Part shown: piece by piece, positions 1 to 64,000 of the stretch
Numbering within the stretch: position 1 is the first letter of the stretch
Layout: each line of letters starts with the position of its first letter
Source of the DNA: Brevibacterium linens ATCC 9172
Lineage (GTDB): Bacteria; Actinomycetota; Actinomycetes; Actinomycetales; Brevibacteriaceae
Length of the DNA: 64,000 nucleotides
Direction: 5' to 3'
Assembly: GCF_900169165.1 (NCBI RefSeq)
Contig: NZ_FXYY01000012.1
Location: forward strand, 1 to 64,000
Position numbers and translations under genes: made by a program
The notes under the pieces: model-generated
What the model saw: only the letters and a program-made list of their open reading frames with translations
The model's database searches: none
Told to the model about the DNA's origin: nothing

Positions 1-254
1 GCTAAGACTCGGTCCCAGGTGCCGTCGGCGGCGTAGCGGCGGTGACGTTTCCATACTGTCTGCCACGGCCCGAAATGCTCGCGCGGCAGGTCACGCCAGG
101 CGATGCCAGCGCGGTAGCGGTAGACGATTCCTTCGACGATTCGCCGGTTGTTCTCAAACGGTCGGGCTCTTTTGCCGACGTTTGAGGGCAGAAGTGGTTC
201 GATCTTCTCCCACTGCTCATCAGTGAAGACTCGGTGTCGTTGCTGTGTAGTCAC
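1..254 (-). CDS. IS5-family transposase, N-terminal part (cut by window edge)
   Basis: Reading from a GTG at 254 preceded by GGTGGAG gives 84 residues starting VTTQQRHRVFTDEQWEKIEP and continuing with RYRAGIAWRDLPREHFGPWQ, then WKRHRRYAADGTWDRVL. This is the characteristic N-terminal helix-turn-helix (DUF4096-type) segment of IS5/IS427-family DDE transposases, which cut and join element ends. There is no ATG start, so the frame is easy to miss. No stop or frameshift is visible in the part present. Whether the element is intact and active cannot be judged because the catalytic DDE domain is outside the window. Confidence 0.88.
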   Translation of the reverse strand, partial: MTTQQRHRVFTDEQWEKIEPLLPSNVGKRARPFENNRRIVEGIVYRYRAGIAWRDLPREHFGPWQTVWKRHRRYAADGTWDRVL

Positions 255-301
255 GTCTCCACCGTGCCAGTCCTGGAATGGTCAATAAAGGAGACACGCC
301 C
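1..301 (-). mobile_element. IS5-family (IS427-like) insertion sequence, 5' end only
   Basis: The element holds a transposase gene reading leftwards and runs off the window. Its outer end is a GC-rich terminal sequence at 290-301 (GGAGACACGCCC on the + strand), followed at once by TA (302-303) and G, so the junction reads C-TA-G. IS427-group elements insert at YTAR and duplicate the TA. The TA here is part of the stop codon of the neighbouring GntR gene. The other end lies outside the window, so TIR pairing and the second TA copy cannot be seen. Confidence 0.75.
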
Positions 302-981
302 TAGACGCCAGCCTGCTCTCCGAGCCCGGCACGGATGCGGCGGACGGCGTCGTCGAAGGATTCGTCGGTCACCTCGGCGGCGACTGCGGGGTCTCCGGCA
401 TCGACGGCGTCCATGAGTCGGCGCTGGTGCTTGAGCAGCGGCGCCTTGGCATCGGCCGCGATCTCCCGCCTCGCGCCGACGAGTTTGTACGCCCGGCAGC
501 GCAGCCACAGGGTCCGGATCGCCTCGACGAGGACGGGGTTGCCCGAGGCGGAGTAGATCGTCGCGAGCAGCTCCTCGTCGTGGTCGAGGTACTCCGAGGC
601 ATCGCCGGAGTCGAGCGCCGACTCCATCGCCGCGAACTCCTCGTCCAGGCGCGCCCGGCCCGCCTCATCGAGCTTCTGCGCGCCCCGGACCGTCGCTTCG
701 ACTTCGAGGATGCGGCGCACGGAATAGATCTGAAGCAGCTCCTCGGCGGTGAATTGCTTGACCACAGCCCCACGATGCGGACTGGTCTCGACGAGCCCGA
801 CCTCCTCGAGCCTGGCCAGTGACTCCCGTACGGGCATGACGCTCGTTCCGAGCGACGCCGCCAGCTGACGGATCCGCAATCGGTCTCCACTGCGATACTC
901 GCCGGAGAGGATGCTCGCCTGCAGCGCCTCGAACACCCGGTCCCCGATGCGCGGTCCGATCTCGGTCTGGGTCTCGCTCAT
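301..981 (-). CDS. GntR-family (FCD subfamily) transcriptional regulator
   Basis: About 226 residues from the ATG at 981 (an upstream in-frame start at 999 is also open). The N-terminal winged helix-turn-helix is seen in GDRVFEALQASILSGEYRSG through the recognition region VMPVRESLARLEEVGLV. A C-terminal helical FCD ligand domain follows, with acidic/His positions (DHDEELL, HQRRLMDAV) of the metal-binding pocket. Such proteins usually repress a neighbouring catabolic operon in response to an organic acid. The natural partner is not clear: purU and the sarcosine operon lie upstream on the same strand. The stop codon TAG is shared with the insertion-sequence junction, so the coding region appears complete although the IS sits exactly at its end. 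Confidence 0.85.
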   Translation of the reverse strand: MSETQTEIGPRIGDRVFEALQASILSGEYRSGDRLRIRQLAASLGTSVMPVRESLARLEEVGLVETSPHRGAVVKQFTAEELLQIYSVRRILEVEATVRGAQKLDEAGRARLDEEFAAMESALDSGDASEYLDHDEELLATIYSASGNPVLVEAIRTLWLRCRAYKLVGARREIAADAKAPLLKHQRRLMDAVDAGDPAVAAEVTDESFDDAVRRIRAGLGEQAGV

Positions 982-1056
982 AGTCGACAGTCTATCCACG
1001 CCGAGGCGGCATGCAGTGAGCCTGTGGACTCCGTCCCCCGGCGCGGTGAATATACC

Positions 1057-1126
1057 CCGACCGCTCAGGTTGCCGTCGACCGCTCACCGCATAACGCGGT
1101 ACAGCGACGGCAACCTGAGCGGTCGG
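1057..1126. terminator. 22-bp perfect inverted repeat downstream of purU
   Basis: The arms at 1057-1078 and 1105-1126 are exact reverse complements, with a 26-base loop that itself contains a small ACCGC/GCGGT hairpin (1086-1100). The 9-mer GACCGCTCA also recurs directly in the loop at 1078. The structure begins 14 bases after the purU stop codon and has no U-tract. It is probably the terminator of the sarcosine/serine operon; an intergenic repeat element is the alternative. Confidence 0.6.
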
Positions 1127-1139
1127 TGAGGAAGAAGGC

Positions 1140-1994
1140 TCAGCGCAGGACGATGGTCCTCTTGCCCGAGAGGAACACGCGGCCGTCGCAGTGCCACTTC
1201 ACGGCGTTGGACAGCGCCTTGCACTCGGCATCGCGGCCGGCCGCGACGAGGTCCTCGGGAGTGAAGGCATGGTCGACCTCGACGAGCTGCTGGGCGATGA
1301 TCGGACCCTCGTCGAGTTCGGAGTTGACGAAGTGCGCGGTCGCCCCGACGGTCTTGACCCCGCGCTCCCACGCCTGGTGGTAGGGCTTCGCCCCCTTGAA
1401 CGACGGCAGGAACGAGTGGTGGATGTTGATGGCCCGTCCGGTGAGTTCGCGGGCGAGGTCGTCGGAGAGGATCTGCATATAGCGGGCGAGCACCACGAGG
1501 TCGACCTCGAAACGGTCGACGAGTTCGAGCAGCTTCGCTTCGGCCTCGGGCTTCGACTCCTTCGTCACGGGGATCCGGAAGAAGGGGATGTGGTGCCATT
1601 CGACGAGCTCCCGATGGTCGGGGTGGTTCGACACGACCGCGGCGATCTCGATCGGCAGCTCGCCGACCCGGGCCCGGAAGAGCAGGTCGTTGAGGCAGTG
1701 CTCGAACTTCGAGACCATGATGAACACCCGTCGCTTCTGACCCTGCGGCCACAGCTGCCAGGTCGCACCGAACTCCTCGCCGAGGGCCTCGAAGTCGCTG
1801 CGCAGCGCTTCGATCCCGTTGCCGGGCTCGTCGGAGACGCTGAAGTCGATGCGCAGGAACAGCTGCTGGGTCGACTGGTCATCGAACTGTTTGAGTTCCT
1901 TGATATCGCCGCCGTGGGTGAGCAGAGCGCCGGTCACCGAGTGGAGGATGCCGGGGCGCTCAGCGCATTCGAGGGTGAAGATGTAGTCCTGCAT
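1140..1994 (-). CDS. purU: Formyltetrahydrofolate deformylase
   Basis: PurU hydrolyses 10-formyltetrahydrofolate to formate and tetrahydrofolate. The 284-residue product starts at the ATG at 1994 (AGGAAG upstream). An ACT regulatory domain is at residues 1-80 (DYIFTLECAERPGILHSVTG), then a formyltransferase-like catalytic domain with INIHHSFLPSFKGAKPY and the GATAHFV-ELDEGPII segment holding the catalytic Asn/His/Asp set. Length matches the family. It lies 82 bases after sdaA on the same strand and is likely the last gene of the glyA-sox operon. There it would drain one-carbon units made when sarcosine is oxidised and return free folate. Confidence 0.93.
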   Translation of the reverse strand: MQDYIFTLECAERPGILHSVTGALLTHGGDIKELKQFDDQSTQQLFLRIDFSVSDEPGNGIEALRSDFEALGEEFGATWQLWPQGQKRRVFIMVSKFEHCLNDLLFRARVGELPIEIAAVVSNHPDHRELVEWHHIPFFRIPVTKESKPEAEAKLLELVDRFEVDLVVLARYMQILSDDLARELTGRAINIHHSFLPSFKGAKPYHQAWERGVKTVGATAHFVNSELDEGPIIAQQLVEVDHAFTPEDLVAAGRDAECKALSNAVKWHCDGRVFLSGKRTIVLR

Positions 1995-2076
1995 GTCTGA
2001 ATCTTCCTGTTCAGTAGTGCCGAGTCCGGGGTGGTGCAATATCTGCAGGCGGCGCGAAAACTGGGAATCGTGCCGA

Positions 2077-3537
2077 TCAGCATTCGATGACATTGACGGC
2101 GAGTCCGCCGCGCGATGTCTCCTTGTACTTCGATTTCATATCGGCTCCAGTCTGCCGCATGGTCTCGATCGCCTGGTCGAGACTCACCCGATGGGAGCCG
2201 TCACCGTGCATGGCCAGCCGAGCCGCATTGATCGCCTTCACCGAGGCGATGGCGTTGCGTTCGATGCACGGCACCTGCACAAGGCCGCCGACCGGATCGC
2301 AGGTCAGCCCGAGGTTGTGCTCGAGTCCGATCTCGGCGGCGTTCTCCACCTGCTCCGGTGTTCCGCCGAGCACGGCGCACAGTCCTGCGGCAGCCATCGC
2401 GCAGGCCGATCCGACCTCCCCCTGGCAGCCCACCTCGGCGCCGGAGATCGAAGCATTGCGCTTGAACAGGATTCCGATGGCCCCGGCAGTGAGCAGGAAT
2501 CGCACGACGGCATCGTCCGACACGCTCGCATCGCCCACGCCGTCGCTCCCGCCGATGACGAACCGGTCCATATAGTGCAGCACCGCGGGAATGATGCCCG
2601 CGGCCCCGTTCGTCGGTGCGGTGACGATGCGTCCGCCCGAGGCGTTCTCCTCGTTGACGGCCAGCGCGTAGAGGTTGACCCATTCGAGGGCGTCGAGGGA
2701 GCCCGATGCCCGATAGTCCGCGGCTTCGAGCTTTGCCTTCAGTTCCGGGGCGCGGCGGCTCACCTTGAGTCCGCCGGGCAGCGTCGTCTCGGCGCGGGTG
2801 CAGCCGTTGTGCACGCATTCGCGCATCACCGCCCAGATCTCGAGCAGTCGGGCCCGCAGGGTCTCATCAGTCTGGCGGGCTCGTTCGTTGACCGCCATGA
2901 GATCGGCGATGGACAGTCCGTGCGCCCGGCACTGTGCAAGCAGCTCATCGGCGGTGGAGAATTCGATGACGTCACCGTCCCGCGCTGATCCCCGCGCACT
3001 GTCCTCGCCGGATCCGGGACCGCTCGCGGCCGCGTCGATCGCCTCGGCGGCGTCCTTCTCCGCGGCGAGCTCCTCGGCGGTGACGACGAAGCCCCCGCCC
3101 ACCGAGTAGTACTCGCGCTCGATGAGCTCACCGGCCGCCTCGGCGCTGATGCGCATCCCATTGGGATGGCCGGGCAGGGATTCACGCAGGTGCAGCGTGA
3201 GGTCCGATCGAACATCGAAGGGCACATCCCTTCGCCCGCCGAGGTTGAGCGTCCCTTCCTCGCGGACCCTGGCGACCAGCGGGCCCACGGAATCCGGGTC
3301 GAGCGTCTCCGGTTCCTTCCCGCTCAGTCCGGCCAGCACGGCGGAGTCCGAGCCGTGCCCGATTCCCGTCGCCCCCAGCGACCCGAAGAGACCGACCCGG
3401 ATCGCGTCGACGCGATCGAGCAGACCCTCTGCGGCGAGTTCGTCGACGAAGCGCACCGCCGCACGCATCGGTCCCACCGTGTGCGAGGAGGAGGGCCCGA
3501 TGCCGATCGAGAACAGATCGAGGACCCCGAGTGCCAT
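2077..3537 (-). CDS. sdaA: L-serine ammonia-lyase (iron-sulfur type)
   Basis: Converts L-serine to pyruvate and ammonia. The 486-residue protein is the fused single-chain type: an N-terminal beta domain (GPSSSHT at 14-20) and a C-terminal alpha domain with three cysteines expected to bind the 4Fe-4S cluster (C371 in [12 protein letters not shown]413 in LTCDPVGG, C424 in VPCIERN). The start ATG at 3537 shares one base with the soxG stop (TGATG), so translation is coupled. Position after glyA and soxBDAG indicates that serine made from sarcosine-derived glycine is passed on to pyruvate. Confidence 0.95.
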
Positions 3538-4235
3538 CAGCCGGCGCCCCCTTCAGAACCCGCCGACGAGCCGTCCGCACCGGCCGCCGCCGCATCCTCA
3601 TCGAGGAATTCGGCCATTCCGTCGAGCAGCCAGCGGACCGTGAAGTCTGCGAAGCTCGCTCGCGGGTAGACACGGTATTCGAGCACCGAGGAGTGATGGA
3701 GGATGACCGGCACCGGGCCGAGCGAGGTCACGATCGCCGTGCCGACGCCGAAGGCCCGCGGGTGGAGGTCGGCGCGGCAGCTCTTCTCGAGCACCTCGCG
3801 AGCCTTGGACCCGCTCAGCTGCAGGATGGTGCGGTTGGCCGAGAGGTCGAGGGCCTGCCCGGGCAGTCCTGCGAGTCCCGCCTCGGCGACGAGGGTCTCT
3901 CCCGGCTGCTGCTGGCGGGAGACGTCGACGGCGAGGAACTCGTCGGGGCTCAGCCACAGGACGTGCAGACCTGCCTGGTCCCCGGTGACCTCGCCGACGC
4001 GGCGCGGCAGGGGCAGACCGAAGGTGTCCTCGAGGGACTTCCACGATGCGGAGTCCGGTTCGGCGCGCAGCCCGAGCTGCACGGAGAACGGCAGTTCGCG
4101 CAGGGCCACTGCCTTGCCGCCGGCCTGGCTGGCCGCGGCCATCTCACGGCTGAGGTGGGCGGCCGGGGAGACACGCAGATCGTCGAGGCCCGCGGTCGAC
4201 TTCGCAGGTGAAGTGGTGTAGGTGGTGTCAGCCAT
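3537..4235 (-). CDS. soxG: Sarcosine oxidase gamma subunit
   Basis: Small subunit of heterotetrameric sarcosine oxidase, which oxidatively demethylates sarcosine to glycine, hydrogen peroxide and 5,10-methylene-tetrahydrofolate (or formaldehyde). About 232 residues from the ATG at 4235. It has the aminomethyltransferase-like fold pattern ([61 protein letters not shown]). An acidic, alanine-rich tail of roughly 25 residues ([13 protein letters not shown]...) extends the C-terminus. The start overlaps the end of soxA by 8 bases and the stop overlaps the sdaA start by 1 base. Identity rests on both sequence and conserved gene order. Confidence 0.92.
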
Positions 4236-7152
4236 CGCGGCGGTTTCCTTCCGGATCGTAGAAGACGGGCGAGGTGATCTCGACATCGATCAAGGTGTCT
4301 CCCAGCGGGGACTGAACGATCTCACCTTCACGGTTGCGGCCGTTCTCGACGAGCGCGAGACCGAACGGACGGTCGAGGCTCGGCGAGATATAGGACGAGG
4401 TGACGTGGCCGATCATCGGCACCGGTCCGTTCTCCGGTGTGACGGGAGTGCCCGCAGCGATGAGCTGGGCGCCCTCGGCCAGGCGGGTCGTGCCGTCGAC
4501 GGGCAGCACTCCGACGAGGTGCTTGCGGTCCTCACGGGCCGTGTCGACCCGGGAGTAGGAGCGTTTGCCGATGAAGTCCTTGACCTTCGACACGATCCAC
4601 TCCATGCCCGCGTCGGCAGGCGTCACGGTGCCGTCGGTGTCCTGACCGACGATGATGAAGCCCTTCTCGGCACGCAGCACGTGCATGACCTCGGTGCCGT
4701 ACGGGGTGATGTCGAACTCGGCCCCCGCCTCGGCGACGGCCTCCCAGACGGTCAGCCCGTAGAACGTGTCGACGTTGATCTCGAAGGCGAGCTCACCGGA
4801 GAACGAGATCCGGCAGATACGGGCGGGAATGCCGCTCGCCAGCGTCGTCTCACGGAAGCCCATGAACTCGAAGGCGTCGTTGGAGACGTCGAGGTTCGGG
4901 GCGACCTTCGCGATGACGTCGCGCGACCGGGGGCCGGCCACGGCGACGGTCGACCACTGTTCGGTCACCGAGGTGAAGACGACGTCGAGGTCCGGCCATT
5001 CGGTCTGATGCCATTCCTCGAGCCATTCGAGGACGGTCGCCGCTCCGCCGGTGGTCGTCGTCATGTAGTAGCGGTCCTCGGCCACGCGCAGGGTCACCCC
5101 GTCGTCGAAGATCATGCCGTCGGGCTTGCACATCAGCCCGTAGCGACCCTTGCCGACCTTGAGCTTCTTGAAGCCATTCGTGTAGATCTGGCCGAGGAAC
5201 TCTCCGGCGTCGGCCCCGCGGATCTCGATCTTGCCGAGCGTCGAGGCGTCCTGGAAGCCGACGGATTCGCGCACGGCCTTGCCCTCGCGCAGCACCGCCG
5301 CCTCCATGTCCTCACCCGGCTTCGGGTAGTACCAGGGCCGCTTCCACTGACCGACGTCTTCGAACTCGGCGCCGTGGGCGACGTGCCAAGGGTGGATCGA
5401 GGTGACGCGGGCGGGATCGAAGAGTTCGCCCTTACGCCGTCCGGCCAGTGCCGCGAAGGGCACCGGGGCGAAGGGGGCGCGGAAGGTCGTGTGCCCGACC
5501 TGACCGAGGTCGTCGGCCTCCCCCAGCACCGAGGCGATCGCGCCGATCGCGTTGACCGCGGAGGTCTTGCCCTGATCGTTCGCCGTCGAGATCGAGGTGT
5601 AGCGCTTGATGTGTTCGACCGAACGCATGCCTGCGCCCATCGCCCGCTGCACATCGGCGACGGTCTGGTCACGCTGGAAGTCGATGAAATGCGTGGTCAG
5701 GTTCGGATCGTCCTGCGCGGAGGTGACCAGCCACAGCGGACGGGCCGGAGCATACGCCGTCGGCGAGGCGGCGGGGACGGCGAGGGCGGCCGGGAAACCG
5801 GTGCGGTTCGCCGCCTGGCTGCCTGCCTCGGCGCCCTGCCGCAGAGCCGCCTCGAGGGAATAGTCCCCGGTCACTGCTCCGACCGTGAACTGGTCACGCA
5901 CGGGCGTCGTCGGCACGAAGGCCGCGATGTCGACATTCCAGTGGATTGCGCCCTTGCGCTGACCGTGCAGGTGGATGACCGGTGAATGCCCGCCGGATAC
6001 GGCGAGCAGGTCGACGGCGATGCTCTCACCGTTCTCGGCTGCGACGGCGTCGGCGTCGAGCTCGGCGACGGTGAGGGAGCTGATGCGTCCGGAGGGCCCA
6101 TCACCGGCGGTGCCGGTGACGGCGGAACCGAGGATGAGCCGGGTGCCCGTGGCTGCGGTGACGGATTCTGCGATCGCCGAGGCGGTCGGACGGGAATCGA
6201 TGACCGCGGGGACGGTGATGCCTGCCGCGTGGAGGTCGGTGACGAGGTCATAGGCGGAGTCGTTCGTCGTCGCCACGGCCACGTTCTGCCCTGCGGCGAC
6301 CCCGTAGCGGCCAAGGTAGGTGCGCACGGCCGAGGCCAGCATGATGCCGGGGCGGTCGTTGTCGGCGAAGACGATCGGACGGTCGTGAGAGCCGGTGGCG
6401 AGCACGACCTGACCGGCGCGAATGTGCCAGACCTTCTGCCGCACTCCGTGGCCGCCGGCGGCGGCAACCGCGTCGGTGCGGTCTTCGAGGGCGACGAAGT
6501 AGTTCGAGTCGTAGCTGCCGAAGACCGTGGTGTTCGGGACATAGGTGAGTTCTTCGTGCTCGGCGAATCCGGCGACGGTGGACTCGACCCACTCCAGGGC
6601 GTCGACGTCGTCGATGGTCTCGGCCGTGGCCGGTCCCGCCGCCAGCAGCGAGCCGCCGGGCAGCGACTGGTCGTCGAGGAGCAGGGTACGGGCACCGGAC
6701 TTGCCGGCCTCACGTGCGGCGGCGAGTCCGGCGGGGCCAGCGCCGACGATGAGGACGTCGGTGTGCACATGCTTGTGCTCGTAGGTCAGTTCGTCCTGGC
6801 CGGGGTCGAGGATGCCGAGTCCGGCGAGGTAGTCGGCCTCGAGCCCTTCGGCGATGGCGACGCGGGTGGCGGGCAGCATCGACTCGGAGACGTCTCCGGA
6901 GAACCGGGAGTGCACGCGCACGAGCGCATTGGACTCCTCGACGCCGGCGCCGAGGATGCCGCGGGCGCGTCCGAGGTAGGTCGAATTGCCGCAGTCGATG
7001 CGGCCGGAGGCGATCAGCGCGCTGGCGATCGTGTCACCGGCGAAGCCCGAGTAGGCCTGTCCGTCGACGGTGAAGTCGATCGGGCGGGTGGTGTCGATGC
7101 CGGTGGCAGAGGGCAGACGAGACGCGGAGTGCAGACGGGTGGTGTTCGTCAT
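4228..7152 (-). CDS. soxA: Sarcosine oxidase alpha subunit
   Basis: The 974-residue subunit binds NAD+ and the folate acceptor. An N-terminal 2Fe-2S-ferredoxin-like segment ([20 protein letters not shown]) is followed by a dinucleotide-binding domain ([20 protein letters not shown] at 137-142). The C-terminal half resembles the T-protein of glycine cleavage ([54 protein letters not shown]) and receives the methyl carbon on tetrahydrofolate. Start at the ATG at 7152, which overlaps the soxD stop by four bases (ATGA). Length and domain order match the family. It is the largest gene of the tetramer-encoding block B-D-A-G. Confidence 0.96.
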
Positions 7153-7439
7153 CGAACCTCTCCTTGTGTGTCGGGACGGGGCGAGCCGATCGGGTAGATC
7201 GCGGTGAAGTCGTAGGTGGCCGTGTCGCGGACGGCATTGAACCACTTCCGGCAGCCGGCGCTGTGGCTCCACATCTCGGCGAAGGCACCGCGGCTGTTCT
7301 CACGGTAGAAGAGGTACTCGGCCCATTCCCTGTCGGTCAGGGCGTACGGGTCGTCGGGGTAGGCAACGTGGGCCTGTCCGCCGTAGTGGAATTCGGTTTC
7401 GTCGCGTGGCCCGCAGTTCGGGCAGTGGATGAGCAGCAT
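7149..7439 (-). CDS. soxD: Sarcosine oxidase delta subunit (zinc subunit)
   Basis: A 96-residue protein starting [17 protein letters not shown]. The zinc ligands known from characterised enzymes (Cys6, Cys9, His59, Cys63) are all at exactly those positions (CPNC at 6-9, H59 and C63 in [11 protein letters not shown]). The protein caps and stabilises the sarcosine oxidase tetramer. It lies 22 bases after soxB and overlaps soxA by four bases. Confidence 0.96.
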
Positions 7440-7461
7440 GTCGGTGTCTCTTTCCTTCCGC

Positions 7462-8679
7462 TCAGTGGGCCACGGCTGCGGCGCCGTGTTCGTCGATGAG
7501 GTGACCGGTTTCGAAGCGGTCGAGGGCGAATGGGGCGTTGAGCGGGTGGGGTTCGTCGTTCGCGATGGTGTGGGCGTAGGTGAAGCCCGCCGCCGGTGTT
7601 CCCTTGAAGCCGCCGGTGCCCCAGCCGCAGTTGGCGTAGAGTCCGTCGACCTCGGTCTTCGACACGATCGGTGAGGCGTCGAGGGTGACGTCGACGTTGC
7701 CGCCCCAGGTGCGCAGCACATGGGCGCGGGCGAAGATCGGGAAGAGCTCGACCGCGGCGGCCAGCTGTTCCTCGATGACGTGGAAGCCGCCTCGTTGGCC
7801 GTATCCGTTGTAGGAGTCGACGCCGGCGCCCATGACGAGTTCGCCCTTGTGCGCCTGGGAGACGTAGACGTGGACGTGGTTGGACATGACCACGGTCGGG
7901 TGCACGGGTTCGAAGAGTTCGGAGACCAGCGCCTGCAGCGGGTGGGTCTGGATCGGCAGGCGGATCCCGGCCATGTCGGCGAGCACCGAGGAGTCCCCGG
8001 CCACGGCCAACGCGACCTTCTCGGTGGCGATCGGTCCGCGGTTCGTCTGCACGCCGACGACCTGATCGCCGATGCGTTCGATGCCGGTGACTTCGCAGTT
8101 CTGGATGATGTCGACACCCATTTCGTCGGCCTTGCGGGCGAAGGCCCAGGCGACGTGATCGTGCTTGGCGATGCCGGCACGCGGCTGATAGGTGCCGCCC
8201 ATCACGGGGTAGCGGAGGTCGTCGCCGATGTTGATGATCGGGCAGACTTCCTTGACTTGGCTTGCATCGAGCCATTCGGCGTCGACGCCGTTGAGCGTGT
8301 TCGCATTCACCCGTCGCTGGGATTCGCGGACATCCTGGAGGGTGTGGGCGAGGTTGAGCACACCGCGCTGGGAGAAGAGGAAGTCGTAGTCGAGCTCTTC
8401 GGGCAGCTGCTCCCAGAGCTTGAGGGACTTCTCGTAGATCGCGGCGGATTCGTCCCATAGGTAGTTCGAGCGGATGATCGTCGTGTTGCGGGCCATGTTG
8501 CCCCCGGCGAGCCAGCCGCGTTCGAGAATGGCGATGTTCGTCATTCCGTGGTTCTTCGCCAGGTAGTAGGCGGTGGCCAGGCCGTGTCCGCCGCCGCCGA
8601 CGATGACGGCTTCATAGGACTTCTTCGGCTCCGGGTTGCGCCACAGGAAGTCGGGGTGTTCGGGAAGCTGGTCAGCCAT
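7462..8679 (-). CDS. soxB: Sarcosine oxidase beta subunit
   Basis: Catalytic flavoprotein of heterotetrameric sarcosine oxidase; it carries FAD at the amine-oxidising site and covalent FMN. The 405-residue chain has the N-terminal [14 protein letters not shown] nucleotide-binding motif (28-41). His173 (in [11 protein letters not shown]) coincides with the residue to which FMN is covalently attached in characterised enzymes. The C-terminal [16 protein letters not shown] segment is typical of the glycine-oxidase/sarcosine-oxidase fold. Its ATG shares one base with the glyA stop (TGATG), so glyA is translated immediately upstream in the same message. Confidence 0.96.
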
Positions 8680-10073
8680 CAGCGTGCTCCGATCTCGGTG
8701 AGGGTGGGGTACAGGGGGTGGTCGTTCGCCAGTCGGGTGACGCTTGCGCTCAGTTCGGCGATGATCTCCGGGCTTGCGCCGTTGTCGTCGGTGCCGGCCT
8801 TGAGCGCTTGCGCGATGATGTCGGCGACCTCGACGAAGGCTGCGGAACCGAAGCCGCGGCTGGCCAGTGCCGGGGTGCCGATCCGCAGTCCGGAGGTGAC
8901 CATCGGCGGTCGGGGGTCATCGGGGACGGCGTTGCGGTTGACGGTGATGCCGATCTGGGCGAGCAGATCTTCGGCCTGGGCTCCGTCGAGGGTCGAGTTG
9001 CGCAGATCGACGAGGACGAGGTGGACGTCGGTGCCGCCGGTGAGGACGGAGATCCCGCGCTCGGCGACATCGCTTTCGGTCAGGCGGCGGGCGAGTTCAG
9101 AAGCCCCGGCCAGGGTCCGCTTCTGCTTGTCGACGAACGTGTCGGTGGCGGCCAGGCCGAAGGCCACGGCCTTGCCGGCGATCACGTGTTCGAGGGGTCC
9201 GCCCTGCTGACCGGGGAAGACGGCGGAGTTGATCTTCTTTGCGATGTCCGCGTCATTGGTGAGGATGATGCCGCCTCGGGGGCCGCCGAGGGTCTTGTGC
9301 GTCGTCGAGGACACGACGTGGGCGTGCGGGACCGGTGAGGGGTGGAGTCCGGCGGCGACGAGTCCGGCGAAGTGGGCCATGTCGACCATGAGGTAGGCAC
9401 CGACGGAGTCGGCGATGCGGCGGAACTCGGCGAAGTCGAGCTGCCGGGTGTAGGCCGACCAGCCGGCGACGATGAGCTTCGGCTGGTGTTCCTGAGCGAG
9501 GCGTTCGACTTCGGCCATGTCGACGCGTCCGGTGTCGTCGAGACCGTAGGGGACGATCGAGTAGAGGCGGCCGGAGAAGTTGATCTTCATTCCGTGGGTG
9601 AGGTGGCCGCCGTGAGCGAGGTTGAGTCCGAGGACGGTGTCGCCGGGACGGATGAGGGCGTGCATGACCGAGGCGTTGGCCTGAGCACCGGAGTGCGGCT
9701 GGACGTTGGCGTATGCGGCGCCGAAGAGGGCCTTGACGCGGTCGATGGCGATGCGTTCGATCTCATCGACGTGTTCGCAGCCACCGTAGTAGCGGCGGCC
9801 CGGGTAGCCCTCGGCGTACTTGTTCGTGAGCACCGATCCTTGAGCCTCCATGACTGCCGCGGCGGTGTGGTTCTCCGAGGCGATCATCTCCAGGCCCTCG
9901 CGCTGCCGGGCCAGTTCGGCGTCGATGAAGCCGGCGATGGAGGGATCGAGTTCGGCGATCGGAGTGCTCAGTTCGACGGGTTCACGGCTGGGGAACGTCT
10001 CGGCGGAAGCGCCCGCCGAGGCATCGGGCGTGGCGGTGTCATCGACGGCGGGAGCCGCGAGCTGCTCTGTCAT
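8679..10073 (-). CDS. glyA: Serine hydroxymethyltransferase
   Basis: PLP enzyme joining glycine and 5,10-methylene-tetrahydrofolate to give serine. About 464 residues from the ATG at 10073 (GAAGGAG 7 bases upstream). Seen: [30 protein letters not shown] (active-site segment), [18 protein letters not shown], and the PLP-lysine motif [16 protein letters not shown] 40-residue low-complexity N-terminal extension precedes the conserved start of the fold. As first gene of the sox operon it would turn both products of sarcosine oxidation, glycine and the C1 unit, into serine. A second housekeeping glyA elsewhere in the genome is expected but not visible here. Confidence 0.95.
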
Positions 10074-10121
10074 GGATCTCCTTCGATCGGTGCCGATCAG
10101 CCGACCTCGTCTGATCAGCAA

Positions 10122-10175
10122 CTAATATATCAGATGCGTTCCTGTAGTGTAGGCAGAGAGATCCAGCCGACGCAA
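10122..10175 (-). promoter_or_regulatory. Candidate glyA-sox promoter and operator
   Basis: On the minus strand a TTGCGT element (10170-10175) and TACACT (10146-10151) are separated by 18 bases, a plausible vegetative promoter. Just downstream of the expected start point is the 12-bp near-palindrome CTGATATATTAG (10122-10133), the only AT-rich stretch in the 136-bp divergent gap. It is the best candidate site for the adjacent GntR protein; repression by blocking transcription start is inference. Confidence 0.5.
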
Positions 10176-10209
10176 TACGTTGTCCGCAAAGAGTTCGAGG
10201 AGTCTTCTC

Positions 10210-10872
10210 ATGAGCACATCCGCCGATGCGACGTCACCGACGACGTCCTTGGCGAATCACGCCTATGAGATCCTGCGGCACCGGCTCATCATGCTCGACA
10301 TCGCTCCCGGCGATCCGATCAACGAGGCGGCCCTGAGCTCCGAGCTCGACGTCGGGCGAACCCCCATCCGAGAGGCCCTCAAACGCCTCGAGCGCGATCA
10401 CCTCGTCGTGTCGTATCCGCGGCGCGGGACCTTCGCCACGAATGTCGACCTCACCGATCTGTCGACGATCTCGGAGATGCGCGAGGCTCTCGAACCGATC
10501 GCCGCCAGGCGCGCGGCGCGCAACCTCACCCCGGAGCGGCGCATGGACTTCACGGCCGCCATCGCCGACCTCAGGGCGCTCGAGGCGACCGACGAGCAGC
10601 GCACTCTCATGGAGCGCGACCTCGACGTCCATCGCCTCATCTACAGCTCTGTGGACAACCCGCACCTGTCGGAGACCCTCATCCGCCTCGACGATCTGGC
10701 CACCCGCATCTGGTGTCTGGTCATCCCGGGGATCCCGGATCTCGTCACCCACATCCGCGAGCACATCGATCTGCTCGAGGCGATCCTCGACGGCGATGAG
10801 GAGGCCGTCGCCGCCCGCGCCGCCGAGCACGTCCGCGAGTTCGACAAGACCGTCCGCTCCACCTTGCGCTGA
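10210..10872 (+). CDS. GntR-family (FCD subfamily) regulator divergent from glyA-sox
   Basis: Start chosen at the ATG at 10210 (GAGGAG 8 bases upstream), giving 220 residues; an in-frame TTG at 10180 is weaker. The winged helix-turn-helix runs from YEILRHRLIMLDIAPGDPIN to GRTPIREALKRLERDHLV. The FCD domain follows, with the typical acidic/histidine metal pocket (ERDLDVHRLIY, HIREHIDLLEAIL, ARAAEHVREF). It is transcribed away from the glyA-soxBDAG-sdaA-purU operon, with a palindrome in the shared promoter region. It therefore most likely controls sarcosine/glycine catabolism. Ligand unknown. Confidence 0.9.
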   Translation: MSTSADATSPTTSLANHAYEILRHRLIMLDIAPGDPINEAALSSELDVGRTPIREALKRLERDHLVVSYPRRGTFATNVDLTDLSTISEMREALEPIAARRAARNLTPERRMDFTAAIADLRALEATDEQRTLMERDLDVHRLIYSSVDNPHLSETLIRLDDLATRIWCLVIPGIPDLVTHIREHIDLLEAILDGDEEAVAARAAEHVREFDKTVRSTLR

Positions 10873-10889
10873 GCGCCGGCAGTCACATC

Positions 10890-11582
10890 TCAGTGACCGC
10901 CGAGCCGCTGCGACACCCGTTTGGCAGCTTGGACGCAATGTTCGCCGAGTTCGGCGACTCGGTCGGCATCGGTGCGGAATTTCGGTGCGGCGATGAGGAT
11001 CGCTGCGGTGACCTCTCCGCGATGATCGCGCACCGGCGCGGCGATGCCGACCTCGTGCGGTGAGGTCTCTGCATCGTTGAGGGCATAGGCGAAACCGTCG
11101 GCGTGTCCTGTTCCGGCCGCGGCGTTGAGGAACACCTTCACCGAGGCGCTGCCCTCCGTTCGGTACCTCGACCCCAGACTGGAGGTGTGCTTGACCGGCT
11201 GGGGACTCGGTATCTGCTCGACCGTGATCGCCTCCGCCCCGTCCCAGACCATCAGCGCACTCGTCTCCGTGGTCGTGCGCGTGAGCGTCTGCAGGATCGG
11301 GTAGGCGGCACGTCGGACGTCGAGGTCGGCCAGCAGCGGCCCGGCGATCGCAATGATCCCGAGGCCGAGGCGATACCGTTTGGACGGCACCTGCTCGACG
11401 ATACCCTCCTGCTCGAGTGAGGCGAGGATGCGTGACACCGAACTCTTGTGCAACCCCACACGCGGTGCGATTTCAGTGACTCCGAGTTCCTGTCGATCGG
11501 GTGAGAAGCATCGGAGGATGGCCACGGTGTTCTCGATGACCGAGGCGCCGCGTCGTGACTGGTCGGAAGAGTGTGGGGACAT
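10890..11582 (-). CDS. IclR-family transcriptional regulator
   Basis: A 230-residue protein with an N-terminal IclR helix-turn-helix (VIENTVAILRCFSPDRQELGVTEIA, VGLHKSSVSRILASLEQEGIV) and a C-terminal effector domain (YRLGLGIIAIAG, VGIAAPVRDHRGEVTAAILIAAP). It lies downstream of, and on the same strand as, the MHS transporter and creatinase genes, 108 bases after creatinase. It converges with the GntR gene, leaving only 17 bases between their ends. Context suggests control of creatine uptake and hydrolysis; the palindrome before the transporter gene is a candidate binding site. Confidence 0.9.
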   Translation of the reverse strand: MSPHSSDQSRRGASVIENTVAILRCFSPDRQELGVTEIAPRVGLHKSSVSRILASLEQEGIVEQVPSKRYRLGLGIIAIAGPLLADLDVRRAAYPILQTLTRTTTETSALMVWDGAEAITVEQIPSPQPVKHTSSLGSRYRTEGSASVKVFLNAAAGTGHADGFAYALNDAETSPHEVGIAAPVRDHRGEVTAAILIAAPKFRTDADRVAELGEHCVQAAKRVSQRLGGH

Positions 11583-11690
11583 GTGGTGATTATATTCGCA
11601 GGCGATCGCGCCGGCCGGTGCTACGAGACGATGTGCGCTCGCAGAACCGGCCGACGCCCAGGTTCTCGGTCGATTCGAACGGACTGCCGA

Positions 11691-12944
11691 TCAGGCCGGA
11701 ATGATGTTGTGTTCGGGGCCGAAGGGGAACTTCGTGATGTCCTCGGATTCGTCCTCCCCGACGACGACGATGTCGTGTTCGCGGTATCCGCCGGCGCCCG
11801 GCTGCCCCTCGGGAATGGTGATCATCGGTTCCATGGAGATGACCATGCCCGGCTCGATGACGGTGTCGATGTCCTCGCGCAGTTCGAGCCCGGCCTCGCG
11901 CCCGTAGTAGTGGCTGAGCACGCCGAAGGAATGCCCGTAGCCGAAAGTGCGGTTGGCGAAGAGCCCGTTCTCGAGATAGATCTCGTTGAGCTCGGCCGCG
12001 ATGTCCTGGCACACGGCGCCCGGCTTGATGAGTTCGATGCCGCGCTTATGCACCTCGACGTTGACATTCCACAGCTCGAGCGAATGCTCATCGGGCTGAC
12101 CGTAGAAGAGTGTGCGCTCCAGTGCCGTGTAGTAGCCGGTCGGCATCGGGAAGCAGTTGAGGCTGAGGATGTCACCCTTGCGGACCTTGCGCGTGGTCGC
12201 CCAGTTGTGGGCGCCGTCGGTGTTGATCCCCGACTGGAACCACACCCACGTGTCTCGAACCTCCTGGTCGGGGAAGGTCTTCGCGATCTCGTGAACCATC
12301 GCCTCGGTGCCGATGAGAGCGACCTCGTACTCGCTGATCCCTTCGGTGATCGCCTCTCTGATCGCCTCGCCGCCGAGGTCGCCGATCCTAGCGCTGTGCT
12401 TGATCACCTCGATCTCCTCGGCCGACTTGATCATCCGCTGGCGCATGGCCTCGTGGGAGACGTCGACGAGCGTTGCGTCCGGGAATGCACCCTGGATCCG
12501 ATTGCGGTTCTCCAGCGGCAGATTGTCGTCCTCGACGCCGAGGCGGCGGGGATTGCCGATCCCACGTTGACGCAATCCCTCTTGGATCGCGAAGTAGTAG
12601 TTGTCCCGACGCCAATCGGTGTAGACGATGTTTTCGCCGTAGCTGGTCCGCCAGGGCATGCCGGCGTCGATGTTCGCGGTGATGGTGACCGTGTCGTCGG
12701 GCGTGACGACCATGGCATAGGACCTGCCGAAGTAGGTGAAGAGGAAGTCAGAGTAGTACTTGATGTTGTGGTACGAGGTGAGGATCACGGCGTCGAGCTC
12801 CTTCTCGGCCATGATCGAACGCAGTCCGGTCAGCCTGCGCTCCATCTCCGCGTCGGAGAACGTCAGTGGTGTCTTCGACCCGTTGTGCAGGACCTTGATT
12901 CGCTCCAGGTCGGCGACGGATGCGTTGTCGGCGAAGGTGGTCAT
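11691..12944 (-). CDS. Creatinase (creatine amidinohydrolase)
   Basis: Hydrolyses creatine to sarcosine and urea. The 417-residue protein has the pita-bread fold shared with M24 aminopeptidases but matches creatinase in detail: TSYHNIKYYSDFLFTYFGR, NIVYTDWRRDNYY, MIKSAEEIEVIKHSARI, WFQSGINTDGAHN (catalytic His246), ILSLNCFPMPTGYYTALERT, FGYGHSFGVLSHYYGREAGL, and the closing FPFGPEHNII. The metal-ligand pattern of M24 peptidases is not preserved, as expected for this metal-free hydrolase. It is downstream of an MHS transporter and close to the sarcosine oxidase operon, which would consume its product. No urease is visible in the window. Confidence 0.93.
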   Translation of the reverse strand: MTTFADNASVADLERIKVLHNGSKTPLTFSDAEMERRLTGLRSIMAEKELDAVILTSYHNIKYYSDFLFTYFGRSYAMVVTPDDTVTITANIDAGMPWRTSYGENIVYTDWRRDNYYFAIQEGLRQRGIGNPRRLGVEDDNLPLENRNRIQGAFPDATLVDVSHEAMRQRMIKSAEEIEVIKHSARIGDLGGEAIREAITEGISEYEVALIGTEAMVHEIAKTFPDQEVRDTWVWFQSGINTDGAHNWATTRKVRKGDILSLNCFPMPTGYYTALERTLFYGQPDEHSLELWNVNVEVHKRGIELIKPGAVCQDIAAELNEIYLENGLFANRTFGYGHSFGVLSHYYGREAGLELREDIDTVIEPGMVISMEPMITIPEGQPGAGGYREHDIVVVGEDESEDITKFPFGPEHNIIPA

Positions 12945-13044
12945 CGTTTTCTCCTATTCGTTCGGCACGGCTGCGCGTCGGGCACAGCCGCGTGTGATTG
13001 ACAGCTGCGCGTCCGGCGAGCTGCGAGAGTGGCGGCTGCGCTCG

Positions 13045-14394
13045 TCAGACTTCGCGCAGGGGTTTGTGGAAGGTCTCCTTGGCGCAGATGACAGCGCCCA
13101 AGCAGACGGCCGCGGCGGCCATGAGGTACCAGCCGGGAGCCAGGTTCGAGTTGGTCACCCCGATGAGCAGAGTGGCCATGAACGGCGCCGTACCGCCGAA
13201 CAGCGCGTTGGAGACGTTGAAGCTCACGGCAAATCCGGTGTAGCGGATCCGGGTCGGGAACATCTCTGCAAGGAAGCTCGGCAGGGTGCCGTCGTTGAGC
13301 GTGAGCATGGCCCCGAGGGCGATCTCAATGAGGACGACGACAGCGAAGCTTCCGGTATCGAGGAGCATGAAGGCAGGCACCGTGAGGACGATGAAGCAGA
13401 TGGAGGCGATGGTGAGCATCCGTTTGCGCCCGAACCGGTCGGAGGCCAGACCGGTGAGCAGGATGAAGCCGATGTAGGTCGCAAGAGCAATGGTCGTGGC
13501 GATGAATGATTCCGTCGCCCCGTAGCCGAGTTCCGTGGTGAGATACGTGGGCATGTAGGTGAGGACGACGTAGAAGCCGACAGCATTGAGCAGGACCGCG
13601 CACATCGCGATGAGCAGCGGACGCCAGTGATCACGGAACATCGCGAACACCGGGGCCTTGATGACCTCGTCCTGCTGCGCGAGCTCACGGAAGGCCGGGG
13701 TGTCCTCGAGCCGGGTGCGGATGTAACGGCCGATGAGTCCCATGGGCGCGGCGAGGAAGAACGGGAGCCTCCAACCCCAGGTCTCCAGCTGAACGTCGGT
13801 GAGGGCAGCGGACAGCACTGCGGCCAGCACGGAGCCCAGCAGCAGGCCGGTCGCCGTGCTGGCGGGAACCACTGCCGCGTACAGTCCGCGTCGCCGCGGT
13901 GGTGCGTATTCGACGAGGAACGCCGAGGCGCCCGCATATTCGCCTGCCGCGGAGAATCCTTGGACGAGGCGGACGACGAGCAGCAGCACCGGTGCGAGGA
14001 AGCCGGCGACGGCGAAGCTCGGCAGCAGACCGATCGCAAAGGTCGAGACCGACATGATGAGGATCGACACGGACAGTGCTGAGCGGCGTCCGATCTTGTC
14101 CCCGATATGTCCCCAGATGAAGCCGCCGATGGGACGGACGACGAAGGACACGGCAAAGACCGCGAAGGTCGACAGGAGAGCGAGATTGCCTTCGGACCTG
14201 GGAAAGAAGACGAGCGAGATCGTGGTGGCGAAATAGCCGTATACCCCGTAGTCGAACCATTCGACGAAGTTGCCGACGAAGCTGGCCGAGACGACACGTC
14301 GCAGCGTCCGCTTATGTTCGAGTGTGGGGTGCTCGGACGATGACGGCCTCGTCTTCGCTGCGTCATTGTCCTCTGGAGCCAGGTCCGACTTCAT
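13045..14394 (-). CDS. MFS transporter, metabolite:H+ symporter (MHS) type
   Basis: A 449-residue, 12-segment permease from the ATG at 14394 (GGAG upstream). Family marks: VVSASFVGNFVEWFDYGVYGYFAT at the first helix, GGFIWGHIGDKIGRRSAL (loop 2-3 signature), VQGFSAAGEYAGASAFLVEYAPPRRRG, and RFGRKRM in the second half. Members import organic acids and zwitterions such as betaine, proline, shikimate or citrate. It is the first gene of an apparent operon with creatinase (100 bases apart), so creatine import is the obvious inference; nothing in the sequence alone fixes the substrate. Confidence 0.88.
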   Translation of the reverse strand: MKSDLAPEDNDAAKTRPSSSEHPTLEHKRTLRRVVSASFVGNFVEWFDYGVYGYFATTISLVFFPRSEGNLALLSTFAVFAVSFVVRPIGGFIWGHIGDKIGRRSALSVSILIMSVSTFAIGLLPSFAVAGFLAPVLLLVVRLVQGFSAAGEYAGASAFLVEYAPPRRRGLYAAVVPASTATGLLLGSVLAAVLSAALTDVQLETWGWRLPFFLAAPMGLIGRYIRTRLEDTPAFRELAQQDEVIKAPVFAMFRDHWRPLLIAMCAVLLNAVGFYVVLTYMPTYLTTELGYGATESFIATTIALATYIGFILLTGLASDRFGRKRMLTIASICFIVLTVPAFMLLDTGSFAVVVLIEIALGAMLTLNDGTLPSFLAEMFPTRIRYTGFAVSFNVSNALFGGTAPFMATLLIGVTNSNLAPGWYLMAAAAVCLGAVICAKETFHKPLREV

Positions 14395-14431
14395 TGTCTT
14401 CTCCGATGTGGTGGGCGGCTGAGATTCCCAA

Positions 14432-14459
14432 AGTTGCATTTATTGCAACTAGGTTGCAT
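14432..14459 (-). promoter_or_regulatory. Operator-like palindrome before the creatinase operon
   Basis: AGTTGCA (14432-14438) and TGCAACT (14444-14450) form a 7-bp inverted repeat with a 5-base spacer, and a third half-site GTTGCAT follows at 14453-14459. It lies 38-65 bases upstream of the transporter start codon, where a regulator would act. The nearby IclR protein is the most likely ligand-responsive binder (inference). Confidence 0.5.
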
Positions 14460-14515
14460 TCAACACTAAGATCATCGCATTCCCCGGTCAAGAGATTTCT
14501 GTCGGGAATGCGAAA

Positions 14516-14570
14516 GGACGGCGATCAGGCCCTGCCGGATTCAATATCCGACAGGGCCTGATCGCCGTCC
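14516..14570 (-). terminator. 24-bp stem-loop terminator
   Basis: Arms 14516-14539 and 14547-14570 pair with one mismatch around a 7-base AT-rich loop (TTCAATA). It lies 36 bases beyond the stop codon of the cytochrome-b-like gene and ahead of the MHS transporter promoter, so it probably ends the etfBA operon transcript. Only a short T run follows. Confidence 0.75.
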
Positions 14571-14606
14571 ATCTCGGCCTGACCGGCCGAGTGATGAGTG
14601 TCTGTC

Positions 14607-17039
14607 CTACCTGCTCGAAACGCGTCCGAAGAGATTCGCGATCGGAGCCAGCAGCAACGGCCTGGCCGCGAACCACCCGGCCACGACCACGACCATCGCG
14701 ACGAGGAACCAGATGAGCCCGGCCCAACCGAGCACATTCGTACCCGCGAACATGTACCCGAGATTCTGCCGCAGTCCGGTCGTGAACACGAGGAACACGT
14801 GGACGAGGATGAAGAACACGAAGAACAGCATCGTCGGGAAATGGATCGCACGAGCCAACGGCGCCGGGTAGAACTTGTTCAGCCTCGCAGCATCCTTCGG
14901 CCACCACTCGCTCATCCGCACACCCGTGATCGCCGCCAACGGAGCCGCGATGAACACGACGATGAAGTACATCAGCTGCTGGAGAGCGTTGTAGTTGACC
15001 CACGCCTCTTCCATCGGCCATTCCATCGTCGCGTACTGCAGCATCGCCGAGACCGCGTTCGGGAACACTTCCCAACTGGTCGGCACGATCCGCGCCCAAT
15101 GCCCGGACACGAACAGCAGCACGACGAAGACCACACCATTGGCCAGCCACAGCAGATCGAGGCTCGTGTGCAGCCAGAGGTTGATGCTGACCTTCTTCCC
15201 ACCCTTCTTCGGGGTGTAGAACGCCGGCGGCTTCTGCTGGTGACGCACCTGCAGACCCGACCGGATGATGAGCACCATGAAGAAGAGGTTGAGGAAGTGC
15301 GTCCACCGCACCCAGCCCGGGAACCCGGGATCGACGAATTCCGGGATGTGATACTCGCCCGGGTAGCGCTCGAGGAACTCCGGCACACCCGGCAGGGTCG
15401 TGACACCGCGGGCGGCGAGGATGAGGATCCCGGCCGCGACGATGAGTCCGCCGAGTCCCAGTCCGACGAGCTTCGACCACTGTCCCAGCGACTTCGAACC
15501 GATCATGACCGGTTCCTTCGTCGCTGCAGGCTTCGCCGAGGCAGTACTGCCCGAACCCGACGATGTGGCCTTCGCAGCCGGTGCCGTCTTCGCGGCCGGC
15601 TTGTCCGCGGTGCGTGCCGCAGCCTTGTCGTCGGCCTTCGCGGCGGGCTTGGCCATCGGCTTTCGCTGGGCAGGCTTGTCCGTGGTCTTCGCCGCGGGCT
15701 TGCCCATCGGCTTGCGCTGAGCGGGCTTCTTCTCGGCTCCGTCGGAGGACTTGTCCGACGCCGAGGCGGCTCCCGCTGCCACAGCACCTGCACCGGCAGC
15801 GGCTCCCGCACCTGCGGCTGCCGCACCGGCACCGACACCACCGATTCCGGTGCGTCGACCCTGGGGCTTCTTCTCACCGGATCCGTCGGCTGCCGCCGGC
15901 GTCGCATCCTGCTTCGCCTCGGCCGTCGACTGTGCATCATCGGCAGGCTTACCGGCCTCGGCAGATGCGGCATCGGTCGACGTGGTCTCAGCGGCCTTCT
16001 CCTCGGTCGGAGCCGAAGCGGCAGCCGAGCCTGCGGCAGGTTTGGCAGCGTGTGCGGGGGCGAACCCTTCCGGTGGCCAGGGGTCTCCCCCGGCGGTGCG
16101 GGGAAGTCCACGGCGCAGCGGAACATCGGAGAGTTCGCCGGCACCCGAGCCGCCAGCAGCAGCTGCGGCCACACCGGCACCGGCAGCACCGGCGCCAGCT
16201 GCGGCGGCAGCGGGAGCAGCGGACGACGATTCAGACGTGGAATCGACTGACGTATCAGCCAAGGCGGTTTCGGCAGAGTCGGCCTGAGCAGCGGATTCCT
16301 GCGCGGTGCTCTCGGCGGGCGCGGATACAGCCGCTGCCGGAGCAGCGTCGGCAGCCGAACCCCCAGCAGCCTTGACTCCGGCGGGCGCGAAGCCTTCCGG
16401 CGGCCAGGGGTCTCCGCCGGCGACGCGCGGCAGACCACGGCGCAACGGAACCTCGGCGGCGGGAGCAGATTCAGAGGCGGCAACGGCAGCGCCAGCCGCA
16501 GCTCCGGCACCGGCCGTTGCAGCGGCGGCAGCCGGGGCAGCCGACGACTGTTCGTCCGACTCGACGGACGCCGCGTCCTCGGTCGAATCCTCGACAGCGA
16601 CATCCTCTTCGACTGCAGGCTCCTCGGAAGCAGGCACTTCGGCCGACGCAGCGGGAGCGGCCGAAGCACCGGTGGCCTTCACCCCGGCAGGAGCGAGACC
16701 TTCCGGCGGCCACGGCTCTCCACCTTCAACGCGCGGCAGACCGCGGCGCAGCGGAACCTCGGCCGCAGTAACTGCCTCAACGGGCTCCTCGACCAATTCC
16801 TCAACGGGCTCTTCGGCTTCGGCGGAAGCCACGGTCCCCGTCGAATCCTCGGTCTCGGTCACATCGGACTCGGCCGCCTCGGCGGGGGAACCTTCATCCA
16901 GTTCCTCCGTCTCGGCAGTCTCCGGCAGCCACGACGCGCCCTCTTCCAAGGGTTCGCCGATGGTGCCGTCCGGGGGCCAGGGGTCTCCGCCTTCGACCCG
17001 GGGCAGACCCGAGCGCAGCGAACTGGAATAGGTGGCCAT
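14607..17039 (-). CDS. Cytochrome-b-like membrane protein with long repeat-bearing N-terminal region
   Basis: An 810-residue protein. Residues 1-510 are low-complexity (Ala/Pro/Glu/Ser rich, later Lys/Pro/Ala rich) and probably disordered. They carry four copies of an 18-residue motif of form LRxGLPRVxGGxPWPPxG at about 8-25, 97-114, 199-216 and 308-325. Residues 520-810 hold about five membrane segments with histidines suited to b-type haem (His581, His624, His733, His747), like the cytochrome b561 / Ni-hydrogenase-type cytochrome b domain. The ATG lies one base after the etfA stop. I infer a membrane partner that passes electrons from ETF to quinone; the role of the repeat region is unknown. 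Haem binding and quinone reduction are not proved by the sequence. Confidence 0.75.
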   Translation of the reverse strand: MATYSSSLRSGLPRVEGGDPWPPDGTIGEPLEEGASWLPETAETEELDEGSPAEAAESDVTETEDSTGTVASAEAEEPVEELVEEPVEAVTAAEVPLRRGLPRVEGGEPWPPEGLAPAGVKATGASAAPAASAEVPASEEPAVEEDVAVEDSTEDAASVESDEQSSAAPAAAAATAGAGAAAGAAVAASESAPAAEVPLRRGLPRVAGGDPWPPEGFAPAGVKAAGGSAADAAPAAAVSAPAESTAQESAAQADSAETALADTSVDSTSESSSAAPAAAAAGAGAAGAGVAAAAAGGSGAGELSDVPLRRGLPRTAGGDPWPPEGFAPAHAAKPAAGSAAASAPTEEKAAETTSTDAASAEAGKPADDAQSTAEAKQDATPAAADGSGEKKPQGRRTGIGGVGAGAAAAGAGAAAGAGAVAAGAASASDKSSDGAEKKPAQRKPMGKPAAKTTDKPAQRKPMAKPAAKADDKAAARTADKPAAKTAPAAKATSSGSGSTASAKPAATKEPVMIGSKSLGQWSKLVGLGLGGLIVAAGILILAARGVTTLPGVPEFLERYPGEYHIPEFVDPGFPGWVRWTHFLNLFFMVLIIRSGLQVRHQQKPPAFYTPKKGGKKVSINLWLHTSLDLLWLANGVVFVVLLFVSGHWARIVPTSWEVFPNAVSAMLQYATMEWPMEEAWVNYNALQQLMYFIVVFIAAPLAAITGVRMSEWWPKDAARLNKFYPAPLARAIHFPTMLFFVFFILVHVFLVFTTGLRQNLGYMFAGTNVLGWAGLIWFLVAMVVVVAGWFAARPLLLAPIANLFGRVSSR

Positions 17040-17040
17040 A

Positions 17041-18018
17041 TCAGGACTTGTTCTCGCTCAGTGATTCGATGGCCTGGGGAACGACCTTGAACAGGTCGCC
17101 GACAACACCGAAATCGGCGATGTCGAAGATCGGAGCTTCGGCGTCCTTGTTGACCGCGACGATGGTCTTCGAGGTCTGCATACCCGCCTTGTGCTGAATC
17201 GCACCGGAGATGCCGAGAGCCACATAGAGCTGCGGGGACACCGACACACCGGTCTGGCCGACCTGGTGCGACTGGGCGATGTAACCGGCATCGACGGCCG
17301 CACGGGAGGCACCGACGGCAGCACCGAGGGTATCGGCGAACTCGCCGACGAGCTCGAAGGACTCCTCCGAACCGACGCCGCGACCACCCGAGACGACCTT
17401 CTGCGCACCGCGCAGCTCGGGACGCGAGGAGGTTTCGACAACAGCTTCGAACGAATCGATCGCAGCCGAGCGCTTACCGGAATCGGCAACCTCGAGGGCC
17501 TGCGTGTTCGCGGACTGTGCCTCGGCGCGGGCTTCGATCGAACCCAGACGCACGGTGACGATGGGCGCACCGAAGGTCGGGGCCGAGGAGGCGGTGTAGC
17601 CGCCGCCGTACACGGAGTGGTTGGCCACGATGCCCTCGGAGTCGCGTTCGAGTCCGATGGCGTCGACGGACACGGCTGACCCGCTGCGCACGGCGTAGCG
17701 ACCGGCGATGTCACGACCATCGAGGGTATTGGGCACAAGCACGGCGTCGGGCGCGGTGAGCTCCGCAGCTGCGGCCACGGCGTCGACGGCCGCGGTGCCG
17801 AGGTTGCCCTCGGCGGCTGCGGCGGTCAGGGTCGACACGGCACCGAGTTCGGCGGCCTTCTCGGCAGCGGCGTCGGCGCTGCCGGCGGCGAGCACGAGGG
17901 CGACGGGCGAGCCGATCTCAGCGGCACCGCCGAGCAGTTCGGCGGCCGGCTTCTCCAGCTGGCCTTCGGCATCGGCGGTGAGGACGACGAGAACGGAATC
18001 CTGCGGGAATTCTGACAT
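17041..18018 (-). CDS. etfA: Electron transfer flavoprotein alpha subunit
   Basis: ETF collects electrons from flavin dehydrogenases (acyl-CoA, dimethylglycine and others) and hands them to the respiratory chain. The 325-residue product ends with the conserved FAD-binding domain ([72 protein letters not shown]). Start ATG at 18018 with AAGGAG upstream, 11 bases after etfB. It is followed almost without gap by the cytochrome-b-like gene. Length is normal. Confidence 0.95.
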
Positions 18019-18029
18019 GACGATTCTCC

Positions 18030-18806
18030 TTAGGCCAGACGGTTCTTGGTGAGGTATTCGGCGAGTTCGACTCCGCCATTGCCTTCGTCGACGACCTTCT
18101 CGCCGGCTTCGCGCGGCGGCTTCTCGGCGACGGTGACCATGATCGAACGCGCGGTCGACTGATCTTCGGCGTCGATGTCGAGATCGGCCAGGCTGATGAC
18201 CTCGAAGGGCTTCTTCTTCGCTGCCATGATGCCCTTGAAGTTCGGGAATCGGGCCTCGGGAAGCGCCTCGGTGATGGAGATGACGGCGGGCAGTTCGGCC
18301 GAGACCTGCTGCTTGCCGCCTTCGATGGCGCGGCTGCCGGAGACCTTGCCGCCTTCCAGTTCGACAGTCGTCAGGCCGGTCACGTGCGGGTAGTCGAGAT
18401 GCTCGGCGAGCATCGCCGGCATCATGCCGCCGTTGCCGTCGGTGGAGACGTTGCCGGTGACGACGAGGTCGTACTCACCGCGGCGCAGAGCAGCGGCGAG
18501 CACCTCGGCGGTCAGCCCGAGATCGGCACCGCCCAGCGACTCGTCGGCCACGTGCACGGCATTGTCGGCGCCCATGGCCAGACCCTTGCGGATCGTGGCG
18601 GTCGCGGTATCGGGCGCCATCGAGATGACGGTCACCTCGGTGTCGCCGTCGGAGTCCTTCTGCGTCAGCGCGACCTCGAGGGCACGCTCACCGATCTCGT
18701 CGAGGACGGCTTCCGAGGCGCCGCGATCGGCAAGCCCGGTTTCCAAGTTCAACTTGCGGTCGCCGTAGGTATCCGGGACCTCTTTGACCAACACCGCGAT
18801 CTTCAA
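18030..18806 (-). CDS. etfB: Electron transfer flavoprotein beta subunit
   Basis: The 258-residue partner of EtfA. It starts at a TTG (18806) preceded by AAGGAG. It shows the family features [15 protein letters not shown], the AMP-binding region [24 protein letters not shown], and the [21 protein letters not shown] segment. First gene of etfB-etfA-cytochrome-b-like operon. A TTG start together with an operator-like palindrome upstream suggests controlled expression. Confidence 0.95.
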
Positions 18807-19224
18807 GGATGACTCCTTAGGTTCGTGAAGCAGTTCCAGCTGCGTGAGACTTTCGTCTCATAATCTACAGGTGGCTGATTTCCGTCCGTTGACCGGGTCC
18901 AGGTAAGAACCGGCCATGTCCATCACCCATGGTACGTGGTAGGCACCACAGATATCTCCGTTACTGTACGAACGATCGACAGAATTTGTCCAGCGCGTCG
19001 GACTCCGCAACCATGCGGACTTTCCTCGCCGAGGCGGGGCCCCTGTCGTCGACGACGGGACCTCGACGCAGGGTCATCCCCTCGCCGAGGCGGGGCCCTA
19101 GAATGGGAAGGAGACCGACCAGTCCTCCCGGTGCCCACCGCCGCCTCTCCGCGCGAGTGCATCAGGGCAGGTTGAACGCAGAGGTCGCAGGCAAGACGCA
19201 GACATCAACGGTGAAGGAGCGCCC
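18807..19224. other. Divergent intergenic region etfB / asnC with operator-like site and direct repeats
   Basis: 418 bases without a gene. It holds TGAGAC-TTTC-GTCTCA (18845-18860), a perfect 6-bp inverted repeat 39-54 bases before etfB and a candidate repressor site. It also holds two direct copies of CCTCGCCGAGGCGGGGCCC (19024-19042 and 19080-19098, 56 bases apart) ahead of the AsnC-family gene. No clear promoter hexamers could be fixed. Confidence 0.5.
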
Positions 19225-19680
19225 GTGGCATTCGACCTCGACGACATCGACCGCAGCATCATCGCCGCCCTCGTCGAGGACTCGCGCCTGAGCGTGCGCC
19301 AGCTGGCCGAACGCGTCCACATCTCCCGCTCTGCCGCGCACAAGCGCTTCACCACCCTCATCGAATCGGGGGCGATCAGGAGATTCACCGCCGAGGTGGA
19401 CCGCGAGGCCCTCGGCATGACAGTCACCGCAGTTGTCGTCGTCAAGATCGGCGACCGCCCCTGGCCGCAGGTCCGCGAGGACTTGGCCGCTCTGCCCTTC
19501 GTCGAGAAGGTCCAAGCCGTCAGCGGTGACATCGACGCCCTGGTCACCGTGAACGCCCCGGACAACACGGCCCTGTCACAGGTGATCCTGCGCCGGATCC
19601 ACGAAGTCCCGGGCGTCGCATCCTCCCGCTCACTCCTCATCCTCGACGAGGCGGAGGGACATCGCCCCGGCGCGGGGTGA
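19225..19680 (+). CDS. Lrp/AsnC-family transcriptional regulator
   Basis: A 151-residue protein from a GTG at 19225 (AAGGAGC upstream). N-terminal helix-turn-helix (LDDIDRSIIAALVEDSRLSV, QLAERVHISRSAAHKRFTTL) and a C-terminal RAM ligand domain (TAVVVVKIGDRPWPQVREDL, VQAVSGDIDALVTVNAPD). Such proteins sense amino acids and control their catabolism, often including branched-chain oxoacid dehydrogenase genes. It is divergent from etfBA, so control of electron-transfer genes is one possibility; the target is not determined by the sequence. Confidence 0.9.
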   Translation: MAFDLDDIDRSIIAALVEDSRLSVRQLAERVHISRSAAHKRFTTLIESGAIRRFTAEVDREALGMTVTAVVVVKIGDRPWPQVREDLAALPFVEKVQAVSGDIDALVTVNAPDNTALSQVILRRIHEVPGVASSRSLLILDEAEGHRPGAG

Positions 19681-19727
19681 GGGCCGCGATTTTCCCGCCC
19701 GACAGGGCACCTACTTCTGACAGCGCG

Positions 19728-19761
19728 AAGCCCCCGGCGCCGGAATTTGCGCCGAGGGCTT
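19728..19761 (+). terminator. Stem-loop after the AsnC-family gene
   Basis: A 13-bp stem with one mismatch (19728-19740 with 19749-19761) around an 8-base loop, 47 bases past the stop codon. GC-rich, no U-tract. Confidence 0.6.
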
Positions 19762-19857
19762 GATGACGTGAAACAGAGAGAATCGCGCACGCCGCATCCA
19801 CCACTTCAAGCCAGCGTGTCAACCGCCTTAGGAAAGACCAGCGTTGCGTAATTCTCA

Positions 19858-19869
19858 TAGGCTAGCCTA
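19858..19869. promoter_or_regulatory. DtxR/IdeR-like iron-box palindrome
   Basis: TAGGCTAGCCTA is a perfect 12-bp palindrome followed by AC, close to the actinobacterial iron-repressor consensus (TTAGGTTAGSCTAACCTAA). It lies between the convergent 3' ends of the AsnC-family gene and the 649-residue unknown gene, so no annotated start codon is downstream. It may control an untranslated RNA, or be fortuitous. Confidence 0.45.
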
Positions 19870-19972
19870 ACCCGGGGATCGGGTGTGCACAACAGTCTGG
19901 TGCCGATTTCTCCGCCGTTGCACGGAATCGGCGCAGGCGCCGTCACAGTGGAATCGGGGCGCCTGCCTCGTT

Positions 19973-21922
19973 CTAATCCCTCGGCCCCGCGAGCAGCATG
20001 AGCGCGGCACTGGCGACGATGCGTCGGTACACCGGCTCCACGGAGATCGCGCCATCGGTCTTCGTGAGGAGCCCGAGTTCGATGAGTTCCTGCAGCTCGT
20101 CAGCCAGCAATGCGGAGAGCCGCTCCGCACGCTCCTCGTCGATGTCGAGTTCGGGGCGTTCGGGCGCGGCGTCGGGAGTGATGATCTCGATGAGACGCTG
20201 GGCGATCGTGATCGCCGGGGCTGCGAAGTCTTCTCCGGGGACGAGGTTGACCACATCGAGGAGCCGTTCGTAGATGAACGCACCGATGACCGGCAGCGCT
20301 GTATCCGCGCTGACCTCGCCTGAGCGCCACTGGTCGGCAGCGCCGGCGGGGCGGACCTTCGTCCCGGTGATTTCGATGATCTCCGCACTCTGCATAACGG
20401 CCCACATCGCTTCGAGGACGGGCACCTCATCGGCGCTGCGCGCATAGTTCACGCCGTCTTCGTACCGGGCGTTCGAGGCCACACCGACGGCGTCGATGCC
20501 GAACTTTCCGGCCGCCTCGGCGATATCTGCGCGCTTCACCCGCCCTGTTCCGGTCACCTGTCGGAAGTCGCCGATCCATTCGAGCATGCTGGCCACACCT
20601 GTGACGAGGTTGTTGTTCGGCAAGGGCTGCGCGAGCTGCTCCTCGTTCAGGGCATTGGCTTCGACGGCGGCCATCAGAGCCGAGGGCAGCGGGTCTGTGC
20701 GCATGCTCGCGGCCTCGGCGCGGGCACGGGCGGAGTTCCAGCGTTCGGGGGATTCGTCGGTGTCCATGCGGAAGCGGAGATAGTTGTCGAGAGCTTCGAG
20801 GCTGTCGAGGAAGATCACTGTCGAAGGCGATTCGCCATCGGTCTTCTCGGCTTCCTCCTGTCCGTCGACGGCGAAGCTTTCGAGGACGTCGAGGAGGTCG
20901 TCGATTCCCTCCGGCTCATCGATATCTGCGCGGGAGGACACGGCGATGCAGAACAGGAGGTGGGCGATGTCGAAGACCTCTGAGTCCTCGTCGACATCAT
21001 CGTAGGTCTCGGCCAGCCAGTCGCGGAAGCGCTGGTAGAGCGGCATCTCGTAAACGGTCTTCTCGACCTCGTCCATTCGTTCATCGGCGCCCCGCCGGTC
21101 ACCGTTGGGATTCGCCTGCGCAGTCGCCTCGGCACTCGATCCGCCGAGCCACTCCGGCAGCTCCTGTGCTGCGGCAGGGCCGTCCTGGGCTTCCTGGACA
21201 TCGTGGTTCACGTGGCCGGTGGAGCCGTAGGTGCCGGCAACCGGTTCCGGATAGCCGTCGAGCGGCATGAGCTCGTCGACGACCTGTTCGGCTGAGACCT
21301 TGTCCCGCTTGGTCAGTCGTACGACCGCAGCGGCCACGGCGAGCATGGACCCTTCGAGGACCGGACGTCCGCTGTTGCTGGTGATGAGGCGGTCGAGACT
21401 GTCGACGACGCGTCCCTTATGCGCCAGGGCCAGGATGTCGCGGGCTGCGTTTCGGGACTTCTTCACCGGCCACTTCGGCGCCATCACTCCGCCGAGCTTC
21501 GGTCCGTGGGCATCATCGGTGAACCATTCGTCGACCAGACCCATCGCCGCCCCGGTCACCTGTGCGACGCTCGGCTTGAAATCCTCGGGGTCGGAGGGCA
21601 GGGAGGCCACAACAGCCTCGGCGCGCATGATATCGCCGTCGGCGAAGGCAAGGGAGAAGGACCGCAGCGCCCCCAGAGCCAGTCCGCGGTGAGCACCGAC
21701 CGGGTTGAACAGACGGCGGTTGTACTCCCCCTGCGCCTTCTCCATAGCTGCGTGGAATTCGGCTTCGGTGAAGTCCGCATTCGGATCGTCGATGTCGACG
21801 CCTTCGGCCTTGAGGAACGGCGCCAGTTCCCGCATCATCCGATCGCCCATGCCGGGGTCGTGGCTGATTTTGCCGCCCGCTGCCATACCGTGGAATTCGG
21901 GACCGTCGAAGAAAGTAGACAC
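19973..21922 (-). CDS. Conserved-type protein of unknown function, 649 residues
   Basis: I do not recognise this protein as a whole. It is acidic and soluble-looking, with no signal peptide or membrane segment. The N-terminal part (1-210) is mainly helical; a variable Gly/Asn/Asp-rich linker covers about 225-285; then further helical segments follow. Residues around 435-470 (MLEWIGDFRQVTGTGRVKRA) resemble the short segment before the helical bundle in pRiA4b ORF-3/SEC-C-type proteins; this is weak. The C-terminal 150 residues include PVIGAFIYERLLDVVNLVPG and a helix-turn-helix-like stretch ERLSALLADELQELIELGLL. It stands alone, convergent with the AsnC-family gene and divergent from pdhA. Codon use is like its neighbours. 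Confidence 0.7.
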   Translation of the reverse strand: MSTFFDGPEFHGMAAGGKISHDPGMGDRMMRELAPFLKAEGVDIDDPNADFTEAEFHAAMEKAQGEYNRRLFNPVGAHRGLALGALRSFSLAFADGDIMRAEAVVASLPSDPEDFKPSVAQVTGAAMGLVDEWFTDDAHGPKLGGVMAPKWPVKKSRNAARDILALAHKGRVVDSLDRLITSNSGRPVLEGSMLAVAAAVVRLTKRDKVSAEQVVDELMPLDGYPEPVAGTYGSTGHVNHDVQEAQDGPAAAQELPEWLGGSSAEATAQANPNGDRRGADERMDEVEKTVYEMPLYQRFRDWLAETYDDVDEDSEVFDIAHLLFCIAVSSRADIDEPEGIDDLLDVLESFAVDGQEEAEKTDGESPSTVIFLDSLEALDNYLRFRMDTDESPERWNSARARAEAASMRTDPLPSALMAAVEANALNEEQLAQPLPNNNLVTGVASMLEWIGDFRQVTGTGRVKRADIAEAAGKFGIDAVGVASNARYEDGVNYARSADEVPVLEAMWAVMQSAEIIEITGTKVRPAGAADQWRSGEVSADTALPVIGAFIYERLLDVVNLVPGEDFAAPAITIAQRLIEIITPDAAPERPELDIDEERAERLSALLADELQELIELGLLTKTDGAISVEPVYRRIVASAALMLLAGPRD

Positions 21923-22183
21923 GCATTGCTCCTGCCGAGGATGAACTGAAGCAATAACGGTAACAAGTCAGACCTCGTCCGCCCCAGAACCGACCCGGCA
22001 TGGCTCCGCGGCTTTATCGAGATCACACTCCGGGCCCAACCGACCCGGGATCCACTCAGCCAAACGTCCACTCGGCCGGCCGGAACCGGCCCCTTCGTCC
22101 CGAGTTCGCGACACGTTTGGCCGCCCGTCCTCACCTGCACGTTGGCCATGGAATCGTGACTCGGCTCACGCCACCATGGGGCC

Positions 22184-23290
22184 ATGACCATTGACGTTCC
22201 CACCACAGGCCGCTCACTGCCCCAGCTGCAGCCGATCAGCTTCATCGGCGCAGATGGCCGGCTCACCAACACTCCGACCGAAGGGCTGCGGATCCCCAGC
22301 GATGCCACCCTCACCGGTCTCTACCGGCAGATGGTCCTCGTCCGCCGGTTCGAAGCACAGGTCACGCACCTGACCCGGCAGGGTCGGCTCGCGACCTATC
22401 CCTCCGCGGCAGGTCAGGAAGCCGCCGAGGTGGGGGCCACCACCGCACTGGCGCCGAACGACTGGCTCTTCCCCACCTACCGTGACTCGGCAGCGCTGCT
22501 GACCCGCGGGGTGCCCGTCGCCGAGATCCTCGCCGCCTTCCGTGGGGACTGGCACTGCGGTTTCGATCCGCACGAATATCACACCTCACCTGCGGCGACA
22601 CCGCTGGCGACGCAGACCCTGCATGCCACGGGCTTCGCGATGGCCGCGAAGCTCAAAGGCGAGGATGCCGCGACTCTGACCTTCCTCGGCGATGGCGCCA
22701 GTAGCGAAGGCGATACCCACGAGGCGTTCAACTTCGCCTCCGTATGGCAGACCCCGACGGTCTTCGTCCTGCAGAACAACCAGTACGCGATCTCCACTCC
22801 CCTGCGGGAGCAGACGAATGCGACGATGCTCGCCGACCGGGCCGCCGGCTACGGAATGCCGGGCCTGCGCGTCGACGGCAATGACGTCGCCGCCGTATTC
22901 GCCGCCGTCTCCGCGGCGCTGGCGCGCGGTCGCAACGGAGATGGTCCGACCCTCATCGAGTGCCTCACCTACCGGATGGAGTCGCACACGAACTCCGACG
23001 ATCCGACGAAGTACCGTGACACCGAGGAGGTCGAGCACTGGAAGCAGTTCGATCCCATCGACCGTCTCGAGAAGTACCTGCGACAGACCGGTGCCCTCGA
23101 CGATGCCACGATCGAACAGATCGCCGAGGAGGCAGAGACCCTGGCTGCGTCCGTCCGCGATGCCATGAACCAAGAGGCCGAGATCGACCCGCGCGAGCTC
23201 TTCGCGCACGTCTACGCGACCCCGCGCACTGCCCTGGCCGAGCAGCAGCAGGTCCTCGAAGCCGAACTCGCAGCGGCGGGTCACGCATGA
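22184..23290 (+). CDS. pdhA: 2-oxoacid dehydrogenase E1 component, alpha subunit
   Basis: Thiamine-diphosphate half of the decarboxylating E1 enzyme that feeds an acyl group to the lipoyl E2. The 368-residue chain has the ThDP motif GDGASSEGDTHEAFNFASVWQTP...NNQYAIS, the YPSAAGQEAAEVGA active-site region, and the phosphorylation-loop analogue YRMESHTNSDDPTKYR. Its stop overlaps the E1-beta start by four bases. Whether the substrate is pyruvate or a branched-chain 2-oxoacid cannot be settled by eye; no E3 gene is present here. The symbol is the usual one for this actinobacterial subfamily. Confidence 0.88.
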   Translation: MTIDVPTTGRSLPQLQPISFIGADGRLTNTPTEGLRIPSDATLTGLYRQMVLVRRFEAQVTHLTRQGRLATYPSAAGQEAAEVGATTALAPNDWLFPTYRDSAALLTRGVPVAEILAAFRGDWHCGFDPHEYHTSPAATPLATQTLHATGFAMAAKLKGEDAATLTFLGDGASSEGDTHEAFNFASVWQTPTVFVLQNNQYAISTPLREQTNATMLADRAAGYGMPGLRVDGNDVAAVFAAVSAALARGRNGDGPTLIECLTYRMESHTNSDDPTKYRDTEEVEHWKQFDPIDRLEKYLRQTGALDDATIEQIAEEAETLAASVRDAMNQEAEIDPRELFAHVYATPRTALAEQQQVLEAELAAAGHA

Positions 23291-24342
23291 GCGTCGAAAC
23301 GGGCACCGATCCGACCGTGGTGAACGGCGAAACGACCACAGCCGCCTCGGCGACAGCACCCACCCCGTCGTCGGTGACGATGACGAAGGCACTCAATCAG
23401 GCGCTGCGCGATTCTCTGGCCGACGACGACACAGTGCTCGTCTTCGGCGAGGATGTCGGTCGCCTCGGCGGGGTCTTCCGGGTCACCGAAGGTCTGCGAG
23501 CCGAATTCGGGTCGAACCGCGTCTGGGATTCTCCGCTTGCGGAGTCGGGCATCATCGGCACGGCGATCGGCATGGCGATGAACGGCATGCGGCCCGTTGT
23601 CGAGATGCAGTTCGACGCCTACGCCTACCCTGCTTTCGAGCAGATCGTCTCGCACGTGGCGAAGATGCGGAACCGGACGAAGGGCCGGGTCAGCCTGCCG
23701 ATCACGATCCGGATTCCCTATGCCGGCGACATCGGCGGAGTCGAGCATCACTCCGATTCCTCGGAAGTCTATTGGACGTCGACGCCGGGGCTGACCGTCG
23801 TCACGCCGTCGAATCCGGCCGATGCGTACTCCCTGCTGCGCGAATCGATCGCCTCCGACGACCCGGTCGTGTTCATGGAGCCGAAGTCGCGGTACTGGAT
23901 GAAGGAGACGCTGTCCCTGCCCGTGACGACGGCACCGATGAATCGGGCGCAGGTCATCCGCGAGGGCACCGACGCCACCCTACTCGCCTACGGCCCGACC
24001 GTGCGCACGGCACTCGATTCTGCCGAGACCGGAGCCGAACACGGATTGTCCATCGAGGTCATCGACCTGCGTACACTCTCGCCGTTCGACGATGAGACTG
24101 TGTCCGCATCGGTGCGCAAGACCTCGCGTGCGGCGATCATCCACGAGGCCGCGCAGTTCGGCGGCTACGGCGCCGAGGTGGCCGCTCGCCTCACCGAACG
24201 CAACTTCACTCATCTGTCGGCCCCGATCCTGCGGGTCGCCGGGTTCGATGTGCCCTATCCGTCGCCGAAGCTCGAGGAGTTCTACTTGCCGACCGTCGAA
24301 CGCGTACTCGATGCGCTCGAGTCCTGGGATTGGGAGCTGTGA
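23287..24342 (+). CDS. pdhB: 2-oxoacid dehydrogenase E1 component, beta subunit
   Basis: The 351-residue partner of the upstream E1 alpha. A pyrimidine-binding domain (SVTMTKALNQALRDSLADDD, VLVFGEDVGRLGGVFRVTEGL) is followed by a transketolase C-terminal domain (EVIDLRTLSPFDDETV). Conserved DSPLAESGIIGTAIGMAMNGMRPV and MRNRTKGRVSLPITIRIPYAG segments are intact. A 35-residue Thr/Ala-rich N-terminal stretch precedes the fold. The stop codon shares one base with the E2 start codon, so all three subunits are translationally coupled. Confidence 0.92.
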   Translation: MSVETGTDPTVVNGETTTAASATAPTPSSVTMTKALNQALRDSLADDDTVLVFGEDVGRLGGVFRVTEGLRAEFGSNRVWDSPLAESGIIGTAIGMAMNGMRPVVEMQFDAYAYPAFEQIVSHVAKMRNRTKGRVSLPITIRIPYAGDIGGVEHHSDSSEVYWTSTPGLTVVTPSNPADAYSLLRESIASDDPVVFMEPKSRYWMKETLSLPVTTAPMNRAQVIREGTDATLLAYGPTVRTALDSAETGAEHGLSIEVIDLRTLSPFDDETVSASVRKTSRAAIIHEAAQFGGYGAEVAARLTERNFTHLSAPILRVAGFDVPYPSPKLEEFYLPTVERVLDALESWDWEL

Positions 24343-25751
24343 TGAGTGCTGACGTGAATACGGGTACGCGCGAGTTCATCCTTCCCGACCTCGGCGAAGG
24401 CCTCACCGAGGCGGAGCTGATCTCGTGGAAGGTCGAGATCGGAGACGAGGTCCACGTCGATCAGATGGTCGTCGAGGTCGAGTCCGCGAAGTCCGTCGTC
24501 GAGCTCCCCTGCCCGTACGCCGGGCAGGTCGTCAGCCTTCACGCGAACGCAGGGGACACCGTCAGCGCAGGCCAGGCCCTGCTCACCGTCGCCGAGGCGG
24601 GGGTCGAGGCAGGCGCGGGTCCTGGGGCAGGCACGGGTGCTGAGTCGGCGGACAGCGAATCGGGCGGCGCGAACCTCATCGGCTACGGCACTTCGGAACC
24701 GAAGACCCGTTCGGCGAAGAAGCGCTCGTTCGGCGGCAAGAACGCGGCGGCGCCCGCTGTTCCGACCGTCATCCCGGATGCCCCGTCGCAGCCCCCGGCC
24801 GAAACCCCGGCTTCCCCCAGCAACTCATCGACGACTGCGAACGACCGTGTCTCCCCCGTGTCCTCGCCACTGGTGCGCAAGCTCGCAAAGGATCACGGCA
24901 TCAGTGCCAAGAGCCTGCCCGGCACGGGCCCCGGCGGGGTCGTGACCAGGGCTGATGTCATGGCCGCGATCGAGTCCGGGGCAGGTGCCGCTGCCCACGT
25001 CCCCGCGGGGACGTCACCGGCGAAGGCATCTTCGCCTGCTGCGAGCTCCGACCAGAGCGACCGCGATACCCGCACCCCGATCACGGGACTGCGCAAGGTC
25101 GTGTCCGAACGCCTGACGAAGTCGCGGCAGGAGATCCCCGAGGCCACAATCTGGCTCGACGTCGACGCCACCGAGCTGCTGGCGACGAAGAAGGCGCTCG
25201 AGGCCCGCACGGGTGAGAAGTATTCGCTGCTCTCGCTCGTCGCCCGCTTCGTCGTGGCCGGTCTGAAGAAGTACCCGATCATCAACTCGTCAATCGATAC
25301 GGCCGCCGGTGAGATCGTCACCCACGGCGAAATCAACCTCGGCCTGGCCGCGCAGACCCCGCGCGGGCTCATGGTCCCCGTCGTCCACGGGGCCGGCGAG
25401 ATGAGCCTGCGGCAGCTGCGCGACTCCGTGTCCGGAACCGTCGGGAAGGCCGCCTCGGGGAAGTTCGATCCGTCCGAACTGACCGGCGGCACGTTCACCC
25501 TGAACAACTACGGGGTGTTCGGCGTCGACGGTTCGGCCCCGATCATCAACCTCCCCGAGGTGGCGATGCTCGGCCTCGGCCGGATCAAGGACCGCCCGTG
25601 GGTCGTTGACGGCGAGTTGACCGTGCGCAAGGTGATGTACCTGTCGTTCGTCTTCGACCACCGGGCGTGCGATGGTCAGGAGCCGAGTGAGTTCCTCACC
25701 TTCGTCGCCGACTGCATCGAGAATCCGATCTCGCTGCTGCCCGAGCTCTGA
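24342..25751 (+). CDS. pdhC: Dihydrolipoamide acyltransferase, E2 component
   Basis: Core subunit of the complex; it transfers the acyl group from lipoyl-lysine to CoA. 469 residues from the ATG at 24342 (TGATG overlap). Domains: lipoyl domain with Lys50 in VEVESAKSVVEL; Ala/Pro/Ser linker (about 90-165); peripheral-subunit-binding domain (SPLVRKLAKDHGISAKSLPG); a second flexible linker; catalytic domain with TGLRKVVSERLTKSRQEIP, NNYGVFGVDGSAPIINLPE and the active-site FDHRACDG near the C-terminus. One lipoyl domain only, as in many branched-chain and actinobacterial E2 proteins. Confidence 0.93.
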   Translation: MSADVNTGTREFILPDLGEGLTEAELISWKVEIGDEVHVDQMVVEVESAKSVVELPCPYAGQVVSLHANAGDTVSAGQALLTVAEAGVEAGAGPGAGTGAESADSESGGANLIGYGTSEPKTRSAKKRSFGGKNAAAPAVPTVIPDAPSQPPAETPASPSNSSTTANDRVSPVSSPLVRKLAKDHGISAKSLPGTGPGGVVTRADVMAAIESGAGAAAHVPAGTSPAKASSPAASSDQSDRDTRTPITGLRKVVSERLTKSRQEIPEATIWLDVDATELLATKKALEARTGEKYSLLSLVARFVVAGLKKYPIINSSIDTAAGEIVTHGEINLGLAAQTPRGLMVPVVHGAGEMSLRQLRDSVSGTVGKAASGKFDPSELTGGTFTLNNYGVFGVDGSAPIINLPEVAMLGLGRIKDRPWVVDGELTVRKVMYLSFVFDHRACDGQEPSEFLTFVADCIENPISLLPEL

Positions 25752-25778
25752 GGCCATCCGGCGAGGGTCGCCTCGGTG

Positions 25779-25844
25779 TCGTTCAAGCGTCAGCGCACTT
25801 TTCGTGGGGTACACCTTTCGACAAGTGCGCTTCGCCTTGAACGA
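25779..25844. terminator. Inverted repeat between convergent genes
   Basis: Nine outer pairs (TCGTTCAAG / CTTGAACGA) and nine inner pairs (AGCGCACTT / AAGTGCGCT-like) are separated by four mismatches. The loop is 22 bases. It lies between the convergent ends of pdhC and the acyl-CoA-dehydrogenase-like gene and probably stops transcription from both sides. Confidence 0.6.
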
Positions 25845-25861
25845 GCGGCGGACCGAACTCC

Positions 25862-27067
25862 CTACCCGTCGAGCAGCGCAGCCGCGTACATCGGACGGGC
25901 CGCATCCGCGCTCGGCGGGTGGAAGAGCCCGGCCGTGGCATCGCGGAAGAGGCGGGAGAGTTCGTGCTTGTTGCCGAACCCGCTGCCGCTCGTGCACATC
26001 AGGGCCGTCTCCGCACAGTTTCGGGCCGCCTCGGCGGACTTGATCCTCGCCCCCACCAGACGCAGCGGCCAGCCGGCACCGTGGTCGATGAGGTCATCGA
26101 AGTCCCGGGCGTAGGCGTCGATCATCGCCGTCACGGGCATGAAGTCGAGGTGCGCATCGGCCAGGCGCGTCCGGGCCTCGGGCACCTCGGCGAAGGTGGT
26201 CCCGGCCTTCGCGGACTTCCGCTTGTGCAGTCCGGCGGCGCCCAGCTCGAGCGCCCGCGCCGCGACTCCGGCGTAGACGGCGGCGATGAGCAGCTGGAAG
26301 TTGCTCGTGATCGCAAAGGTGAGCAGGTCGGGGTGCTTGCCGGCGGGGATGACGCGTGAGACCCGTTCGGGCTTCATCGGCACGTGGTCGAGGATCGTCG
26401 CCCGCGACTGCGAGGCTCGCATTCCCAGCACATCCCAGTCATCGGAGACCGTGATCCCGGGCGCATTCCGTTCGATGAAGCCGTAGACGAGCCGCCCCTC
26501 GGCGGGCTCCTCGGCATCGGGACCGGCGATCCCGTCGTCGTCGGCCGCCACGGCACCGTGGACGATGAGCCTCGTCCACACGGGCGAGAGCGAGGTGAAG
26601 ATCTTCACCCCGGTCAGCTCAAATCCGCCGTCGGTCGTCGGCACCGCCTCGGTGGTCGAACCCTGCAGGACCCAATCGTTCGACGGCTCGGAGATGCCGA
26701 AGGCGAAGATCTCACCGGCCATGGCCTCGTCGAACACCCAGTTCAGCGAGTCGTCGCCGCGGTCGGCCAGTGCCTTGACCACTCCGGTGGTCATGAGGTG
26801 CATATTGATCGCCAGGGCCGTTCCGGGCGCCGCCGCTGCCAGCCGCTGCTGCAGTCGGCTGACCTCGAACAGGCTCAAGCCGGGCCCGCCATGGGACTCG
26901 GGCACGAAGAGGGTGAGGTAGCCGAGATCCCTCAGTTCGGCGAGATCCTCGTCGAAGAATCGGTTCTCCCGGTCATAGACGTCGGCTCGTGCGCGGAAAC
27001 GATCACACACATCATCGGGCAGGTACCGCGCGGCGAGTTCGCTCACGCGTGTCTCACGGTCGGTCAT
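25862..27067 (-). CDS. Acyl-CoA-dehydrogenase-family flavoprotein
   Basis: A 401-residue protein. The family's FAD-binding middle domain is seen in FAFGISEPSNDW, GFELTGVKIFTSLSPVW, and WDVLGMRASQSRATILDHVP. The C-terminal helical domain ends GNKHELSRLFRDATAGLFHPPSADAARP. The usual catalytic-glutamate motif (YEG type) is not apparent at the expected place; the FHPP ending resembles the monooxygenase-like outgroup of the family, so it may be an oxidase/monooxygenase or an unusual dehydrogenase. Third gene of a minus-strand operon after an acyl-adenylating enzyme and a ketosynthase (46-base gap). Start ATG has GAGGAGAG upstream. Confidence 0.8.
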   Translation of the reverse strand: MTDRETRVSELAARYLPDDVCDRFRARADVYDRENRFFDEDLAELRDLGYLTLFVPESHGGPGLSLFEVSRLQQRLAAAAPGTALAINMHLMTTGVVKALADRGDDSLNWVFDEAMAGEIFAFGISEPSNDWVLQGSTTEAVPTTDGGFELTGVKIFTSLSPVWTRLIVHGAVAADDDGIAGPDAEEPAEGRLVYGFIERNAPGITVSDDWDVLGMRASQSRATILDHVPMKPERVSRVIPAGKHPDLLTFAITSNFQLLIAAVYAGVAARALELGAAGLHKRKSAKAGTTFAEVPEARTRLADAHLDFMPVTAMIDAYARDFDDLIDHGAGWPLRLVGARIKSAEAARNCAETALMCTSGSGFGNKHELSRLFRDATAGLFHPPSADAARPMYAAALLDG

Positions 27068-27113
27068 CGTCTCTCCTCTGTTCCGGTGTCGTCAGGACGT
27101 CGGTTCGCCTGTT

Positions 27114-28433
27114 CTACAGGGCGTCAGCCCGACGCAGAATGATCGCCCCGTTGTGCCCGCCGAATCCGAACGACGTTGACAGCACGGTGTCGACGACCAC
27201 CTCGGCGAGATCCTGCCCACCGCTCATGTCACGGGCGTGACCTGCGACGATATCCCATGCGGGGAATTCATTGTCAACGAGGTTGAGCGTCGGGGGCAGC
27301 GTCTGATCCCGCAGCGTCAGAGTCGCGATGATCGCCTCGACGACCCCCGATGCGCCGAGGAGGTGCCCCGTCGTCGACTTCGTGGCCGAGATCGGGATCG
27401 TCCGTCCGACCTCCCCCAGGGCTGCGTCGAAGGCGGCGAGTTCGGCTCGGTCGCCGGCCGGTGTGCCCGTCGCGTGGGCGTTGATGTGGTCGATATCGCC
27501 GGGTTCCAGCCCTGCGTCGCTCACAGCCTGGACCACCGCCGAGGCGGCTCCCCGTCCGCCCGGATGCGGGTTCGTCGGGTGGTGGGCATCGCTGGCGGCG
27601 CCGAATCCGGCAAGCTCGGCCAGCGGCGTCGCCCCACGTGAGGCCGCCGAGTCGGCGGGTTCGAGGAGGATCGCGGCCGCACCCTGGCTCATGACGAAGC
27701 CGTTGCGGCCCCGGTCGAAGGGACGGCTGGCGGCGGTCGGATCGTCTTCGTATCCGGCGGCGAGCGCGCGCATGTTCGCATTCGAGGCGAGATTGACCGG
27801 ACCGAGGCAGTCCTCCATGCCGACGGCGAGCACGGCGTCGGCGTAGCCGTGGCGGATGCGACGCATCGCCTCGCCGAGGCCGATCGCCCCTGAAGCACAG
27901 GTCGCCGAGACTCCCTGACCGGGTCCGCGCAGGTCGAAGCGCTGGCTGATGAGCGCTGCCGCGGAGTCCGGTGCTCCGTGGAGGGCGAGCGTCAGCGGCA
28001 CGGATCTGGGACCGTCCGCGTCGAGGCTGCGCGTGGCCTCCTGCATGGCGTCGACGGGCCCGGAACCGGTGGCGGCGATGACGGCCACGCGGTCGCGGTC
28101 CCAGGGCAGGTCCTCGGCCGCCGACTCGATGCCGCCTGAGCGCAGCGCCTGGTCGGCCGCGGCGATCGCCCAGTGCTGGACGGGGCTGAGTCGGCGGGCG
28201 AGCGCCCGGGGCAGAACCGCCTCGGCGTCGAAGTCCGTGATCTGCCCGCCGATCCGCACCGCCAGGTCGTCGAACCGTTCACCTGCGAGGACGTCGATGG
28301 CACTGGTCCCGGTGCGCACGGAGTCCCAGAGGGTCTCTGGGTCCTGACCGCTCGGCGTGATGGCGCCGAGTCCGGTGATGACGACGTCGCGCGCGCCGTC
28401 CGTCCGGTACCGATTGTTCCGGGAGGCGTTCAC
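27114..28433 (-). CDS. Beta-ketoacyl synthase (FabF/KAS II type)
   Basis: Condensing enzyme of the thiolase fold. The 439-residue chain keeps the catalytic triad: Cys179 in VSATCASGAIG, His in NAHATGTPAGD, His in KSTTGHLLGASG, and the FGFGGHNGAIIL closing motif. Length matches FabF. It starts at a GTG whose first four bases overlap the stop of the upstream acyl-adenylating gene (GTGA). No acyl carrier protein, acyltransferase or ketoreductase is adjacent, so it is likely dedicated to one condensation in a specialised pathway rather than bulk fatty-acid synthesis (inference). Confidence 0.9.
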   Translation of the reverse strand: MNASRNNRYRTDGARDVVITGLGAITPSGQDPETLWDSVRTGTSAIDVLAGERFDDLAVRIGGQITDFDAEAVLPRALARRLSPVQHWAIAAADQALRSGGIESAAEDLPWDRDRVAVIAATGSGPVDAMQEATRSLDADGPRSVPLTLALHGAPDSAAALISQRFDLRGPGQGVSATCASGAIGLGEAMRRIRHGYADAVLAVGMEDCLGPVNLASNANMRALAAGYEDDPTAASRPFDRGRNGFVMSQGAAAILLEPADSAASRGATPLAELAGFGAASDAHHPTNPHPGGRGAASAVVQAVSDAGLEPGDIDHINAHATGTPAGDRAELAAFDAALGEVGRTIPISATKSTTGHLLGASGVVEAIIATLTLRDQTLPPTLNLVDNEFPAWDIVAGHARDMSGGQDLAEVVVDTVLSTSFGFGGHNGAIILRRADAL

Positions 28434-29971
28434 AGCCGCTGTGCCTTTCCGCTCATGACCAGGTCAACGGTTTCGTGGCGTCGAATCTTCCCGCCGACGG
28501 TCCGCGGCAGCCGGTCGAGTACGTAGAACCGCCTAGGCACGAACTGCGGGGCCAGCTTCGCCCGGGCATGGTCGAGCAGTGCTGCTTTGTCGGGCGTGCC
28601 CGAAGTGCCGACTCCACCTCCGGAGTCGGAGTCCGGTTCGATGACGAGGGCGACGATGCTGCCGAGACCGTCGTCGGGCAACGCGACCGCGCAGACCTCG
28701 CCGTCGAATCCTTCGAAGGCCCGCTCCACCTCGGGCAGGGACACCTTGTGCCCTCCGGTGATCGCGATGTCACCTGCTCGCCCGGCGAGCTGGAGGAGTC
28801 CGTTCTCGATCCGTCCCTGGTCACCGACCGTGGCCCAGCCGTCGGGGAAGCGCAGCTGAGCGTCGGTGGTGCCGGTGACATAGCCATCCGAGCAGGCGGC
28901 GGCACTGATCCAGACCGTGCCGATCTCTCCGTCCGGCAGCCGGGCACCGGATCCGTCACGGACCTCGACGCCGATGGTGTCGTAGATCGAGATCCAGGTG
29001 CCGTCACCGTCACGACTGTCGCCGATGAACCCGATCTCGGCGGCACCGTAGTAGCTGATCAGACGGGTGTCGGGGAGGACCTCGGCGAGTGCCGAACGGA
29101 TGGATGCCGGCAGATTCGCTCCCCCGGTGACGACGAGGTCGAGACCGTGGAAGCGGGCCGGCGTTCGGCGGGCCGCCTCGGCGATGGCACGCACCACGGC
29201 GGGCACGGCGACGATTCGGGTGATGGCTTCGCCGGTGATGCGCGACCCCATGGTGAAGGGGTCGAAGTCGTCGGCGACGTGGACGCTGCCGCCGGTGGCG
29301 AGGCTTTCGACGACGGCGTAGAGGGTAAGGCTGTAGGACACGGGGCCAGGCGCCAGGGTGGCCACTCCGGCGAAGGGTTCGAGGTGGGCCGAGGACACAG
29401 CCACGTTGTCGCGGTACTGCTGGCGGGTCTTGATGAAGGCCTTCGGATTGCTCGTCGTGCCCGACGAGAAGAGCATGAGGAACGGCTCGGACGCTTCGCG
29501 GACGGTCGGCGGGGTCGTGTCGGCGGGATCGACGGCGGCCTCGCGGGCCTGGAAGTCGGCGGCGGTGATGACGGTTCCGGTCCAGCCGGCGGCGGCGAGC
29601 GCCTCGGCGAGGTGGGTCGAGTCGCTGATGACAAGCCCGATGCCGGTGGTCGTGATGACTCCGACCTGGTGGCTCAGCGGCCAGCGGGGATCGATCGTGG
29701 CCGAGAGCGCGCGGAAGCCGGCGAGGCCGGCGATGATGCGGGAAGTCTCGAACGCCGAGGTGAGACTCACCGCCGTGATCGGGATGCCGTGGGTTTCGGG
29801 AGCAGGATTCGGCGGGTCGGTCTGGGCTCCGTGGAGGGCGTCGACGGCGGCGAACATCGTCCGCGAGCCTTCGGCGAGCTGCGAGTAGGTCAGCTGTCCG
29901 TCACCACCGACGATGGCAAGCCGATCGGGGTCGACGACGGCGACCTCGAGGATCCTCGCAGTGATCGGCAT
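28430..29971 (-). CDS. AMP-dependent acyl-adenylating enzyme (acyl-CoA synthetase/ligase family)
   Basis: 513 residues from the ATG at 29971. ANL-superfamily motifs: P-loop-like FLMLFSSGTTSNPKAF (A3), YYGAAEIGFIGD (A5), GWATVGDQGRIENGLLQLAGRAGD (A7/A8 with Asp and Arg), and the catalytic lysine in RTVGGKIRRHE (A10). It activates a carboxylic acid as acyl-AMP and passes it to CoA or a carrier. Second-domain sequence is shorter than in typical acetyl-CoA synthetases. First gene of the ligase-ketosynthase-flavoprotein operon; divergent from the phosphate transporter. Substrate unknown. Confidence 0.85.
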   Translation of the reverse strand: MPITARILEVAVVDPDRLAIVGGDGQLTYSQLAEGSRTMFAAVDALHGAQTDPPNPAPETHGIPITAVSLTSAFETSRIIAGLAGFRALSATIDPRWPLSHQVGVITTTGIGLVISDSTHLAEALAAAGWTGTVITAADFQAREAAVDPADTTPPTVREASEPFLMLFSSGTTSNPKAFIKTRQQYRDNVAVSSAHLEPFAGVATLAPGPVSYSLTLYAVVESLATGGSVHVADDFDPFTMGSRITGEAITRIVAVPAVVRAIAEAARRTPARFHGLDLVVTGGANLPASIRSALAEVLPDTRLISYYGAAEIGFIGDSRDGDGTWISIYDTIGVEVRDGSGARLPDGEIGTVWISAAACSDGYVTGTTDAQLRFPDGWATVGDQGRIENGLLQLAGRAGDIAITGGHKVSLPEVERAFEGFDGEVCAVALPDDGLGSIVALVIEPDSDSGGGVGTSGTPDKAALLDHARAKLAPQFVPRRFYVLDRLPRTVGGKIRRHETVDLVMSGKAQRL

Positions 29972-30195
29972 GCTTCCCTCCGCAGTCTCGCTCCACGGCC
30001 GTCCGTCCGAGCCGCCTGGCACCAGTATAGGAGTCGGTCGACTCCGCCAATTGAGCGACTGTACGCGTCCGCGTCGATCGTGCTTCATCACCCGGTCATC
30101 TGCAGCGCCGAGGATGACTGCTGGCGGACGCCGTCCGACTTCTCCTGGGACGGACCCGCGCATACCCCTCCCGCACCCGCACACAGGAACACACG

Positions 30196-31815
30196 ATGAC
30201 GAACGACACCCTCGCAGATTCCTCCCCGCGATTGACGCCCCGACCGCGCTTCCTCGGCCCCGACCGCTGGTGGCACATCTGCTTCGGCCTCATGCTGGCG
30301 GCGACCCTGGTCTCGTTCACGCTGTGGTCGTTCGACTTCGTCGGAGCCGGGTCCAACCGGCTCGTCCTCATCACGACGATCGTCTTCGGCACGTTCATGG
30401 CCTTCAACATCGGCGGCAACGACGTGGCGAACTCCTTCGGCACCTCGGTGGGCGCCGGAACGCTGAGCATGAAGCAGGCGCTCATGGTCGCCGCGGTCTT
30501 CGAGGTCAGCGGAGCCGTCCTCGCCGGCGGCGAGGTCACCGACACCGTCCGCAGCGGCATCGTCGATCTCGGCGCGATCGACGTCGATCCCCTCGATTTC
30601 GTCTTCATCATGACGTCCGCCCTCCTCGGCGCCGCGATCTGGCTGCTCATCGCCACGAAGATGGGGTGGCCGGTCTCGACCACCCATTCGATCATCGGAG
30701 GCATCGTCGGTGCCGCCCTCACCTTGGGATTCGTCACCGGCACAGGTGGGTTCGGGATGGTCCAGTGGGGCGGGATCGGCACGATCGCGATCTCCTGGGT
30801 GCTCTCCCCGGCGTTGGGCGGCGCAGTCGCCTTCGTGCTCTTCGGCGCGATCAGACGACACATCCTCGTCTACAACGATGAAGCCGATGCGAAGCTGCGC
30901 GAGATCAAGACCGCGAAGGCGGAGCTGCGACAGGAACACAAGAAGGCCTTCGAACGCCTCGACGAGATCCAGCAGATCTCCTACACCAATGCGATGACCA
31001 GGGACGCCGTCCTCATCAACGAACCCGACTATGACCCCGACGAACTCGAATCGGACTACTTCCGCCGCATGGCGGCCATCGAGACCGAGCGCTCGGGGTT
31101 GAACTCCCACCGCGCGCTCGAGACCTGGGTGCCGCTGCTGGCGGCGTTCGGCTCGATCGTCATCTCATCGATGCTGCTGTTCAAGGGACTGAAGAACCTC
31201 GAACTCGGCATCAGCTCCGTCGGCAACTTCCTCATCATGGCGATGATCGGCGCGGGCGTGTGGATGGCGGTCTTCATCTTCACGAAGACGCTGAAGAAGC
31301 AGACCCCGTCACGATCGACCTTCCTCCTCTTCTCATGGATGCAGGTCTTCACGGCATCGGCGTTCGCATTCAGCCATGGCAGCAATGACATCGCCAATGC
31401 GATCGGCCCGTTCGCGGCGATCCTCGACGTGCTGCGGACGAACGAGATCAACGCCGAGGCGGGGGTGCCCGCCGCCGCCATGATCACCTGCGGCATCGCC
31501 CTCGTCGCGGGCCTGTGGTTCATCGGCCGCAATGTCATCAAGACGGTCGGCACGGGGCTGACGAAGATCCATCCTGCCTCGGGCTTCGCCGCCGAACTCT
31601 CCGCCGCGGGCGTCGTCATGGCCGCCTCGGTGCTCGGACTTCCGGTGTCGAGCACCCACATCCTCATCGGCGCCATCCTCGGTGTCGGGCTCGTCAACCG
31701 CGCCGCGAACTGGAATCTCATGAAGCCGATCGCCCTCGCCTGGGTGATCACGCTGCCCGCCGCCGCAGCCATCGGGGCGATCGGACTCGTGTCCCTGCGC
31801 GCGATCTTCGGCTGA
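30196..31815 (+). CDS. pit: PiT-family inorganic phosphate transporter
   Basis: Low-affinity phosphate (metal-phosphate) symporter. The 539-residue protein holds the duplicated PiT signature: [19 protein letters not shown] in the first half and [17 protein letters not shown] in the second, plus the paired [11 protein letters not shown] and [14 protein letters not shown] segments. About 10-12 membrane helices with a central hydrophilic loop (about 220-300, coiled-coil-like [18 protein letters not shown]). No PhoU-like gene is adjacent. Divergent from the acyl-ligase operon. Confidence 0.93.
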
Positions 31816-31835
31816 GCCGCCCCCGCACCATTGCG

Positions 31836-31903
31836 CGAGAAACGGGCTGAGTGTCGAAAAACGCATGCGCACACACGTTTCTCGACACCCAGCCCGTTTC
31901 TCG
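31836..31903. terminator. 28-bp inverted repeat between convergent genes
   Basis: Arms 31836-31863 and 31876-31903 pair at 26 of 28 positions around a 12-base loop. It sits midway between the pit stop codon and the stop of the aldehyde dehydrogenase gene, so it probably works in both directions. There is no U-tract. The arm contains the direct duplication CGAGAAACG / CGAAAAACG. Confidence 0.7.
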
Positions 31904-31919
31904 ACGACCGCTGAGGGCG

Positions 31920-33314
31920 TCAGTCAGCCACGTAGTACATGCGCTTGTTGACGAATTCGTCCATGCCGTAGGGGCCGAGCTCGCGGCCGAAGCCCGAGCG
32001 CTTGGTGCCGCCGAACGGGATCTCCGCGCCTTCACCGGCAGGGGTGTTGACATTCGACATGCCGACGTCGAGGCGCTGAGCGAGCTTCGCGGCACGCTCG
32101 GAATCCTTGGCGAACACGGCGCCGCCGAGGCCGAAGCGCGAGTCATTGGCCAGGGCCAGTGCCTCGTCATCGCTGGTGACCTTGTAGACGGTGGCCACAG
32201 GTCCGAAGAGCTCCTCGCGGTAGGCGTCCATCTCCGAGGTGACTCCGGTGAGCACGGCCGGCGAGACATAGGCCGAACCGTCGCTGGCGAGCTCGCCGCC
32301 GACGAGGGTCGCACCCTGCTCGACGGCGCGGTCGAGCTGCTTGCGCAGGTTCTCGGCGGCCGAACGCGAGGACAGGGGCGAGTATTTGCCGTCGCCCGCC
32401 TCGGCGGGGGTGCCCTTCTCCCAGGACTGGGCACGCTCGGTCAGACCGGACACGAAGTCGTCGTAGATGTCGTCCATGACGATCATCCGCTTGTTCGCGT
32501 TGCAGACCTGGCCGGTGTTGTACAGGCGGGTGCCCCACGCGGTATCGACGGCCTCGTTCATGTCATCGGTGTCGAGGACGATGTAGGGGTCGGATCCGCC
32601 GAGCTCGAGCACGGCCTTCTTCAGGTACTTGCCCGCGGTCGCGGCCACGGCGGACCCGGCGCGCTCGGAACCGGTCAGGGACACACCTTCGACGCGGTCG
32701 TCGGCGATGATCGTCTCGATCTGCTCATGGGTGGCGTAGATGTTGGAGTACACGCCTTCGGGGATGCCGGCTTCCTTCATGATCTCGGCGATCTTCGCCG
32801 AGGAGCGGGGGCAGATCTCCGCGTGCTTGAGGATGATCGTGTTGCCGAGCACGAGGTTCGGTGCGGCGAAGCGGGCGACCTGGTAGTAGGGGAAGTTCCA
32901 GGGCATGATACCCAGCAGCGGGCCGACGGGGCGACGCTGGATGAAGGCCTTTCCGCCCGACATCGATTCGATCGGCTCATCGGCGGCGAACTTCGGTCCG
33001 TTGTTCGCATAGTAGTTGAAGATCTCTTCGCAGAACTCGGCCTCTTCCTCACCTTCGGCGGTGGGCTTGCCCATCTCCTCGGCGATGATCTCCGCGAGCT
33101 CGGCCTTGCGCTCTCCGAAGAGAGCGGCAACCTTGTTGACGATCGCGGCACGTTCTTCGATCGTCTTCTCGCGCCAGCTCAGGTAGCCCGTGTGTGCGGA
33201 TTCGAGGACCTGTTGGACCTCTTCGTCGGTGGCATTGTCGAACTTCTCGACGACCTCGCCCGTGGCCGGGTTCTCGACACGGTAACCGCCTGCAGCACTG
33301 CCTACGTTGCTCAT
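31920..33314 (-). CDS. gabD: NAD(P)-dependent aldehyde dehydrogenase, succinate-semialdehyde type
   Basis: Oxidises an aldehyde to the acid; closest in pattern to succinate-semialdehyde dehydrogenases. 464 residues. Seen: GIMPWNFPYYQVARFAAPNLVLGN (cofactor pocket), VSLTGSERAGSAVA, catalytic Glu in LELGGSDPYIVL, catalytic Cys in YNTGQVCNANKRMIV, and EELFGPVATVYKV. Start ATG at 33314 with GAAGGAG upstream. It stands alone; an elaborate inverted repeat lies in its 5' region (GCATAC 33363-33368 with GTATGC 33397-33402, nested around CCGTC/GACGG). Confidence 0.88.
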   Translation of the reverse strand: MSNVGSAAGGYRVENPATGEVVEKFDNATDEEVQQVLESAHTGYLSWREKTIEERAAIVNKVAALFGERKAELAEIIAEEMGKPTAEGEEEAEFCEEIFNYYANNGPKFAADEPIESMSGGKAFIQRRPVGPLLGIMPWNFPYYQVARFAAPNLVLGNTIILKHAEICPRSSAKIAEIMKEAGIPEGVYSNIYATHEQIETIIADDRVEGVSLTGSERAGSAVAATAGKYLKKAVLELGGSDPYIVLDTDDMNEAVDTAWGTRLYNTGQVCNANKRMIVMDDIYDDFVSGLTERAQSWEKGTPAEAGDGKYSPLSSRSAAENLRKQLDRAVEQGATLVGGELASDGSAYVSPAVLTGVTSEMDAYREELFGPVATVYKVTSDDEALALANDSRFGLGGAVFAKDSERAAKLAQRLDVGMSNVNTPAGEGAEIPFGGTKRSGFGRELGPYGMDEFVNKRMYYVAD

Positions 33315-33667
33315 TCCAGACTCCTTCGACTTCGGGCACCTGTTGGCGCCGTTTAAGCAATCGCATACCTGTTCGCCGTCGGAATCGACGGATTGCGTAT
33401 GCCTGTCTCACACGCTATCAACACGTGACCCGCGCAACAAGTGCCGGAACCTGGGGGAATCCTCAGTCCCGTATCGCCCCCGACCTCCACGCCGAGGCGA
33501 TGCGGATTCCGAATCAACCACGACGAAATCCGAACCGTCCTCGGCTTGGATCGAACAGTCGCCTCGGCACGCTCACGGATCAGCCGCCTCGGTGTGGGGA
33601 TCGGCTCCGGTACGAGGCGCCGGACCCGGTCGCCCACCCGCAGCAGACCTCACCGCCGCAGCAGACC
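33315..33667. other. Intergenic region upstream of gabD
   Basis: 353 bases without a supported gene. Contents: the gabD ribosome-binding site, the nested inverted repeat at 33363-33402 (a possible regulatory hairpin or operator of gabD), and an 18-bp tandem duplication with unit GCAGCAGACCTCACCGCC at 33640-33657 and 33658-33675, the second copy running into the end of the downstream E1 gene. Confidence 0.5.
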
Positions 33668-36111
33668 TCACCGCCCCACGAGGTCGAGCGCCGCAGAGAC
33701 GATCGAGTCCGTGTCGATTCCGTGGAGCGCATGTGCCTGACTCACCGAGGAGGCCTGACCGAATTCCGTGACGCCGAGGTTGCGGGTGCGATCCCCGCGC
33801 ACTCCGGCGAGGAAGGCCAGCGTGTGCGGGTGTCCGTCGAGGACGGTCACCAGGGGCGCGGGATGCGCGGCCGGGAACAGTTCGTCGGCGATGGCCGATC
33901 GGCGGCTCTGCCCCACCCGTCCGCGCTCCTGCACGGAGCGGAAGACCTTCGACGCCGAGCTGAGGCAGACGATTCCGGCCCGCACGCCCAGGGATTCCAG
34001 TCGGGCCGCAGCCGTGATGACCTCGGTCATGATCGCGCCGGCGCCGACGAGCGTGACCTCGTCCTCGGCAGCGGGACGGGCCGAGAGCCGGTAGCCTCCG
34101 GCGATGACCTGTTCGCGGCGGCGTTCGCGCAGCAGCGGATCCTCGGGCACTGCGGCGAGCTCCTGGGCCACGGGCCTGGTGGTCAGGCGGAAGTACGCCG
34201 AATCCCCGTGCGGGTCGGCGAGTTCGCGCAGCGCCTCGAGCAGGGTCCACTCGAGGTCCTGGGCGAAGGCCGGCTCCCAGCTCGTCAAGCCCGGGATCTC
34301 CAGAGTAACCGAGGGCGTGTTGAACGACTGGTGCGCCCCGCCCCGCCCTCGGGCGCGAGCGTGACTCCCGACGGCGTGCCGACCATGATCGAGCGCCCAC
34401 CGGCGTAGAGGCTGAACGTCCACGGTTCGAGGGCGCGGTTGATGAACGGATCGTAGATCGTCGCGATCGGCAGCAGCGGCTGTCCCCACCGGCTCCCGGT
34501 CGTCCCGAGCTCACCGGCCAGGGAGACGAGGTTGACCTCGGCGATGCCCATCTCGATGTGCTGACCGCGCGAGCCCTCCTGCCATTTGAGGACTCGTTCC
34601 CGGTCATCGGAGAACCAGTCCTCCCGCCCGGCCGGGGACCAGATCCCGGTCTTGTTGATCCACCCGCCGAGGTTGGTCGACGTGGCCACGTCCGGTGAGA
34701 CGGTGACGACGCGGCGGGCCACCTCGGGGGCGACGTGCTTGAGGTCGGAGAGGAACCGACCCAGCGTGGCCTGGGTGGAGATCGTCGGCCGCGGGGAGAA
34801 ACCCAGCTCAGCGGGCACCTCGGCGACGGTGTGGGTCTCATGGCCCTCGCGGCGCAGGCGCTCGGCGGTCTGGGCGCAGAGCCTCCCGGCCGGGGTGTCG
34901 GGGTCGAAGCGGACCCACGGATCGTCGAGGTCCACCCCCGAGGCGGCCGCGAGGTCGCGCATCTGCGCCTCGGTGAGCTGGGCGGCGTGGTTGCCCGGGT
35001 GGCCCTCGGTGGCGAGCCCCTTGCCCTTGATCGTGTACGCGAAGACGACGGTGGGTCGGTCGTCGTCGATGGCCTCGAAGGCCTCGACGAGCTGCCCGAG
35101 GTCGTGTCCGCCGAGGTCGCGGATGAGGGAGGCGATCTCATCGGGTGAGAACGGGTCGATGACCGCGCGCAGCGCCGTGGCCGCGGACTCGTCGAGGCCG
35201 GCGAGCAGACGGTCGTGGACCTCGGTGGGGTGAGCGCGCAGGAGCCGCTGGTATTCGGGGTTGGGCATCGACACGAGCCGGTCTTTGAGCGCCTGCCCGC
35301 CCGGGGCGGCGAAGACGGCCTCGAGGCGGCGCCCCCACGGGCAGGTGAGGACCTGCCAGCCGGCGGCGGCGAACATGCCCTGGAGGCGCTTGATCTGCAC
35401 GTCGGGGATGACCCGGTCGAGGGACTGCCGGTTGAGGTCGACGATCCACACGATCTCGCCGAGGGTGCGCACCTCGGGGTCGATGATGGCCTCCCATACC
35501 GCGCCTTCGTCCATCTCGGCATCCCCGAGCAGCGAATAGAAGCGCCCGGCCCGTGGGGTGTCGGGGAACCGGTCGGAGACGTAGCGGTGGGACAGTGCGG
35601 CCCAGATCGGGGCGGTCGCGCCGATGCCCACCGACCCCGTGGAGAAGTCGACGGTGTCGGGGTCCTTCGTCCGGGAGGGGTAGGGCTGGAGTCCTCCGCG
35701 GCTGCGCAGCGTGTCCAGATGGTGTTCGGCGAGATCGCCGAGGAGGTAGTTGATCGCGTGGAGGACCGGTGAGGCGTGGGGCTTGACCGAGACCCTGTCG
35801 ATCGAGCGCAGGCGGGCGAACCACAGGGCGGTCATGATGCCCGCCATCGAGGCCGAGGACGACTGGTGGCCGCCGACCTTGACCCCATCGGGGTTCTCCC
35901 GTCCCCGATTGGCCCGGTCGATGATCGACGTGGCCAGCCAGAGCACGCGCTGGGCGATCTCGTCGAGGACCCGGTCCTCCCCCGAGGCCGAGGCCCGCAG
36001 CGGTCTGTCGTTCGTGCCGGGCGGGCTGACCTGGATCGAGGTCTCGAACTGGTGGCGATCCTGCTCGTGGTCGCCGTCGTGCGGGGGCTGAGATCCGTGT
36101 GCGGCCGTCAT
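33668..36111 (-). pseudogene. Homodimeric-type (AceE/MdeB-like) 2-oxoacid dehydrogenase E1, frameshifted
   Basis: Thiamine-dependent decarboxylating E1. The first frame (ATG at 36111) encodes transketolase-like domains with DGVKVGGHQSSSASMAGIM, VSVKPHASPVLHAINYLLG, ThDP motif GDAEMDEG (196-203)...NRQS (227-230), and GQHIEMGIAEVNLVSLAGEL. It leaves frame near residue 591 and stops at 34285. The rest (HQSFNTPSVTLEIPGLTSWE onwards, to the stop at 33668) continues in another frame. The junction is three tandem copies of CGCCC (34334-34348). Removing one copy restores one open frame of exactly 813 codons. So the gene is broken, switchable by repeat slippage, or affected by a sequencing error. Adjacent to ACC deaminase, whose product 2-oxobutyrate is a natural substrate for such an enzyme. 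Confidence 0.85.
34334..34348. repeat. (CGCCC)3 tandem repeat at the E1 frameshift
   Basis: Three perfect 5-bp units inside the coding region. Two units give the uninterrupted family sequence APEGGA-HQS; three units shift the frame. Confidence 0.85.
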
Positions 36112-36166
36112 CTCATCGATCCTTCCTCAAGGGGGTGGCTGTGTCGTGGGATGGGCGTCGTCCCGA

Positions 36167-37183
36167 TCAGAAGATCGAGGAGTAGGCGTTGAGGGCCAGC
36201 TGCCCGCCGAGGTGGGCGTAGAGGACGGTCGAATCCGATCCGATCGTGCCTTCAGCAACGAGGTCGAGGAGCCCGGCCATCGACTTGCCTTCGTAGACGG
36301 GGTCGAGGATGACGCCTTCGAGCTGGGCGGTGGTGCGGATCGCCTCGACGGTCGAATCGTCGGGGATGCCGTAGGCGGGTCCTTCCCAACCCGAGCGGAT
36401 GTCGACCTCGTCGGCGGTGATCTCACGCCCGAGGCCGATGAGTTCGGCAGTGGTGTTCGCGATCCTCTTCACCTGATCGCGGGTCTTGACGATCGTGGCC
36501 GATGCGTCGATGCCGATGACCTTGCGCTTGGGTCCTCCGGCGGCTTCGAGAGCGGCGAATCCGGCGATCATTCCGGCATGCGTCGACCCGGTCACGGTGC
36601 ACACGACGATGGTGTCGAAGAAGACGCCGAGCTCCTTTTCCTGTGCGGCGACCTCATACGCCCAGTTCGCGAAGCCCAGCCCGCCGAACCTGTGCTCCGA
36701 GGCTCCGGCCGGGATCGGGTAGGGCCTGCCGCCGGACTCTTCGACCTCGTGCAGGGCGTTCTCCCAGCTCGAGCGGATGCCGATGTCGAATCCGGCGGAG
36801 TCGAGGCGGACGTCGGCGCCCATGATGCGGGAGAGCTCGATGTTGCCGACCTTGTCGTTGACCGGGTCCTCCCAGTCGACCCAGCGCTCCTGCACGAGGC
36901 GCGCCTTCAGTCCCAGGTGGGCAGCGACCGCGGCGACCTGGCGGGTGTGGTTGGACTGGTAGCCGCCGATGGACACGAGCGTGTCCGCACCCGAGGCGAG
37001 GATGTCGGGGACGATGTACTCGAGTTTGCGGGTCTTGTTGCCGCCGAAGGCGAGTCCCGAATTGACGTCCTCGCGTTTGGCCCAGACCCTGGCCCCGCCG
37101 AGGTGGTCGCTCAGTCTCGGGAGTTCGTGCACGGGGCTGGGGCCGAAGGTCAGTGGGTAGCGTTCGAAATCGGTGATGGCCAT
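36167..37183 (-). CDS. acdS: 1-aminocyclopropane-1-carboxylate (ACC) deaminase
   Basis: PLP enzyme opening the ACC ring to 2-oxobutyrate and ammonia. From the ATG at 37183 (GAGG upstream) it is 338 residues, the length of characterised ACC deaminases. Seen: [28 protein letters not shown] (PLP Lys50), [33 protein letters not shown], and [13 protein letters not shown]. The Glu of VYEGKS (about 298) and the Leu of YAHLGG are the residues that separate true ACC deaminases from the sister D-cysteine desulfhydrases, so I favour ACC deaminase. It lies 55 bases upstream of the E1 gene on the same strand and opposite a GntR regulator. Confidence 0.88.
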
Positions 37184-37511
37184 GGTGTCCTCTGTTCTCT
37201 GGGCGGTGGGGGATCTCCGGGCGACGGTGCTCGACGGCTCCCCGACGGCGCCGGTGCGAACCGCGGCCGCGGTGGCGGCCGCCCGACTCCGGGCGGACGG
37301 GGTGTGTCCGGTGACGAGGCGTGCCGGATGAGGCATGCCCTGCGTCGGTGTGTCCTGGATCGCAACGTGCAATATGCAATATATTGCATTCTGGACGTGC
37401 ATACAATGAGCACAGACCATTCGCGTCGCCCAGCTCGGCCGATGGCACCGATCAGAGGCCTCCACCGACGAGCTGCGACGAGAGCGAACTCCGAGAACGA
37501 AAGGGCCGAGC
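37184..37511. other. Divergent region acdS / GntR with 16-bp perfect palindrome
   Basis: 328 bases without a gene. The palindrome ATGCAATATATTGCAT (37374-37389) is perfect, and a second partial half-site GTGCAATATGCA abuts it on the left. It is AT-rich in a GC-rich setting and lies between the two divergent genes. It is the likely operator for the adjacent GntR protein. Confidence 0.6.
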
Positions 37512-38171
37512 GTGCCGATCCCCACGGACTCACCGGTGGCGCACCGCACTCTGCTGCGCGATGACGTCTACCGTTCGATCCGCGATGCCATCGTCCGCGG
37601 TCAGCTCGCCCCGGACGAGCAGCTGCGCGACCAGGAGCTCGGCGCCTGGCTGCAGGTCTCCCGGACGCCCGTGCGGGAGGCGCTGCAGCGCCTGGCCCAG
37701 GCCGGGCTCGTCGTGGCAGAGCCGGGCCGGATGACGCGCGTGGCCCCTGAGGATCCGGAGCGCATCCTCGCGGCCCGGCAGATCGCCGCTGAACTCCACG
37801 GTCTGGCGATCGACCTCGCCTTCCCAACTCTCGACGAGGCAGCTCTGAATGAGATGGGGCAGGCGAACGATCGTTTGAGTGCGGCCCTCGCAGCCGGCGA
37901 GGCCGAGGCGGCGATCGCCGCCGATGATGACTTCCACGAAGTGGCCCTCACCCGATCCTCCAACCCCCTCATTCCCGATCACCTCGAGGTCGTCACCGCC
38001 ACTCTGCGCCGAGCGGAGTTCCTGCACTTCGAATCGGTGAAGGGATCGGCCTCACCGGAGCAGCACACCGAGATCATCGCCGCCGTCCGTGCCGGTGAAC
38101 ATGCGCATGCCGTCGCACTGACGAAGGCGAACTGGTCAACCATCGAAGGGGATTCGCCGCAGACGGCCTGA
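37512..38171 (+). CDS. GntR-family (FCD subfamily) regulator divergent from acdS
   Basis: 219 residues from a GTG at 37512. Winged helix-turn-helix ([40 protein letters not shown]) and FCD domain with conserved acidic/His positions ([40 protein letters not shown]). Divergent from the acdS-E1 pair, so most likely the regulator of ACC / 2-oxobutyrate catabolism. In proteobacteria acdS is usually controlled by an Lrp-type AcdR; a GntR neighbour is different. Confidence 0.9.
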
Positions 38172-38253
38172 GTCGAACACCTTCCGACTGCGGATCCCGA
38201 ATCGGCAACACCACTGCCTCCTCGACGACGCCACCGTCATAGCCAATTCATTT

Positions 38254-38268
38254 AGTCATCTGATGACT
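38254..38268. promoter_or_regulatory. Operator-like palindrome AGTCATC-T-GATGACT
   Basis: A perfect 15-base palindrome that overlaps the first in-frame ATG (38263) of the esterase gene. A closely related sequence (AAGTGATTAGATGACTT) precedes the GntR gene at 39220, so the two are probably bound by that regulator. Confidence 0.55.
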
Positions 38269-39135
38269 TGTGCTAGAGTCCTCACCACGATCACCGACGA
38301 TCAAAGGACTGACGATGTCATCGACGAGAGGACCATCTCTACACCAGGCGGGGAGCGCAGCTACCGGATCAACATTCCCCGCGACTACGAGATCGCGACT
38401 CCCCTGCCGCTCGTCCTCGGGTTCCACGGCAACGGTTCCGACGGTGCCGAATTCCAGAACCACACGGGGCTGCCGACCCTGCCCGCGATCACCGTGTTCC
38501 CCGACGGTGACCTCAGCGACGGCAAACGCTCCTGGCAGGGAGCCCCGTACGCCAGCGGTGCCGATGACGTCGCGTTCGTCGCCGATCTGCTCGATTCGAT
38601 CGAATCCGAGCACTGCATCGACCTCAATCGGGTCTATGCCACCGGCAAGTCGAACGGCGGCGGATTCGTCTCCGTCCTCGCTTGTCACCTGCGCGATCGC
38701 TTCTCCGCATTCGCTCCCGTCGCCGGTGCCTACTATCCGCAGTCGACACAGGGCTGCGATTATTCGACGCCGACGCCGATGCTCGCGATCCACGGCACGG
38801 GGGACGCGACGATGCACTACGAGGGCGGTCACCGCCAAGGCGAGGACTACCCCGGTGTGCGCGAATGGATCCAGCCCTGGGCGGGGGCCTCCGGCTGCAC
38901 GAAGTCCGCTGACCGCCAGGTCGGCCGCAAGGGCGAAGATGTCGTGCGCACCCAATGGACGCAATGCGATGCCCAAGTCGAGCTCTACTCCGTCGCCGAC
39001 GGCGGCCACGTCTGGCCGGGTGAGGTCGTCTACAGCGGCGGCGGATACGTCACGAAGGACTTCTCGGCCACCGACACCGTCTGGGAGTTCTTCCGCAGCC
39101 ATCCGGGCGCAACGCATGGGCCCACCCAGAACTGA
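38263..39135 (+). CDS. PHB-depolymerase/feruloyl-esterase-like alpha/beta hydrolase
   Basis: A 290-residue frame with the LpqC/esterase-D-like hydrolase pattern: ISTPGGERSYRINIPRDYE, oxyanion GFHGNGSDG, nucleophile Ser in GKSNGGGF, Asp in AIHGTGDATMHYEGG, and His in DGGHVWPGE. Five cysteines in the catalytic part suggest disulfides and export, yet no signal peptide is present. The ATG at 38263 has no ribosome-binding site and sits inside a palindrome. The ATG at 38315, with an excellent AAAGGA 6 bases upstream, is in a different frame that would reach the conserved ISTPGG segment only by a 2-base deletion. The 5' end may be frameshifted or truncated. Confidence 0.7.
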   Translation: MTCARVLTTITDDQRTDDVIDERTISTPGGERSYRINIPRDYEIATPLPLVLGFHGNGSDGAEFQNHTGLPTLPAITVFPDGDLSDGKRSWQGAPYASGADDVAFVADLLDSIESEHCIDLNRVYATGKSNGGGFVSVLACHLRDRFSAFAPVAGAYYPQSTQGCDYSTPTPMLAIHGTGDATMHYEGGHRQGEDYPGVREWIQPWAGASGCTKSADRQVGRKGEDVVRTQWTQCDAQVELYSVADGGHVWPGEVVYSGGGYVTKDFSATDTVWEFFRSHPGATHGPTQN

Positions 39136-39182
39136 CCGACCAGGGCCACCTCAAAAGTGACCGTTGACACACTCTGACCCAA

Positions 39183-39199
39183 AGTGATTAGATGACTTA
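39183..39199. promoter_or_regulatory. Operator-like palindrome before the GntR-creatininase-AbgT operon
   Basis: AAGTGATTAGATGACTT is an imperfect 17-base dyad, 21 bases before the GntR start. It shares GATGACTT and the opposing AGTNAT half with the site at 38254-38268. Confidence 0.55.
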
Positions 39200-39219
39200 A
39201 ACACTTGAAGGAGAGCACC

Positions 39220-39933
39220 ATGACGTCCACCGTCGGACTCGTCGAACGCCTCACTCGCGACATCGTCGACACCATCCGCACCGAACACCTCCAACCCGGG
39301 CAGACCCTGCCCTCGGCCAAGGTCCTCGCCGCACGCTTCGAGGTCACCGTGCCCACCGTCCGAGAGGCCCTGCGCCGACTCGAAGCCACGGGCTCGGTCG
39401 AACTCAAGCACGGCTCGGGCACCTACGTCCGCGAAGCGATCAACCGCCGCATCCTCGACAACCCGCACTATGTGCCCGTCGACCTCGCAGCGGCCATCGA
39501 ACTCCTCGATGCCCGCATCGCCATCGAACCCGGCATCGCCGAGCTCGCAGCGACGGTCCAGGCGGCGGATGCCGTGGCTTCCATGGAGTCCGCGCTCGAC
39601 AATGCCCTCCAGGTCGAGACCGCGGTCCCGGCCGGTCACTTCCACGTCGAACTCGCTCGCGCTTCGGGCAACCGCGCTCTGCACGAGATGCTGGTGTCCC
39701 TGCTGGCCATCCATTCGCGGACCCAGCAGGCGGCACGCACGAGCTACGACCGCCTGCGCGACCACGACGAACACGCGGACATCCTCGATGCGATCCGTCG
39801 CGGCGACGGCTTCGAAGCCTCCCACCGCACCCGCAAGCACCTCGAGGCGATCAAGACCGCCGTCCTCGCCGACTGGACCGACGACACCATCAAGGACGGC
39901 AGTGCCGACACCATCGCAGGACCCCAGCGATGA
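39220..39933 (+). CDS. GntR-family (FCD subfamily) regulator
   Basis: 237 residues from the ATG at 39220 (GAAGGAGAG upstream; an in-frame TTG at 39205 is less likely). FadR-like helix-turn-helix (VERLTRDIVDTIRTEHLQPG, FEVTVPTVREALRRLEATGS, SGTYVREA) and FCD domain (GHFHVELARASGN, DHDEHADILDAIRRGD, RTRKHLEAIK). First gene of an operon with a creatininase-family hydrolase (ATGA overlap) and an AbgT transporter. It very likely controls that operon and, by a shared site, the upstream esterase gene. Confidence 0.9.
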   Translation: MTSTVGLVERLTRDIVDTIRTEHLQPGQTLPSAKVLAARFEVTVPTVREALRRLEATGSVELKHGSGTYVREAINRRILDNPHYVPVDLAAAIELLDARIAIEPGIAELAATVQAADAVASMESALDNALQVETAVPAGHFHVELARASGNRALHEMLVSLLAIHSRTQQAARTSYDRLRDHDEHADILDAIRRGDGFEASHRTRKHLEAIKTAVLADWTDDTIKDGSADTIAGPQR

Positions 39934-40751
39934 GCCGCCCGGTGATCTCCGAGATCCGCCCGCATATCCGCGACTACGCCGAACTGACCTCGCTGGAGGT
40001 CGAACTCGCGAAGGACCGAAACAGCTTGCTCGTCCTTCCCGTCGGCGCCTGCGAACAGCACGGGGACGGACTTCCCCTGGGCACCGACACCATCCGCGCC
40101 GCTCACGTCGCCCGCGCCGTCGTCGACCGGCTCCGCGACAGCGCCGACGGCGGTCGGGTTCGGGCGGGCAGCGCCTTCGTCCTGCCGAGCATCGACTACG
40201 GCGTCTCCCCGCATCACCGGTTCCTGCCCGGCACGATCAACATCGGCCCGCAGCTGTTCGTCGACCTCGTCACCTCGATCGTGGGCCAGCTCGCCGATGC
40301 CGGATTCGACCGGCTCCTCGTCATCACCGGACACGGCGGCAACCTCTCAGCCCTCGGCGTGGTCCAGCAGGACCTGCTCGCCACCCACCCCGACTTCGTC
40401 TTCGCCTACGCCCCGGTCTCCGGCTTGGCCACCGAGGCGACTGCCGCCCTTCCCCGTACCGAGGTCAGCGGCCACTGCGGAGAGTCCGAGACCTCGCAGA
40501 TGCTCGCCATAGACGAATCCCTCGTCGATTCTGGCCATCTCAACCCCGGCGCCACCCGGCTCGACGATCTCGACCCGCGCGCCCGACTCTCGCGAACGAA
40601 GTCACCGTCAACAGCGGTGACGTTCGATCGCTATGCCGACAACGGCGTCCTCGGCGATCCACGCACCGCCACGGCCGCGGCCGGGGAGGACATCCTCGGC
40701 GAGGTCATCGACCGACTCGTCGCCTACTGTCAGGAGCTGCAGAAACTGTGA
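39930..40751 (+). CDS. Creatininase-family amidohydrolase
   Basis: A 273-residue metal-dependent hydrolase. Family metal ligands are visible: PVGACEQHGDGLPLGTDT (Glu, His, Asp), HHRFLPGTINIG, ITGHGGNLSAL, and the Glu in GHCGESETSQML. The segment after EQHG (DGLPLGTDT) is unlike that of authentic creatininase, and other family members act on formamides, lactams or inosose derivatives, so the substrate is open. The neighbouring AbgT-type importer suggests a substrate such as an aminobenzoyl-glutamate-like amide or dipeptide. A link to creatinine, given the creatinase gene 27 kb away, is possible but unsupported by motifs. Confidence 0.8.
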   Translation: MSRPVISEIRPHIRDYAELTSLEVELAKDRNSLLVLPVGACEQHGDGLPLGTDTIRAAHVARAVVDRLRDSADGGRVRAGSAFVLPSIDYGVSPHHRFLPGTINIGPQLFVDLVTSIVGQLADAGFDRLLVITGHGGNLSALGVVQQDLLATHPDFVFAYAPVSGLATEATAALPRTEVSGHCGESETSQMLAIDESLVDSGHLNPGATRLDDLDPRARLSRTKSPSTAVTFDRYADNGVLGDPRTATAAAGEDILGEVIDRLVAYCQELQKL

Positions 40752-40878
40752 CACCTGCTTCTCACTGACCGGCCGACCGGCCGACACCCCACCACAGATC
40801 ACCCGATTCCAGCGCCGGAATCACCGTGCCCTGGTGGACCCTGCCCGAAAATCCCGCCTGAACTCTCAGGAGCTCACG

Positions 40879-42423
40879 ATGAAACCGACCCAGACCACCG
40901 ATACCGTGCAGACCGACGAGCAGGAGAAGCTGCCGCTGGTCATCCGCGCCCTCAACGTCATCGAAGTCGTCGGCAACAAGCTGCCGAACCCCTTCTGGCT
41001 GTTCTGGATCCTCGCGGCGATCCTCGCCGTACTCAGCCTCGTCCTCTCCCTCGCCGGCGCGGGAGTCGAGGATCCCGGCACCGGGGAATGGACCCCGGTG
41101 AAGAATCTGCTCAGCGGCAGCGGCATCGCCATGGCCGTGAGCACCGCACTCGACGCCTATCGGACCTTCCCACCGCTGATCACGATCATGGTCGTCATCA
41201 TGGGTGTGGCCCTGGCCGAGCGCACCGGCCTGCTCTCGACGGCGATGAAGGTCTCGATCGCCCGTGTCCCGGCCGGACTCATCGTCTTCACGGTCGCGTT
41301 CATGGGCACGATCTCCCACGTCGCCTCGGCGGCGGCCTACGTCATCCTCGTGCCGCTCGGCGGGATGGTGTTCAAGGCCGTGGGCCGCTCCCCAGTCCTC
41401 GGCGTCATCGTCGCCTACACCTCGATCGCCTCCGGTTATGATGCCAGCCCGATCCCGACTCCCAACGACGCGATCTTCGCGGACATCACGACCGCCGCGG
41501 CGAACATCATCGACCCCGACTACATCGTCGCCCCGATCGGCAACTGGTACTTCAACATCGCCAGCTCCTTCCTCCTGGCCATCGTCATCACGATCGTCAC
41601 CGAGCTCGTGCTCATGAAGCGCGACAACCTCGAAGCCGACGAGGATGCCGAGCACGAAGACCTCGTCATCACCGACACGGAGCGGAAGGCTCTGCGCTGG
41701 TCGATGTTCGCCGTCATCGCCGCGATCATCGCCATCGTCGTGCTCGTCGTCCCCAAGGGAGCGCCTCTGCGCGGCGACGGACCCTTCGGCGAGTCCCCGT
41801 TCCTCACCGGAATCGCGTTCCTCATCGCTCTGCTCTTCGGCATCGGCGGCATCGTCTACGGCTTCCGCGAGGGCACGATCGAGACCTGGTCCGACGTGCC
41901 GAAGCTCATGGGGCAGGGCCTCGCATCGATCGCCGGGGTCCTCGTCCTCTTCTTCGCCATCGCCCAGTTCCTCGAGTACTTCGAGTGGACGAACATCGGC
42001 ATGCTCGTCTCGGTGTCCGTGTCCGAACTGTTCACCGGCCTCGGCCTGCCGACCTGGGTGGTGTTCATCCTCGTCCTGCTCGTGCTCTCCGTCGTCAACG
42101 TGCTCATCACCTCCGGCTCGGCGATGTGGGCAATCATGGCTCCGGTCATCGTGCCGCTGCTCATGCTGCTCGAGGTGCCGCCGGAGACCTCCCAGGCGAT
42201 CTTCCGCATCGCCGACTCGGGGTCGACGGCGATCACCCCGATGAGCCCGTACTTCATTCTCGCGCTCGGCTTCATGCAGAAGTATCAGAAGAGTGCCGGC
42301 ATCGGCACGCTCGCGTCGCACACCCTGCCCTTGGCCGTGTGCATGACGATCAGCTGGAGCCTGCTGTTCTTCCTGTGGTGGGGTCTGGGCATTCCGCTCG
42401 GCCCCGACGCCCCGGTGCGCTGA
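40879..42423 (+). CDS. AbgT-family transporter
   Basis: 514 residues from the ATG at 40879 (CAGGAG upstream), about 12 membrane segments. Family features: NKLPNPFWLFWILAAILAVL at the start, FMGTISHVASAAAYVILVPL, YTSIASGYDASPIPTPNDAI, a repeated half with NVLITSGSAMWAIMAPVIVP and RIADSGSTAITPMSPYFIL. AbgT proteins import p-aminobenzoyl-glutamate or export sulfonamides. It lies 127 bases after the creatininase-family gene under the same GntR control. Import of the hydrolase's substrate is the natural inference. Confidence 0.9.
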   Translation: MKPTQTTDTVQTDEQEKLPLVIRALNVIEVVGNKLPNPFWLFWILAAILAVLSLVLSLAGAGVEDPGTGEWTPVKNLLSGSGIAMAVSTALDAYRTFPPLITIMVVIMGVALAERTGLLSTAMKVSIARVPAGLIVFTVAFMGTISHVASAAAYVILVPLGGMVFKAVGRSPVLGVIVAYTSIASGYDASPIPTPNDAIFADITTAAANIIDPDYIVAPIGNWYFNIASSFLLAIVITIVTELVLMKRDNLEADEDAEHEDLVITDTERKALRWSMFAVIAAIIAIVVLVVPKGAPLRGDGPFGESPFLTGIAFLIALLFGIGGIVYGFREGTIETWSDVPKLMGQGLASIAGVLVLFFAIAQFLEYFEWTNIGMLVSVSVSELFTGLGLPTWVVFILVLLVLSVVNVLITSGSAMWAIMAPVIVPLLMLLEVPPETSQAIFRIADSGSTAITPMSPYFILALGFMQKYQKSAGIGTLASHTLPLAVCMTISWSLLFFLWWGLGIPLGPDAPVR

Positions 42424-42786
42424 GAGCGTCGACTCCGGTATCCGCCGCCGAGGTGTGAAAGCTGAGTTTTGAAAGTTTTGTTCACGCCCCGACCCGGGCC
42501 GGTTCCCATCATCCGGGCGCGTGTTTCAGTGCCATCGAGTGCGGGCTCGACCATCACCTCGGAAATCCCAAGCACATCGCCTGATCTGGGAACATACCAT
42601 GTCATTCGATCTGACAGGTCGGCTTTGCCCAGCGGTGTGCGGCCACCCGAACTCTGCCCCGCGAGGATGCCGTCGGCAAAAGCCGTTGACGCTCAAACTT
42701 CACCCGCGATACTGTCGGGTAACACCCCGTAGTAACTTACATCACACGCTGATGCCGACCGTGCTGTCGGTGGTCAAGGAGGATCA
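42424..42786 (+). other. Intergenic region with promoter for the DUF6230 operon
   Basis: 363 bases without a gene. TTGACG (42686-42691) and GATACT (42708-42713), 16 bases apart, form a good vegetative promoter about 74 bases before the start codon. GGAGGATCA precedes the ATG. Nothing else notable. Confidence 0.6.
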
Positions 42787-43401
42787 ATGAAGTTCCGCAA
42801 TCCCAGCCTCATCCGCAGGCTCGTCTCATCTCACGCCGGTCGCATCGCCATGGTCGCGATTCCCACAGGCGTCGTCTCAGCGATGCTCATGGGCGGGGTG
42901 GCCCAGGGTGCAGTCCCGGTCTCATTCGCCGTCTCGGGTACACAGTTCAAGATCTCGTCGTCGCAGCTCGAGGGCACCGGCTTCTCCCAGTACAGCGGAG
43001 TCGCCAAGGACGCCGAGGGCGGCAAGCACGCCGTCGTCACCGCGAACATCAAGGATGCGACCCTGGAGAACCTCTGCCAGTCGGCCGTCCAGGAGACTCC
43101 TCTGGGCAAGGTCGGCGTCCTCATCAAGGCGGGCGGAAAGGGCACCCCCGCCTCGGCGAAGGATCTGCAGATCGGCATGACCGGCCTCAAGGGAGACGCG
43201 GAGTTCGAGAACATCCGCATCGGCGTCGATGCCTCCGACGTCAACACGAAGGCCAAGGGAAGCAAGGGCGACTTCGCCCAGGACTCCGACACCATCTCCA
43301 TCAAGGACCTCAAGCAGGACTCCTGGTCGACCACGGCCTCGGTCTTCACGCTCAAGGACATGTCGCTGAAGCTCACCGACGGATCTGAGCAGTGCGACTG
43401 A
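42787..43401 (+). CDS. DUF6230-family exported protein
   Basis: A 204-residue protein. A basic start and hydrophobic segment (RIAMVAIPTGVVSAMLMGGVAQG, about 18-41) look like a signal peptide or anchor. The rest is a beta-rich domain (VPVSFAVSGTQFKISSSQLEGTGFSQYSG, ATLENLCQSAVQETPLG, LKDMSLKLTDGSEQC) typical of DUF6230 proteins of actinobacteria, function unknown. It has two cysteines, one almost C-terminal, so a disulfide is possible. First gene of a three-gene unit with a DUF6114 protein and a secreted Pro/Glu-rich protein. Confidence 0.82.
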   Translation: MKFRNPSLIRRLVSSHAGRIAMVAIPTGVVSAMLMGGVAQGAVPVSFAVSGTQFKISSSQLEGTGFSQYSGVAKDAEGGKHAVVTANIKDATLENLCQSAVQETPLGKVGVLIKAGGKGTPASAKDLQIGMTGLKGDAEFENIRIGVDASDVNTKAKGSKGDFAQDSDTISIKDLKQDSWSTTASVFTLKDMSLKLTDGSEQCD

Positions 43402-44009
43402 TGAGGAACTCAGCAGCCAACGGGCAGCCGACCGATGAACGGGAGGCCGCCGAACAGGAGGCAACCGTGCAGAAGACGAGCCTGCTTGCGCTGTCCCGTC
43501 GGAGCCGACGCGCCGAAGAGCACAGCGGCTCCTCCGATTCCGGCGTCGAGACGGCAGAATTCGCCGTCCCGACGCCGGAGGCGGGGGAGGCCGACCGAAG
43601 CGAGGAAGTGCAGATGACCGACGATGCCGCGAAGCGTCAGGGATTCAAGCACTGGCGTCGGCAGCGCCCCTTCATCGGAGGTGTGATGGCCGTCCTCGGC
43701 GGAATCGAACTGTTCTTCTCCGGCCAGCTGGACCTCGGCAACATGCAGATCCAATTCGGCATCGAGGGACTGCAGGCGACCGTCGTTCCGATCACCATCG
43801 TCGTGCTCGCTCTGCTATCGATCTTCCGACCCGCGCACCATGTGTTCTACGGGATCATCGCCCTCGTCCTCGCAGTCTATTCACTCATCGGAGTGAACCT
43901 CGGCGGGTTCATCATCGGCATGCTGCTGTCCACCATCGGGGCGATTCTCGTGGTCGCATGGATGGGACCGCGCGGGCCGAAGGAGTCCGAAGGAGTCCGA
44001 AGCCGCTGA
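43401..44009 (+). CDS. DUF6114-family membrane protein
   Basis: About 202 residues from the ATG that shares one base with the upstream stop (TGATG); a GTG at 43392 is an alternative. Residues 1-85 are charged and cytoplasmic. Then comes the DUF6114 core: WRRQRPFIGGVMAVLGGIELFF, four hydrophobic segments, and a closing LVVAWMGPRGP. Co-occurrence of DUF6230 and DUF6114 is a known actinobacterial pairing of unknown function, suggesting a cell-envelope complex. Confidence 0.82.
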   Translation: MRNSAANGQPTDEREAAEQEATVQKTSLLALSRRSRRAEEHSGSSDSGVETAEFAVPTPEAGEADRSEEVQMTDDAAKRQGFKHWRRQRPFIGGVMAVLGGIELFFSGQLDLGNMQIQFGIEGLQATVVPITIVVLALLSIFRPAHHVFYGIIALVLAVYSLIGVNLGGFIIGMLLSTIGAILVVAWMGPRGPKESEGVRSR

Positions 44010-44021
44010 GGGGGAGACTGC

Positions 44022-44873
44022 ATGAGGGTATCCAGCCGCCGCACGGCCTCACTCCTGGCGGCAGCTGTCCTGATCCTCCCGACGACGCTCGGGGCGGGAT
44101 CGGTTGCAGCCGCCCACTCGTCGCCGCTGTGCTCGCTCGTGGGCACCTGTGATGACGATGATTCCGCCAAGTCAGAGGACCAGGACCCCGCACCTGCGGG
44201 AAGCCTGTCGCCCGGAATGCCGGTGAAACCGAGCGATCCACCGACGGCGGACCCGTCGCTGCCCGCGCCGGGCCCCACGGATGAGCCGAGCGATGAACCG
44301 AGCGAGGAGCCGACGGAGGAACCCTCCGACGATCCCACGGACCCTGGTGGTCTGGGACTCGATGAGCCCAGCGACGACCCGACCGAGGATGAAGACTCGG
44401 AAGAGGGCAACGGCGAGTTCCCGTCCGATGCACAGATGGACACGAAGGCGCCGATCTTCACGAAGACTCCGGCTGCCATGGGCTCCGAGGGCCTGTCGTT
44501 CAAGGGGCTCAAGGGAATCTCGTTCGTCTCGGTGCCCACCGCTGACGGTGGGTCCATCGTCGTGCTGAAGATCCAAGCCGATGAGATCAAGATCACCGGC
44601 TTCTCACTCACGGTGAGGCCTCCCAAGGAGCACGAAGGGCTGGTGACGAAGGCCGACACGATGACGCTCAGTGGCGATGTCACTGTCTACATCGGGTCGA
44701 TCACCGCCACGACGAAGGACGGAAAGTCGCTGACCATCGGGCCGGAGACCCCTCCGCCCATGGACGACGTCGAACCCGGACTGCTGCGCGTGACGATGGG
44801 GCTCGTCGGATCCACCGCCGATTCGATCGCCTACACGAACACCGATCAGAAGCTCAAGAAGGCCGAAGACTGA
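44022..44873 (+). CDS. Secreted protein of unknown function with Pro/Asp/Glu-rich linker
   Basis: 283 residues. Signal peptide (RRTASLLAAAVLILPTTLGAGSVAAAHS, cleavage likely near residue 31), a short Cys pair (CSLVGTC), and an acidic Pro/Ser/Asp/Glu linker with PSDEPSEEPTEEPSDDPTDP-type repeats (about 60-135). A C-terminal beta-rich domain follows (FKGLKGISFVSVPTADGGSI, DEIKITGFSLTVRPP, DTMTLSGDVTVYIGSITATT), loosely like the DUF6230 domain in composition. Third gene of the unit. The linker suggests the folded part is held away from the membrane. I do not recognise the domain. Confidence 0.75.
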   Translation: MRVSSRRTASLLAAAVLILPTTLGAGSVAAAHSSPLCSLVGTCDDDDSAKSEDQDPAPAGSLSPGMPVKPSDPPTADPSLPAPGPTDEPSDEPSEEPTEEPSDDPTDPGGLGLDEPSDDPTEDEDSEEGNGEFPSDAQMDTKAPIFTKTPAAMGSEGLSFKGLKGISFVSVPTADGGSIVVLKIQADEIKITGFSLTVRPPKEHEGLVTKADTMTLSGDVTVYIGSITATTKDGKSLTIGPETPPPMDDVEPGLLRVTMGLVGSTADSIAYTNTDQKLKKAED

Positions 44874-44955
44874 CCTGCCCTCACCGAGGCGGTGCTCCTT
44901 CACCGTGGAGAGGGACCACCCGATGGGGTCGGGCTCAGCCCAGACGGAAAGGCCC

Positions 44956-44984
44956 GAAGGCCGCGGACTCAGTCCGCGGCCTTC
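44956..44984. terminator. Bidirectional terminator hairpin
   Basis: A perfect 14-bp stem (GAAGGCCGCGGACT with AGTCCGCGGCCTTC) with a 1-base centre, spanning the stop codon of the convergent symporter gene; TTCTTG follows on the + side and AAAGG-type A-rich sequence precedes it. Serves the DUF operon and possibly both genes. Confidence 0.75.
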
Positions 44985-46621
44985 TTGCGTTCCTGCTTCT
45001 TCCGACGCAGGGTGTCACGGACGTCGCGCAGCTTGTCGCGTTTGCGCCTGCGTCCCGCCTCGGCGGCCCTGATCTGCTCCGGTGTGGGTTCGTGATCGCC
45101 CATTCCGACTTGGAGTTCGACAGGGGTGATCTCCTTCATCACACCGGCGTCGATCTTCTTACGCAGCCGCAGGATCTCGAGGCGGAGGATGCGGGCAAGG
45201 AAGTAGATGCCGAGCAGGTTCGGGAAGGCCATGAGGAAGAAGATCGCGTCGGAGAAGGCGATGACCGAGTCCAGCGACATCGAGGCGCCGACGATGACGG
45301 CGAGGATCCAGAAGATCTGGTAGGCCTTGTCAGCGGCCTTCGAGTTCTTCGTCAGGTAACCCAGCGCCTGCTGCCCGTAGTAGCCGTAGGCGAGGATCGT
45401 CGAGAACGCGAAGAACACGACGGCGATCGTGAGCAGATAGGGGAACCAGCTCGACACCTCACCGAAGGCCTGCGCGGTCAAGCCGATTCCGTCCTCGGTG
45501 CTTTCGGTGTAGAGACCGGTGGTGATGATGGCCAGCGAGGTCAGGGTGCAGATGATGACGGAGTCGATGAGCGGCTCCCACATCGCCACGAATCCTTCGG
45601 TGGCCGGCTTTGTCGTCTTCGAGGCGGCGTGGGCCATGCCTGCCGAGCCGATTCCGGCGGCGTTGGAGAACAGCGCACGCTGGATACCGACGATCGCCAC
45701 ACCCACGGCGCCACCGGCGACTCCGCTGGAGCTGAAGGCCCCGGTGAACATGAGTGCGAAGGCGTGTGGGATCTGCCCGGCGTTGAGGATGAGGATGACG
45801 ATGATCGAGACGAAATAGAGGATCGCCATGAGCGGAGTCAGCCTCGACGTCCACTGTCCGATCTTCTTGATCCCGCCGAGGATGACCAGGGCGGTGAGCG
45901 CAGCGATGATCGCACCGATGAGCCAGAGTTTGTCAGCGAAGAAGCTGTCGTCGCTGCCGGTGGCCTGAACGATGATCGCGGCCGCCTGGTTCGCCTGGAA
46001 CAGGTTGCCGGCGCCGATGACGCCGAGCACGGCAGTGAGAGCATAGAACCCGGCGAGGAACTTCCCGAGCTTGGGCCGACCGACCTCGGCCAGCCCGGCC
46101 CGCAGGTAGTACATGGGACCGCCGGAGACGGTGCCGTCCTCGTTGATCTGCCGGTATTTCACGCCGAGGGTCGCCTCGGCCATCTTCACGGTCATGGCGA
46201 AGAAGCCGAAGATGATGATCCACAGGGCGGCACCGGGGCCGCCGATGGTGATCGCCACGGCCACGCCTGCGATATTGCCCAACCCGACGGTGCCCGAGAG
46301 CTCGGTGGCGAGCGCTTGGAAGCTCGAGACCTGGCCCGGGTCGGTCTTGCGCGTGAAGCGACCGCGGATGATGCCGACGGAGTAGCGGAGTCCGGTGATC
46401 GGTTGGAAGCGGAGGTAGACGGTGAGGAAGACGGCCGCGGCCATGAGCCAGACGACGATGAGCGGGATGCCGATCGAGCCGATCTGGAGCTCGAAGAAGA
46501 CGATGCTGCTGAAGGCCTGTGCCGCGGGACCGAGGAAGGATTCGATGGCCTCGTCGACGCCGGCGGCGGCAATGTCGACCCCGGTGGCGGCCTGGGCGAG
46601 ATGTTCGGTTAGTGAAGTCAT
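44969..46621 (-). CDS. AGCS-family amino-acid (alanine/glycine):cation symporter
   Basis: About 550 residues from the ATG at 46621. AGCS family features: TELSGTVGLGNIAGVAVAITIGGPGAALW (signature), MAEATLGVKYRQINEDGTVSGGPMYYLRAGL, QRALFSNAAGIGSAGMAHAASKT, and YGYYGQQALGYL. An N-terminal amphipathic extension and a charged C-terminal tail (Arg/Lys rich) flank about 11 membrane segments. It could supply glycine or alanine for the serine pathway in the left part of the window, but no link is visible. Confidence 0.92.
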   Translation of the reverse strand: MTSLTEHLAQAATGVDIAAAGVDEAIESFLGPAAQAFSSIVFFELQIGSIGIPLIVVWLMAAAVFLTVYLRFQPITGLRYSVGIIRGRFTRKTDPGQVSSFQALATELSGTVGLGNIAGVAVAITIGGPGAALWIIIFGFFAMTVKMAEATLGVKYRQINEDGTVSGGPMYYLRAGLAEVGRPKLGKFLAGFYALTAVLGVIGAGNLFQANQAAAIIVQATGSDDSFFADKLWLIGAIIAALTALVILGGIKKIGQWTSRLTPLMAILYFVSIIVILILNAGQIPHAFALMFTGAFSSSGVAGGAVGVAIVGIQRALFSNAAGIGSAGMAHAASKTTKPATEGFVAMWEPLIDSVIICTLTSLAIITTGLYTESTEDGIGLTAQAFGEVSSWFPYLLTIAVVFFAFSTILAYGYYGQQALGYLTKNSKAADKAYQIFWILAVIVGASMSLDSVIAFSDAIFFLMAFPNLLGIYFLARILRLEILRLRKKIDAGVMKEITPVELQVGMGDHEPTPEQIRAAEAGRRRKRDKLRDVRDTLRRKKQERKKAAD

Positions 46622-46747
46622 ATCTGCGGGCGCGAAGTTGCGTTTCGTCCGGAGGATTGGTCCGGGACCGGCACCCGTGATCAACGTAACAATCGCCGGA
46701 CTGATTTTCAGCTTTCGCTCAGATAAAACCTCTTGTTCACATGCTTC

Positions 46748-47548
46748 TCACATGCTGAAGGGCGCATCTGGCCTGGACGTCTCGGCCGCACGTCGGCCTT
46801 CGAGAAATGCGAGGAACGACCGAGCCAGCCGCTTCCCGTTGTCGACGAGAGCGGAATCGTGAGCCTCGACCTCGGCGATGATCGAGTCGTCGGTCTTGCC
46901 GGCCGGCAGGGCCAGGTCGTTGCCGTTCAGCCACCGGGAGATCTGCGTGGCATCGGTTTCCGGATGGAACTGGGTGCCCCACGCGAATTCGCCGAGACGG
47001 AAGGCCTGGACCGGGGCGTCGGAGCCGGTGATGAGGAGTTCGGCTCCGGTCGGCAGCGCCATCTCCTCCTGGTGGAAGAGCACGGACGGCAGCGACTCCC
47101 TTTCGGTCGACGCGGCACCCGCCGATCCGACACCGGCCAGTGCGCCGAAGACAGGGTCGGTCTCCCCCGCCGAGGTGGCACCCAGTTCGTAGAACCCGAT
47201 CTGCGGGTGCGCCCGCCGGGTGATCGGAGCATCGCCTGCCACGGCAAGCATCTCCCCGCCGAGGCAGATGTTGAGGCTCGGGAACTCCCCGCCGATCGAG
47301 CGGCGAAGCAGGTCCCTGACCTGCGGGAACCAGGGGTTCTCGGCGTCCTCGGTGGGTCCCGCGGACCCGCCGAGGACGATGAGGGCGTCGAAAGCACCGA
47401 GCGCCGGGATCACCTCGCCGAGGTAGGGCCGGGTCACCACCACCTCGGCGCCGGCTTCTTCCAGCCACTGCCCGAACCGCTCGGGCCCGGTGCCGCGTTC
47501 GTGCTCGATGGCGAGGATGCGCACCCGGCGCTGGGACTCACTGCTCAT
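46748..47548 (-). CDS. Class I glutamine-amidotransferase-like protein (GMP-synthase-like)
   Basis: 266 residues with the GATase-1 fold: ALIVLGGSAGPTEDAENPWFP, nucleophile Cys in LNICLGGEMLAVAGDA, and His/Glu in GTQFHPETDA. The family includes peptide- or gamma-glutamyl-hydrolysing enzymes as well as subunits that give ammonia to a synthetase; no synthetase is adjacent. Stand-alone, on the same strand as the AGCS symporter. Confidence 0.85.
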   Translation of the reverse strand: MSSESQRRVRILAIEHERGTGPERFGQWLEEAGAEVVVTRPYLGEVIPALGAFDALIVLGGSAGPTEDAENPWFPQVRDLLRRSIGGEFPSLNICLGGEMLAVAGDAPITRRAHPQIGFYELGATSAGETDPVFGALAGVGSAGAASTERESLPSVLFHQEEMALPTGAELLITGSDAPVQAFRLGEFAWGTQFHPETDATQISRWLNGNDLALPAGKTDDSIIAEVEAHDSALVDNGKRLARSFLAFLEGRRAAETSRPDAPFSM

Positions 47549-47570
47549 GGCACCATTGTCACCCGGCGGA

Positions 47571-47981
47571 TCAGTCGGCCACGCCCCTCTTCCGCAGGGC
47601 GAGGAAGAACAGGACGAGGCTGACGGACAGGGCGATGTGGCCGAGGCCGGCGATTCCGGCGATCATGGCATTCGAGTCTTCACCGAGGACGGTGAGCGAG
47701 CCGTGCCAGACCATCATTCCGGCCGTGAGGATCACGCCGACGTTGTAGAGCCAGAAGAACCACGAGAACAGCTTCGTGCCGGAGAGTCCGAACACCTTGT
47801 CGAGGGCGAGGATGATGAGGAGGACGATGAAGCCGAGTGTCAGCAGGTGCGTGTGGACGAGGCCGAGCTGCGTGAACTCACCGGAGGGGAAGTCGTTGGC
47901 CTTGGTGAACTCGCGGTAGAACAGCCCCGAGAGGACGCCGATGATCATGTACGTGAACGCTGCGTTGAATATCTTCTTCAT
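47571..47981 (-). CDS. DUF2871-type small membrane protein
   Basis: 136 residues, four predicted membrane helices (FNAAFTYMIIGVLSGLFYREF, LLTLGFIVLLIILALDKVF, FFWLYNVGVILTAGMMVWHG, IALSVSLVLFFLALRKRG). Conserved histidines (VHTHLLTLGF, GLGHIALS) recall haem- or copper-oxidase-associated membrane proteins of this family; function unknown. GTGGAAG precedes the ATG. Directly upstream of the amidotransferase gene on the same strand (22-base gap). Confidence 0.8.
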   Translation of the reverse strand: MKKIFNAAFTYMIIGVLSGLFYREFTKANDFPSGEFTQLGLVHTHLLTLGFIVLLIILALDKVFGLSGTKLFSWFFWLYNVGVILTAGMMVWHGSLTVLGEDSNAMIAGIAGLGHIALSVSLVLFFLALRKRGVAD

Positions 47982-48126
47982 GCTTCCACTTCATCAGCGC
48001 GCGGGCGCGGTTTCCTGACCCACAGGATTGAACTGGACCCCCAACTTTCGATTGATGTTCCATCGCACAGGACCCTGAGGCCCCGAAAATCGGCTCCGGA
48101 GCCGACAATCCCGCTAGCCTGGTGGC

Positions 48127-48612
48127 ATGGCCCTGGAGAACCTGCTTGCGAAGATCGACCGCCTCGCCGGCGGCAGGAAGGCCGGCATCATCGTGCCCGC
48201 GGACGGTCTCGAGCAACCGAAGACGAAACGCGCCTTCGCGTGGATCACACGGCTGCTCGTGTTCGAACTCGTGCTCGGCTTCGGTGCCGTGGTCTACGCA
48301 GTGCTCATCGCCAGGGCCGGCGAACCGGTGCCGTTCGGCGTGTGGATGCGCACCCTCGTCGTCCTCGGCATGACCGTGACACTCTTCTACTTCTTCTGGC
48401 GCGCAACGAAGGGCTTCTACTGGGGGTACCAGCGCCTGCGCCTGTTCACCCAGATCTTCCCCGTCATCACCCTCGTCATGGCCGCGATCCCGGGCCTCTA
48501 TCCGGTCTGGATGATCACCGAGCAGATCGTGTTCAGCCTGGTCATGATCGGCGTCGGCGACTTCCTCACCGGCGACCACCTGCGCGAGGTGTTCCGCAGA
48601 CCTCAGGACTGA
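48127..48612 (+). CDS. Small membrane protein of unknown function
   Basis: 161 residues with about four hydrophobic segments (WITRLLVFELVLGFGAVVYAVLI, WMRTLVVLGMTVTLFYFFW, FTQIFPVITLVMAAIPGLYPV, IVFSLVMIGVGDFL). I do not recognise it. The start has only a weak ribosome-binding site, so leaderless translation is possible. Divergent from the DUF2871 gene and convergent with the deaminase gene. Confidence 0.65.
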   Translation: MALENLLAKIDRLAGGRKAGIIVPADGLEQPKTKRAFAWITRLLVFELVLGFGAVVYAVLIARAGEPVPFGVWMRTLVVLGMTVTLFYFFWRATKGFYWGYQRLRLFTQIFPVITLVMAAIPGLYPVWMITEQIVFSLVMIGVGDFLTGDHLREVFRRPQD

Positions 48613-48673
48613 GGGACCGCCGAGGAGGCCGCCTCCTCCCGCTCAGCCGCCGCCCACTCAGCCGCCGCGGACC

Positions 48674-50149
48674 TCACCCCGCGACGAGGCGGCGCGCCTC
48701 CTCCTGATGCGCGGCGATGAGGGCCTCCTTGTCGAGCGCGTGCCCGTCCGCGCCGATCGCGTGGCCGTCGACGACCCGCCACTGACCGCCGACCATCACA
48801 CGGTCCGCCTTCTCCGCACCGCAGAGGACGAGCGCGGGGATCGGGTCGTGCGAACCGGAGAATGCGAGGCCGTCGAGGCGGAACATCGCGAGGTCGGCCC
48901 GCTTGCCGACGGCGATGGTGCCGAGGTCGTCGCGGCCGAGTGCCGCCGCCGATCCCTTCGTCGCCCAGTCGAGGACGCGATCGCAGGTGACCGCCTCGGC
49001 GCCGTAGCGCAGGCGTTGGATGTAGAGGGCCTGCCGGACCTCACGGATGAGGTTCGAGGCGTCGTTCGACGCGGATCCGTCGACGCCGAGTCCGACGTTG
49101 ACCCCGGCATCTTCGAGTTCGACGGCGCGAGCGATGCCCGAGGCCAGCCGCATGTTCGAGGTCGGACAGTGAGCAACGGAGACCCCGGCCGCGCCGAGGC
49201 GGCCGATCTCCGAATCGTCGAAGTGCACACCGTGCGCCAACCAGGTCCGCTCCCCCAGCCAGCCGACGGATTCGAGGTAGTCGACGGTGCGCAGGCCGAA
49301 TGTCTCGCGGCAGAAGTCCTCTTCGTCGATGGTCTCGGCCAGGTGGGTGTGAAGGCGGACATCGAGTTCGGCAGCGAGTGCGGCGGACTCGCGCATGAGC
49401 TCGGTGGTCACGGAGAACGGCGAGCAGGGAGCGAAGCTGATCTGGATCTGTGCGCCGGGCCCTCGCTGATGGTAGGTCTCGACGAGTCGGCGGGAATCGT
49501 CGAGGATGACTTCCGAATCCTGGACGGTCTGCTGCGGGGGCAGTCCGCCGTCCTCCTCGCCCAGGGACATCGATCCGCGAGTGAGCATGGCACGCATGCC
49601 GAGTCTCCGGACGACGTCGACCTGGATGTCGATGGCCTCGTCCATGCCGGTCGGGAACAGGTAGTGGTGGTCGGCCGCGGTCGTGCAGCCGGATTCGAGG
49701 AGTTCGGCCATCGCCACGGTCGTGGCGAGTTCGAGCGCACGCGGGGTCAGCCTGGCCCACACCGGGTAGAGGTTCTGCAGCCACCCGAACAGCGGCAGGT
49801 CGGCGACGGGCGCCCACGCACGGGTCAGCGTCTGATAGAAGTGGTGATGCGTATTGATCAGTCCGGGAGTGATGACGTGCGCGGAGGCGTCGATGATGTC
49901 GAGGTCGGTCGCATCACCAGCGGTCCCGCCGGCACTGGGGGTCCCTTCGGCGCCGCATGTCGTGGGTTCGCCCCCAGCGGGGACGAGTTCGATGATGGTC
50001 CCGGTGGCCCGATCGACGACGATTCCCCGCGCGGCCCGGTTCGGATCGACACCGGCGCCGAGGTGGACGGCCAGCGGATCGCGCAGCCACAGTCCGTCTG
50101 CCGGAGGGTTCTCGCCAGAAGGTGTGCCGGTTCCATTGCTGTCGATCAT
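48674..50149 (-). CDS. 8-oxoguanine deaminase (amidohydrolase superfamily)
   Basis: Deaminates 8-oxoguanine to urate. 491 residues from the ATG at 50149 (AAAGG upstream; an in-frame GTG at 50164 is open). Seen: metal-binding INTHHHFYQTLTRAWAPV, ADHHYLFPTG, RLHTHLAETIDEEDFC, WLAHGVHF, and GLGVDGSASNDASNL, with the NTHHHFYQTLTRA signature shared with characterised 8-oxoguanine deaminases rather than atrazine hydrolases. Divergent from a nucleobase permease, consistent with salvage or breakdown of oxidised purines. No uricase is seen in the window. Confidence 0.85.
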   Translation of the reverse strand: MIDSNGTGTPSGENPPADGLWLRDPLAVHLGAGVDPNRAARGIVVDRATGTIIELVPAGGEPTTCGAEGTPSAGGTAGDATDLDIIDASAHVITPGLINTHHHFYQTLTRAWAPVADLPLFGWLQNLYPVWARLTPRALELATTVAMAELLESGCTTAADHHYLFPTGMDEAIDIQVDVVRRLGMRAMLTRGSMSLGEEDGGLPPQQTVQDSEVILDDSRRLVETYHQRGPGAQIQISFAPCSPFSVTTELMRESAALAAELDVRLHTHLAETIDEEDFCRETFGLRTVDYLESVGWLGERTWLAHGVHFDDSEIGRLGAAGVSVAHCPTSNMRLASGIARAVELEDAGVNVGLGVDGSASNDASNLIREVRQALYIQRLRYGAEAVTCDRVLDWATKGSAAALGRDDLGTIAVGKRADLAMFRLDGLAFSGSHDPIPALVLCGAEKADRVMVGGQWRVVDGHAIGADGHALDKEALIAAHQEEARRLVAG

Positions 50150-50600
50150 CGCGTCGCCTTTCACTCTTGAACCGTGCGCGTCGAGCGCGCACCATTGGTC
50201 AGTGGCGACAGAACTGGGGCCGACGCCACCAGCTCAGGTTTTCCGGCGTCTGCTGCTCCGCCGGTCGGTATCCCATCGGGGGTCCCCAACTGTACCCACT
50301 GGTCGGTGAAGCGGTACGATGGCTCAAGACCATCGAACTGAGCGAACGATCAGTAGATTGTCGAGGGATGAGTACACGACTGCCGTGAACTCTAGCATGT
50401 GCCACGGGTCACTAAAATGGCTTGCGGGCCAAATGGTATTCCTTTAGAGTTTTACGATAAGGAAGTTTCCTTTCGCATAACGGAATTATGCAACCGATCC
50501 CTCGGTCGAATCGATGCCTGCTCGCACGCCAAACCGGCCACTGAGGTCGGTCAGTCACAGAGAGGTCTTCGCCCCGAGGACGTACTCAATGGAGAGATAA
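50150..50600. other. Divergent regulatory region, deaminase / permease
   Basis: 451 bases without a gene. Two related direct sites with the pattern CCAYTGGTCRGTG occur at 50192-50205 (a near-dyad CCANTGNNCANTGG, 43 bases before the deaminase start) and 50295-50310; the second lies inside a GTACC/GGTAC inverted repeat (50292-50317). TTGCGG (50422-50427) and TAGAGT (50445-50450), 17 bases apart, form a plausible promoter for the permease. Positions 50411-50490 are about 39% GC, well below the surroundings. Confidence 0.5.
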
Positions 50601-52211
50601 ATGTCGGTATCCCATCAATCACCCAGCGGCGACCGCAAGACCGCGGTCAAAGGCAAGCAGGCCCGCCCGGAGGACGAACGGCTCTCCGTCGGCAGCTCCT
50701 TCGCCTACGGGTTGCAGCACGTGCTCACCATGTACGGCGGAATCATCGCGGTCCCCCTCATCATCGGCAATGCGGCCGGCCTCGACGGCAACGGCATCAG
50801 CCTCCTCATAGCCTCCTGTCTGTTCATGGGCGGTCTGGCGACGATCCTGCAGTCGGTCGGAGTGCCGTTCTTCGGCTCGCAGCTGCCGCTGGTTCAGGGT
50901 GTCTCGTTCGCCGGCGTCGCGACGATGACGTCCATTCTGGCCGGCGGCGGAGGCCTGCCCGCGGTGTTCGGGTCAGTCCTGGTCGCCTCGGTGATCGGAC
51001 TGATCGTGGCCCCGGCATTTGCGCTCATCGTGAAGTTCTTCCCGCCGGTCGTCACCGGCACCGTCATCACCACGATCGGTCTGTCACTCATGCCGGTCGC
51101 CGCGGGCTGGGCCATGGGCGGGGACGCGGAGGCCGCTGACTACGGCAGCATGCGCAATATCCTCATCGCCGTGGCCACCCTGACCATCGTTCTCATCCTC
51201 AGCCGGATTCCCGTGGCCGCGATCTCGCAGCTGTCGATTCTGCTGGCCATCGTGCTCGGCACCATCGGATGCCTGATCTTCGGGTGGGCGGACTTCTCCC
51301 ATGTGCTCGATCGAGGCGTCTTCGCGTTCCCTGAGCCGTTCGCCTTCGGTATGCCGACTTTCTCTGCCGCAGCGATCATTTCGATGTTCATCGTCATCAT
51401 CGTCACGTTCGCCGAGACGACTGCGGACATCATCGCCGTCGGAGAGATCGTCGACACTAAGGTCGATTCCAAGCGCATCGCTTCGGGTCTGCGTGCTGAC
51501 ATGCTGTCATCGGCAGTGTCGCCGGTCTTCAACTCCTTCACTCAGTCGGCATTCGCACAGAACGTCGGACTGGTCGCCATCACGGGCGTGAAGTCACGCT
51601 TCGTCGTCACAGCCGGTGGTGCGATCCTCGTGGTCCTCGGTCTGCTGCCCGTGATGGGCGGAGTCGTTGCCGCCGTTCCGACTCCGGTACTCGGCGGAGC
51701 GGGAATCGTCCTGTTCGGCACGGTCGCCGCGTCGGGCATTCGCACGCTGTCAAAGGTCGAGTACGAGGGCAACCTCAATATGATCATCGTGGCGGTCTCG
51801 CTGGCCTTCGGCATCATCCCGGTCGTCGAGCCCGATTTCTACAACGCCTTCCCGAATTGGGTCGGCATCATCCTCCACTCGGGAATCTCGTCGGCCACCC
51901 TCATGGCAGTGCTGCTCAATCTCGTCTTCAACCACATCGGCGTGAAGACGAAAGATCGTTCGGACCGGTCGGTCTTCGTGGCCGGCACCGGGCGCGTCAT
52001 CCGCAAGGAAGAGCTGCAGCGACTCCTCGACAACGAACCCGTTCTCGCTGAGGGCGACACCGTCAAGGACGGCAAGATCATCGACTGCAACGGAGAAGAG
52101 GTTCCCGTCGTCACCGAACAGCAGCACAAGAAGGTCATCGACGCCGCACAGAAAGGTAAGGTCCGCAGCCAGGACGACGTACGCCGCCTCATCGCCGAGG
52201 ACGGCAACTGA
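50601..52211 (+). CDS. NCS2-family nucleobase (xanthine/urate-type) permease
   Basis: A 536-residue permease with about 14 membrane segments. Family features: FAYGLQHVLTMYGGIIAVPLIIG, FFGSQLPLVQGVSFAGVATMT, FPPVVTGTVITTIGLSLMPVAAGW, VTFAETTADIIAVGEIVDTKVD (NAT signature region), NVGLVAITGVKSRFVV, and LGGAGIVLFGTVAASGIRTL. The Thr/Glu pattern fits xanthine/urate rather than uracil members. A hydrophilic C-terminal tail of about 75 residues is longer than usual. Divergent from 8-oxoguanine deaminase; likely carries a purine or urate. GGAGA lies before the ATG. Confidence 0.9.
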   Translation: MSVSHQSPSGDRKTAVKGKQARPEDERLSVGSSFAYGLQHVLTMYGGIIAVPLIIGNAAGLDGNGISLLIASCLFMGGLATILQSVGVPFFGSQLPLVQGVSFAGVATMTSILAGGGGLPAVFGSVLVASVIGLIVAPAFALIVKFFPPVVTGTVITTIGLSLMPVAAGWAMGGDAEAADYGSMRNILIAVATLTIVLILSRIPVAAISQLSILLAIVLGTIGCLIFGWADFSHVLDRGVFAFPEPFAFGMPTFSAAAIISMFIVIIVTFAETTADIIAVGEIVDTKVDSKRIASGLRADMLSSAVSPVFNSFTQSAFAQNVGLVAITGVKSRFVVTAGGAILVVLGLLPVMGGVVAAVPTPVLGGAGIVLFGTVAASGIRTLSKVEYEGNLNMIIVAVSLAFGIIPVVEPDFYNAFPNWVGIILHSGISSATLMAVLLNLVFNHIGVKTKDRSDRSVFVAGTGRVIRKEELQRLLDNEPVLAEGDTVKDGKIIDCNGEEVPVVTEQQHKKVIDAAQKGKVRSQDDVRRLIAEDGN

Positions 52212-52254
52212 GGTCGGACACGAGGACGAGAGCTGGAACCGCAAAGACCGTTCG

Positions 52255-52293
52255 GACCCCGGTCGCCGTCTGCGAAGGCGCGCGGCCGGGGCC
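52255..52293 (+). terminator. Stem-loop after the permease gene
   Basis: GACCCCGG (52255-52262) pairs with CCGGGGCC (52286-52293), one G-U pair allowed, 44 bases after the stop, followed by TCTTG. Confidence 0.5.
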
Positions 52294-52330
52294 TCTTGCG
52301 TAACTGGCTGCCGTCATAGCCCGGCTGCCG

Positions 52331-54637
52331 TCAGAACGGTGGCGGATCCTTGGAGTCCCAGTAGTTGTTCCACTCCACTCCTCGGCCGGGCTTCGATTTC
52401 TGCGACCGGCGAGGCGCTTCGTCGGTTTCGGTACTCGAGACTCCCCCTGCTCCAGGCGTCGGGACACACCCGTCCCCTGGTCCGGAGTCCCCTGGCTCGG
52501 AGTGGCGGGATGGCCCCGAGTCCTCGACCCGTGCCGCCGGACTCGGATGGCCGTTGTCACGAAGCTGTTCCGTGGTGCCGGGGTTCCGGTCGTCAAGCCG
52601 ATTCGGCAGGTGGTCATAGTTCTCCACCTGACGGGCATGCTCGGCGTTGATCGGGTTGTCCGGCGGATACATTCGTCCGACGACACCACGAGTGAAGGAA
52701 TACTCCACCGCCCCGTCCTCGGTCATTCGGACCGAGAACCGGCGGTCGGTCTTCGCCTGGTGGTCGGGTTTGCACAGCGGGTGGAGGTTCTCGAACGTCG
52801 TCTGACCGCCCCGGGCCGGATCGGCATGGTCGAAGGGGATGATGTGGTCGACTTCCGACGTCTCTGCCCTGCGAGTGCAGCCCGGAGCAGAACAGGACTG
52901 CCATTTGCCGACCAAGGGCGCGCGCACGTCCGCAGGGATGTGGTAGCTGCGTGAGCGAGCATCGATCGGCGTCCCGGTAGCGGGATCGGTGAGGATCCGG
53001 TGCCAAGTGGGGCTCTCACCTGCGAGTGCCCGTGCCGCGTCGGGCGGCACCGGTGTGCCGTCCGAGAATGTTCCGGGCAGCTCCGACTTTCCCACCGCGG
53101 TGAGATACGGAACCGTCACCATCATCTTGGCCTGCTCTCGGACCCACTGTCCGTGGGTGGGCATGACGAGTTTGATGGTGGTCTTCACGTCGGCGCCGGT
53201 GCCCGCCGCCTCTTCGGCTTCTCGCTGCGCTGCCTGCGCGGTGCGGTCGACCGCGGCTGCAGTGATCGGAGCTGCGGGGTCCGCGTCGTCGGCGGTCTCG
53301 AGCGCGACTTCCTTGGTGGTGGTCTCACCGGTTGTGGTGTCGTGGGCCGTCACGGCGATGGTCATCTGCGGGGTTGCCCGAGTGGCGATATCGAACATGA
53401 GGGCGGCAATGCTGTCCTGATCGGCGACTTCGAGGCCGGCGATGTTCTCATCGGTGAGTGCCGAGATGTTGCCGTTGCGGATCGCTCGGGCGAAAGCTTC
53501 GATGCGCAGGTAGAAGGCATTGAGTTCCACGGCAGGTCCGGACAGAGTCACCGAGGCGGTGCCGTCGGGGTAGGTCATGATGTCGACTCGGCGGCGCTTC
53601 TCGGCCAGTTCGGTCCTGTCGTCGACCGGCACGATCGCCGCGATCTTGAGATTGAGCGACTTCCTGAAGGTCTCCAGGGTGATATCGGCACGGCGGTCAC
53701 CCAGGTAGGCATCAAGGCGCGGCAGATACTCGAAGGCAACGTCCTTGATGGCACGGGTCGCTGCAAGCACGTGCTCGATCGTGAACTCACCGGCCAGGCA
53801 GCGCTGCAGGAACTTCGGCAGTCCGAATGCCAGTGTGACGGCGTTCGTGATCTCGTTGTAGGCACCGTCGCTCGACGAGCCGAGGACCGTGGTCAGCTCG
53901 GCGATCTCCTCGCGCGTGGCGAGGTCGTGGACCCAACTGTTGAAAGATTTGTGCAACCCGAACTTGGGGAAGTTCGGAAGCGAACTCGCCGACGGAGGCT
54001 GCGACTGCTCTCCGGTGCTCGCCTCGGTTGTGGAAGCATCATCGGTGCTTCCATCGGTGCTTCCATCGACGCCCAGTTCAGCGGCTCCGTCCGATTCATC
54101 GGCCGCGGCGGCAGCGGCCGCGTCGGCAGCGACGTCGGCACCACCGTCGGAAGCATCGTCCGCTTCGGCGCCATCGTCGGCGGCAGCACCTGCGGAGGCG
54201 GCGGCGTCATCAGACTCGTCGAGAGGGCGGCCCTCGAGGACGAAACCGGTGGACGTCCAGGGGTCCACGAAGTCATCCCTTTCGGGCAGCAGCCCATCAC
54301 GTGCCGTGATGAAGCGGCCGACTGTCTCGGTGAATGTCGCGTGGTAGTAGATCTCGTCGCCGAAGGCATAGCGGAGCTTCTCGAGTGCATCGGACAGGAA
54401 CAGCCCGGCAACGGCTTGGAGCTCAGCGAGACGAACGCCCGTACTCAAGTGAGTCAGGCTGACGACCACAGCCATCGGCGAATCAGGGTCGACGTCGAGA
54501 CGACGGGGTGAGTCGGGGCCGACCAGAGGCACCTGAGGCGACGAAGCAGGGTCCGCCGAAGTCGCGGGCGAACCGGAGACTGATTCATTCGAGGCATGCT
54601 CGAGGCCGCTGTTGCCCGGATCCTGAGGATCCTTCAT
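52331..54637 (-). CDS. DUF222 / HNH-nuclease-domain protein (13E12-repeat family)
   Basis: 768 residues. Order: Ser/Pro-rich N-terminus, DUF222 helical part (VSLTHLSTGVRLAELQAVAGLF...), an Asp/Ala-rich low-complexity insert (about 150-220), the conserved DUF222 core (TLGSSSDGAYNEITNAVTLA...), an HNH domain (CSAPGCTRRAETSEVDHIIP, FENLHPLCKPDHQAKT, all metal and catalytic His/Asn present), and a long polar tail. Such proteins occur in many copies in actinobacteria; function is unknown, perhaps linked to mobile DNA. It is bordered upstream by a markedly low-GC stretch (see 54671-54770). Confidence 0.85.
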   Translation of the reverse strand: MKDPQDPGNSGLEHASNESVSGSPATSADPASSPQVPLVGPDSPRRLDVDPDSPMAVVVSLTHLSTGVRLAELQAVAGLFLSDALEKLRYAFGDEIYYHATFTETVGRFITARDGLLPERDDFVDPWTSTGFVLEGRPLDESDDAAASAGAAADDGAEADDASDGGADVAADAAAAAAADESDGAAELGVDGSTDGSTDDASTTEASTGEQSQPPSASSLPNFPKFGLHKSFNSWVHDLATREEIAELTTVLGSSSDGAYNEITNAVTLAFGLPKFLQRCLAGEFTIEHVLAATRAIKDVAFEYLPRLDAYLGDRRADITLETFRKSLNLKIAAIVPVDDRTELAEKRRRVDIMTYPDGTASVTLSGPAVELNAFYLRIEAFARAIRNGNISALTDENIAGLEVADQDSIAALMFDIATRATPQMTIAVTAHDTTTGETTTKEVALETADDADPAAPITAAAVDRTAQAAQREAEEAAGTGADVKTTIKLVMPTHGQWVREQAKMMVTVPYLTAVGKSELPGTFSDGTPVPPDAARALAGESPTWHRILTDPATGTPIDARSRSYHIPADVRAPLVGKWQSCSAPGCTRRAETSEVDHIIPFDHADPARGGQTTFENLHPLCKPDHQAKTDRRFSVRMTEDGAVEYSFTRGVVGRMYPPDNPINAEHARQVENYDHLPNRLDDRNPGTTEQLRDNGHPSPAARVEDSGPSRHSEPGDSGPGDGCVPTPGAGGVSSTETDEAPRRSQKSKPGRGVEWNNYWDSKDPPPF

Positions 54638-54670
54638 CGGTCTCGCCGCCTTTCACGTCGACGTGAATGC

Positions 54671-54770
54671 CTTGCAACAATTCTACCTCCAACGAGAAGA
54701 AATGAATGTTACAGTTCGATTACAAAAGGATTCTTTCTAATCTTGAATGATATTTGTTGTTCTTTGATGA
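54671..54770. other. Low-GC intergenic stretch before the HNH gene
   Basis: About 32% GC by count over 100 bases against roughly 65% around it. No open frame, IS end or clear repeat was seen. It likely holds the HNH promoter and may be a remnant of transferred DNA. Confidence 0.5.
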
Positions 54771-54844
54771 GGCACTCGACGCCCTGAACGGCATTGGTCG
54801 GGTCGGGCGAATACCGGCCCCACCCCAATCGGCGGGCCGGATAC

Positions 54845-55522
54845 CTATTCAGCCAGCAGACCGGGCAGCTGCTCCATCTCGCTGAAGGTCTCGGCAGCAC
54901 CCGCAGCCAACAGCGTGTCCGCACTCTGATGCACCGAAGAATCCGGGCAGAACCCGAGCACATGGGATCCGGCCGCAGCGCCGGCGATCACCCCGGTGGG
55001 GGAATCTTCGATCACGGCCGCCTCGGCGGGGTCGATGCCCCGGGAAGCAGCCGCCGCGAGATAGACGTCGGGGGCGGGCTTCGACTTCGGCTGCTCCATG
55101 CCGGAGAAGATCCGACCCTCGAAGGCATCGAAGAGGCCGATCTTGCGCAGCTGCAGCTCGATCTTCGGACGATCCGCTCCCGACGCGCAGGCGATCCGGC
55201 CCGGGTAGATCTCGGCAACGCGCTCAACGGCATCAACGACTCCCGGAATCGCCTGGAGAGAGGCCTCGAGCTGGGCATTGCGCCGCCGCCGGAACTCGGT
55301 CATCCACTCCTCGTCGATGCGGAATCCGGTGTGCTCTTCGATGACGTCAGCCTCGTCGCGGAGCATCTTGCCGACGAAGCGCGCAATGCATTCGTCGGCG
55401 CTCAGCTGCCAGCCGAGCTCCTGCAGCATCTGATGGAGGACACCGTTCGTGATGCTTTCGGAGTCGACGAGGACTCCATCACAGTCGAACAGGATCGCAG
55501 AGTATTTCGGAAGTGGGGCCAT
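54845..55522 (-). CDS. HAD-superfamily phosphatase (beta-phosphoglucomutase-like)
   Basis: 225 residues from the ATG at 55522. HAD motifs: LFDCDGVLVDSESI (motif I nucleophile Asp), ACASGADR (II), KSKPAPDVYLAAA (III Lys) and VIEDSPTGVIAGAAAG (IV). A cap domain lies between motif I and II. Substrate is probably a sugar or nucleotide phosphate. Same strand as and 33 bases after the M50-like gene. Confidence 0.85.
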   Translation of the reverse strand: MAPLPKYSAILFDCDGVLVDSESITNGVLHQMLQELGWQLSADECIARFVGKMLRDEADVIEEHTGFRIDEEWMTEFRRRRNAQLEASLQAIPGVVDAVERVAEIYPGRIACASGADRPKIELQLRKIGLFDAFEGRIFSGMEQPKSKPAPDVYLAAAASRGIDPAEAAVIEDSPTGVIAGAAAGSHVLGFCPDSSVHQSADTLLAAGAAETFSEMEQLPGLLAE

Positions 55523-55555
55523 ACTCCGATTCTGCCAGCCGGCACTGACGCACAA

Positions 55556-56305
55556 TCACACCGCGCCGACCGACACCGCTGTATACAGCACCCGCGCGTT
55601 GGCGAGCGCGCAGACGATGATGACCAGCGCAAACAGCGTCAGCCAGGCACCGGAGGGCAGAGCCGAGCCCTGCGCGAGGATATAGGCATCGGACTGCTGC
55701 ACATGGCGCCGGCGCGTGTGGACGCGGATGACCTTGACGAGGTCCTTGAGCGAACCAATCGTCAGCGCCGTGCCGAGTGCGGCGACGAAGACCGAGATCC
55801 ATTCCAGAGGCAGGAACACGACGACGAGCTGCGCCGCGATCGCCGTGATCACGGCGATGACCGCGCCCGCGAAGTTCCGGATGAAGATGAGCGCGACCAA
55901 CAGGATCAGCGCGCCCACCGACAGGGCCAAGGGGGCCCAACCGAAGACCGCCGAGGTGGCCAGGACGAGTCCGAGCACGCCCGGTGCCGGATATCCCCAG
56001 AACCCCGCCCATGTGGCGGAGAAGCCGACTCGGCCGAAGGAGTTCATCTGTCCCGAATGGTCGAAGTTCAGCGAGATCCCCTTGACCACGCGTCCCGTCA
56101 TGAGGGCGGCGAAAGCATGACCGAGCTCGTGGACGAAGGTCACGAACAGTCCGAAGAACCTCCAGATCCCTGGAGTCAGCGTCACGACCAGCGGGATCCC
56201 GATGACGAACACGAGTCCGAGGACGTCGAGTTCGAGTCCATCCTGCCGCCCGAAGCCCGAGGTGATGGCGTCCCACCACGTCGCCGTTGCCTGCTTGAAG
56301 TCCAT
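55556..56305 (-). CDS. M50B-like membrane metallopeptidase homologue
   Basis: 249 residues, about six membrane segments. The zinc motif HExxH is present as FVTFVHELGHAFAALMTG, and a second ligand region may be NSFGRVGFSATWAGFWGYPAP. Such proteins resemble the actinobacterial M50B-like family of intramembrane proteases with unknown substrates. The ribosome-binding site is weak. Followed by the HAD gene. Confidence 0.78.
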   Translation of the reverse strand: MDFKQATATWWDAITSGFGRQDGLELDVLGLVFVIGIPLVVTLTPGIWRFFGLFVTFVHELGHAFAALMTGRVVKGISLNFDHSGQMNSFGRVGFSATWAGFWGYPAPGVLGLVLATSAVFGWAPLALSVGALILLVALIFIRNFAGAVIAVITAIAAQLVVVFLPLEWISVFVAALGTALTIGSLKDLVKVIRVHTRRRHVQQSDAYILAQGSALPSGAWLTLFALVIIVCALANARVLYTAVSVGAV

Positions 56306-56376
56306 AGCGGCCCAGTGTACGAATCGCTCCTGAGCGGGACCCTCAGGACCTCCTCAGCGATTCGGGAGGTCACGAT

Positions 56377-56424
56377 GCCCATGGTTCGGAAAGTCGGTGC
56401 GCCCATGGTTCGGGAGGTCGGTGC
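56377..56424. repeat. 24-bp tandem duplication
   Basis: Two consecutive units of the form GCCCATGGTTCGGrArGTCGGTGC (56377-56400, 56401-56424; two differences), with a partial third start (GCCCAG). A partial related unit precedes it (TTCGGGAGGTCACGAT). Intergenic, between the oxidoreductase stop and the M50-like start. Confidence 0.7.
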
Positions 56425-56438
56425 GCCCAGACTGACAG

Positions 56439-57533
56439 TTACTCGACGTCGACCCAGGAGCGTTGCCGCACCGACCGGAGCACGGCCTCCGTCACAAGCA
56501 CGGCTCGCACCCCGTCTCGCAGCGTCGGCAGCCCCTCCGGTCGCTCGCCGGCGAAGTAGGCATAGGAATCGGCGACGAATGCGTTGAACGCATCCTGGTA
56601 GCCCTGCGGGTGCCCGGCCGGAACCATGCACAGTCGCGCGGCATCGGCAGACAGGGAGTCGGGATCGCGGACGAGGAGGCGGCTGTCGGCTCGCCGACCG
56701 AACCACAGCTGTTCGGGCCGCTCCTGCTCGAAGCGCATGCTCGCCTCGGTGCCGGCGATCTCCACGGTCAGTCCGTTCTTGCGTCCGGGAGCCAGCTGGG
56801 ACACCAACAGGGAACCGATGGCACCGCCGGAGAACTCGATCGTCACGGCCACGGTGTCCTCCGTGGTCACCGCGGTGCCGCCTCGGCGGGGGTGAACGGT
56901 TCTCGTCGTCGCCACCAGGGACGATATCCGGTCGTCGACGATGAACTCGATGAGGTCGACGAGGTGGGAGCCGATATCGGCGAATGCCCGCGAGGGGCCG
57001 CCGCGCCCTGATTCGACGCGCCAGTTCTCGTCGCCGGCTCCGAGCAGCCAGTCCTGGAGGTATCCGGCGTCGACGGTCAGCAGCGTTCCGGCCTGGCCCT
57101 CGCGGAACCGGGCGCGGGCTTCCCGCACCATCGGGTGGTAGCGGTAGACGAACGGAACGGTCCCCAGCAGACCAGCTTCCTCGGCGCGGGCCAGTACGGC
57201 ACGCGCAGCAACCGAATCAGTGGCCAAGGGCTTCTCGCAGATGATGTTCGATCCCGCGTCCAGCGCCTGCAGGGACTGCGCGGCGTGGGCGTCGTTGGGG
57301 GTGCAGATGTGGACCGCATCGAAGGTGCGACCGAGAAGTTCGTCGGCCGTCGCCGAGGTCTCGAATCCCAGTTCGGCCGCCGCTTGTGCCGATCTGTCCG
57401 GCCGTGACGATGCGACCGAGTCGAGCACGGCTCCGGTCGAGCGTGCGGCACGACTGTGGACGCGGCCTATGAACCCGCCGCCGAGCATTGCGATGCGCAG
57501 ATCCCGTCCCCGCGCTGAGTCACCTGAGAGCAT
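56439..57533 (-). CDS. Gfo/Idh/MocA-family oxidoreductase
   Basis: 364 residues. N-terminal Rossmann domain (RIAMLGGGFIGRVHSRAA), NDAHAAQSLQALDAGSNIIC and the EKP motif (CEKPLATDS), and a C-terminal alpha/beta substrate domain (ADIGSHLVDLIEFIV). Oxidises or reduces a sugar or cyclitol with NAD(P). Substrate unknown. The ATG at 57533 has GAGG only 1-2 bases away; a later ATG (residue 16, at the Rossmann start) is possible. Divergent from the PhzF gene. Confidence 0.88.
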   Translation of the reverse strand: MLSGDSARGRDLRIAMLGGGFIGRVHSRAARSTGAVLDSVASSRPDRSAQAAAELGFETSATADELLGRTFDAVHICTPNDAHAAQSLQALDAGSNIICEKPLATDSVAARAVLARAEEAGLLGTVPFVYRYHPMVREARARFREGQAGTLLTVDAGYLQDWLLGAGDENWRVESGRGGPSRAFADIGSHLVDLIEFIVDDRISSLVATTRTVHPRRGGTAVTTEDTVAVTIEFSGGAIGSLLVSQLAPGRKNGLTVEIAGTEASMRFEQERPEQLWFGRRADSRLLVRDPDSLSADAARLCMVPAGHPQGYQDAFNAFVADSYAYFAGERPEGLPTLRDGVRAVLVTEAVLRSVRQRSWVDVE

Positions 57534-57711
57534 GCCTCATTATGCAATCACCCTGACCGCCGAGTCGACCGAACTGCAGCCCTCCGCAGCTGACACCCCC
57601 GCGCCGCCGGGAGTCAATCCACGAACGCTCCGGCCTGGGCCTTTACACTGTGAGAAGCGCCCGCGCAATCCCCCGCTCGCCGCGTGGTCCGCATCTTGCG
57701 AAGGAGTGTCA

Positions 57712-58614
57712 TTGTCACAGCACCGCCGATTCGCCCAGGTCGATGTCTTCTCTGCCGTGCCCTTCCAGGGCAACCCCGTCGCGGTCATCGTCGATGCCGA
57801 TGGCCTCGATGAGTCGCAGATGGCTCGCATCGCGAACTGGACGAACCTGTCCGAGACCACCTTCGTCCTCCCGCCCGACGACCCCACCGCCGACTACCGC
57901 CTGCGCATCTTCACCCCGCACCGGGAGTTGCCCTTCGCCGGCCACCCCACCCTCGGTTCGGCCGCGGCCTGGCTCGACGCCGGAGGCGCCCCGAAACACG
58001 AGGACCGCATCGTCCAGGAATGCGGTGCCGGGCTCGTCGACATCCGCAGAACCCCTCGCCGAGGCGGCCCGACCGACCCGAGCGCCGATTCCCTGACCAC
58101 GGCGACCGCCGAACCCTCCGAAACTCTCGCCTTCGCCGCCCCCGACCGCCTGCGCTCGGGTCCGCTCGACGACGCGTATGTCGATCAGATCGCGGTCGCC
58201 CTCGGCGTCGACCGCTCCGAGATCCTCGGCCACCAGTGGGCCGACAACGGCCCGGGCTGGGCGGCCGTGCGGCTGGCCGGCGCCGAGCAGGTGCTCGCGC
58301 TGACTCCCGACTTCTCGGCGATTCCCGATGCGAAGCTCGGCGTCCTCGGCGCCCACCCGGAAGGGTCGGAGCACGAGTACGAGATCCGTGCCTTCGTGCC
58401 CGGAGTCGGCGTCGCCGAGGATCCGGTGACCGGCAGCCTCAACGCCTCCGTCGCCCAATGGCTCATCGGTGAGAACCTGGCCCCGAACAGCTACACCGCA
58501 GCCCAGGGAACCGCCCTCGGTCGTTCCGGAGTCGTCTCCATCACGGCCGAGGACGACGAGATCTGGGTCGGCGGAGCCACGTCCGTCTGCATCCGCGGGG
58601 CGGTGCACACATGA
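57712..58614 (+). CDS. PhzF-family isomerase/epimerase-like protein
   Basis: 300 residues from a TTG at 57712, preceded by AAGGAG at 5 bases; no nearby ATG fits the fold. Seen: FAQVDVFSAVPFQGNPVAVIVDA, catalytic Glu in NLSETTFVLPP, LRIFTPHRELPFAGHPTLGS, GVAEDPVTGSLNASVAQWL. An insert at about 115-145 lies between the halves of the diaminopimelate-epimerase-like fold. Substrate unknown. Overlaps the methyltransferase gene by four bases. Confidence 0.88.
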   Translation: MSQHRRFAQVDVFSAVPFQGNPVAVIVDADGLDESQMARIANWTNLSETTFVLPPDDPTADYRLRIFTPHRELPFAGHPTLGSAAAWLDAGGAPKHEDRIVQECGAGLVDIRRTPRRGGPTDPSADSLTTATAEPSETLAFAAPDRLRSGPLDDAYVDQIAVALGVDRSEILGHQWADNGPGWAAVRLAGAEQVLALTPDFSAIPDAKLGVLGAHPEGSEHEYEIRAFVPGVGVAEDPVTGSLNASVAQWLIGENLAPNSYTAAQGTALGRSGVVSITAEDDEIWVGGATSVCIRGAVHT

Positions 58615-59582
58615 ATCGACATCTCACCGAAGTGAACAGACCGAAGAAACGACTGCGCATCTTCCACGGCCGCATGTACTTCGCCCTCCAGGCCCTCGCC
58701 GGAGCGGCGTGGTGGCTGGGCACCGCGATGATCCCCGGAGTGGCGACAGCGACGCTCGGCGGCATCAATCCGGTGCTCATCGCGATCGTCGACATCCCGC
58801 TCTTCGTCATCGCCTCCGCCCTGGCCGCGCTCAACTTCCGCTGGGCGGTGTGGATCGCCACCGGCTGGACCGTGCTCGTGGCGCTGGCCATGGTCATCTA
58901 TGCCACCGCCACCACCGAGGCGGGACTCGGCGCCGTCCTCATGATCCTCGCCGCGCTCGGCAGCCTCCTTGCCGGGGTGCTCATGATCGTCGGCCGCATT
59001 CCGTCCGAGAAGCTCCTCATCGGGCCTTTTGCGTTCCACAGCTCCCACACGCGGGTGCGTTCCCGCCTACTCGTGCACACCACGGTTCAGATCGTCGTCT
59101 TCTGGGGCGTCTTCCTCATCATCATCCCGGTCATCATCAATGCCTTCGAAGACCGGTGGAACCTCGCCTACAAGTTCCCGATCCTACTGGTCGTCGTCGG
59201 CTTCGCCCTGCTCGCCGTCTCCAGCGTCATCGGCGTGTGGTCGGCGCGGGCGATCGCGAACTTCGGCTCCGGCACCCCGCTGCCCTCGCAGATGGCCCAC
59301 CACCTCGTCGCCCGCGGCCCCTACGCCTTCGTCCGCAATCCGATGGCCATCGCCGGCGTCGTCCAAGGCATGGCGATGGGTCTGCTCATCGGTTCGTGGC
59401 TCGTCATCGTGTACGCGCTCATCGGCTCACTGCTGTGGAACTGGCTCATCCGCCCCCACGAGGAGACCGACCTGATCGAGCGCTTCGGCGACGAATACCG
59501 CGACTACGCCAAGCGGGTGCGCTGCTGGTGGCCGACCTTCTCGACCGCCGAATCGTCGCCCGACCTTGTCGACGAGGACTGA
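58611..59582 (+). CDS. Isoprenylcysteine-carboxyl-methyltransferase-like membrane protein
   Basis: 323 residues with about seven membrane helices. The C-terminal part carries the ICMT/PEMT SAM-binding signature: HHLVARGPYAFVRNPMAIAGV, then RPHEETDLIERFGDEYRDYAKRV and CWWP. Bacterial homologues of this fold often methylate lipids or small molecules; target unknown. Four-base overlap with the PhzF gene indicates coupling. Confidence 0.85.
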   Translation: MNRHLTEVNRPKKRLRIFHGRMYFALQALAGAAWWLGTAMIPGVATATLGGINPVLIAIVDIPLFVIASALAALNFRWAVWIATGWTVLVALAMVIYATATTEAGLGAVLMILAALGSLLAGVLMIVGRIPSEKLLIGPFAFHSSHTRVRSRLLVHTTVQIVVFWGVFLIIIPVIINAFEDRWNLAYKFPILLVVVGFALLAVSSVIGVWSARAIANFGSGTPLPSQMAHHLVARGPYAFVRNPMAIAGVVQGMAMGLLIGSWLVIVYALIGSLLWNWLIRPHEETDLIERFGDEYRDYAKRVRCWWPTFSTAESSPDLVDED

Positions 59583-59627
59583 TCGGCCTACGCTCGGTCA
59601 AGACCATCCACTCACCGAGGAGGCCGC

Positions 59628-59852
59628 ATGGTCACGTTCACCACTGAACTCCTGACACTCGGCAACAACGTCGACATCGAAGTTCCCGAAGACATCGTCA
59701 CGATCGAAGGCTGTTCCTATCCCTCCACGACCGCGGTGATGGGTGGGAAGTACCTGCTCCCGCTCGCCACGTAACACCGGGAGCAAATCGGCGTCGCCGG
59801 CGGTGAGACCCGTGACCGCCGGATTAAGAAGATCGTCGATTCGCTGCGCTGA
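59628..59852 (+). pseudogene. Decayed DUF1905 / YdeI-like gene
   Basis: The ATG at 59628 (after GAGGAGGCC) begins MVTFTTELLTLGNNVDIEVP and runs to STTAVMGGKYLLPLAT, then a TAA (59772). The same frame continues HREQIGVAGGETRDRRIKKI to a TGA at 59852. This is the DUF1905 pattern (beta-strands, vP-evv, YrStvavMGG-ylip, then C-terminal RRI-K) with internal deletions: the middle of the domain is missing and there is one stop codon. The 48-residue remainder could still be made. Confidence 0.72.
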
Positions 59853-60284
59853 TCACCCCGCGTCGTGGAACGTCACCGCATAACCGTCGGGATCGGCGAT
59901 CGCGAAGGTCAGCCCGAAGGGGCTGGGAGCGGGCGGCCGGAGGATCTCCACCCCCGCCTCGGCGAGGGAATCATGCAGTGCCTGCGCATCATCGCACCTC
60001 AGCCACAGTGCCACCCCGTTTCCCGGACGGTCACCGGAGTCGAGGTCGACGCCGGGCAGCGGCTCGCGCACGGCGAAGGGGATCGGTGAGGTCGTGAACA
60101 CGACCGCTCCGGGAGGAGCAGCCGGGGCACGGGTGAGTCCGAGCCTGGTTTCGTAGAACTGTGCGGCCGCTTCCACGTCTCGGACCTGCAAGGCGACGAA
60201 GTCCGGTCCGCTCACGGTGCCGGTCTCCTCGGTGTCGGCGTTCGCGGCATCTGTATTCACAGTGTCGGTCGTCGATGCACTCAT
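59853..60284 (-). CDS. Glyoxalase/VOC-superfamily protein
   Basis: 143 residues from the ATG at 60284 (AAAGGAA upstream). After a Thr/Asp/Glu-rich first 30 residues comes one VOC unit: VALQVRDVEAAAQFYETRLGL, VALWLRCDDAQALHDSLAEAG, TFAIADPDGYAVTF. Metal ligands are only partly evident, so catalysis is uncertain; many such proteins are antibiotic- or thiol-related. Its stop abuts the decayed DUF1905 gene. Divergent from the MarR gene. Confidence 0.85.
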   Translation of the reverse strand: MSASTTDTVNTDAANADTEETGTVSGPDFVALQVRDVEAAAQFYETRLGLTRAPAAPPGAVVFTTSPIPFAVREPLPGVDLDSGDRPGNGVALWLRCDDAQALHDSLAEAGVEILRPPAPSPFGLTFAIADPDGYAVTFHDAG

Positions 60285-60340
60285 GTTCGTTCCTTTCTCT
60301 CGACGCCTCTCCACCTCATAGAGAGTCCGTCCTTCGAATG

Positions 60341-60385
60341 TGTCAGTATCCTGACATAGGCGAATGTATGTCAGAATACTTACAT
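60341..60385. promoter_or_regulatory. MarR-type operator pair
   Basis: Two dyads: TGTCAG-TATC-CTGACA (60341-60356) and TATGTCAGAATACTTACAT (60367-60385, overlapping the MarR start codon). Both share TGTCAG. They lie between the divergent glyoxalase and MarR genes and would let the MarR protein control both. Confidence 0.6.
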
Positions 60386-60866
60386 GAGTCAAGGGTCGAA
60401 GGATCACACTGCGGGAACCGGCGATGGACCGGTGGAACTCGAGTCGCTGCTGGGCTATCAGCTCAAGCATCTGCAGACGGCGCTGCGATCGACGATGGAC
60501 GAGACGCTGCGGCCGCTGCAGCTGACCACCCCTCAGTACAACTGCCTCGAACAGCTGCGCAGGCGGCCGGGGGCCTCGAATTCCGAGCTCGCGCGCGGCG
60601 CCTTCGTCACCCGGCAGACGATGAATACGCTGCTGCGCGGACTGCAGGACCGGGGACTGATCACGAGGCCGGCCACGGCCGAATCCGGTCGCGTCCTGCC
60701 CACACGTCTCACCTCGGCCGGCGTTGAGCTGCTCGCTCGGGCCGTCTCCCGCGTCGAAGTGGTCACGACCCGAATGGTCTCACCGCTCGACGATGAGACT
60801 CGGACGATGGTCACCGAGGCGCTCGGCCGGTGCATCGCGGCCCTCGAAGAGCCTGAGAACCGCTGA
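60384..60866 (+). CDS. MarR-family transcriptional regulator
   Basis: 160 residues. Winged helix-turn-helix with LTTPQYNCLEQLRRRPGASN, ELARGAFVTRQTMNTLLRGL and RPATAESGRVLPTRLTSAG. The start ATG (60384) lies inside the second operator and has no ribosome-binding site, so a leaderless mRNA is likely. Divergent from the glyoxalase-family gene, its probable target. Confidence 0.9.
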   Translation: MSQGSKDHTAGTGDGPVELESLLGYQLKHLQTALRSTMDETLRPLQLTTPQYNCLEQLRRRPGASNSELARGAFVTRQTMNTLLRGLQDRGLITRPATAESGRVLPTRLTSAGVELLARAVSRVEVVTTRMVSPLDDETRTMVTEALGRCIAALEEPENR

Positions 60867-60947
60867 GGACTGGAAGGTCGGGCCGTCAGCGACAGGACGC
60901 CTGGAAAGCCAACGGACAATCGGGGACCGGGACTGTCGTGATCGGAC

Positions 60948-61421
60948 CTACACCAGCGCGAGCTCGTTTTCGGAGTCTCTCCTCGTCGACCGTTTCGGCC
61001 ATGCGGCCAGGCAGCACAGGCCGAGGAGCGCCCCGATGCCGGCGCCGAGAGTGTTCGTGACGAGGTCGCTGAGCGTGGCGAAGCGGGTCTGTGTGAGCAC
61101 AGCGCCTTGGAAGATCTCGATGACGGCGCTGAAACCCGCGCCGACGAGGAATCCGAGCCACCACCGTCGGCGTCCGAAGTGCAGGGCGGCGAGGAAGCCG
61201 AAGGGAATGAACATCGCCACATTGCCGAGCTTCTCGACCCGCTCATAGGTCAGCCACGCTGTCTCCCGATGAGCCGCGAAGAGGTCGAGCGCGTGCCCGA
61301 TGAGAGTATCCGGGCCGGTGCCCATCTGCTGCGGGGTCAGCGTGATGGCGGCGATGAAGAGGGTGTAGAGGACGAGAAGGGCCAGCGGCGCACCGACTGT
61401 GCGCTGATCACGATCGGTCAT
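60948..61421 (-). CDS. VanZ-like membrane protein (copy 1)
   Basis: 157 residues from the ATG at 61421, about five membrane segments: APLALLVLYTLFIAAITLTP, EKLGNVAMFIPFGFLAALHFG, GFLVGAGFSAVIEIFQ, FATLSDLVTNTLGAGIGALLG. VanZ-like proteins occur with glycopeptide resistance but are also common as housekeeping proteins; no van genes are here. A paralogue lies just upstream. Confidence 0.82.
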   Translation of the reverse strand: MTDRDQRTVGAPLALLVLYTLFIAAITLTPQQMGTGPDTLIGHALDLFAAHRETAWLTYERVEKLGNVAMFIPFGFLAALHFGRRRWWLGFLVGAGFSAVIEIFQGAVLTQTRFATLSDLVTNTLGAGIGALLGLCCLAAWPKRSTRRDSENELALV

Positions 61422-61500
61422 CACCGCCAAATCTACGGCCGAATCCTGGGCACATCCTCAGATGCGGACCTGGCCCGCTCTCACCAAACCCCAGGATCCC

Positions 61501-61968
61501 TCACCGAACCTCATGGTCGATGGGGACTCTGTCCATCCTCGGCGGCCAGATCCTCATCACGATGAGTCCGACCACCGCTCCGATGCCGGCACCGAGGCTG
61601 TTCGTCACGAGGTCGCTGATCGTGGCGTAACGCGTCGGTGAGAGCAGGGTCGCCTGCGTGCCCTCGATGAGGCAGGTGAAGGCGATGCCCGCGACCCAGC
61701 CGACCCACCAGCGGTGAGGTCCGCACTGGAGGGCCACAAGCAGGCCGAAGGGAATGAACATTCCGACGTTCGCGAGCTTCTCGAGGATGACGTAGTCGAT
61801 CCACGCGGTCGCTCGGTGGGAGGCGAGGAACTCGAGCAGTCCGGCGATGAACGACCCGGGGCCCGTGTCCAGCTGATTCGGTGTGAGCGTGACGAGGCCG
61901 ATGAAGATCGTGTAGAGGATGAGCAGCGCCAAGGGCACCGTCCGCAGCTGTCGCCTCGCACCCGTCAT
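61501..61968 (-). CDS. VanZ-like membrane protein (copy 2)
   Basis: 155 residues from the ATG at 61968 (AGGGGA upstream). Same order as copy 1: VPLALLILYTIFIGLVTLTP, EKLANVGMFIPFGLLVALQC, GIAFTCLIEGTQATLL, YATISDLVTNSLGAGIGAV. The two copies agree at roughly half the positions, so they are an old tandem duplication on one strand, 79 bases apart. Confidence 0.82.
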   Translation of the reverse strand: MTGARRQLRTVPLALLILYTIFIGLVTLTPNQLDTGPGSFIAGLLEFLASHRATAWIDYVILEKLANVGMFIPFGLLVALQCGPHRWWVGWVAGIAFTCLIEGTQATLLSPTRYATISDLVTNSLGAGIGAVVGLIVMRIWPPRMDRVPIDHEVR

Positions 61969-62124
61969 CGTTCCCCTGTCCCTCGGCCTCCTTGTCCCTC
62001 GGCCCGGTCTCATTGTGCCCGCCTGCCGCATGAGGGTCGAGGGATTCCCGCATCGATTGCGGGAATCACCCCGACCATTGCGGATTCGCGCGGCATCACG
62101 CCGACGCATGTCAGCGGAGGCGGA

Positions 62125-63204
62125 TCAGGCGATGGCCTCGACGTCATCGAAGCTCGCGGTGTCGATGACGACGCGGAAGCGCACGTCTCCGGCCACGACC
62201 CGATCGTAGGCGGCGTCCGCCTCGGTGACGGGGATCGTCTCGATCTGCGCGGCGATGCCGTGTTCGGCGCAGAAGTCGAGCATCCCCTGGGTCTCGGCGA
62301 TGCCGCCGATGTTCGATCCGGCGATCGCCTTCGCCCCGCCGATGACGGCGCCGAACGAGAACTCCTGCTTCTCGGGCGGGAGGCCGACGACGGCCATGAC
62401 CCCGCGCGGCTTGAGCAGACGCAGGTAGCGGTTGACGGGAATGTCGGCGCTGATCGTGTTGAGGATGAGGTCGAACTCGCCGGCGTGGTCGGAGAAGAAG
62501 TTCTCCTCGGTGGTGGCGAGCATCCGCGTCGCCCCGAGCTCCAGGGCCGACGCTTCCTTCTTCAGCGTGCGGGAGAGCACGGTGACCTCTGCGCCCATGG
62601 CCGCGGCGATCTGCACGCCCATATGGCCGAGCCCGCCGAGCCCGAGCACGGCGACCTGCTTGGGAGCGCCGTTCTTCTGCTCACCGGCACCCCAGCGGTT
62701 GAGCGGCGCGTAGGTGGTGATTCCCGCGCACAGCAGCGGGGCCGCGACGTCGAAGTCGAAGACGTCGGGGATCCGGCAGACGAAGCGTTCGTTGACGACG
62801 ACCTTCTGCGAATACCCGCCCTGGGTGATCGTGCCGTCGACGTCTTCGACGTTGTAGGTGCCGACGCTGCCGTTCAGGCAGTTCTGTTCCTGACCGGCCC
62901 GGCATTCCTCGCACTCGCCGCACGAGTTCACCATGCAGCCCACGCCCACGCGGTCGCCGACCTTCCAATCAGTGACATCGGAGCCGACGGCCTCGACGAC
63001 GCCGGCGATCTCGTGGCCGACGGTGAGCGGGAAGTGCGCCTCGCCCCATTCGTTGCGGATGGTGTGGATGTCGCTGTGGCAGATACCTGCGGCCTTGATG
63101 TCGATGACGACGTCATCGGGTCGGGGATCCCGGCGGTCGATCGTGGCCACGCGGAACGGCTGGTCCGGTCCCGTCTTCTGCAGTGCCTTGACGCTGATGC
63201 TCAT
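62125..63204 (-). CDS. Zinc-dependent alcohol dehydrogenase (YahK/cinnamyl-alcohol-type)
   Basis: 359 residues. Catalytic-zinc ligands GICHSDIH and VGHEIAG, structural-zinc cysteines CGECEECRAGQEQNC, NADP(H)-type Rossmann motif VLGLGGLGHMGVQIAAAMG, and SRTLKKEASALELGA. Reduces aldehydes with NADPH in this subfamily. Stand-alone; AAGGAG before the ATG. Confidence 0.92.
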   Translation of the reverse strand: MSISVKALQKTGPDQPFRVATIDRRDPRPDDVVIDIKAAGICHSDIHTIRNEWGEAHFPLTVGHEIAGVVEAVGSDVTDWKVGDRVGVGCMVNSCGECEECRAGQEQNCLNGSVGTYNVEDVDGTITQGGYSQKVVVNERFVCRIPDVFDFDVAAPLLCAGITTYAPLNRWGAGEQKNGAPKQVAVLGLGGLGHMGVQIAAAMGAEVTVLSRTLKKEASALELGATRMLATTEENFFSDHAGEFDLILNTISADIPVNRYLRLLKPRGVMAVVGLPPEKQEFSFGAVIGGAKAIAGSNIGGIAETQGMLDFCAEHGIAAQIETIPVTEADAAYDRVVAGDVRFRVVIDTASFDDVEAIA

Positions 63205-63287
63205 GTGATCTCCTTGGACTTGCGTATCCGTTGCTGGGCCACGTCGTCCAGCGCTTGCGGCTGGCAGTCTATTCCATGCACATGGAC

Positions 63288-64000
63288 TTATTCTTTGAGC
63301 GCCCGCTCACCGATGCTCAGGTCGAGAGGGAAATCGACGGGGGCATCCCCGAACAGCAGTCGACCCGCCGAGGCGGACGCCGCCCTGATCGCCTCCGCCG
63401 CCTGGTCGGCCTGCTCGGCCGGGGCATGGACGATGACCTCGTCGTGGAGGAAGAACGCGAGGTGGGCTCGGCGGGAGAAGACCGGCCCCGAGGCGGCCGC
63501 CGGGTGAGAGCCCGCCCCACCGTCTGGTGCCGCATCGATCTCCGGCAGCCGCGCCAGGCGCAGCCGCAGATCGGCCAGCCAGGCCAGCGCCCATTCGGCC
63601 GCTGTGCCCTGAACGACGAAGTTGCGGGTGAATCGTCCCTGGTCACCGGCGGCCCGCCGGGCCCGCTGCTCATCGGCACCGGTGGCATCGAAGCGGTTCG
63701 CCGCCCTCTGCAGTCTCTGCCACCCCTCGCCGGGCGGTGGGGAGGTCCGTCCCAACCAGGTGGACACGACTCCTCCCGCTCGTCCCGCCTCGGCGGCGGA
63801 ATCGACGAGGTTCATCGCGGCGGGGAAATTCTGCCGCAGACGCGGCACCAAGGCCCCGGCCTCCCCGGTCGTCGATCCGTACATCGCCCCGAGCACGGCG
63901 ATCTTCGCCTCCTGCCGGGTCGCGACGATCCCGGCGTCGACGAGCCCTGAGTAGAGGTCGCGGCCACGACCGGCCTCCGCCATCGCCCGGTCTCCGGACA
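63288..64000 (-). CDS. Bifunctional 3'-5' exonuclease / DNA polymerase-like protein, C-terminal part (cut by window edge)
   Basis: The frame enters at 64000 as SGDRAMAEAGRGRDLYSGLV and runs 237 residues to the stop at 63288. It has the family-A polymerase palm features: AKIAVLGAMYGSTTGEAGAL (fingers/O-helix region), RFTRNFVVQGTAAEWALAWLA, and motif C HLAFFLHDEVIVHAP. Sequence and size fit the actinobacterial bifunctional exonuclease/polymerase protein, smaller than PolI. The N-terminal exonuclease part and start lie beyond the window. Confidence 0.88.
   Translation of the reverse strand, partial: SGDRAMAEAGRGRDLYSGLVDAGIVATRQEAKIAVLGAMYGSTTGEAGALVPRLRQNFPAAMNLVDSAAEAGRAGGVVSTWLGRTSPPPGEGWQRLQRAANRFDATGADEQRARRAAGDQGRFTRNFVVQGTAAEWALAWLADLRLRLARLPEIDAAPDGGAGSHPAAASGPVFSRRAHLAFFLHDEVIVHAPAEQADQAAEAIRAASASAGRLLFGDAPVDFPLDLSIGERALKE

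Follow-up and report, generated by a model that had tools for sequence, protein, structure and literature searches.

A probable ACC-catabolic module pairing acdS with a divergent AceE-like E1 gene in Brevibacterium linens

Introduction

ACC is the plant precursor of ethylene. In mdeA-mdeB of Pseudomonas putida, methionine gamma-lyase stands with an E1 component, and this lyase, like ACC deaminase, yields 2-oxobutyrate. In the portions consulted, reviews and abstracts cast ACC deaminase as a means of lowering plant ethylene and say little about what becomes of its product. Two arrangements that place acdS with a local regulator come near to the locus described here. In the acdR-acdS arrangement of Proteobacteria the regulator is the Lrp-type AcdR, and in Actinobacteria a GntR-family gene, 'acd-AR', is found adjacent to acdS, as the available passages of the paper state (Nascimento et al., 2014; PMC4048297). 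The main text of that paper has no word starting with 'dehydrogenase', and its available passages give no operator sequence. We found no further paper on 'acd-AR' with ACC deaminase in the open-licence PMC literature, and none there on the pairing of acdS with an E1 gene.

Here we examine such a pair in B. linens ATCC 9172, in a window of 64,000 nucleotides (the whole stretch of DNA that was analysed). Its best explanation, which we hold to be quite likely, is a dedicated ACC-catabolic module leading from ACC through 2-oxobutyrate to propionyl-CoA.

The acdS Locus

The initial annotation had placed acdS and an AceE-like E1 gene next to a divergent GntR gene, and profile and domain matches bear this arrangement out. 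The features are as follows.

31920-33314, minus strand: aldehyde dehydrogenase, succinate-semialdehyde dehydrogenase-like (PF00171); possible, unproven member
33668-34489, minus strand: AceE-like E1, C-terminal part, in another frame (open reading frame; TIGR00759 profile positions 631-853)
34285-36111, minus strand: AceE-like E1, N-terminal part, a 608-aa open frame with its last residues out of frame (TIGR00759, 171 bits)
34334-34338, minus strand: place of the E1 frameshift, a 5-bp length difference from sister genome G320 (DNA alignment)
36167-37183, minus strand: acdS, ACC deaminase, 338 aa (TIGR01274 profile match; key residue positions kept relative to 1rqx)
37374-37389, no strand assigned: perfect 16-bp palindrome ATGCAATATATTGCAT, probable GntR operator (from the sequence)
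37512-38171, plus strand: GntR/FCD regulator in the 'acd-AR' position, divergent from acdS (PF00392 and PF07729)

The E1 gene begins 55 bp downstream of acdS, and the palindrome lies between acdS and the divergent regulator gene. The aldehyde dehydrogenase gene follows on the same strand, 353 bp downstream of E1. It also adjoins acdS in several relatives without a linked E1 (for example L049, L052, L054 and L056), and as it is found with or without E1, it is uninformative on membership.

By score and by residues, the acdS product is a member of the ACC deaminase family, in agreement with the VYEGKS/Leu signature first read from it. It reaches 533 bits against TIGR01274 (cut-off 392), the sole profile whose cut-off it exceeds. 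Alignment to the Pseudomonas ACC deaminase 1rqx shows the positions of Lys51, Ser78, Tyr-Glu (within VYEGKS) and Leu322 all to be kept; these form the active-site set listed in the passages available from PMC4048297, and Tyr-Glu and Leu322 are the positions that separate ACC deaminase from the homologous enzymes. The family is a homologous one, and the profiles of D-cysteate sulfo-lyase (300 bits, cut-off 450) and D-cysteine desulfhydrase (198-222 bits, cut-offs 289-610) match as well, which could be taken to mean that the enzyme really is one of these and makes pyruvate for E1. With only the ACC deaminase profile past its cut-off and the distinguishing Tyr-Glu and Leu322 positions kept, we consider this extremely improbable and reject it on the profile scores and the 1rqx residue alignment.

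A Divergent E1, Interrupted in This Strain

The second gene is homologous over most of its length to canonical homodimeric pyruvate dehydrogenase E1 (AceE), and its best PDB match is E. coli pyruvate dehydrogenase E1, over 744 residues. Its two pieces reach only 171 bits (profile positions 69-633) and 46 bits (positions 631-853) against the AceE profile TIGR00759, where the cut-off is 860, and we therefore assign it to a divergent AceE subfamily. It is also shorter than canonical AceE, with 812 aa in the sister genome G320 compared with 886 in E. coli.

The adjacency of an AceE/MdeB-like E1, as initially proposed, stands; that of an intact gene does not. The frame runs from 36111 to 34285 and then continues in another frame to 33668, so that it is broken near 34.33 kb. 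In G320 the gene is an intact open frame, from which our sequence differs by the 5-bp length difference, located within a short GC-rich tandem repeat. Both pieces are 98-99% identical to the G320 protein (99% for the C-terminal piece, against residues 587-812), and hence the break is either very recent or an assembly error. As the frame is interrupted, the second step may be lost in this strain. That E1 is a recent pseudogene here, leaving ACC deamination alone, would be compatible with the module, and we give it an even chance. The frameshift itself speaks for such decay, as do the 18 of 48 acdS-bearing genomes of the genus that have no linked E1 beside acdS and a relative (G272/L124) that lacks acdS and has E1 reduced to its second part. 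Against it stand the near identity of both pieces to the intact sister gene and the state of the linked E1 across the genus, which in 28 of 30 cases has an open frame of at least 810 aa.

Regulator and Palindrome

The regulator gene adjoining acdS encodes GntR and FCD domains and is not of the Lrp/AsnC (AcdR) type. The locus thus differs from the proteobacterial acdR-acdS arrangement, as had been claimed, but not in a novel way: a GntR gene beside actinobacterial acdS was already published in 2014, and the idea that this part of the locus might be new was dropped on what the available passages of PMC4048297 state. Pairing of acdS with E1 occurs alongside more than one type of regulator, since a divergent Lrp/AsnC gene accompanies acdS-E1 in Rhizobium etli 8C-3.

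The palindrome was confirmed as perfect over 16 bp, and it is probably the operator of the divergent GntR protein. Across the 3.96-Mb genome no other site matches it with fewer than two mismatches, and no wider regulon emerged from this single perfect site; one site with two mismatches lies between TetR-like and ABC transporter genes, as identified from open reading frame translations only. Its 14-bp core recurs with at most two mismatches in 36 of 38 genomes of the genus examined (this one included), drawn from the 48 that carry acdS. This conservation speaks, indirectly, for control of acdS by the GntR protein.

Recurrence of the Pair

A lack of co-occurrence in other genomes had been named as evidence that would count against the unit. 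The pair was instead found in 30 of the 48 acdS-bearing genomes of the genus and in seven further lineages: Arthrobacter mangrovi, another family of the order, Acidimicrobiales, Actinoallomurus, a Chloroflexi MAG, a Rhodococcus plasmid and Rhizobium etli. We reject chance adjacency on this recurrence across genomes.

Within the genus, acdS is followed by the linked E1 with the matches 24-391 bp apart. Of the 18 genomes without a linked E1, six have this E1 nowhere, and an unlinked copy occurs in 12 of these 18 but in only one of the 30 with a linked E1 (Fisher p = 2.9e-6). The raw counts for mutual exclusion are strong, and kinship weakens the case: on a tree taking in 35 of the 48 genomes, two independent pairs fall on well-supported branches and the sign test is not significant.

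Outside the genus, acdS-E1 is a minority arrangement. The E1 lies within 1 kb of acdS in 7 of 109 E1 loci (L164, L166, L170, L188, L226, L233 and L260), in tandem or divergent order, and acdS is likewise beside E1 in L075. Among 396 genomes sampled across the phylum, this one included, eight carry both genes, at most 1 kb apart in four of them; E1 is within 1 kb of acdS in 3 of the 20 other acdS genomes of this sample, and beside acdS in 1 of 20 loci fetched from the order. Two inspected acdS plasmid loci, of Arthrobacter ERGS1:01 and Rhizobium tropici, have no E1 beside acdS, while plasmids of Rhizobium etli 8C-3 and Rhodococcus pseudokoreensis carry both genes, in the latter 2.1 kb apart and in the order acdS-lipA-RidA-E1-E2. 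RidA serves in the control of reactive intermediates. In the Chloroflexi MAG (L226), E2 and lipA are divergent from acdS-E1.

The E1 sequences were collected from 194 loci, 23 of which gave no E1 frame of at least 650 aa, and 98 representatives were chosen from the resulting 171 for the tree. Linkage to acdS changes eight times on this 98-row tree by parsimony. The E1 and AcdS trees also disagree, with AcdS of L075 grouping with genomes of this strain's order and the L075 E1 falling together with the Chloroflexi MAG sequence. From these two observations, the pair was most likely put together more than once.

Substrate and Role of E1

An AceE-type E1 next to a 2-oxobutyrate-forming PLP enzyme, here AcdS, is the context expected of an MdeB-like protein. 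The likeness to P. putida mdeA-mdeB is one of arrangement, and 2-oxobutyrate would come from ACC here and comes from methionine there. The same E1 subfamily does occur in an mdeA-mdeB-type arrangement in Ruegeria pomeroyi, beside an annotated methionine gamma-lyase, and adjoins methionine gamma-lyase-like enzymes in five distinct loci, although these neighbors fall below the NCBI methionine gamma-lyase cut-offs. Together, the E2, lipoyl synthase, RidA and methionine gamma-lyase neighbors point to 2-oxobutyrate oxidation, and with the recurring pair they support the dedicated ACC or 2-oxobutyrate catabolic unit first suggested for this DNA.

It is improbable, in our estimation, that E1 acts instead on pyruvate or another 2-oxo acid, or as a stand-alone carboligase, with its place beside acdS reflecting shared regulation or chance. 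Carboligase activity is described for E. coli pyruvate dehydrogenase E1 in the passages available (PMC7696235), and the subfamily is present in unrelated contexts too. One member sits inside a sugar-transporter operon, and the subfamily therefore need not be specific for 2-oxobutyrate. No acdS, methionine gamma-lyase-like or nearby GntR/AsnC match was found in 85 of the 109 E1 loci outside the genus, some of them on short contigs, and among 46 immediate E1 neighbors scanned no family exceeded four matches (AsnC 4, Cys/Met PLP enzyme 1). In Micromonospora, the recurrent neighbors of E1 are GatA/GatB and a phosphoesterase, which are uninformative. What argues against another substrate is that E1 recurs beside two kinds of 2-oxobutyrate-forming PLP enzyme, in pairs that probably arose on more than one occasion, the presence of E2 and LipA in some acdS-E1 loci, and the two canonical AceE genes, above the TIGR00759 cut-off, that this genome already holds elsewhere.

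A less distant possibility, though still an unlikely one, is that E1 removes toxic 2-oxobutyrate and that ACC is chiefly a nitrogen source without carbon gain. RidA in the Rhodococcus locus would fit such a role, and acdS without an adjoining E1 is common. 2-Oxobutyrate is toxic to many microorganisms according to the passages available (PMC7824062). A whole E1-E2-LipA set beside acdS would nevertheless be a large investment for detoxification alone.

In the catabolic module that we favor, AcdS would convert ACC to 2-oxobutyrate and ammonia. The E1, of the homodimeric type and MdeB-like in its presumed action, would decarboxylate 2-oxobutyrate and transfer the resulting propionyl group to a lipoylated E2, and the propionyl-CoA so formed could enter the methylcitrate pathway. 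No E2 gene lies beside E1 in the 64-kb window, and in the genus a different cellular complex would lend its E2 and E3; profile matches give four E2 candidates in the genome and one PrpD-like gene, which is below its cut-off (886 against 950). On the Rhodococcus plasmid and in the Chloroflexi MAG, genes for E2 and lipoyl synthase belong to the locus itself. By binding the palindrome, the GntR/FCD protein probably represses acdS and E1, and its putative inducer is ACC or 2-oxobutyrate.

Implications

The E1 family is presently annotated as 'transketolase' or 'pyruvate dehydrogenase', and the pairing proposes a substrate for it. Likewise, the palindrome offers a proposed operator for the GntR regulators beside actinobacterial acdS genes. 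More broadly, we lean towards the view that ACC is a nutrient with complete degradation machinery, and that several lineages independently joined acdS to a 2-oxobutyrate dehydrogenase complex of its own, made up of E1 and, in some lineages, also of E2, lipoyl synthase and RidA; the combination would yield ammonia and propionyl-CoA from ACC. In that case, acdS would serve these bacteria mainly as a gene for the catabolism of carbon and nitrogen. Whether acdS is a feeding gene becomes directly testable with a recurring gene set that could take 2-oxobutyrate on to propionyl-CoA.

The acdS Locus and Its Regulator

In the window, acdS lies divergent from a regulatory gene and is followed on its own strand by a gene for an AceE-like, homodimeric-type 2-oxoacid dehydrogenase E1 (hereafter E1):

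36167-37183, minus strand: acdS
36111 to 34285, then in another frame to 33668, minus strand: AceE-like E1, starting 55 bp after acdS
37374-37389: perfect 16-bp palindrome between acdS and the regulator gene
37512-38171, plus strand: GntR/FCD regulator, divergent from acdS
22184-25751, plus strand: E1alpha-E1beta-E2 cluster encoding another 2-oxo acid dehydrogenase, of heterotetrameric type, 8 kb from acdS-E1

The assignment of acdS to ACC deaminase is borne out by a match of 533 bits to the equivalog profile for this enzyme, above its cut-off of 392, and by conservation, relative to the Pseudomonas enzyme (1rqx), at positions Lys51, Ser78, Tyr-Glu and Leu322, the key residues being those listed in excerpts of PMC4048297. 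In three genomes of the genus (G025, G324, G298; loci L059, L143, L144), all without an E1 adjoining acdS, the profile match ends at 308-312, short of the Leu322 region; judging from the sequence, the AcdS C-terminus may be altered there.

The initial annotation had also placed a GntR regulator and a perfect palindrome in the divergent region, and both are present. A GntR gene, 'acd-AR', adjoins acdS in many Actinobacteria according to excerpts of Nascimento et al. (2014; PMC4048297), as repeated in those of a 2023 review (PMC10174264). The 14-bp core of the palindrome, TGCAATATATTGCA, was sought within 400 bp upstream of acdS, allowing up to 2 mismatches. It was found in 36 of the 38 genus genomes examined, the window included (26 exact; 38 of 48 acdS genomes), in 3/20 genomes from elsewhere in the order and in 1/19 further loci (L260), with simple letter shuffles giving 0/760, 0/400 and 0/380, respectively. 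Because the motif was derived from the window, close kin are favored, with stronger support coming from the sites in L062, L064, L068 and L260. The motif is kept where no E1 adjoins acdS (L049, L052, L054, L056 and others) and therefore belongs to the acdS-GntR unit. Two acidimicrobial-type loci (L166, L170) carry a different palindrome, around ATCGTATACGAT, at the same intergenic position. Across the genome, every site other than the window palindrome has at least 2 mismatches, consistent with a regulator that acts locally. Beside the acdS regulator, 39205-42423 (plus strand) holds genes for an FCD-type GntR protein, a creatininase-family protein and an AbgT-family transporter, a cluster that accompanies the regulator in many genus loci.

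A Divergent E1 With a Broken Frame

The proposed pairing of acdS with E1 stands as to adjacency and strand, but not as to an intact E1, which is split into two pieces in different frames, the first going out of frame toward its 34285 end. In the sister genome G320, E1 is a single 812-aa frame, 98-99% identical to the window pieces; a short tandem repeat rich in G and C, near 34334-34338, differs between them by 5 bp. Open frames of at least 810 aa are found in 28/30 acdS-linked E1 copies of the genus, the others being the window's and one that ends at a contig end (G302). The break is therefore recent or an assembly error. Two other loci have split or partial E1 genes: the unlinked E1 of G323 (L123) is likewise called in two frames, and in G272 (L124), which has no acdS or GntR match, E1 remains from residue 329 only between the usual flanking genes, apparently by deletion.

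The window pieces score 171 and 46 bits against the AceE cut-off of 860, which two genes elsewhere in the genome exceed. Since these scores fall far under the cut-off despite alignment of E. coli pyruvate dehydrogenase E1 with the intact sister copy over 744 residues, E1 represents a divergent subfamily.

Distribution of the acdS-E1 Pair

Within the genus, acdS occurs in 48/57 genomes and E1 of this kind in 45/57. The co-occurrence anticipated from the window was recovered in 30/48 genomes with acdS, where the E1 match lies 24-391 bp downstream of the acdS match on the same strand. A second E1 type, 57-60% identical, lies away from acdS in 14 genomes, divergent from genes of one cluster in 12 of them; two representatives of that cluster are AsnC/Lrp regulators. 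This unlinked E1 is found in 12/18 acdS genomes lacking the linked form vs. 1/30 having it, which would suggest that it replaces linked E1, but after correction for kinship only two independent pairs are left on well-supported branches.

Outside the genus the pairing is a minority arrangement. A sample of 396 genomes drawn evenly across the phylum, counting the window's own, has E1 (threshold E <= 1e-100) in 31, acdS in 21 and both in 8; the genes are no more than 1 kb apart in G000, G359, G487 and G571, on different contigs in three genomes and 14 kb apart in G437. Thus, 3/20 acdS genomes besides the window's have E1 within 1 kb. From 35 further acdS-bearing genomes in the order, 20 neighborhoods were fetched and one, in another family (L075), reads GntR-acdS-E1. 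The best 80 of at least 590 E1 matches in a GTDB contig scan were added to the phylum sample, giving 109 non-genus E1 loci with at least three duplicate pairs included; among these listed matches, 7/109 have acdS within 1 kb. They comprise a MAG labeled Acidimicrobiales (L188) and three loci grouping with it on the E1 tree (L164, L166, L170), a MAG labeled Chloroflexi (L226), Actinoallomurus purpureus (L233) and Arthrobacter mangrovi (L260). The genes are in tandem in the window's genus, L226, L233, L260 and L075, and divergent in the L188 group; in L166, the GntR gene and E1 share 4 bp.

AcdS and E1 trees place L075 differently: its AcdS falls among genomes of the window's order and its E1 with that of the Chloroflexi-labeled MAG. 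Parsimony gives 8 changes in linkage on the E1 tree (98 chosen rows) and 16 on the AcdS tree (74 rows), from quick trees with gains and losses pooled and loci ending at contig ends scored unlinked. The pair was most likely assembled more than once.

Partners of E1

2-Oxobutyrate is a product common to ACC deaminase and methionine gamma-lyase. Among the matches listed, E1 adjoins a Cys/Met PLP enzyme in five distinct loci; the nearest models are methionine gamma-lyase and cystathionine gamma-synthase, with four enzymes under every cut-off shown, whereas the one in L193 passes the threshold of a family model for cystathionine gamma-synthase. Ruegeria pomeroyi has the order Lrp, annotated methionine gamma-lyase, E1; we take this lyase gene, whose record carries newer locus tags, to be SPOA0318. 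Excerpts of PMC9870897 list SPOA0318 as the methionine gamma-lyase megL.

A Rhodococcus pseudokoreensis plasmid has the gene order acdS-lipA-RidA-E1-E2, flanked on the opposite side by pdxS and a GntR gene; family assignments were verified for LipA, RidA and E2, the last with lipoyl and acyltransferase domains. Other Rhodococcus loci read AsnC-E1-E2, with no acdS within the stretch read. In L226, lipA and an E2 with lipoyl, E3-binding and acyltransferase domains lie divergent from acdS-E1, and in Rhizobium etli 8C-3 acdS is followed by E1 (41% identical), with an Lrp/AsnC gene divergent. E1 matches occur in 197 plasmid records. Among 15 plasmid stretches with E1 inspected, E2 adjoins it in five (L274, L280, L283 and L290 by annotation, L288 by tblastn), acdS is present in two and methionine gamma-lyase in one; these counts are not frequencies, as the two acdS stretches were picked from the acdS list. 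Two further acdS plasmid loci have no E1 nearby. In the Arthrobacter NicSoilE8 plasmid (L275), an AsnC regulator accompanies E1, with a class I/II aminotransferase gene directly downstream.

Counted against a link to 2-oxobutyrate are the 85/109 non-genus loci, among the matches listed, with none of the partners looked for, the 46 immediate E1 neighbors scanned, in which no family matches more than four, and the E1 of a Tritonibacter plasmid (L276), which lies within a sugar ABC transporter operon with an adjoining epimerase gene. This last context suggests that some subfamily members may act on a different substrate.

Implications for 2-Oxobutyrate Metabolism

In the open-licence PMC literature searched, no description of the acdS-E1 pairing was found; the main text of PMC4048297 lacks the word 'dehydrogenase', and PMC10174264 contains neither this word nor 'propionyl'. 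The pair joins a known enzyme to a known E1 type in a recurrent combination. A presumed counterpart is mdeAB of Pseudomonas putida.

Four E2 matches are present genome-wide, one of the actinobacterial SucB type and another in the E1alpha-E1beta-E2 cluster, which is presumably of the branched-chain type and a possible E2 donor. A PrpD-like gene scores 886 bits (cut-off 950). In the proposed route, AcdS would supply 2-oxobutyrate to an E1 that borrows its E2 from another complex, and the resulting propionyl-CoA would be channeled to the methylcitrate pathway.
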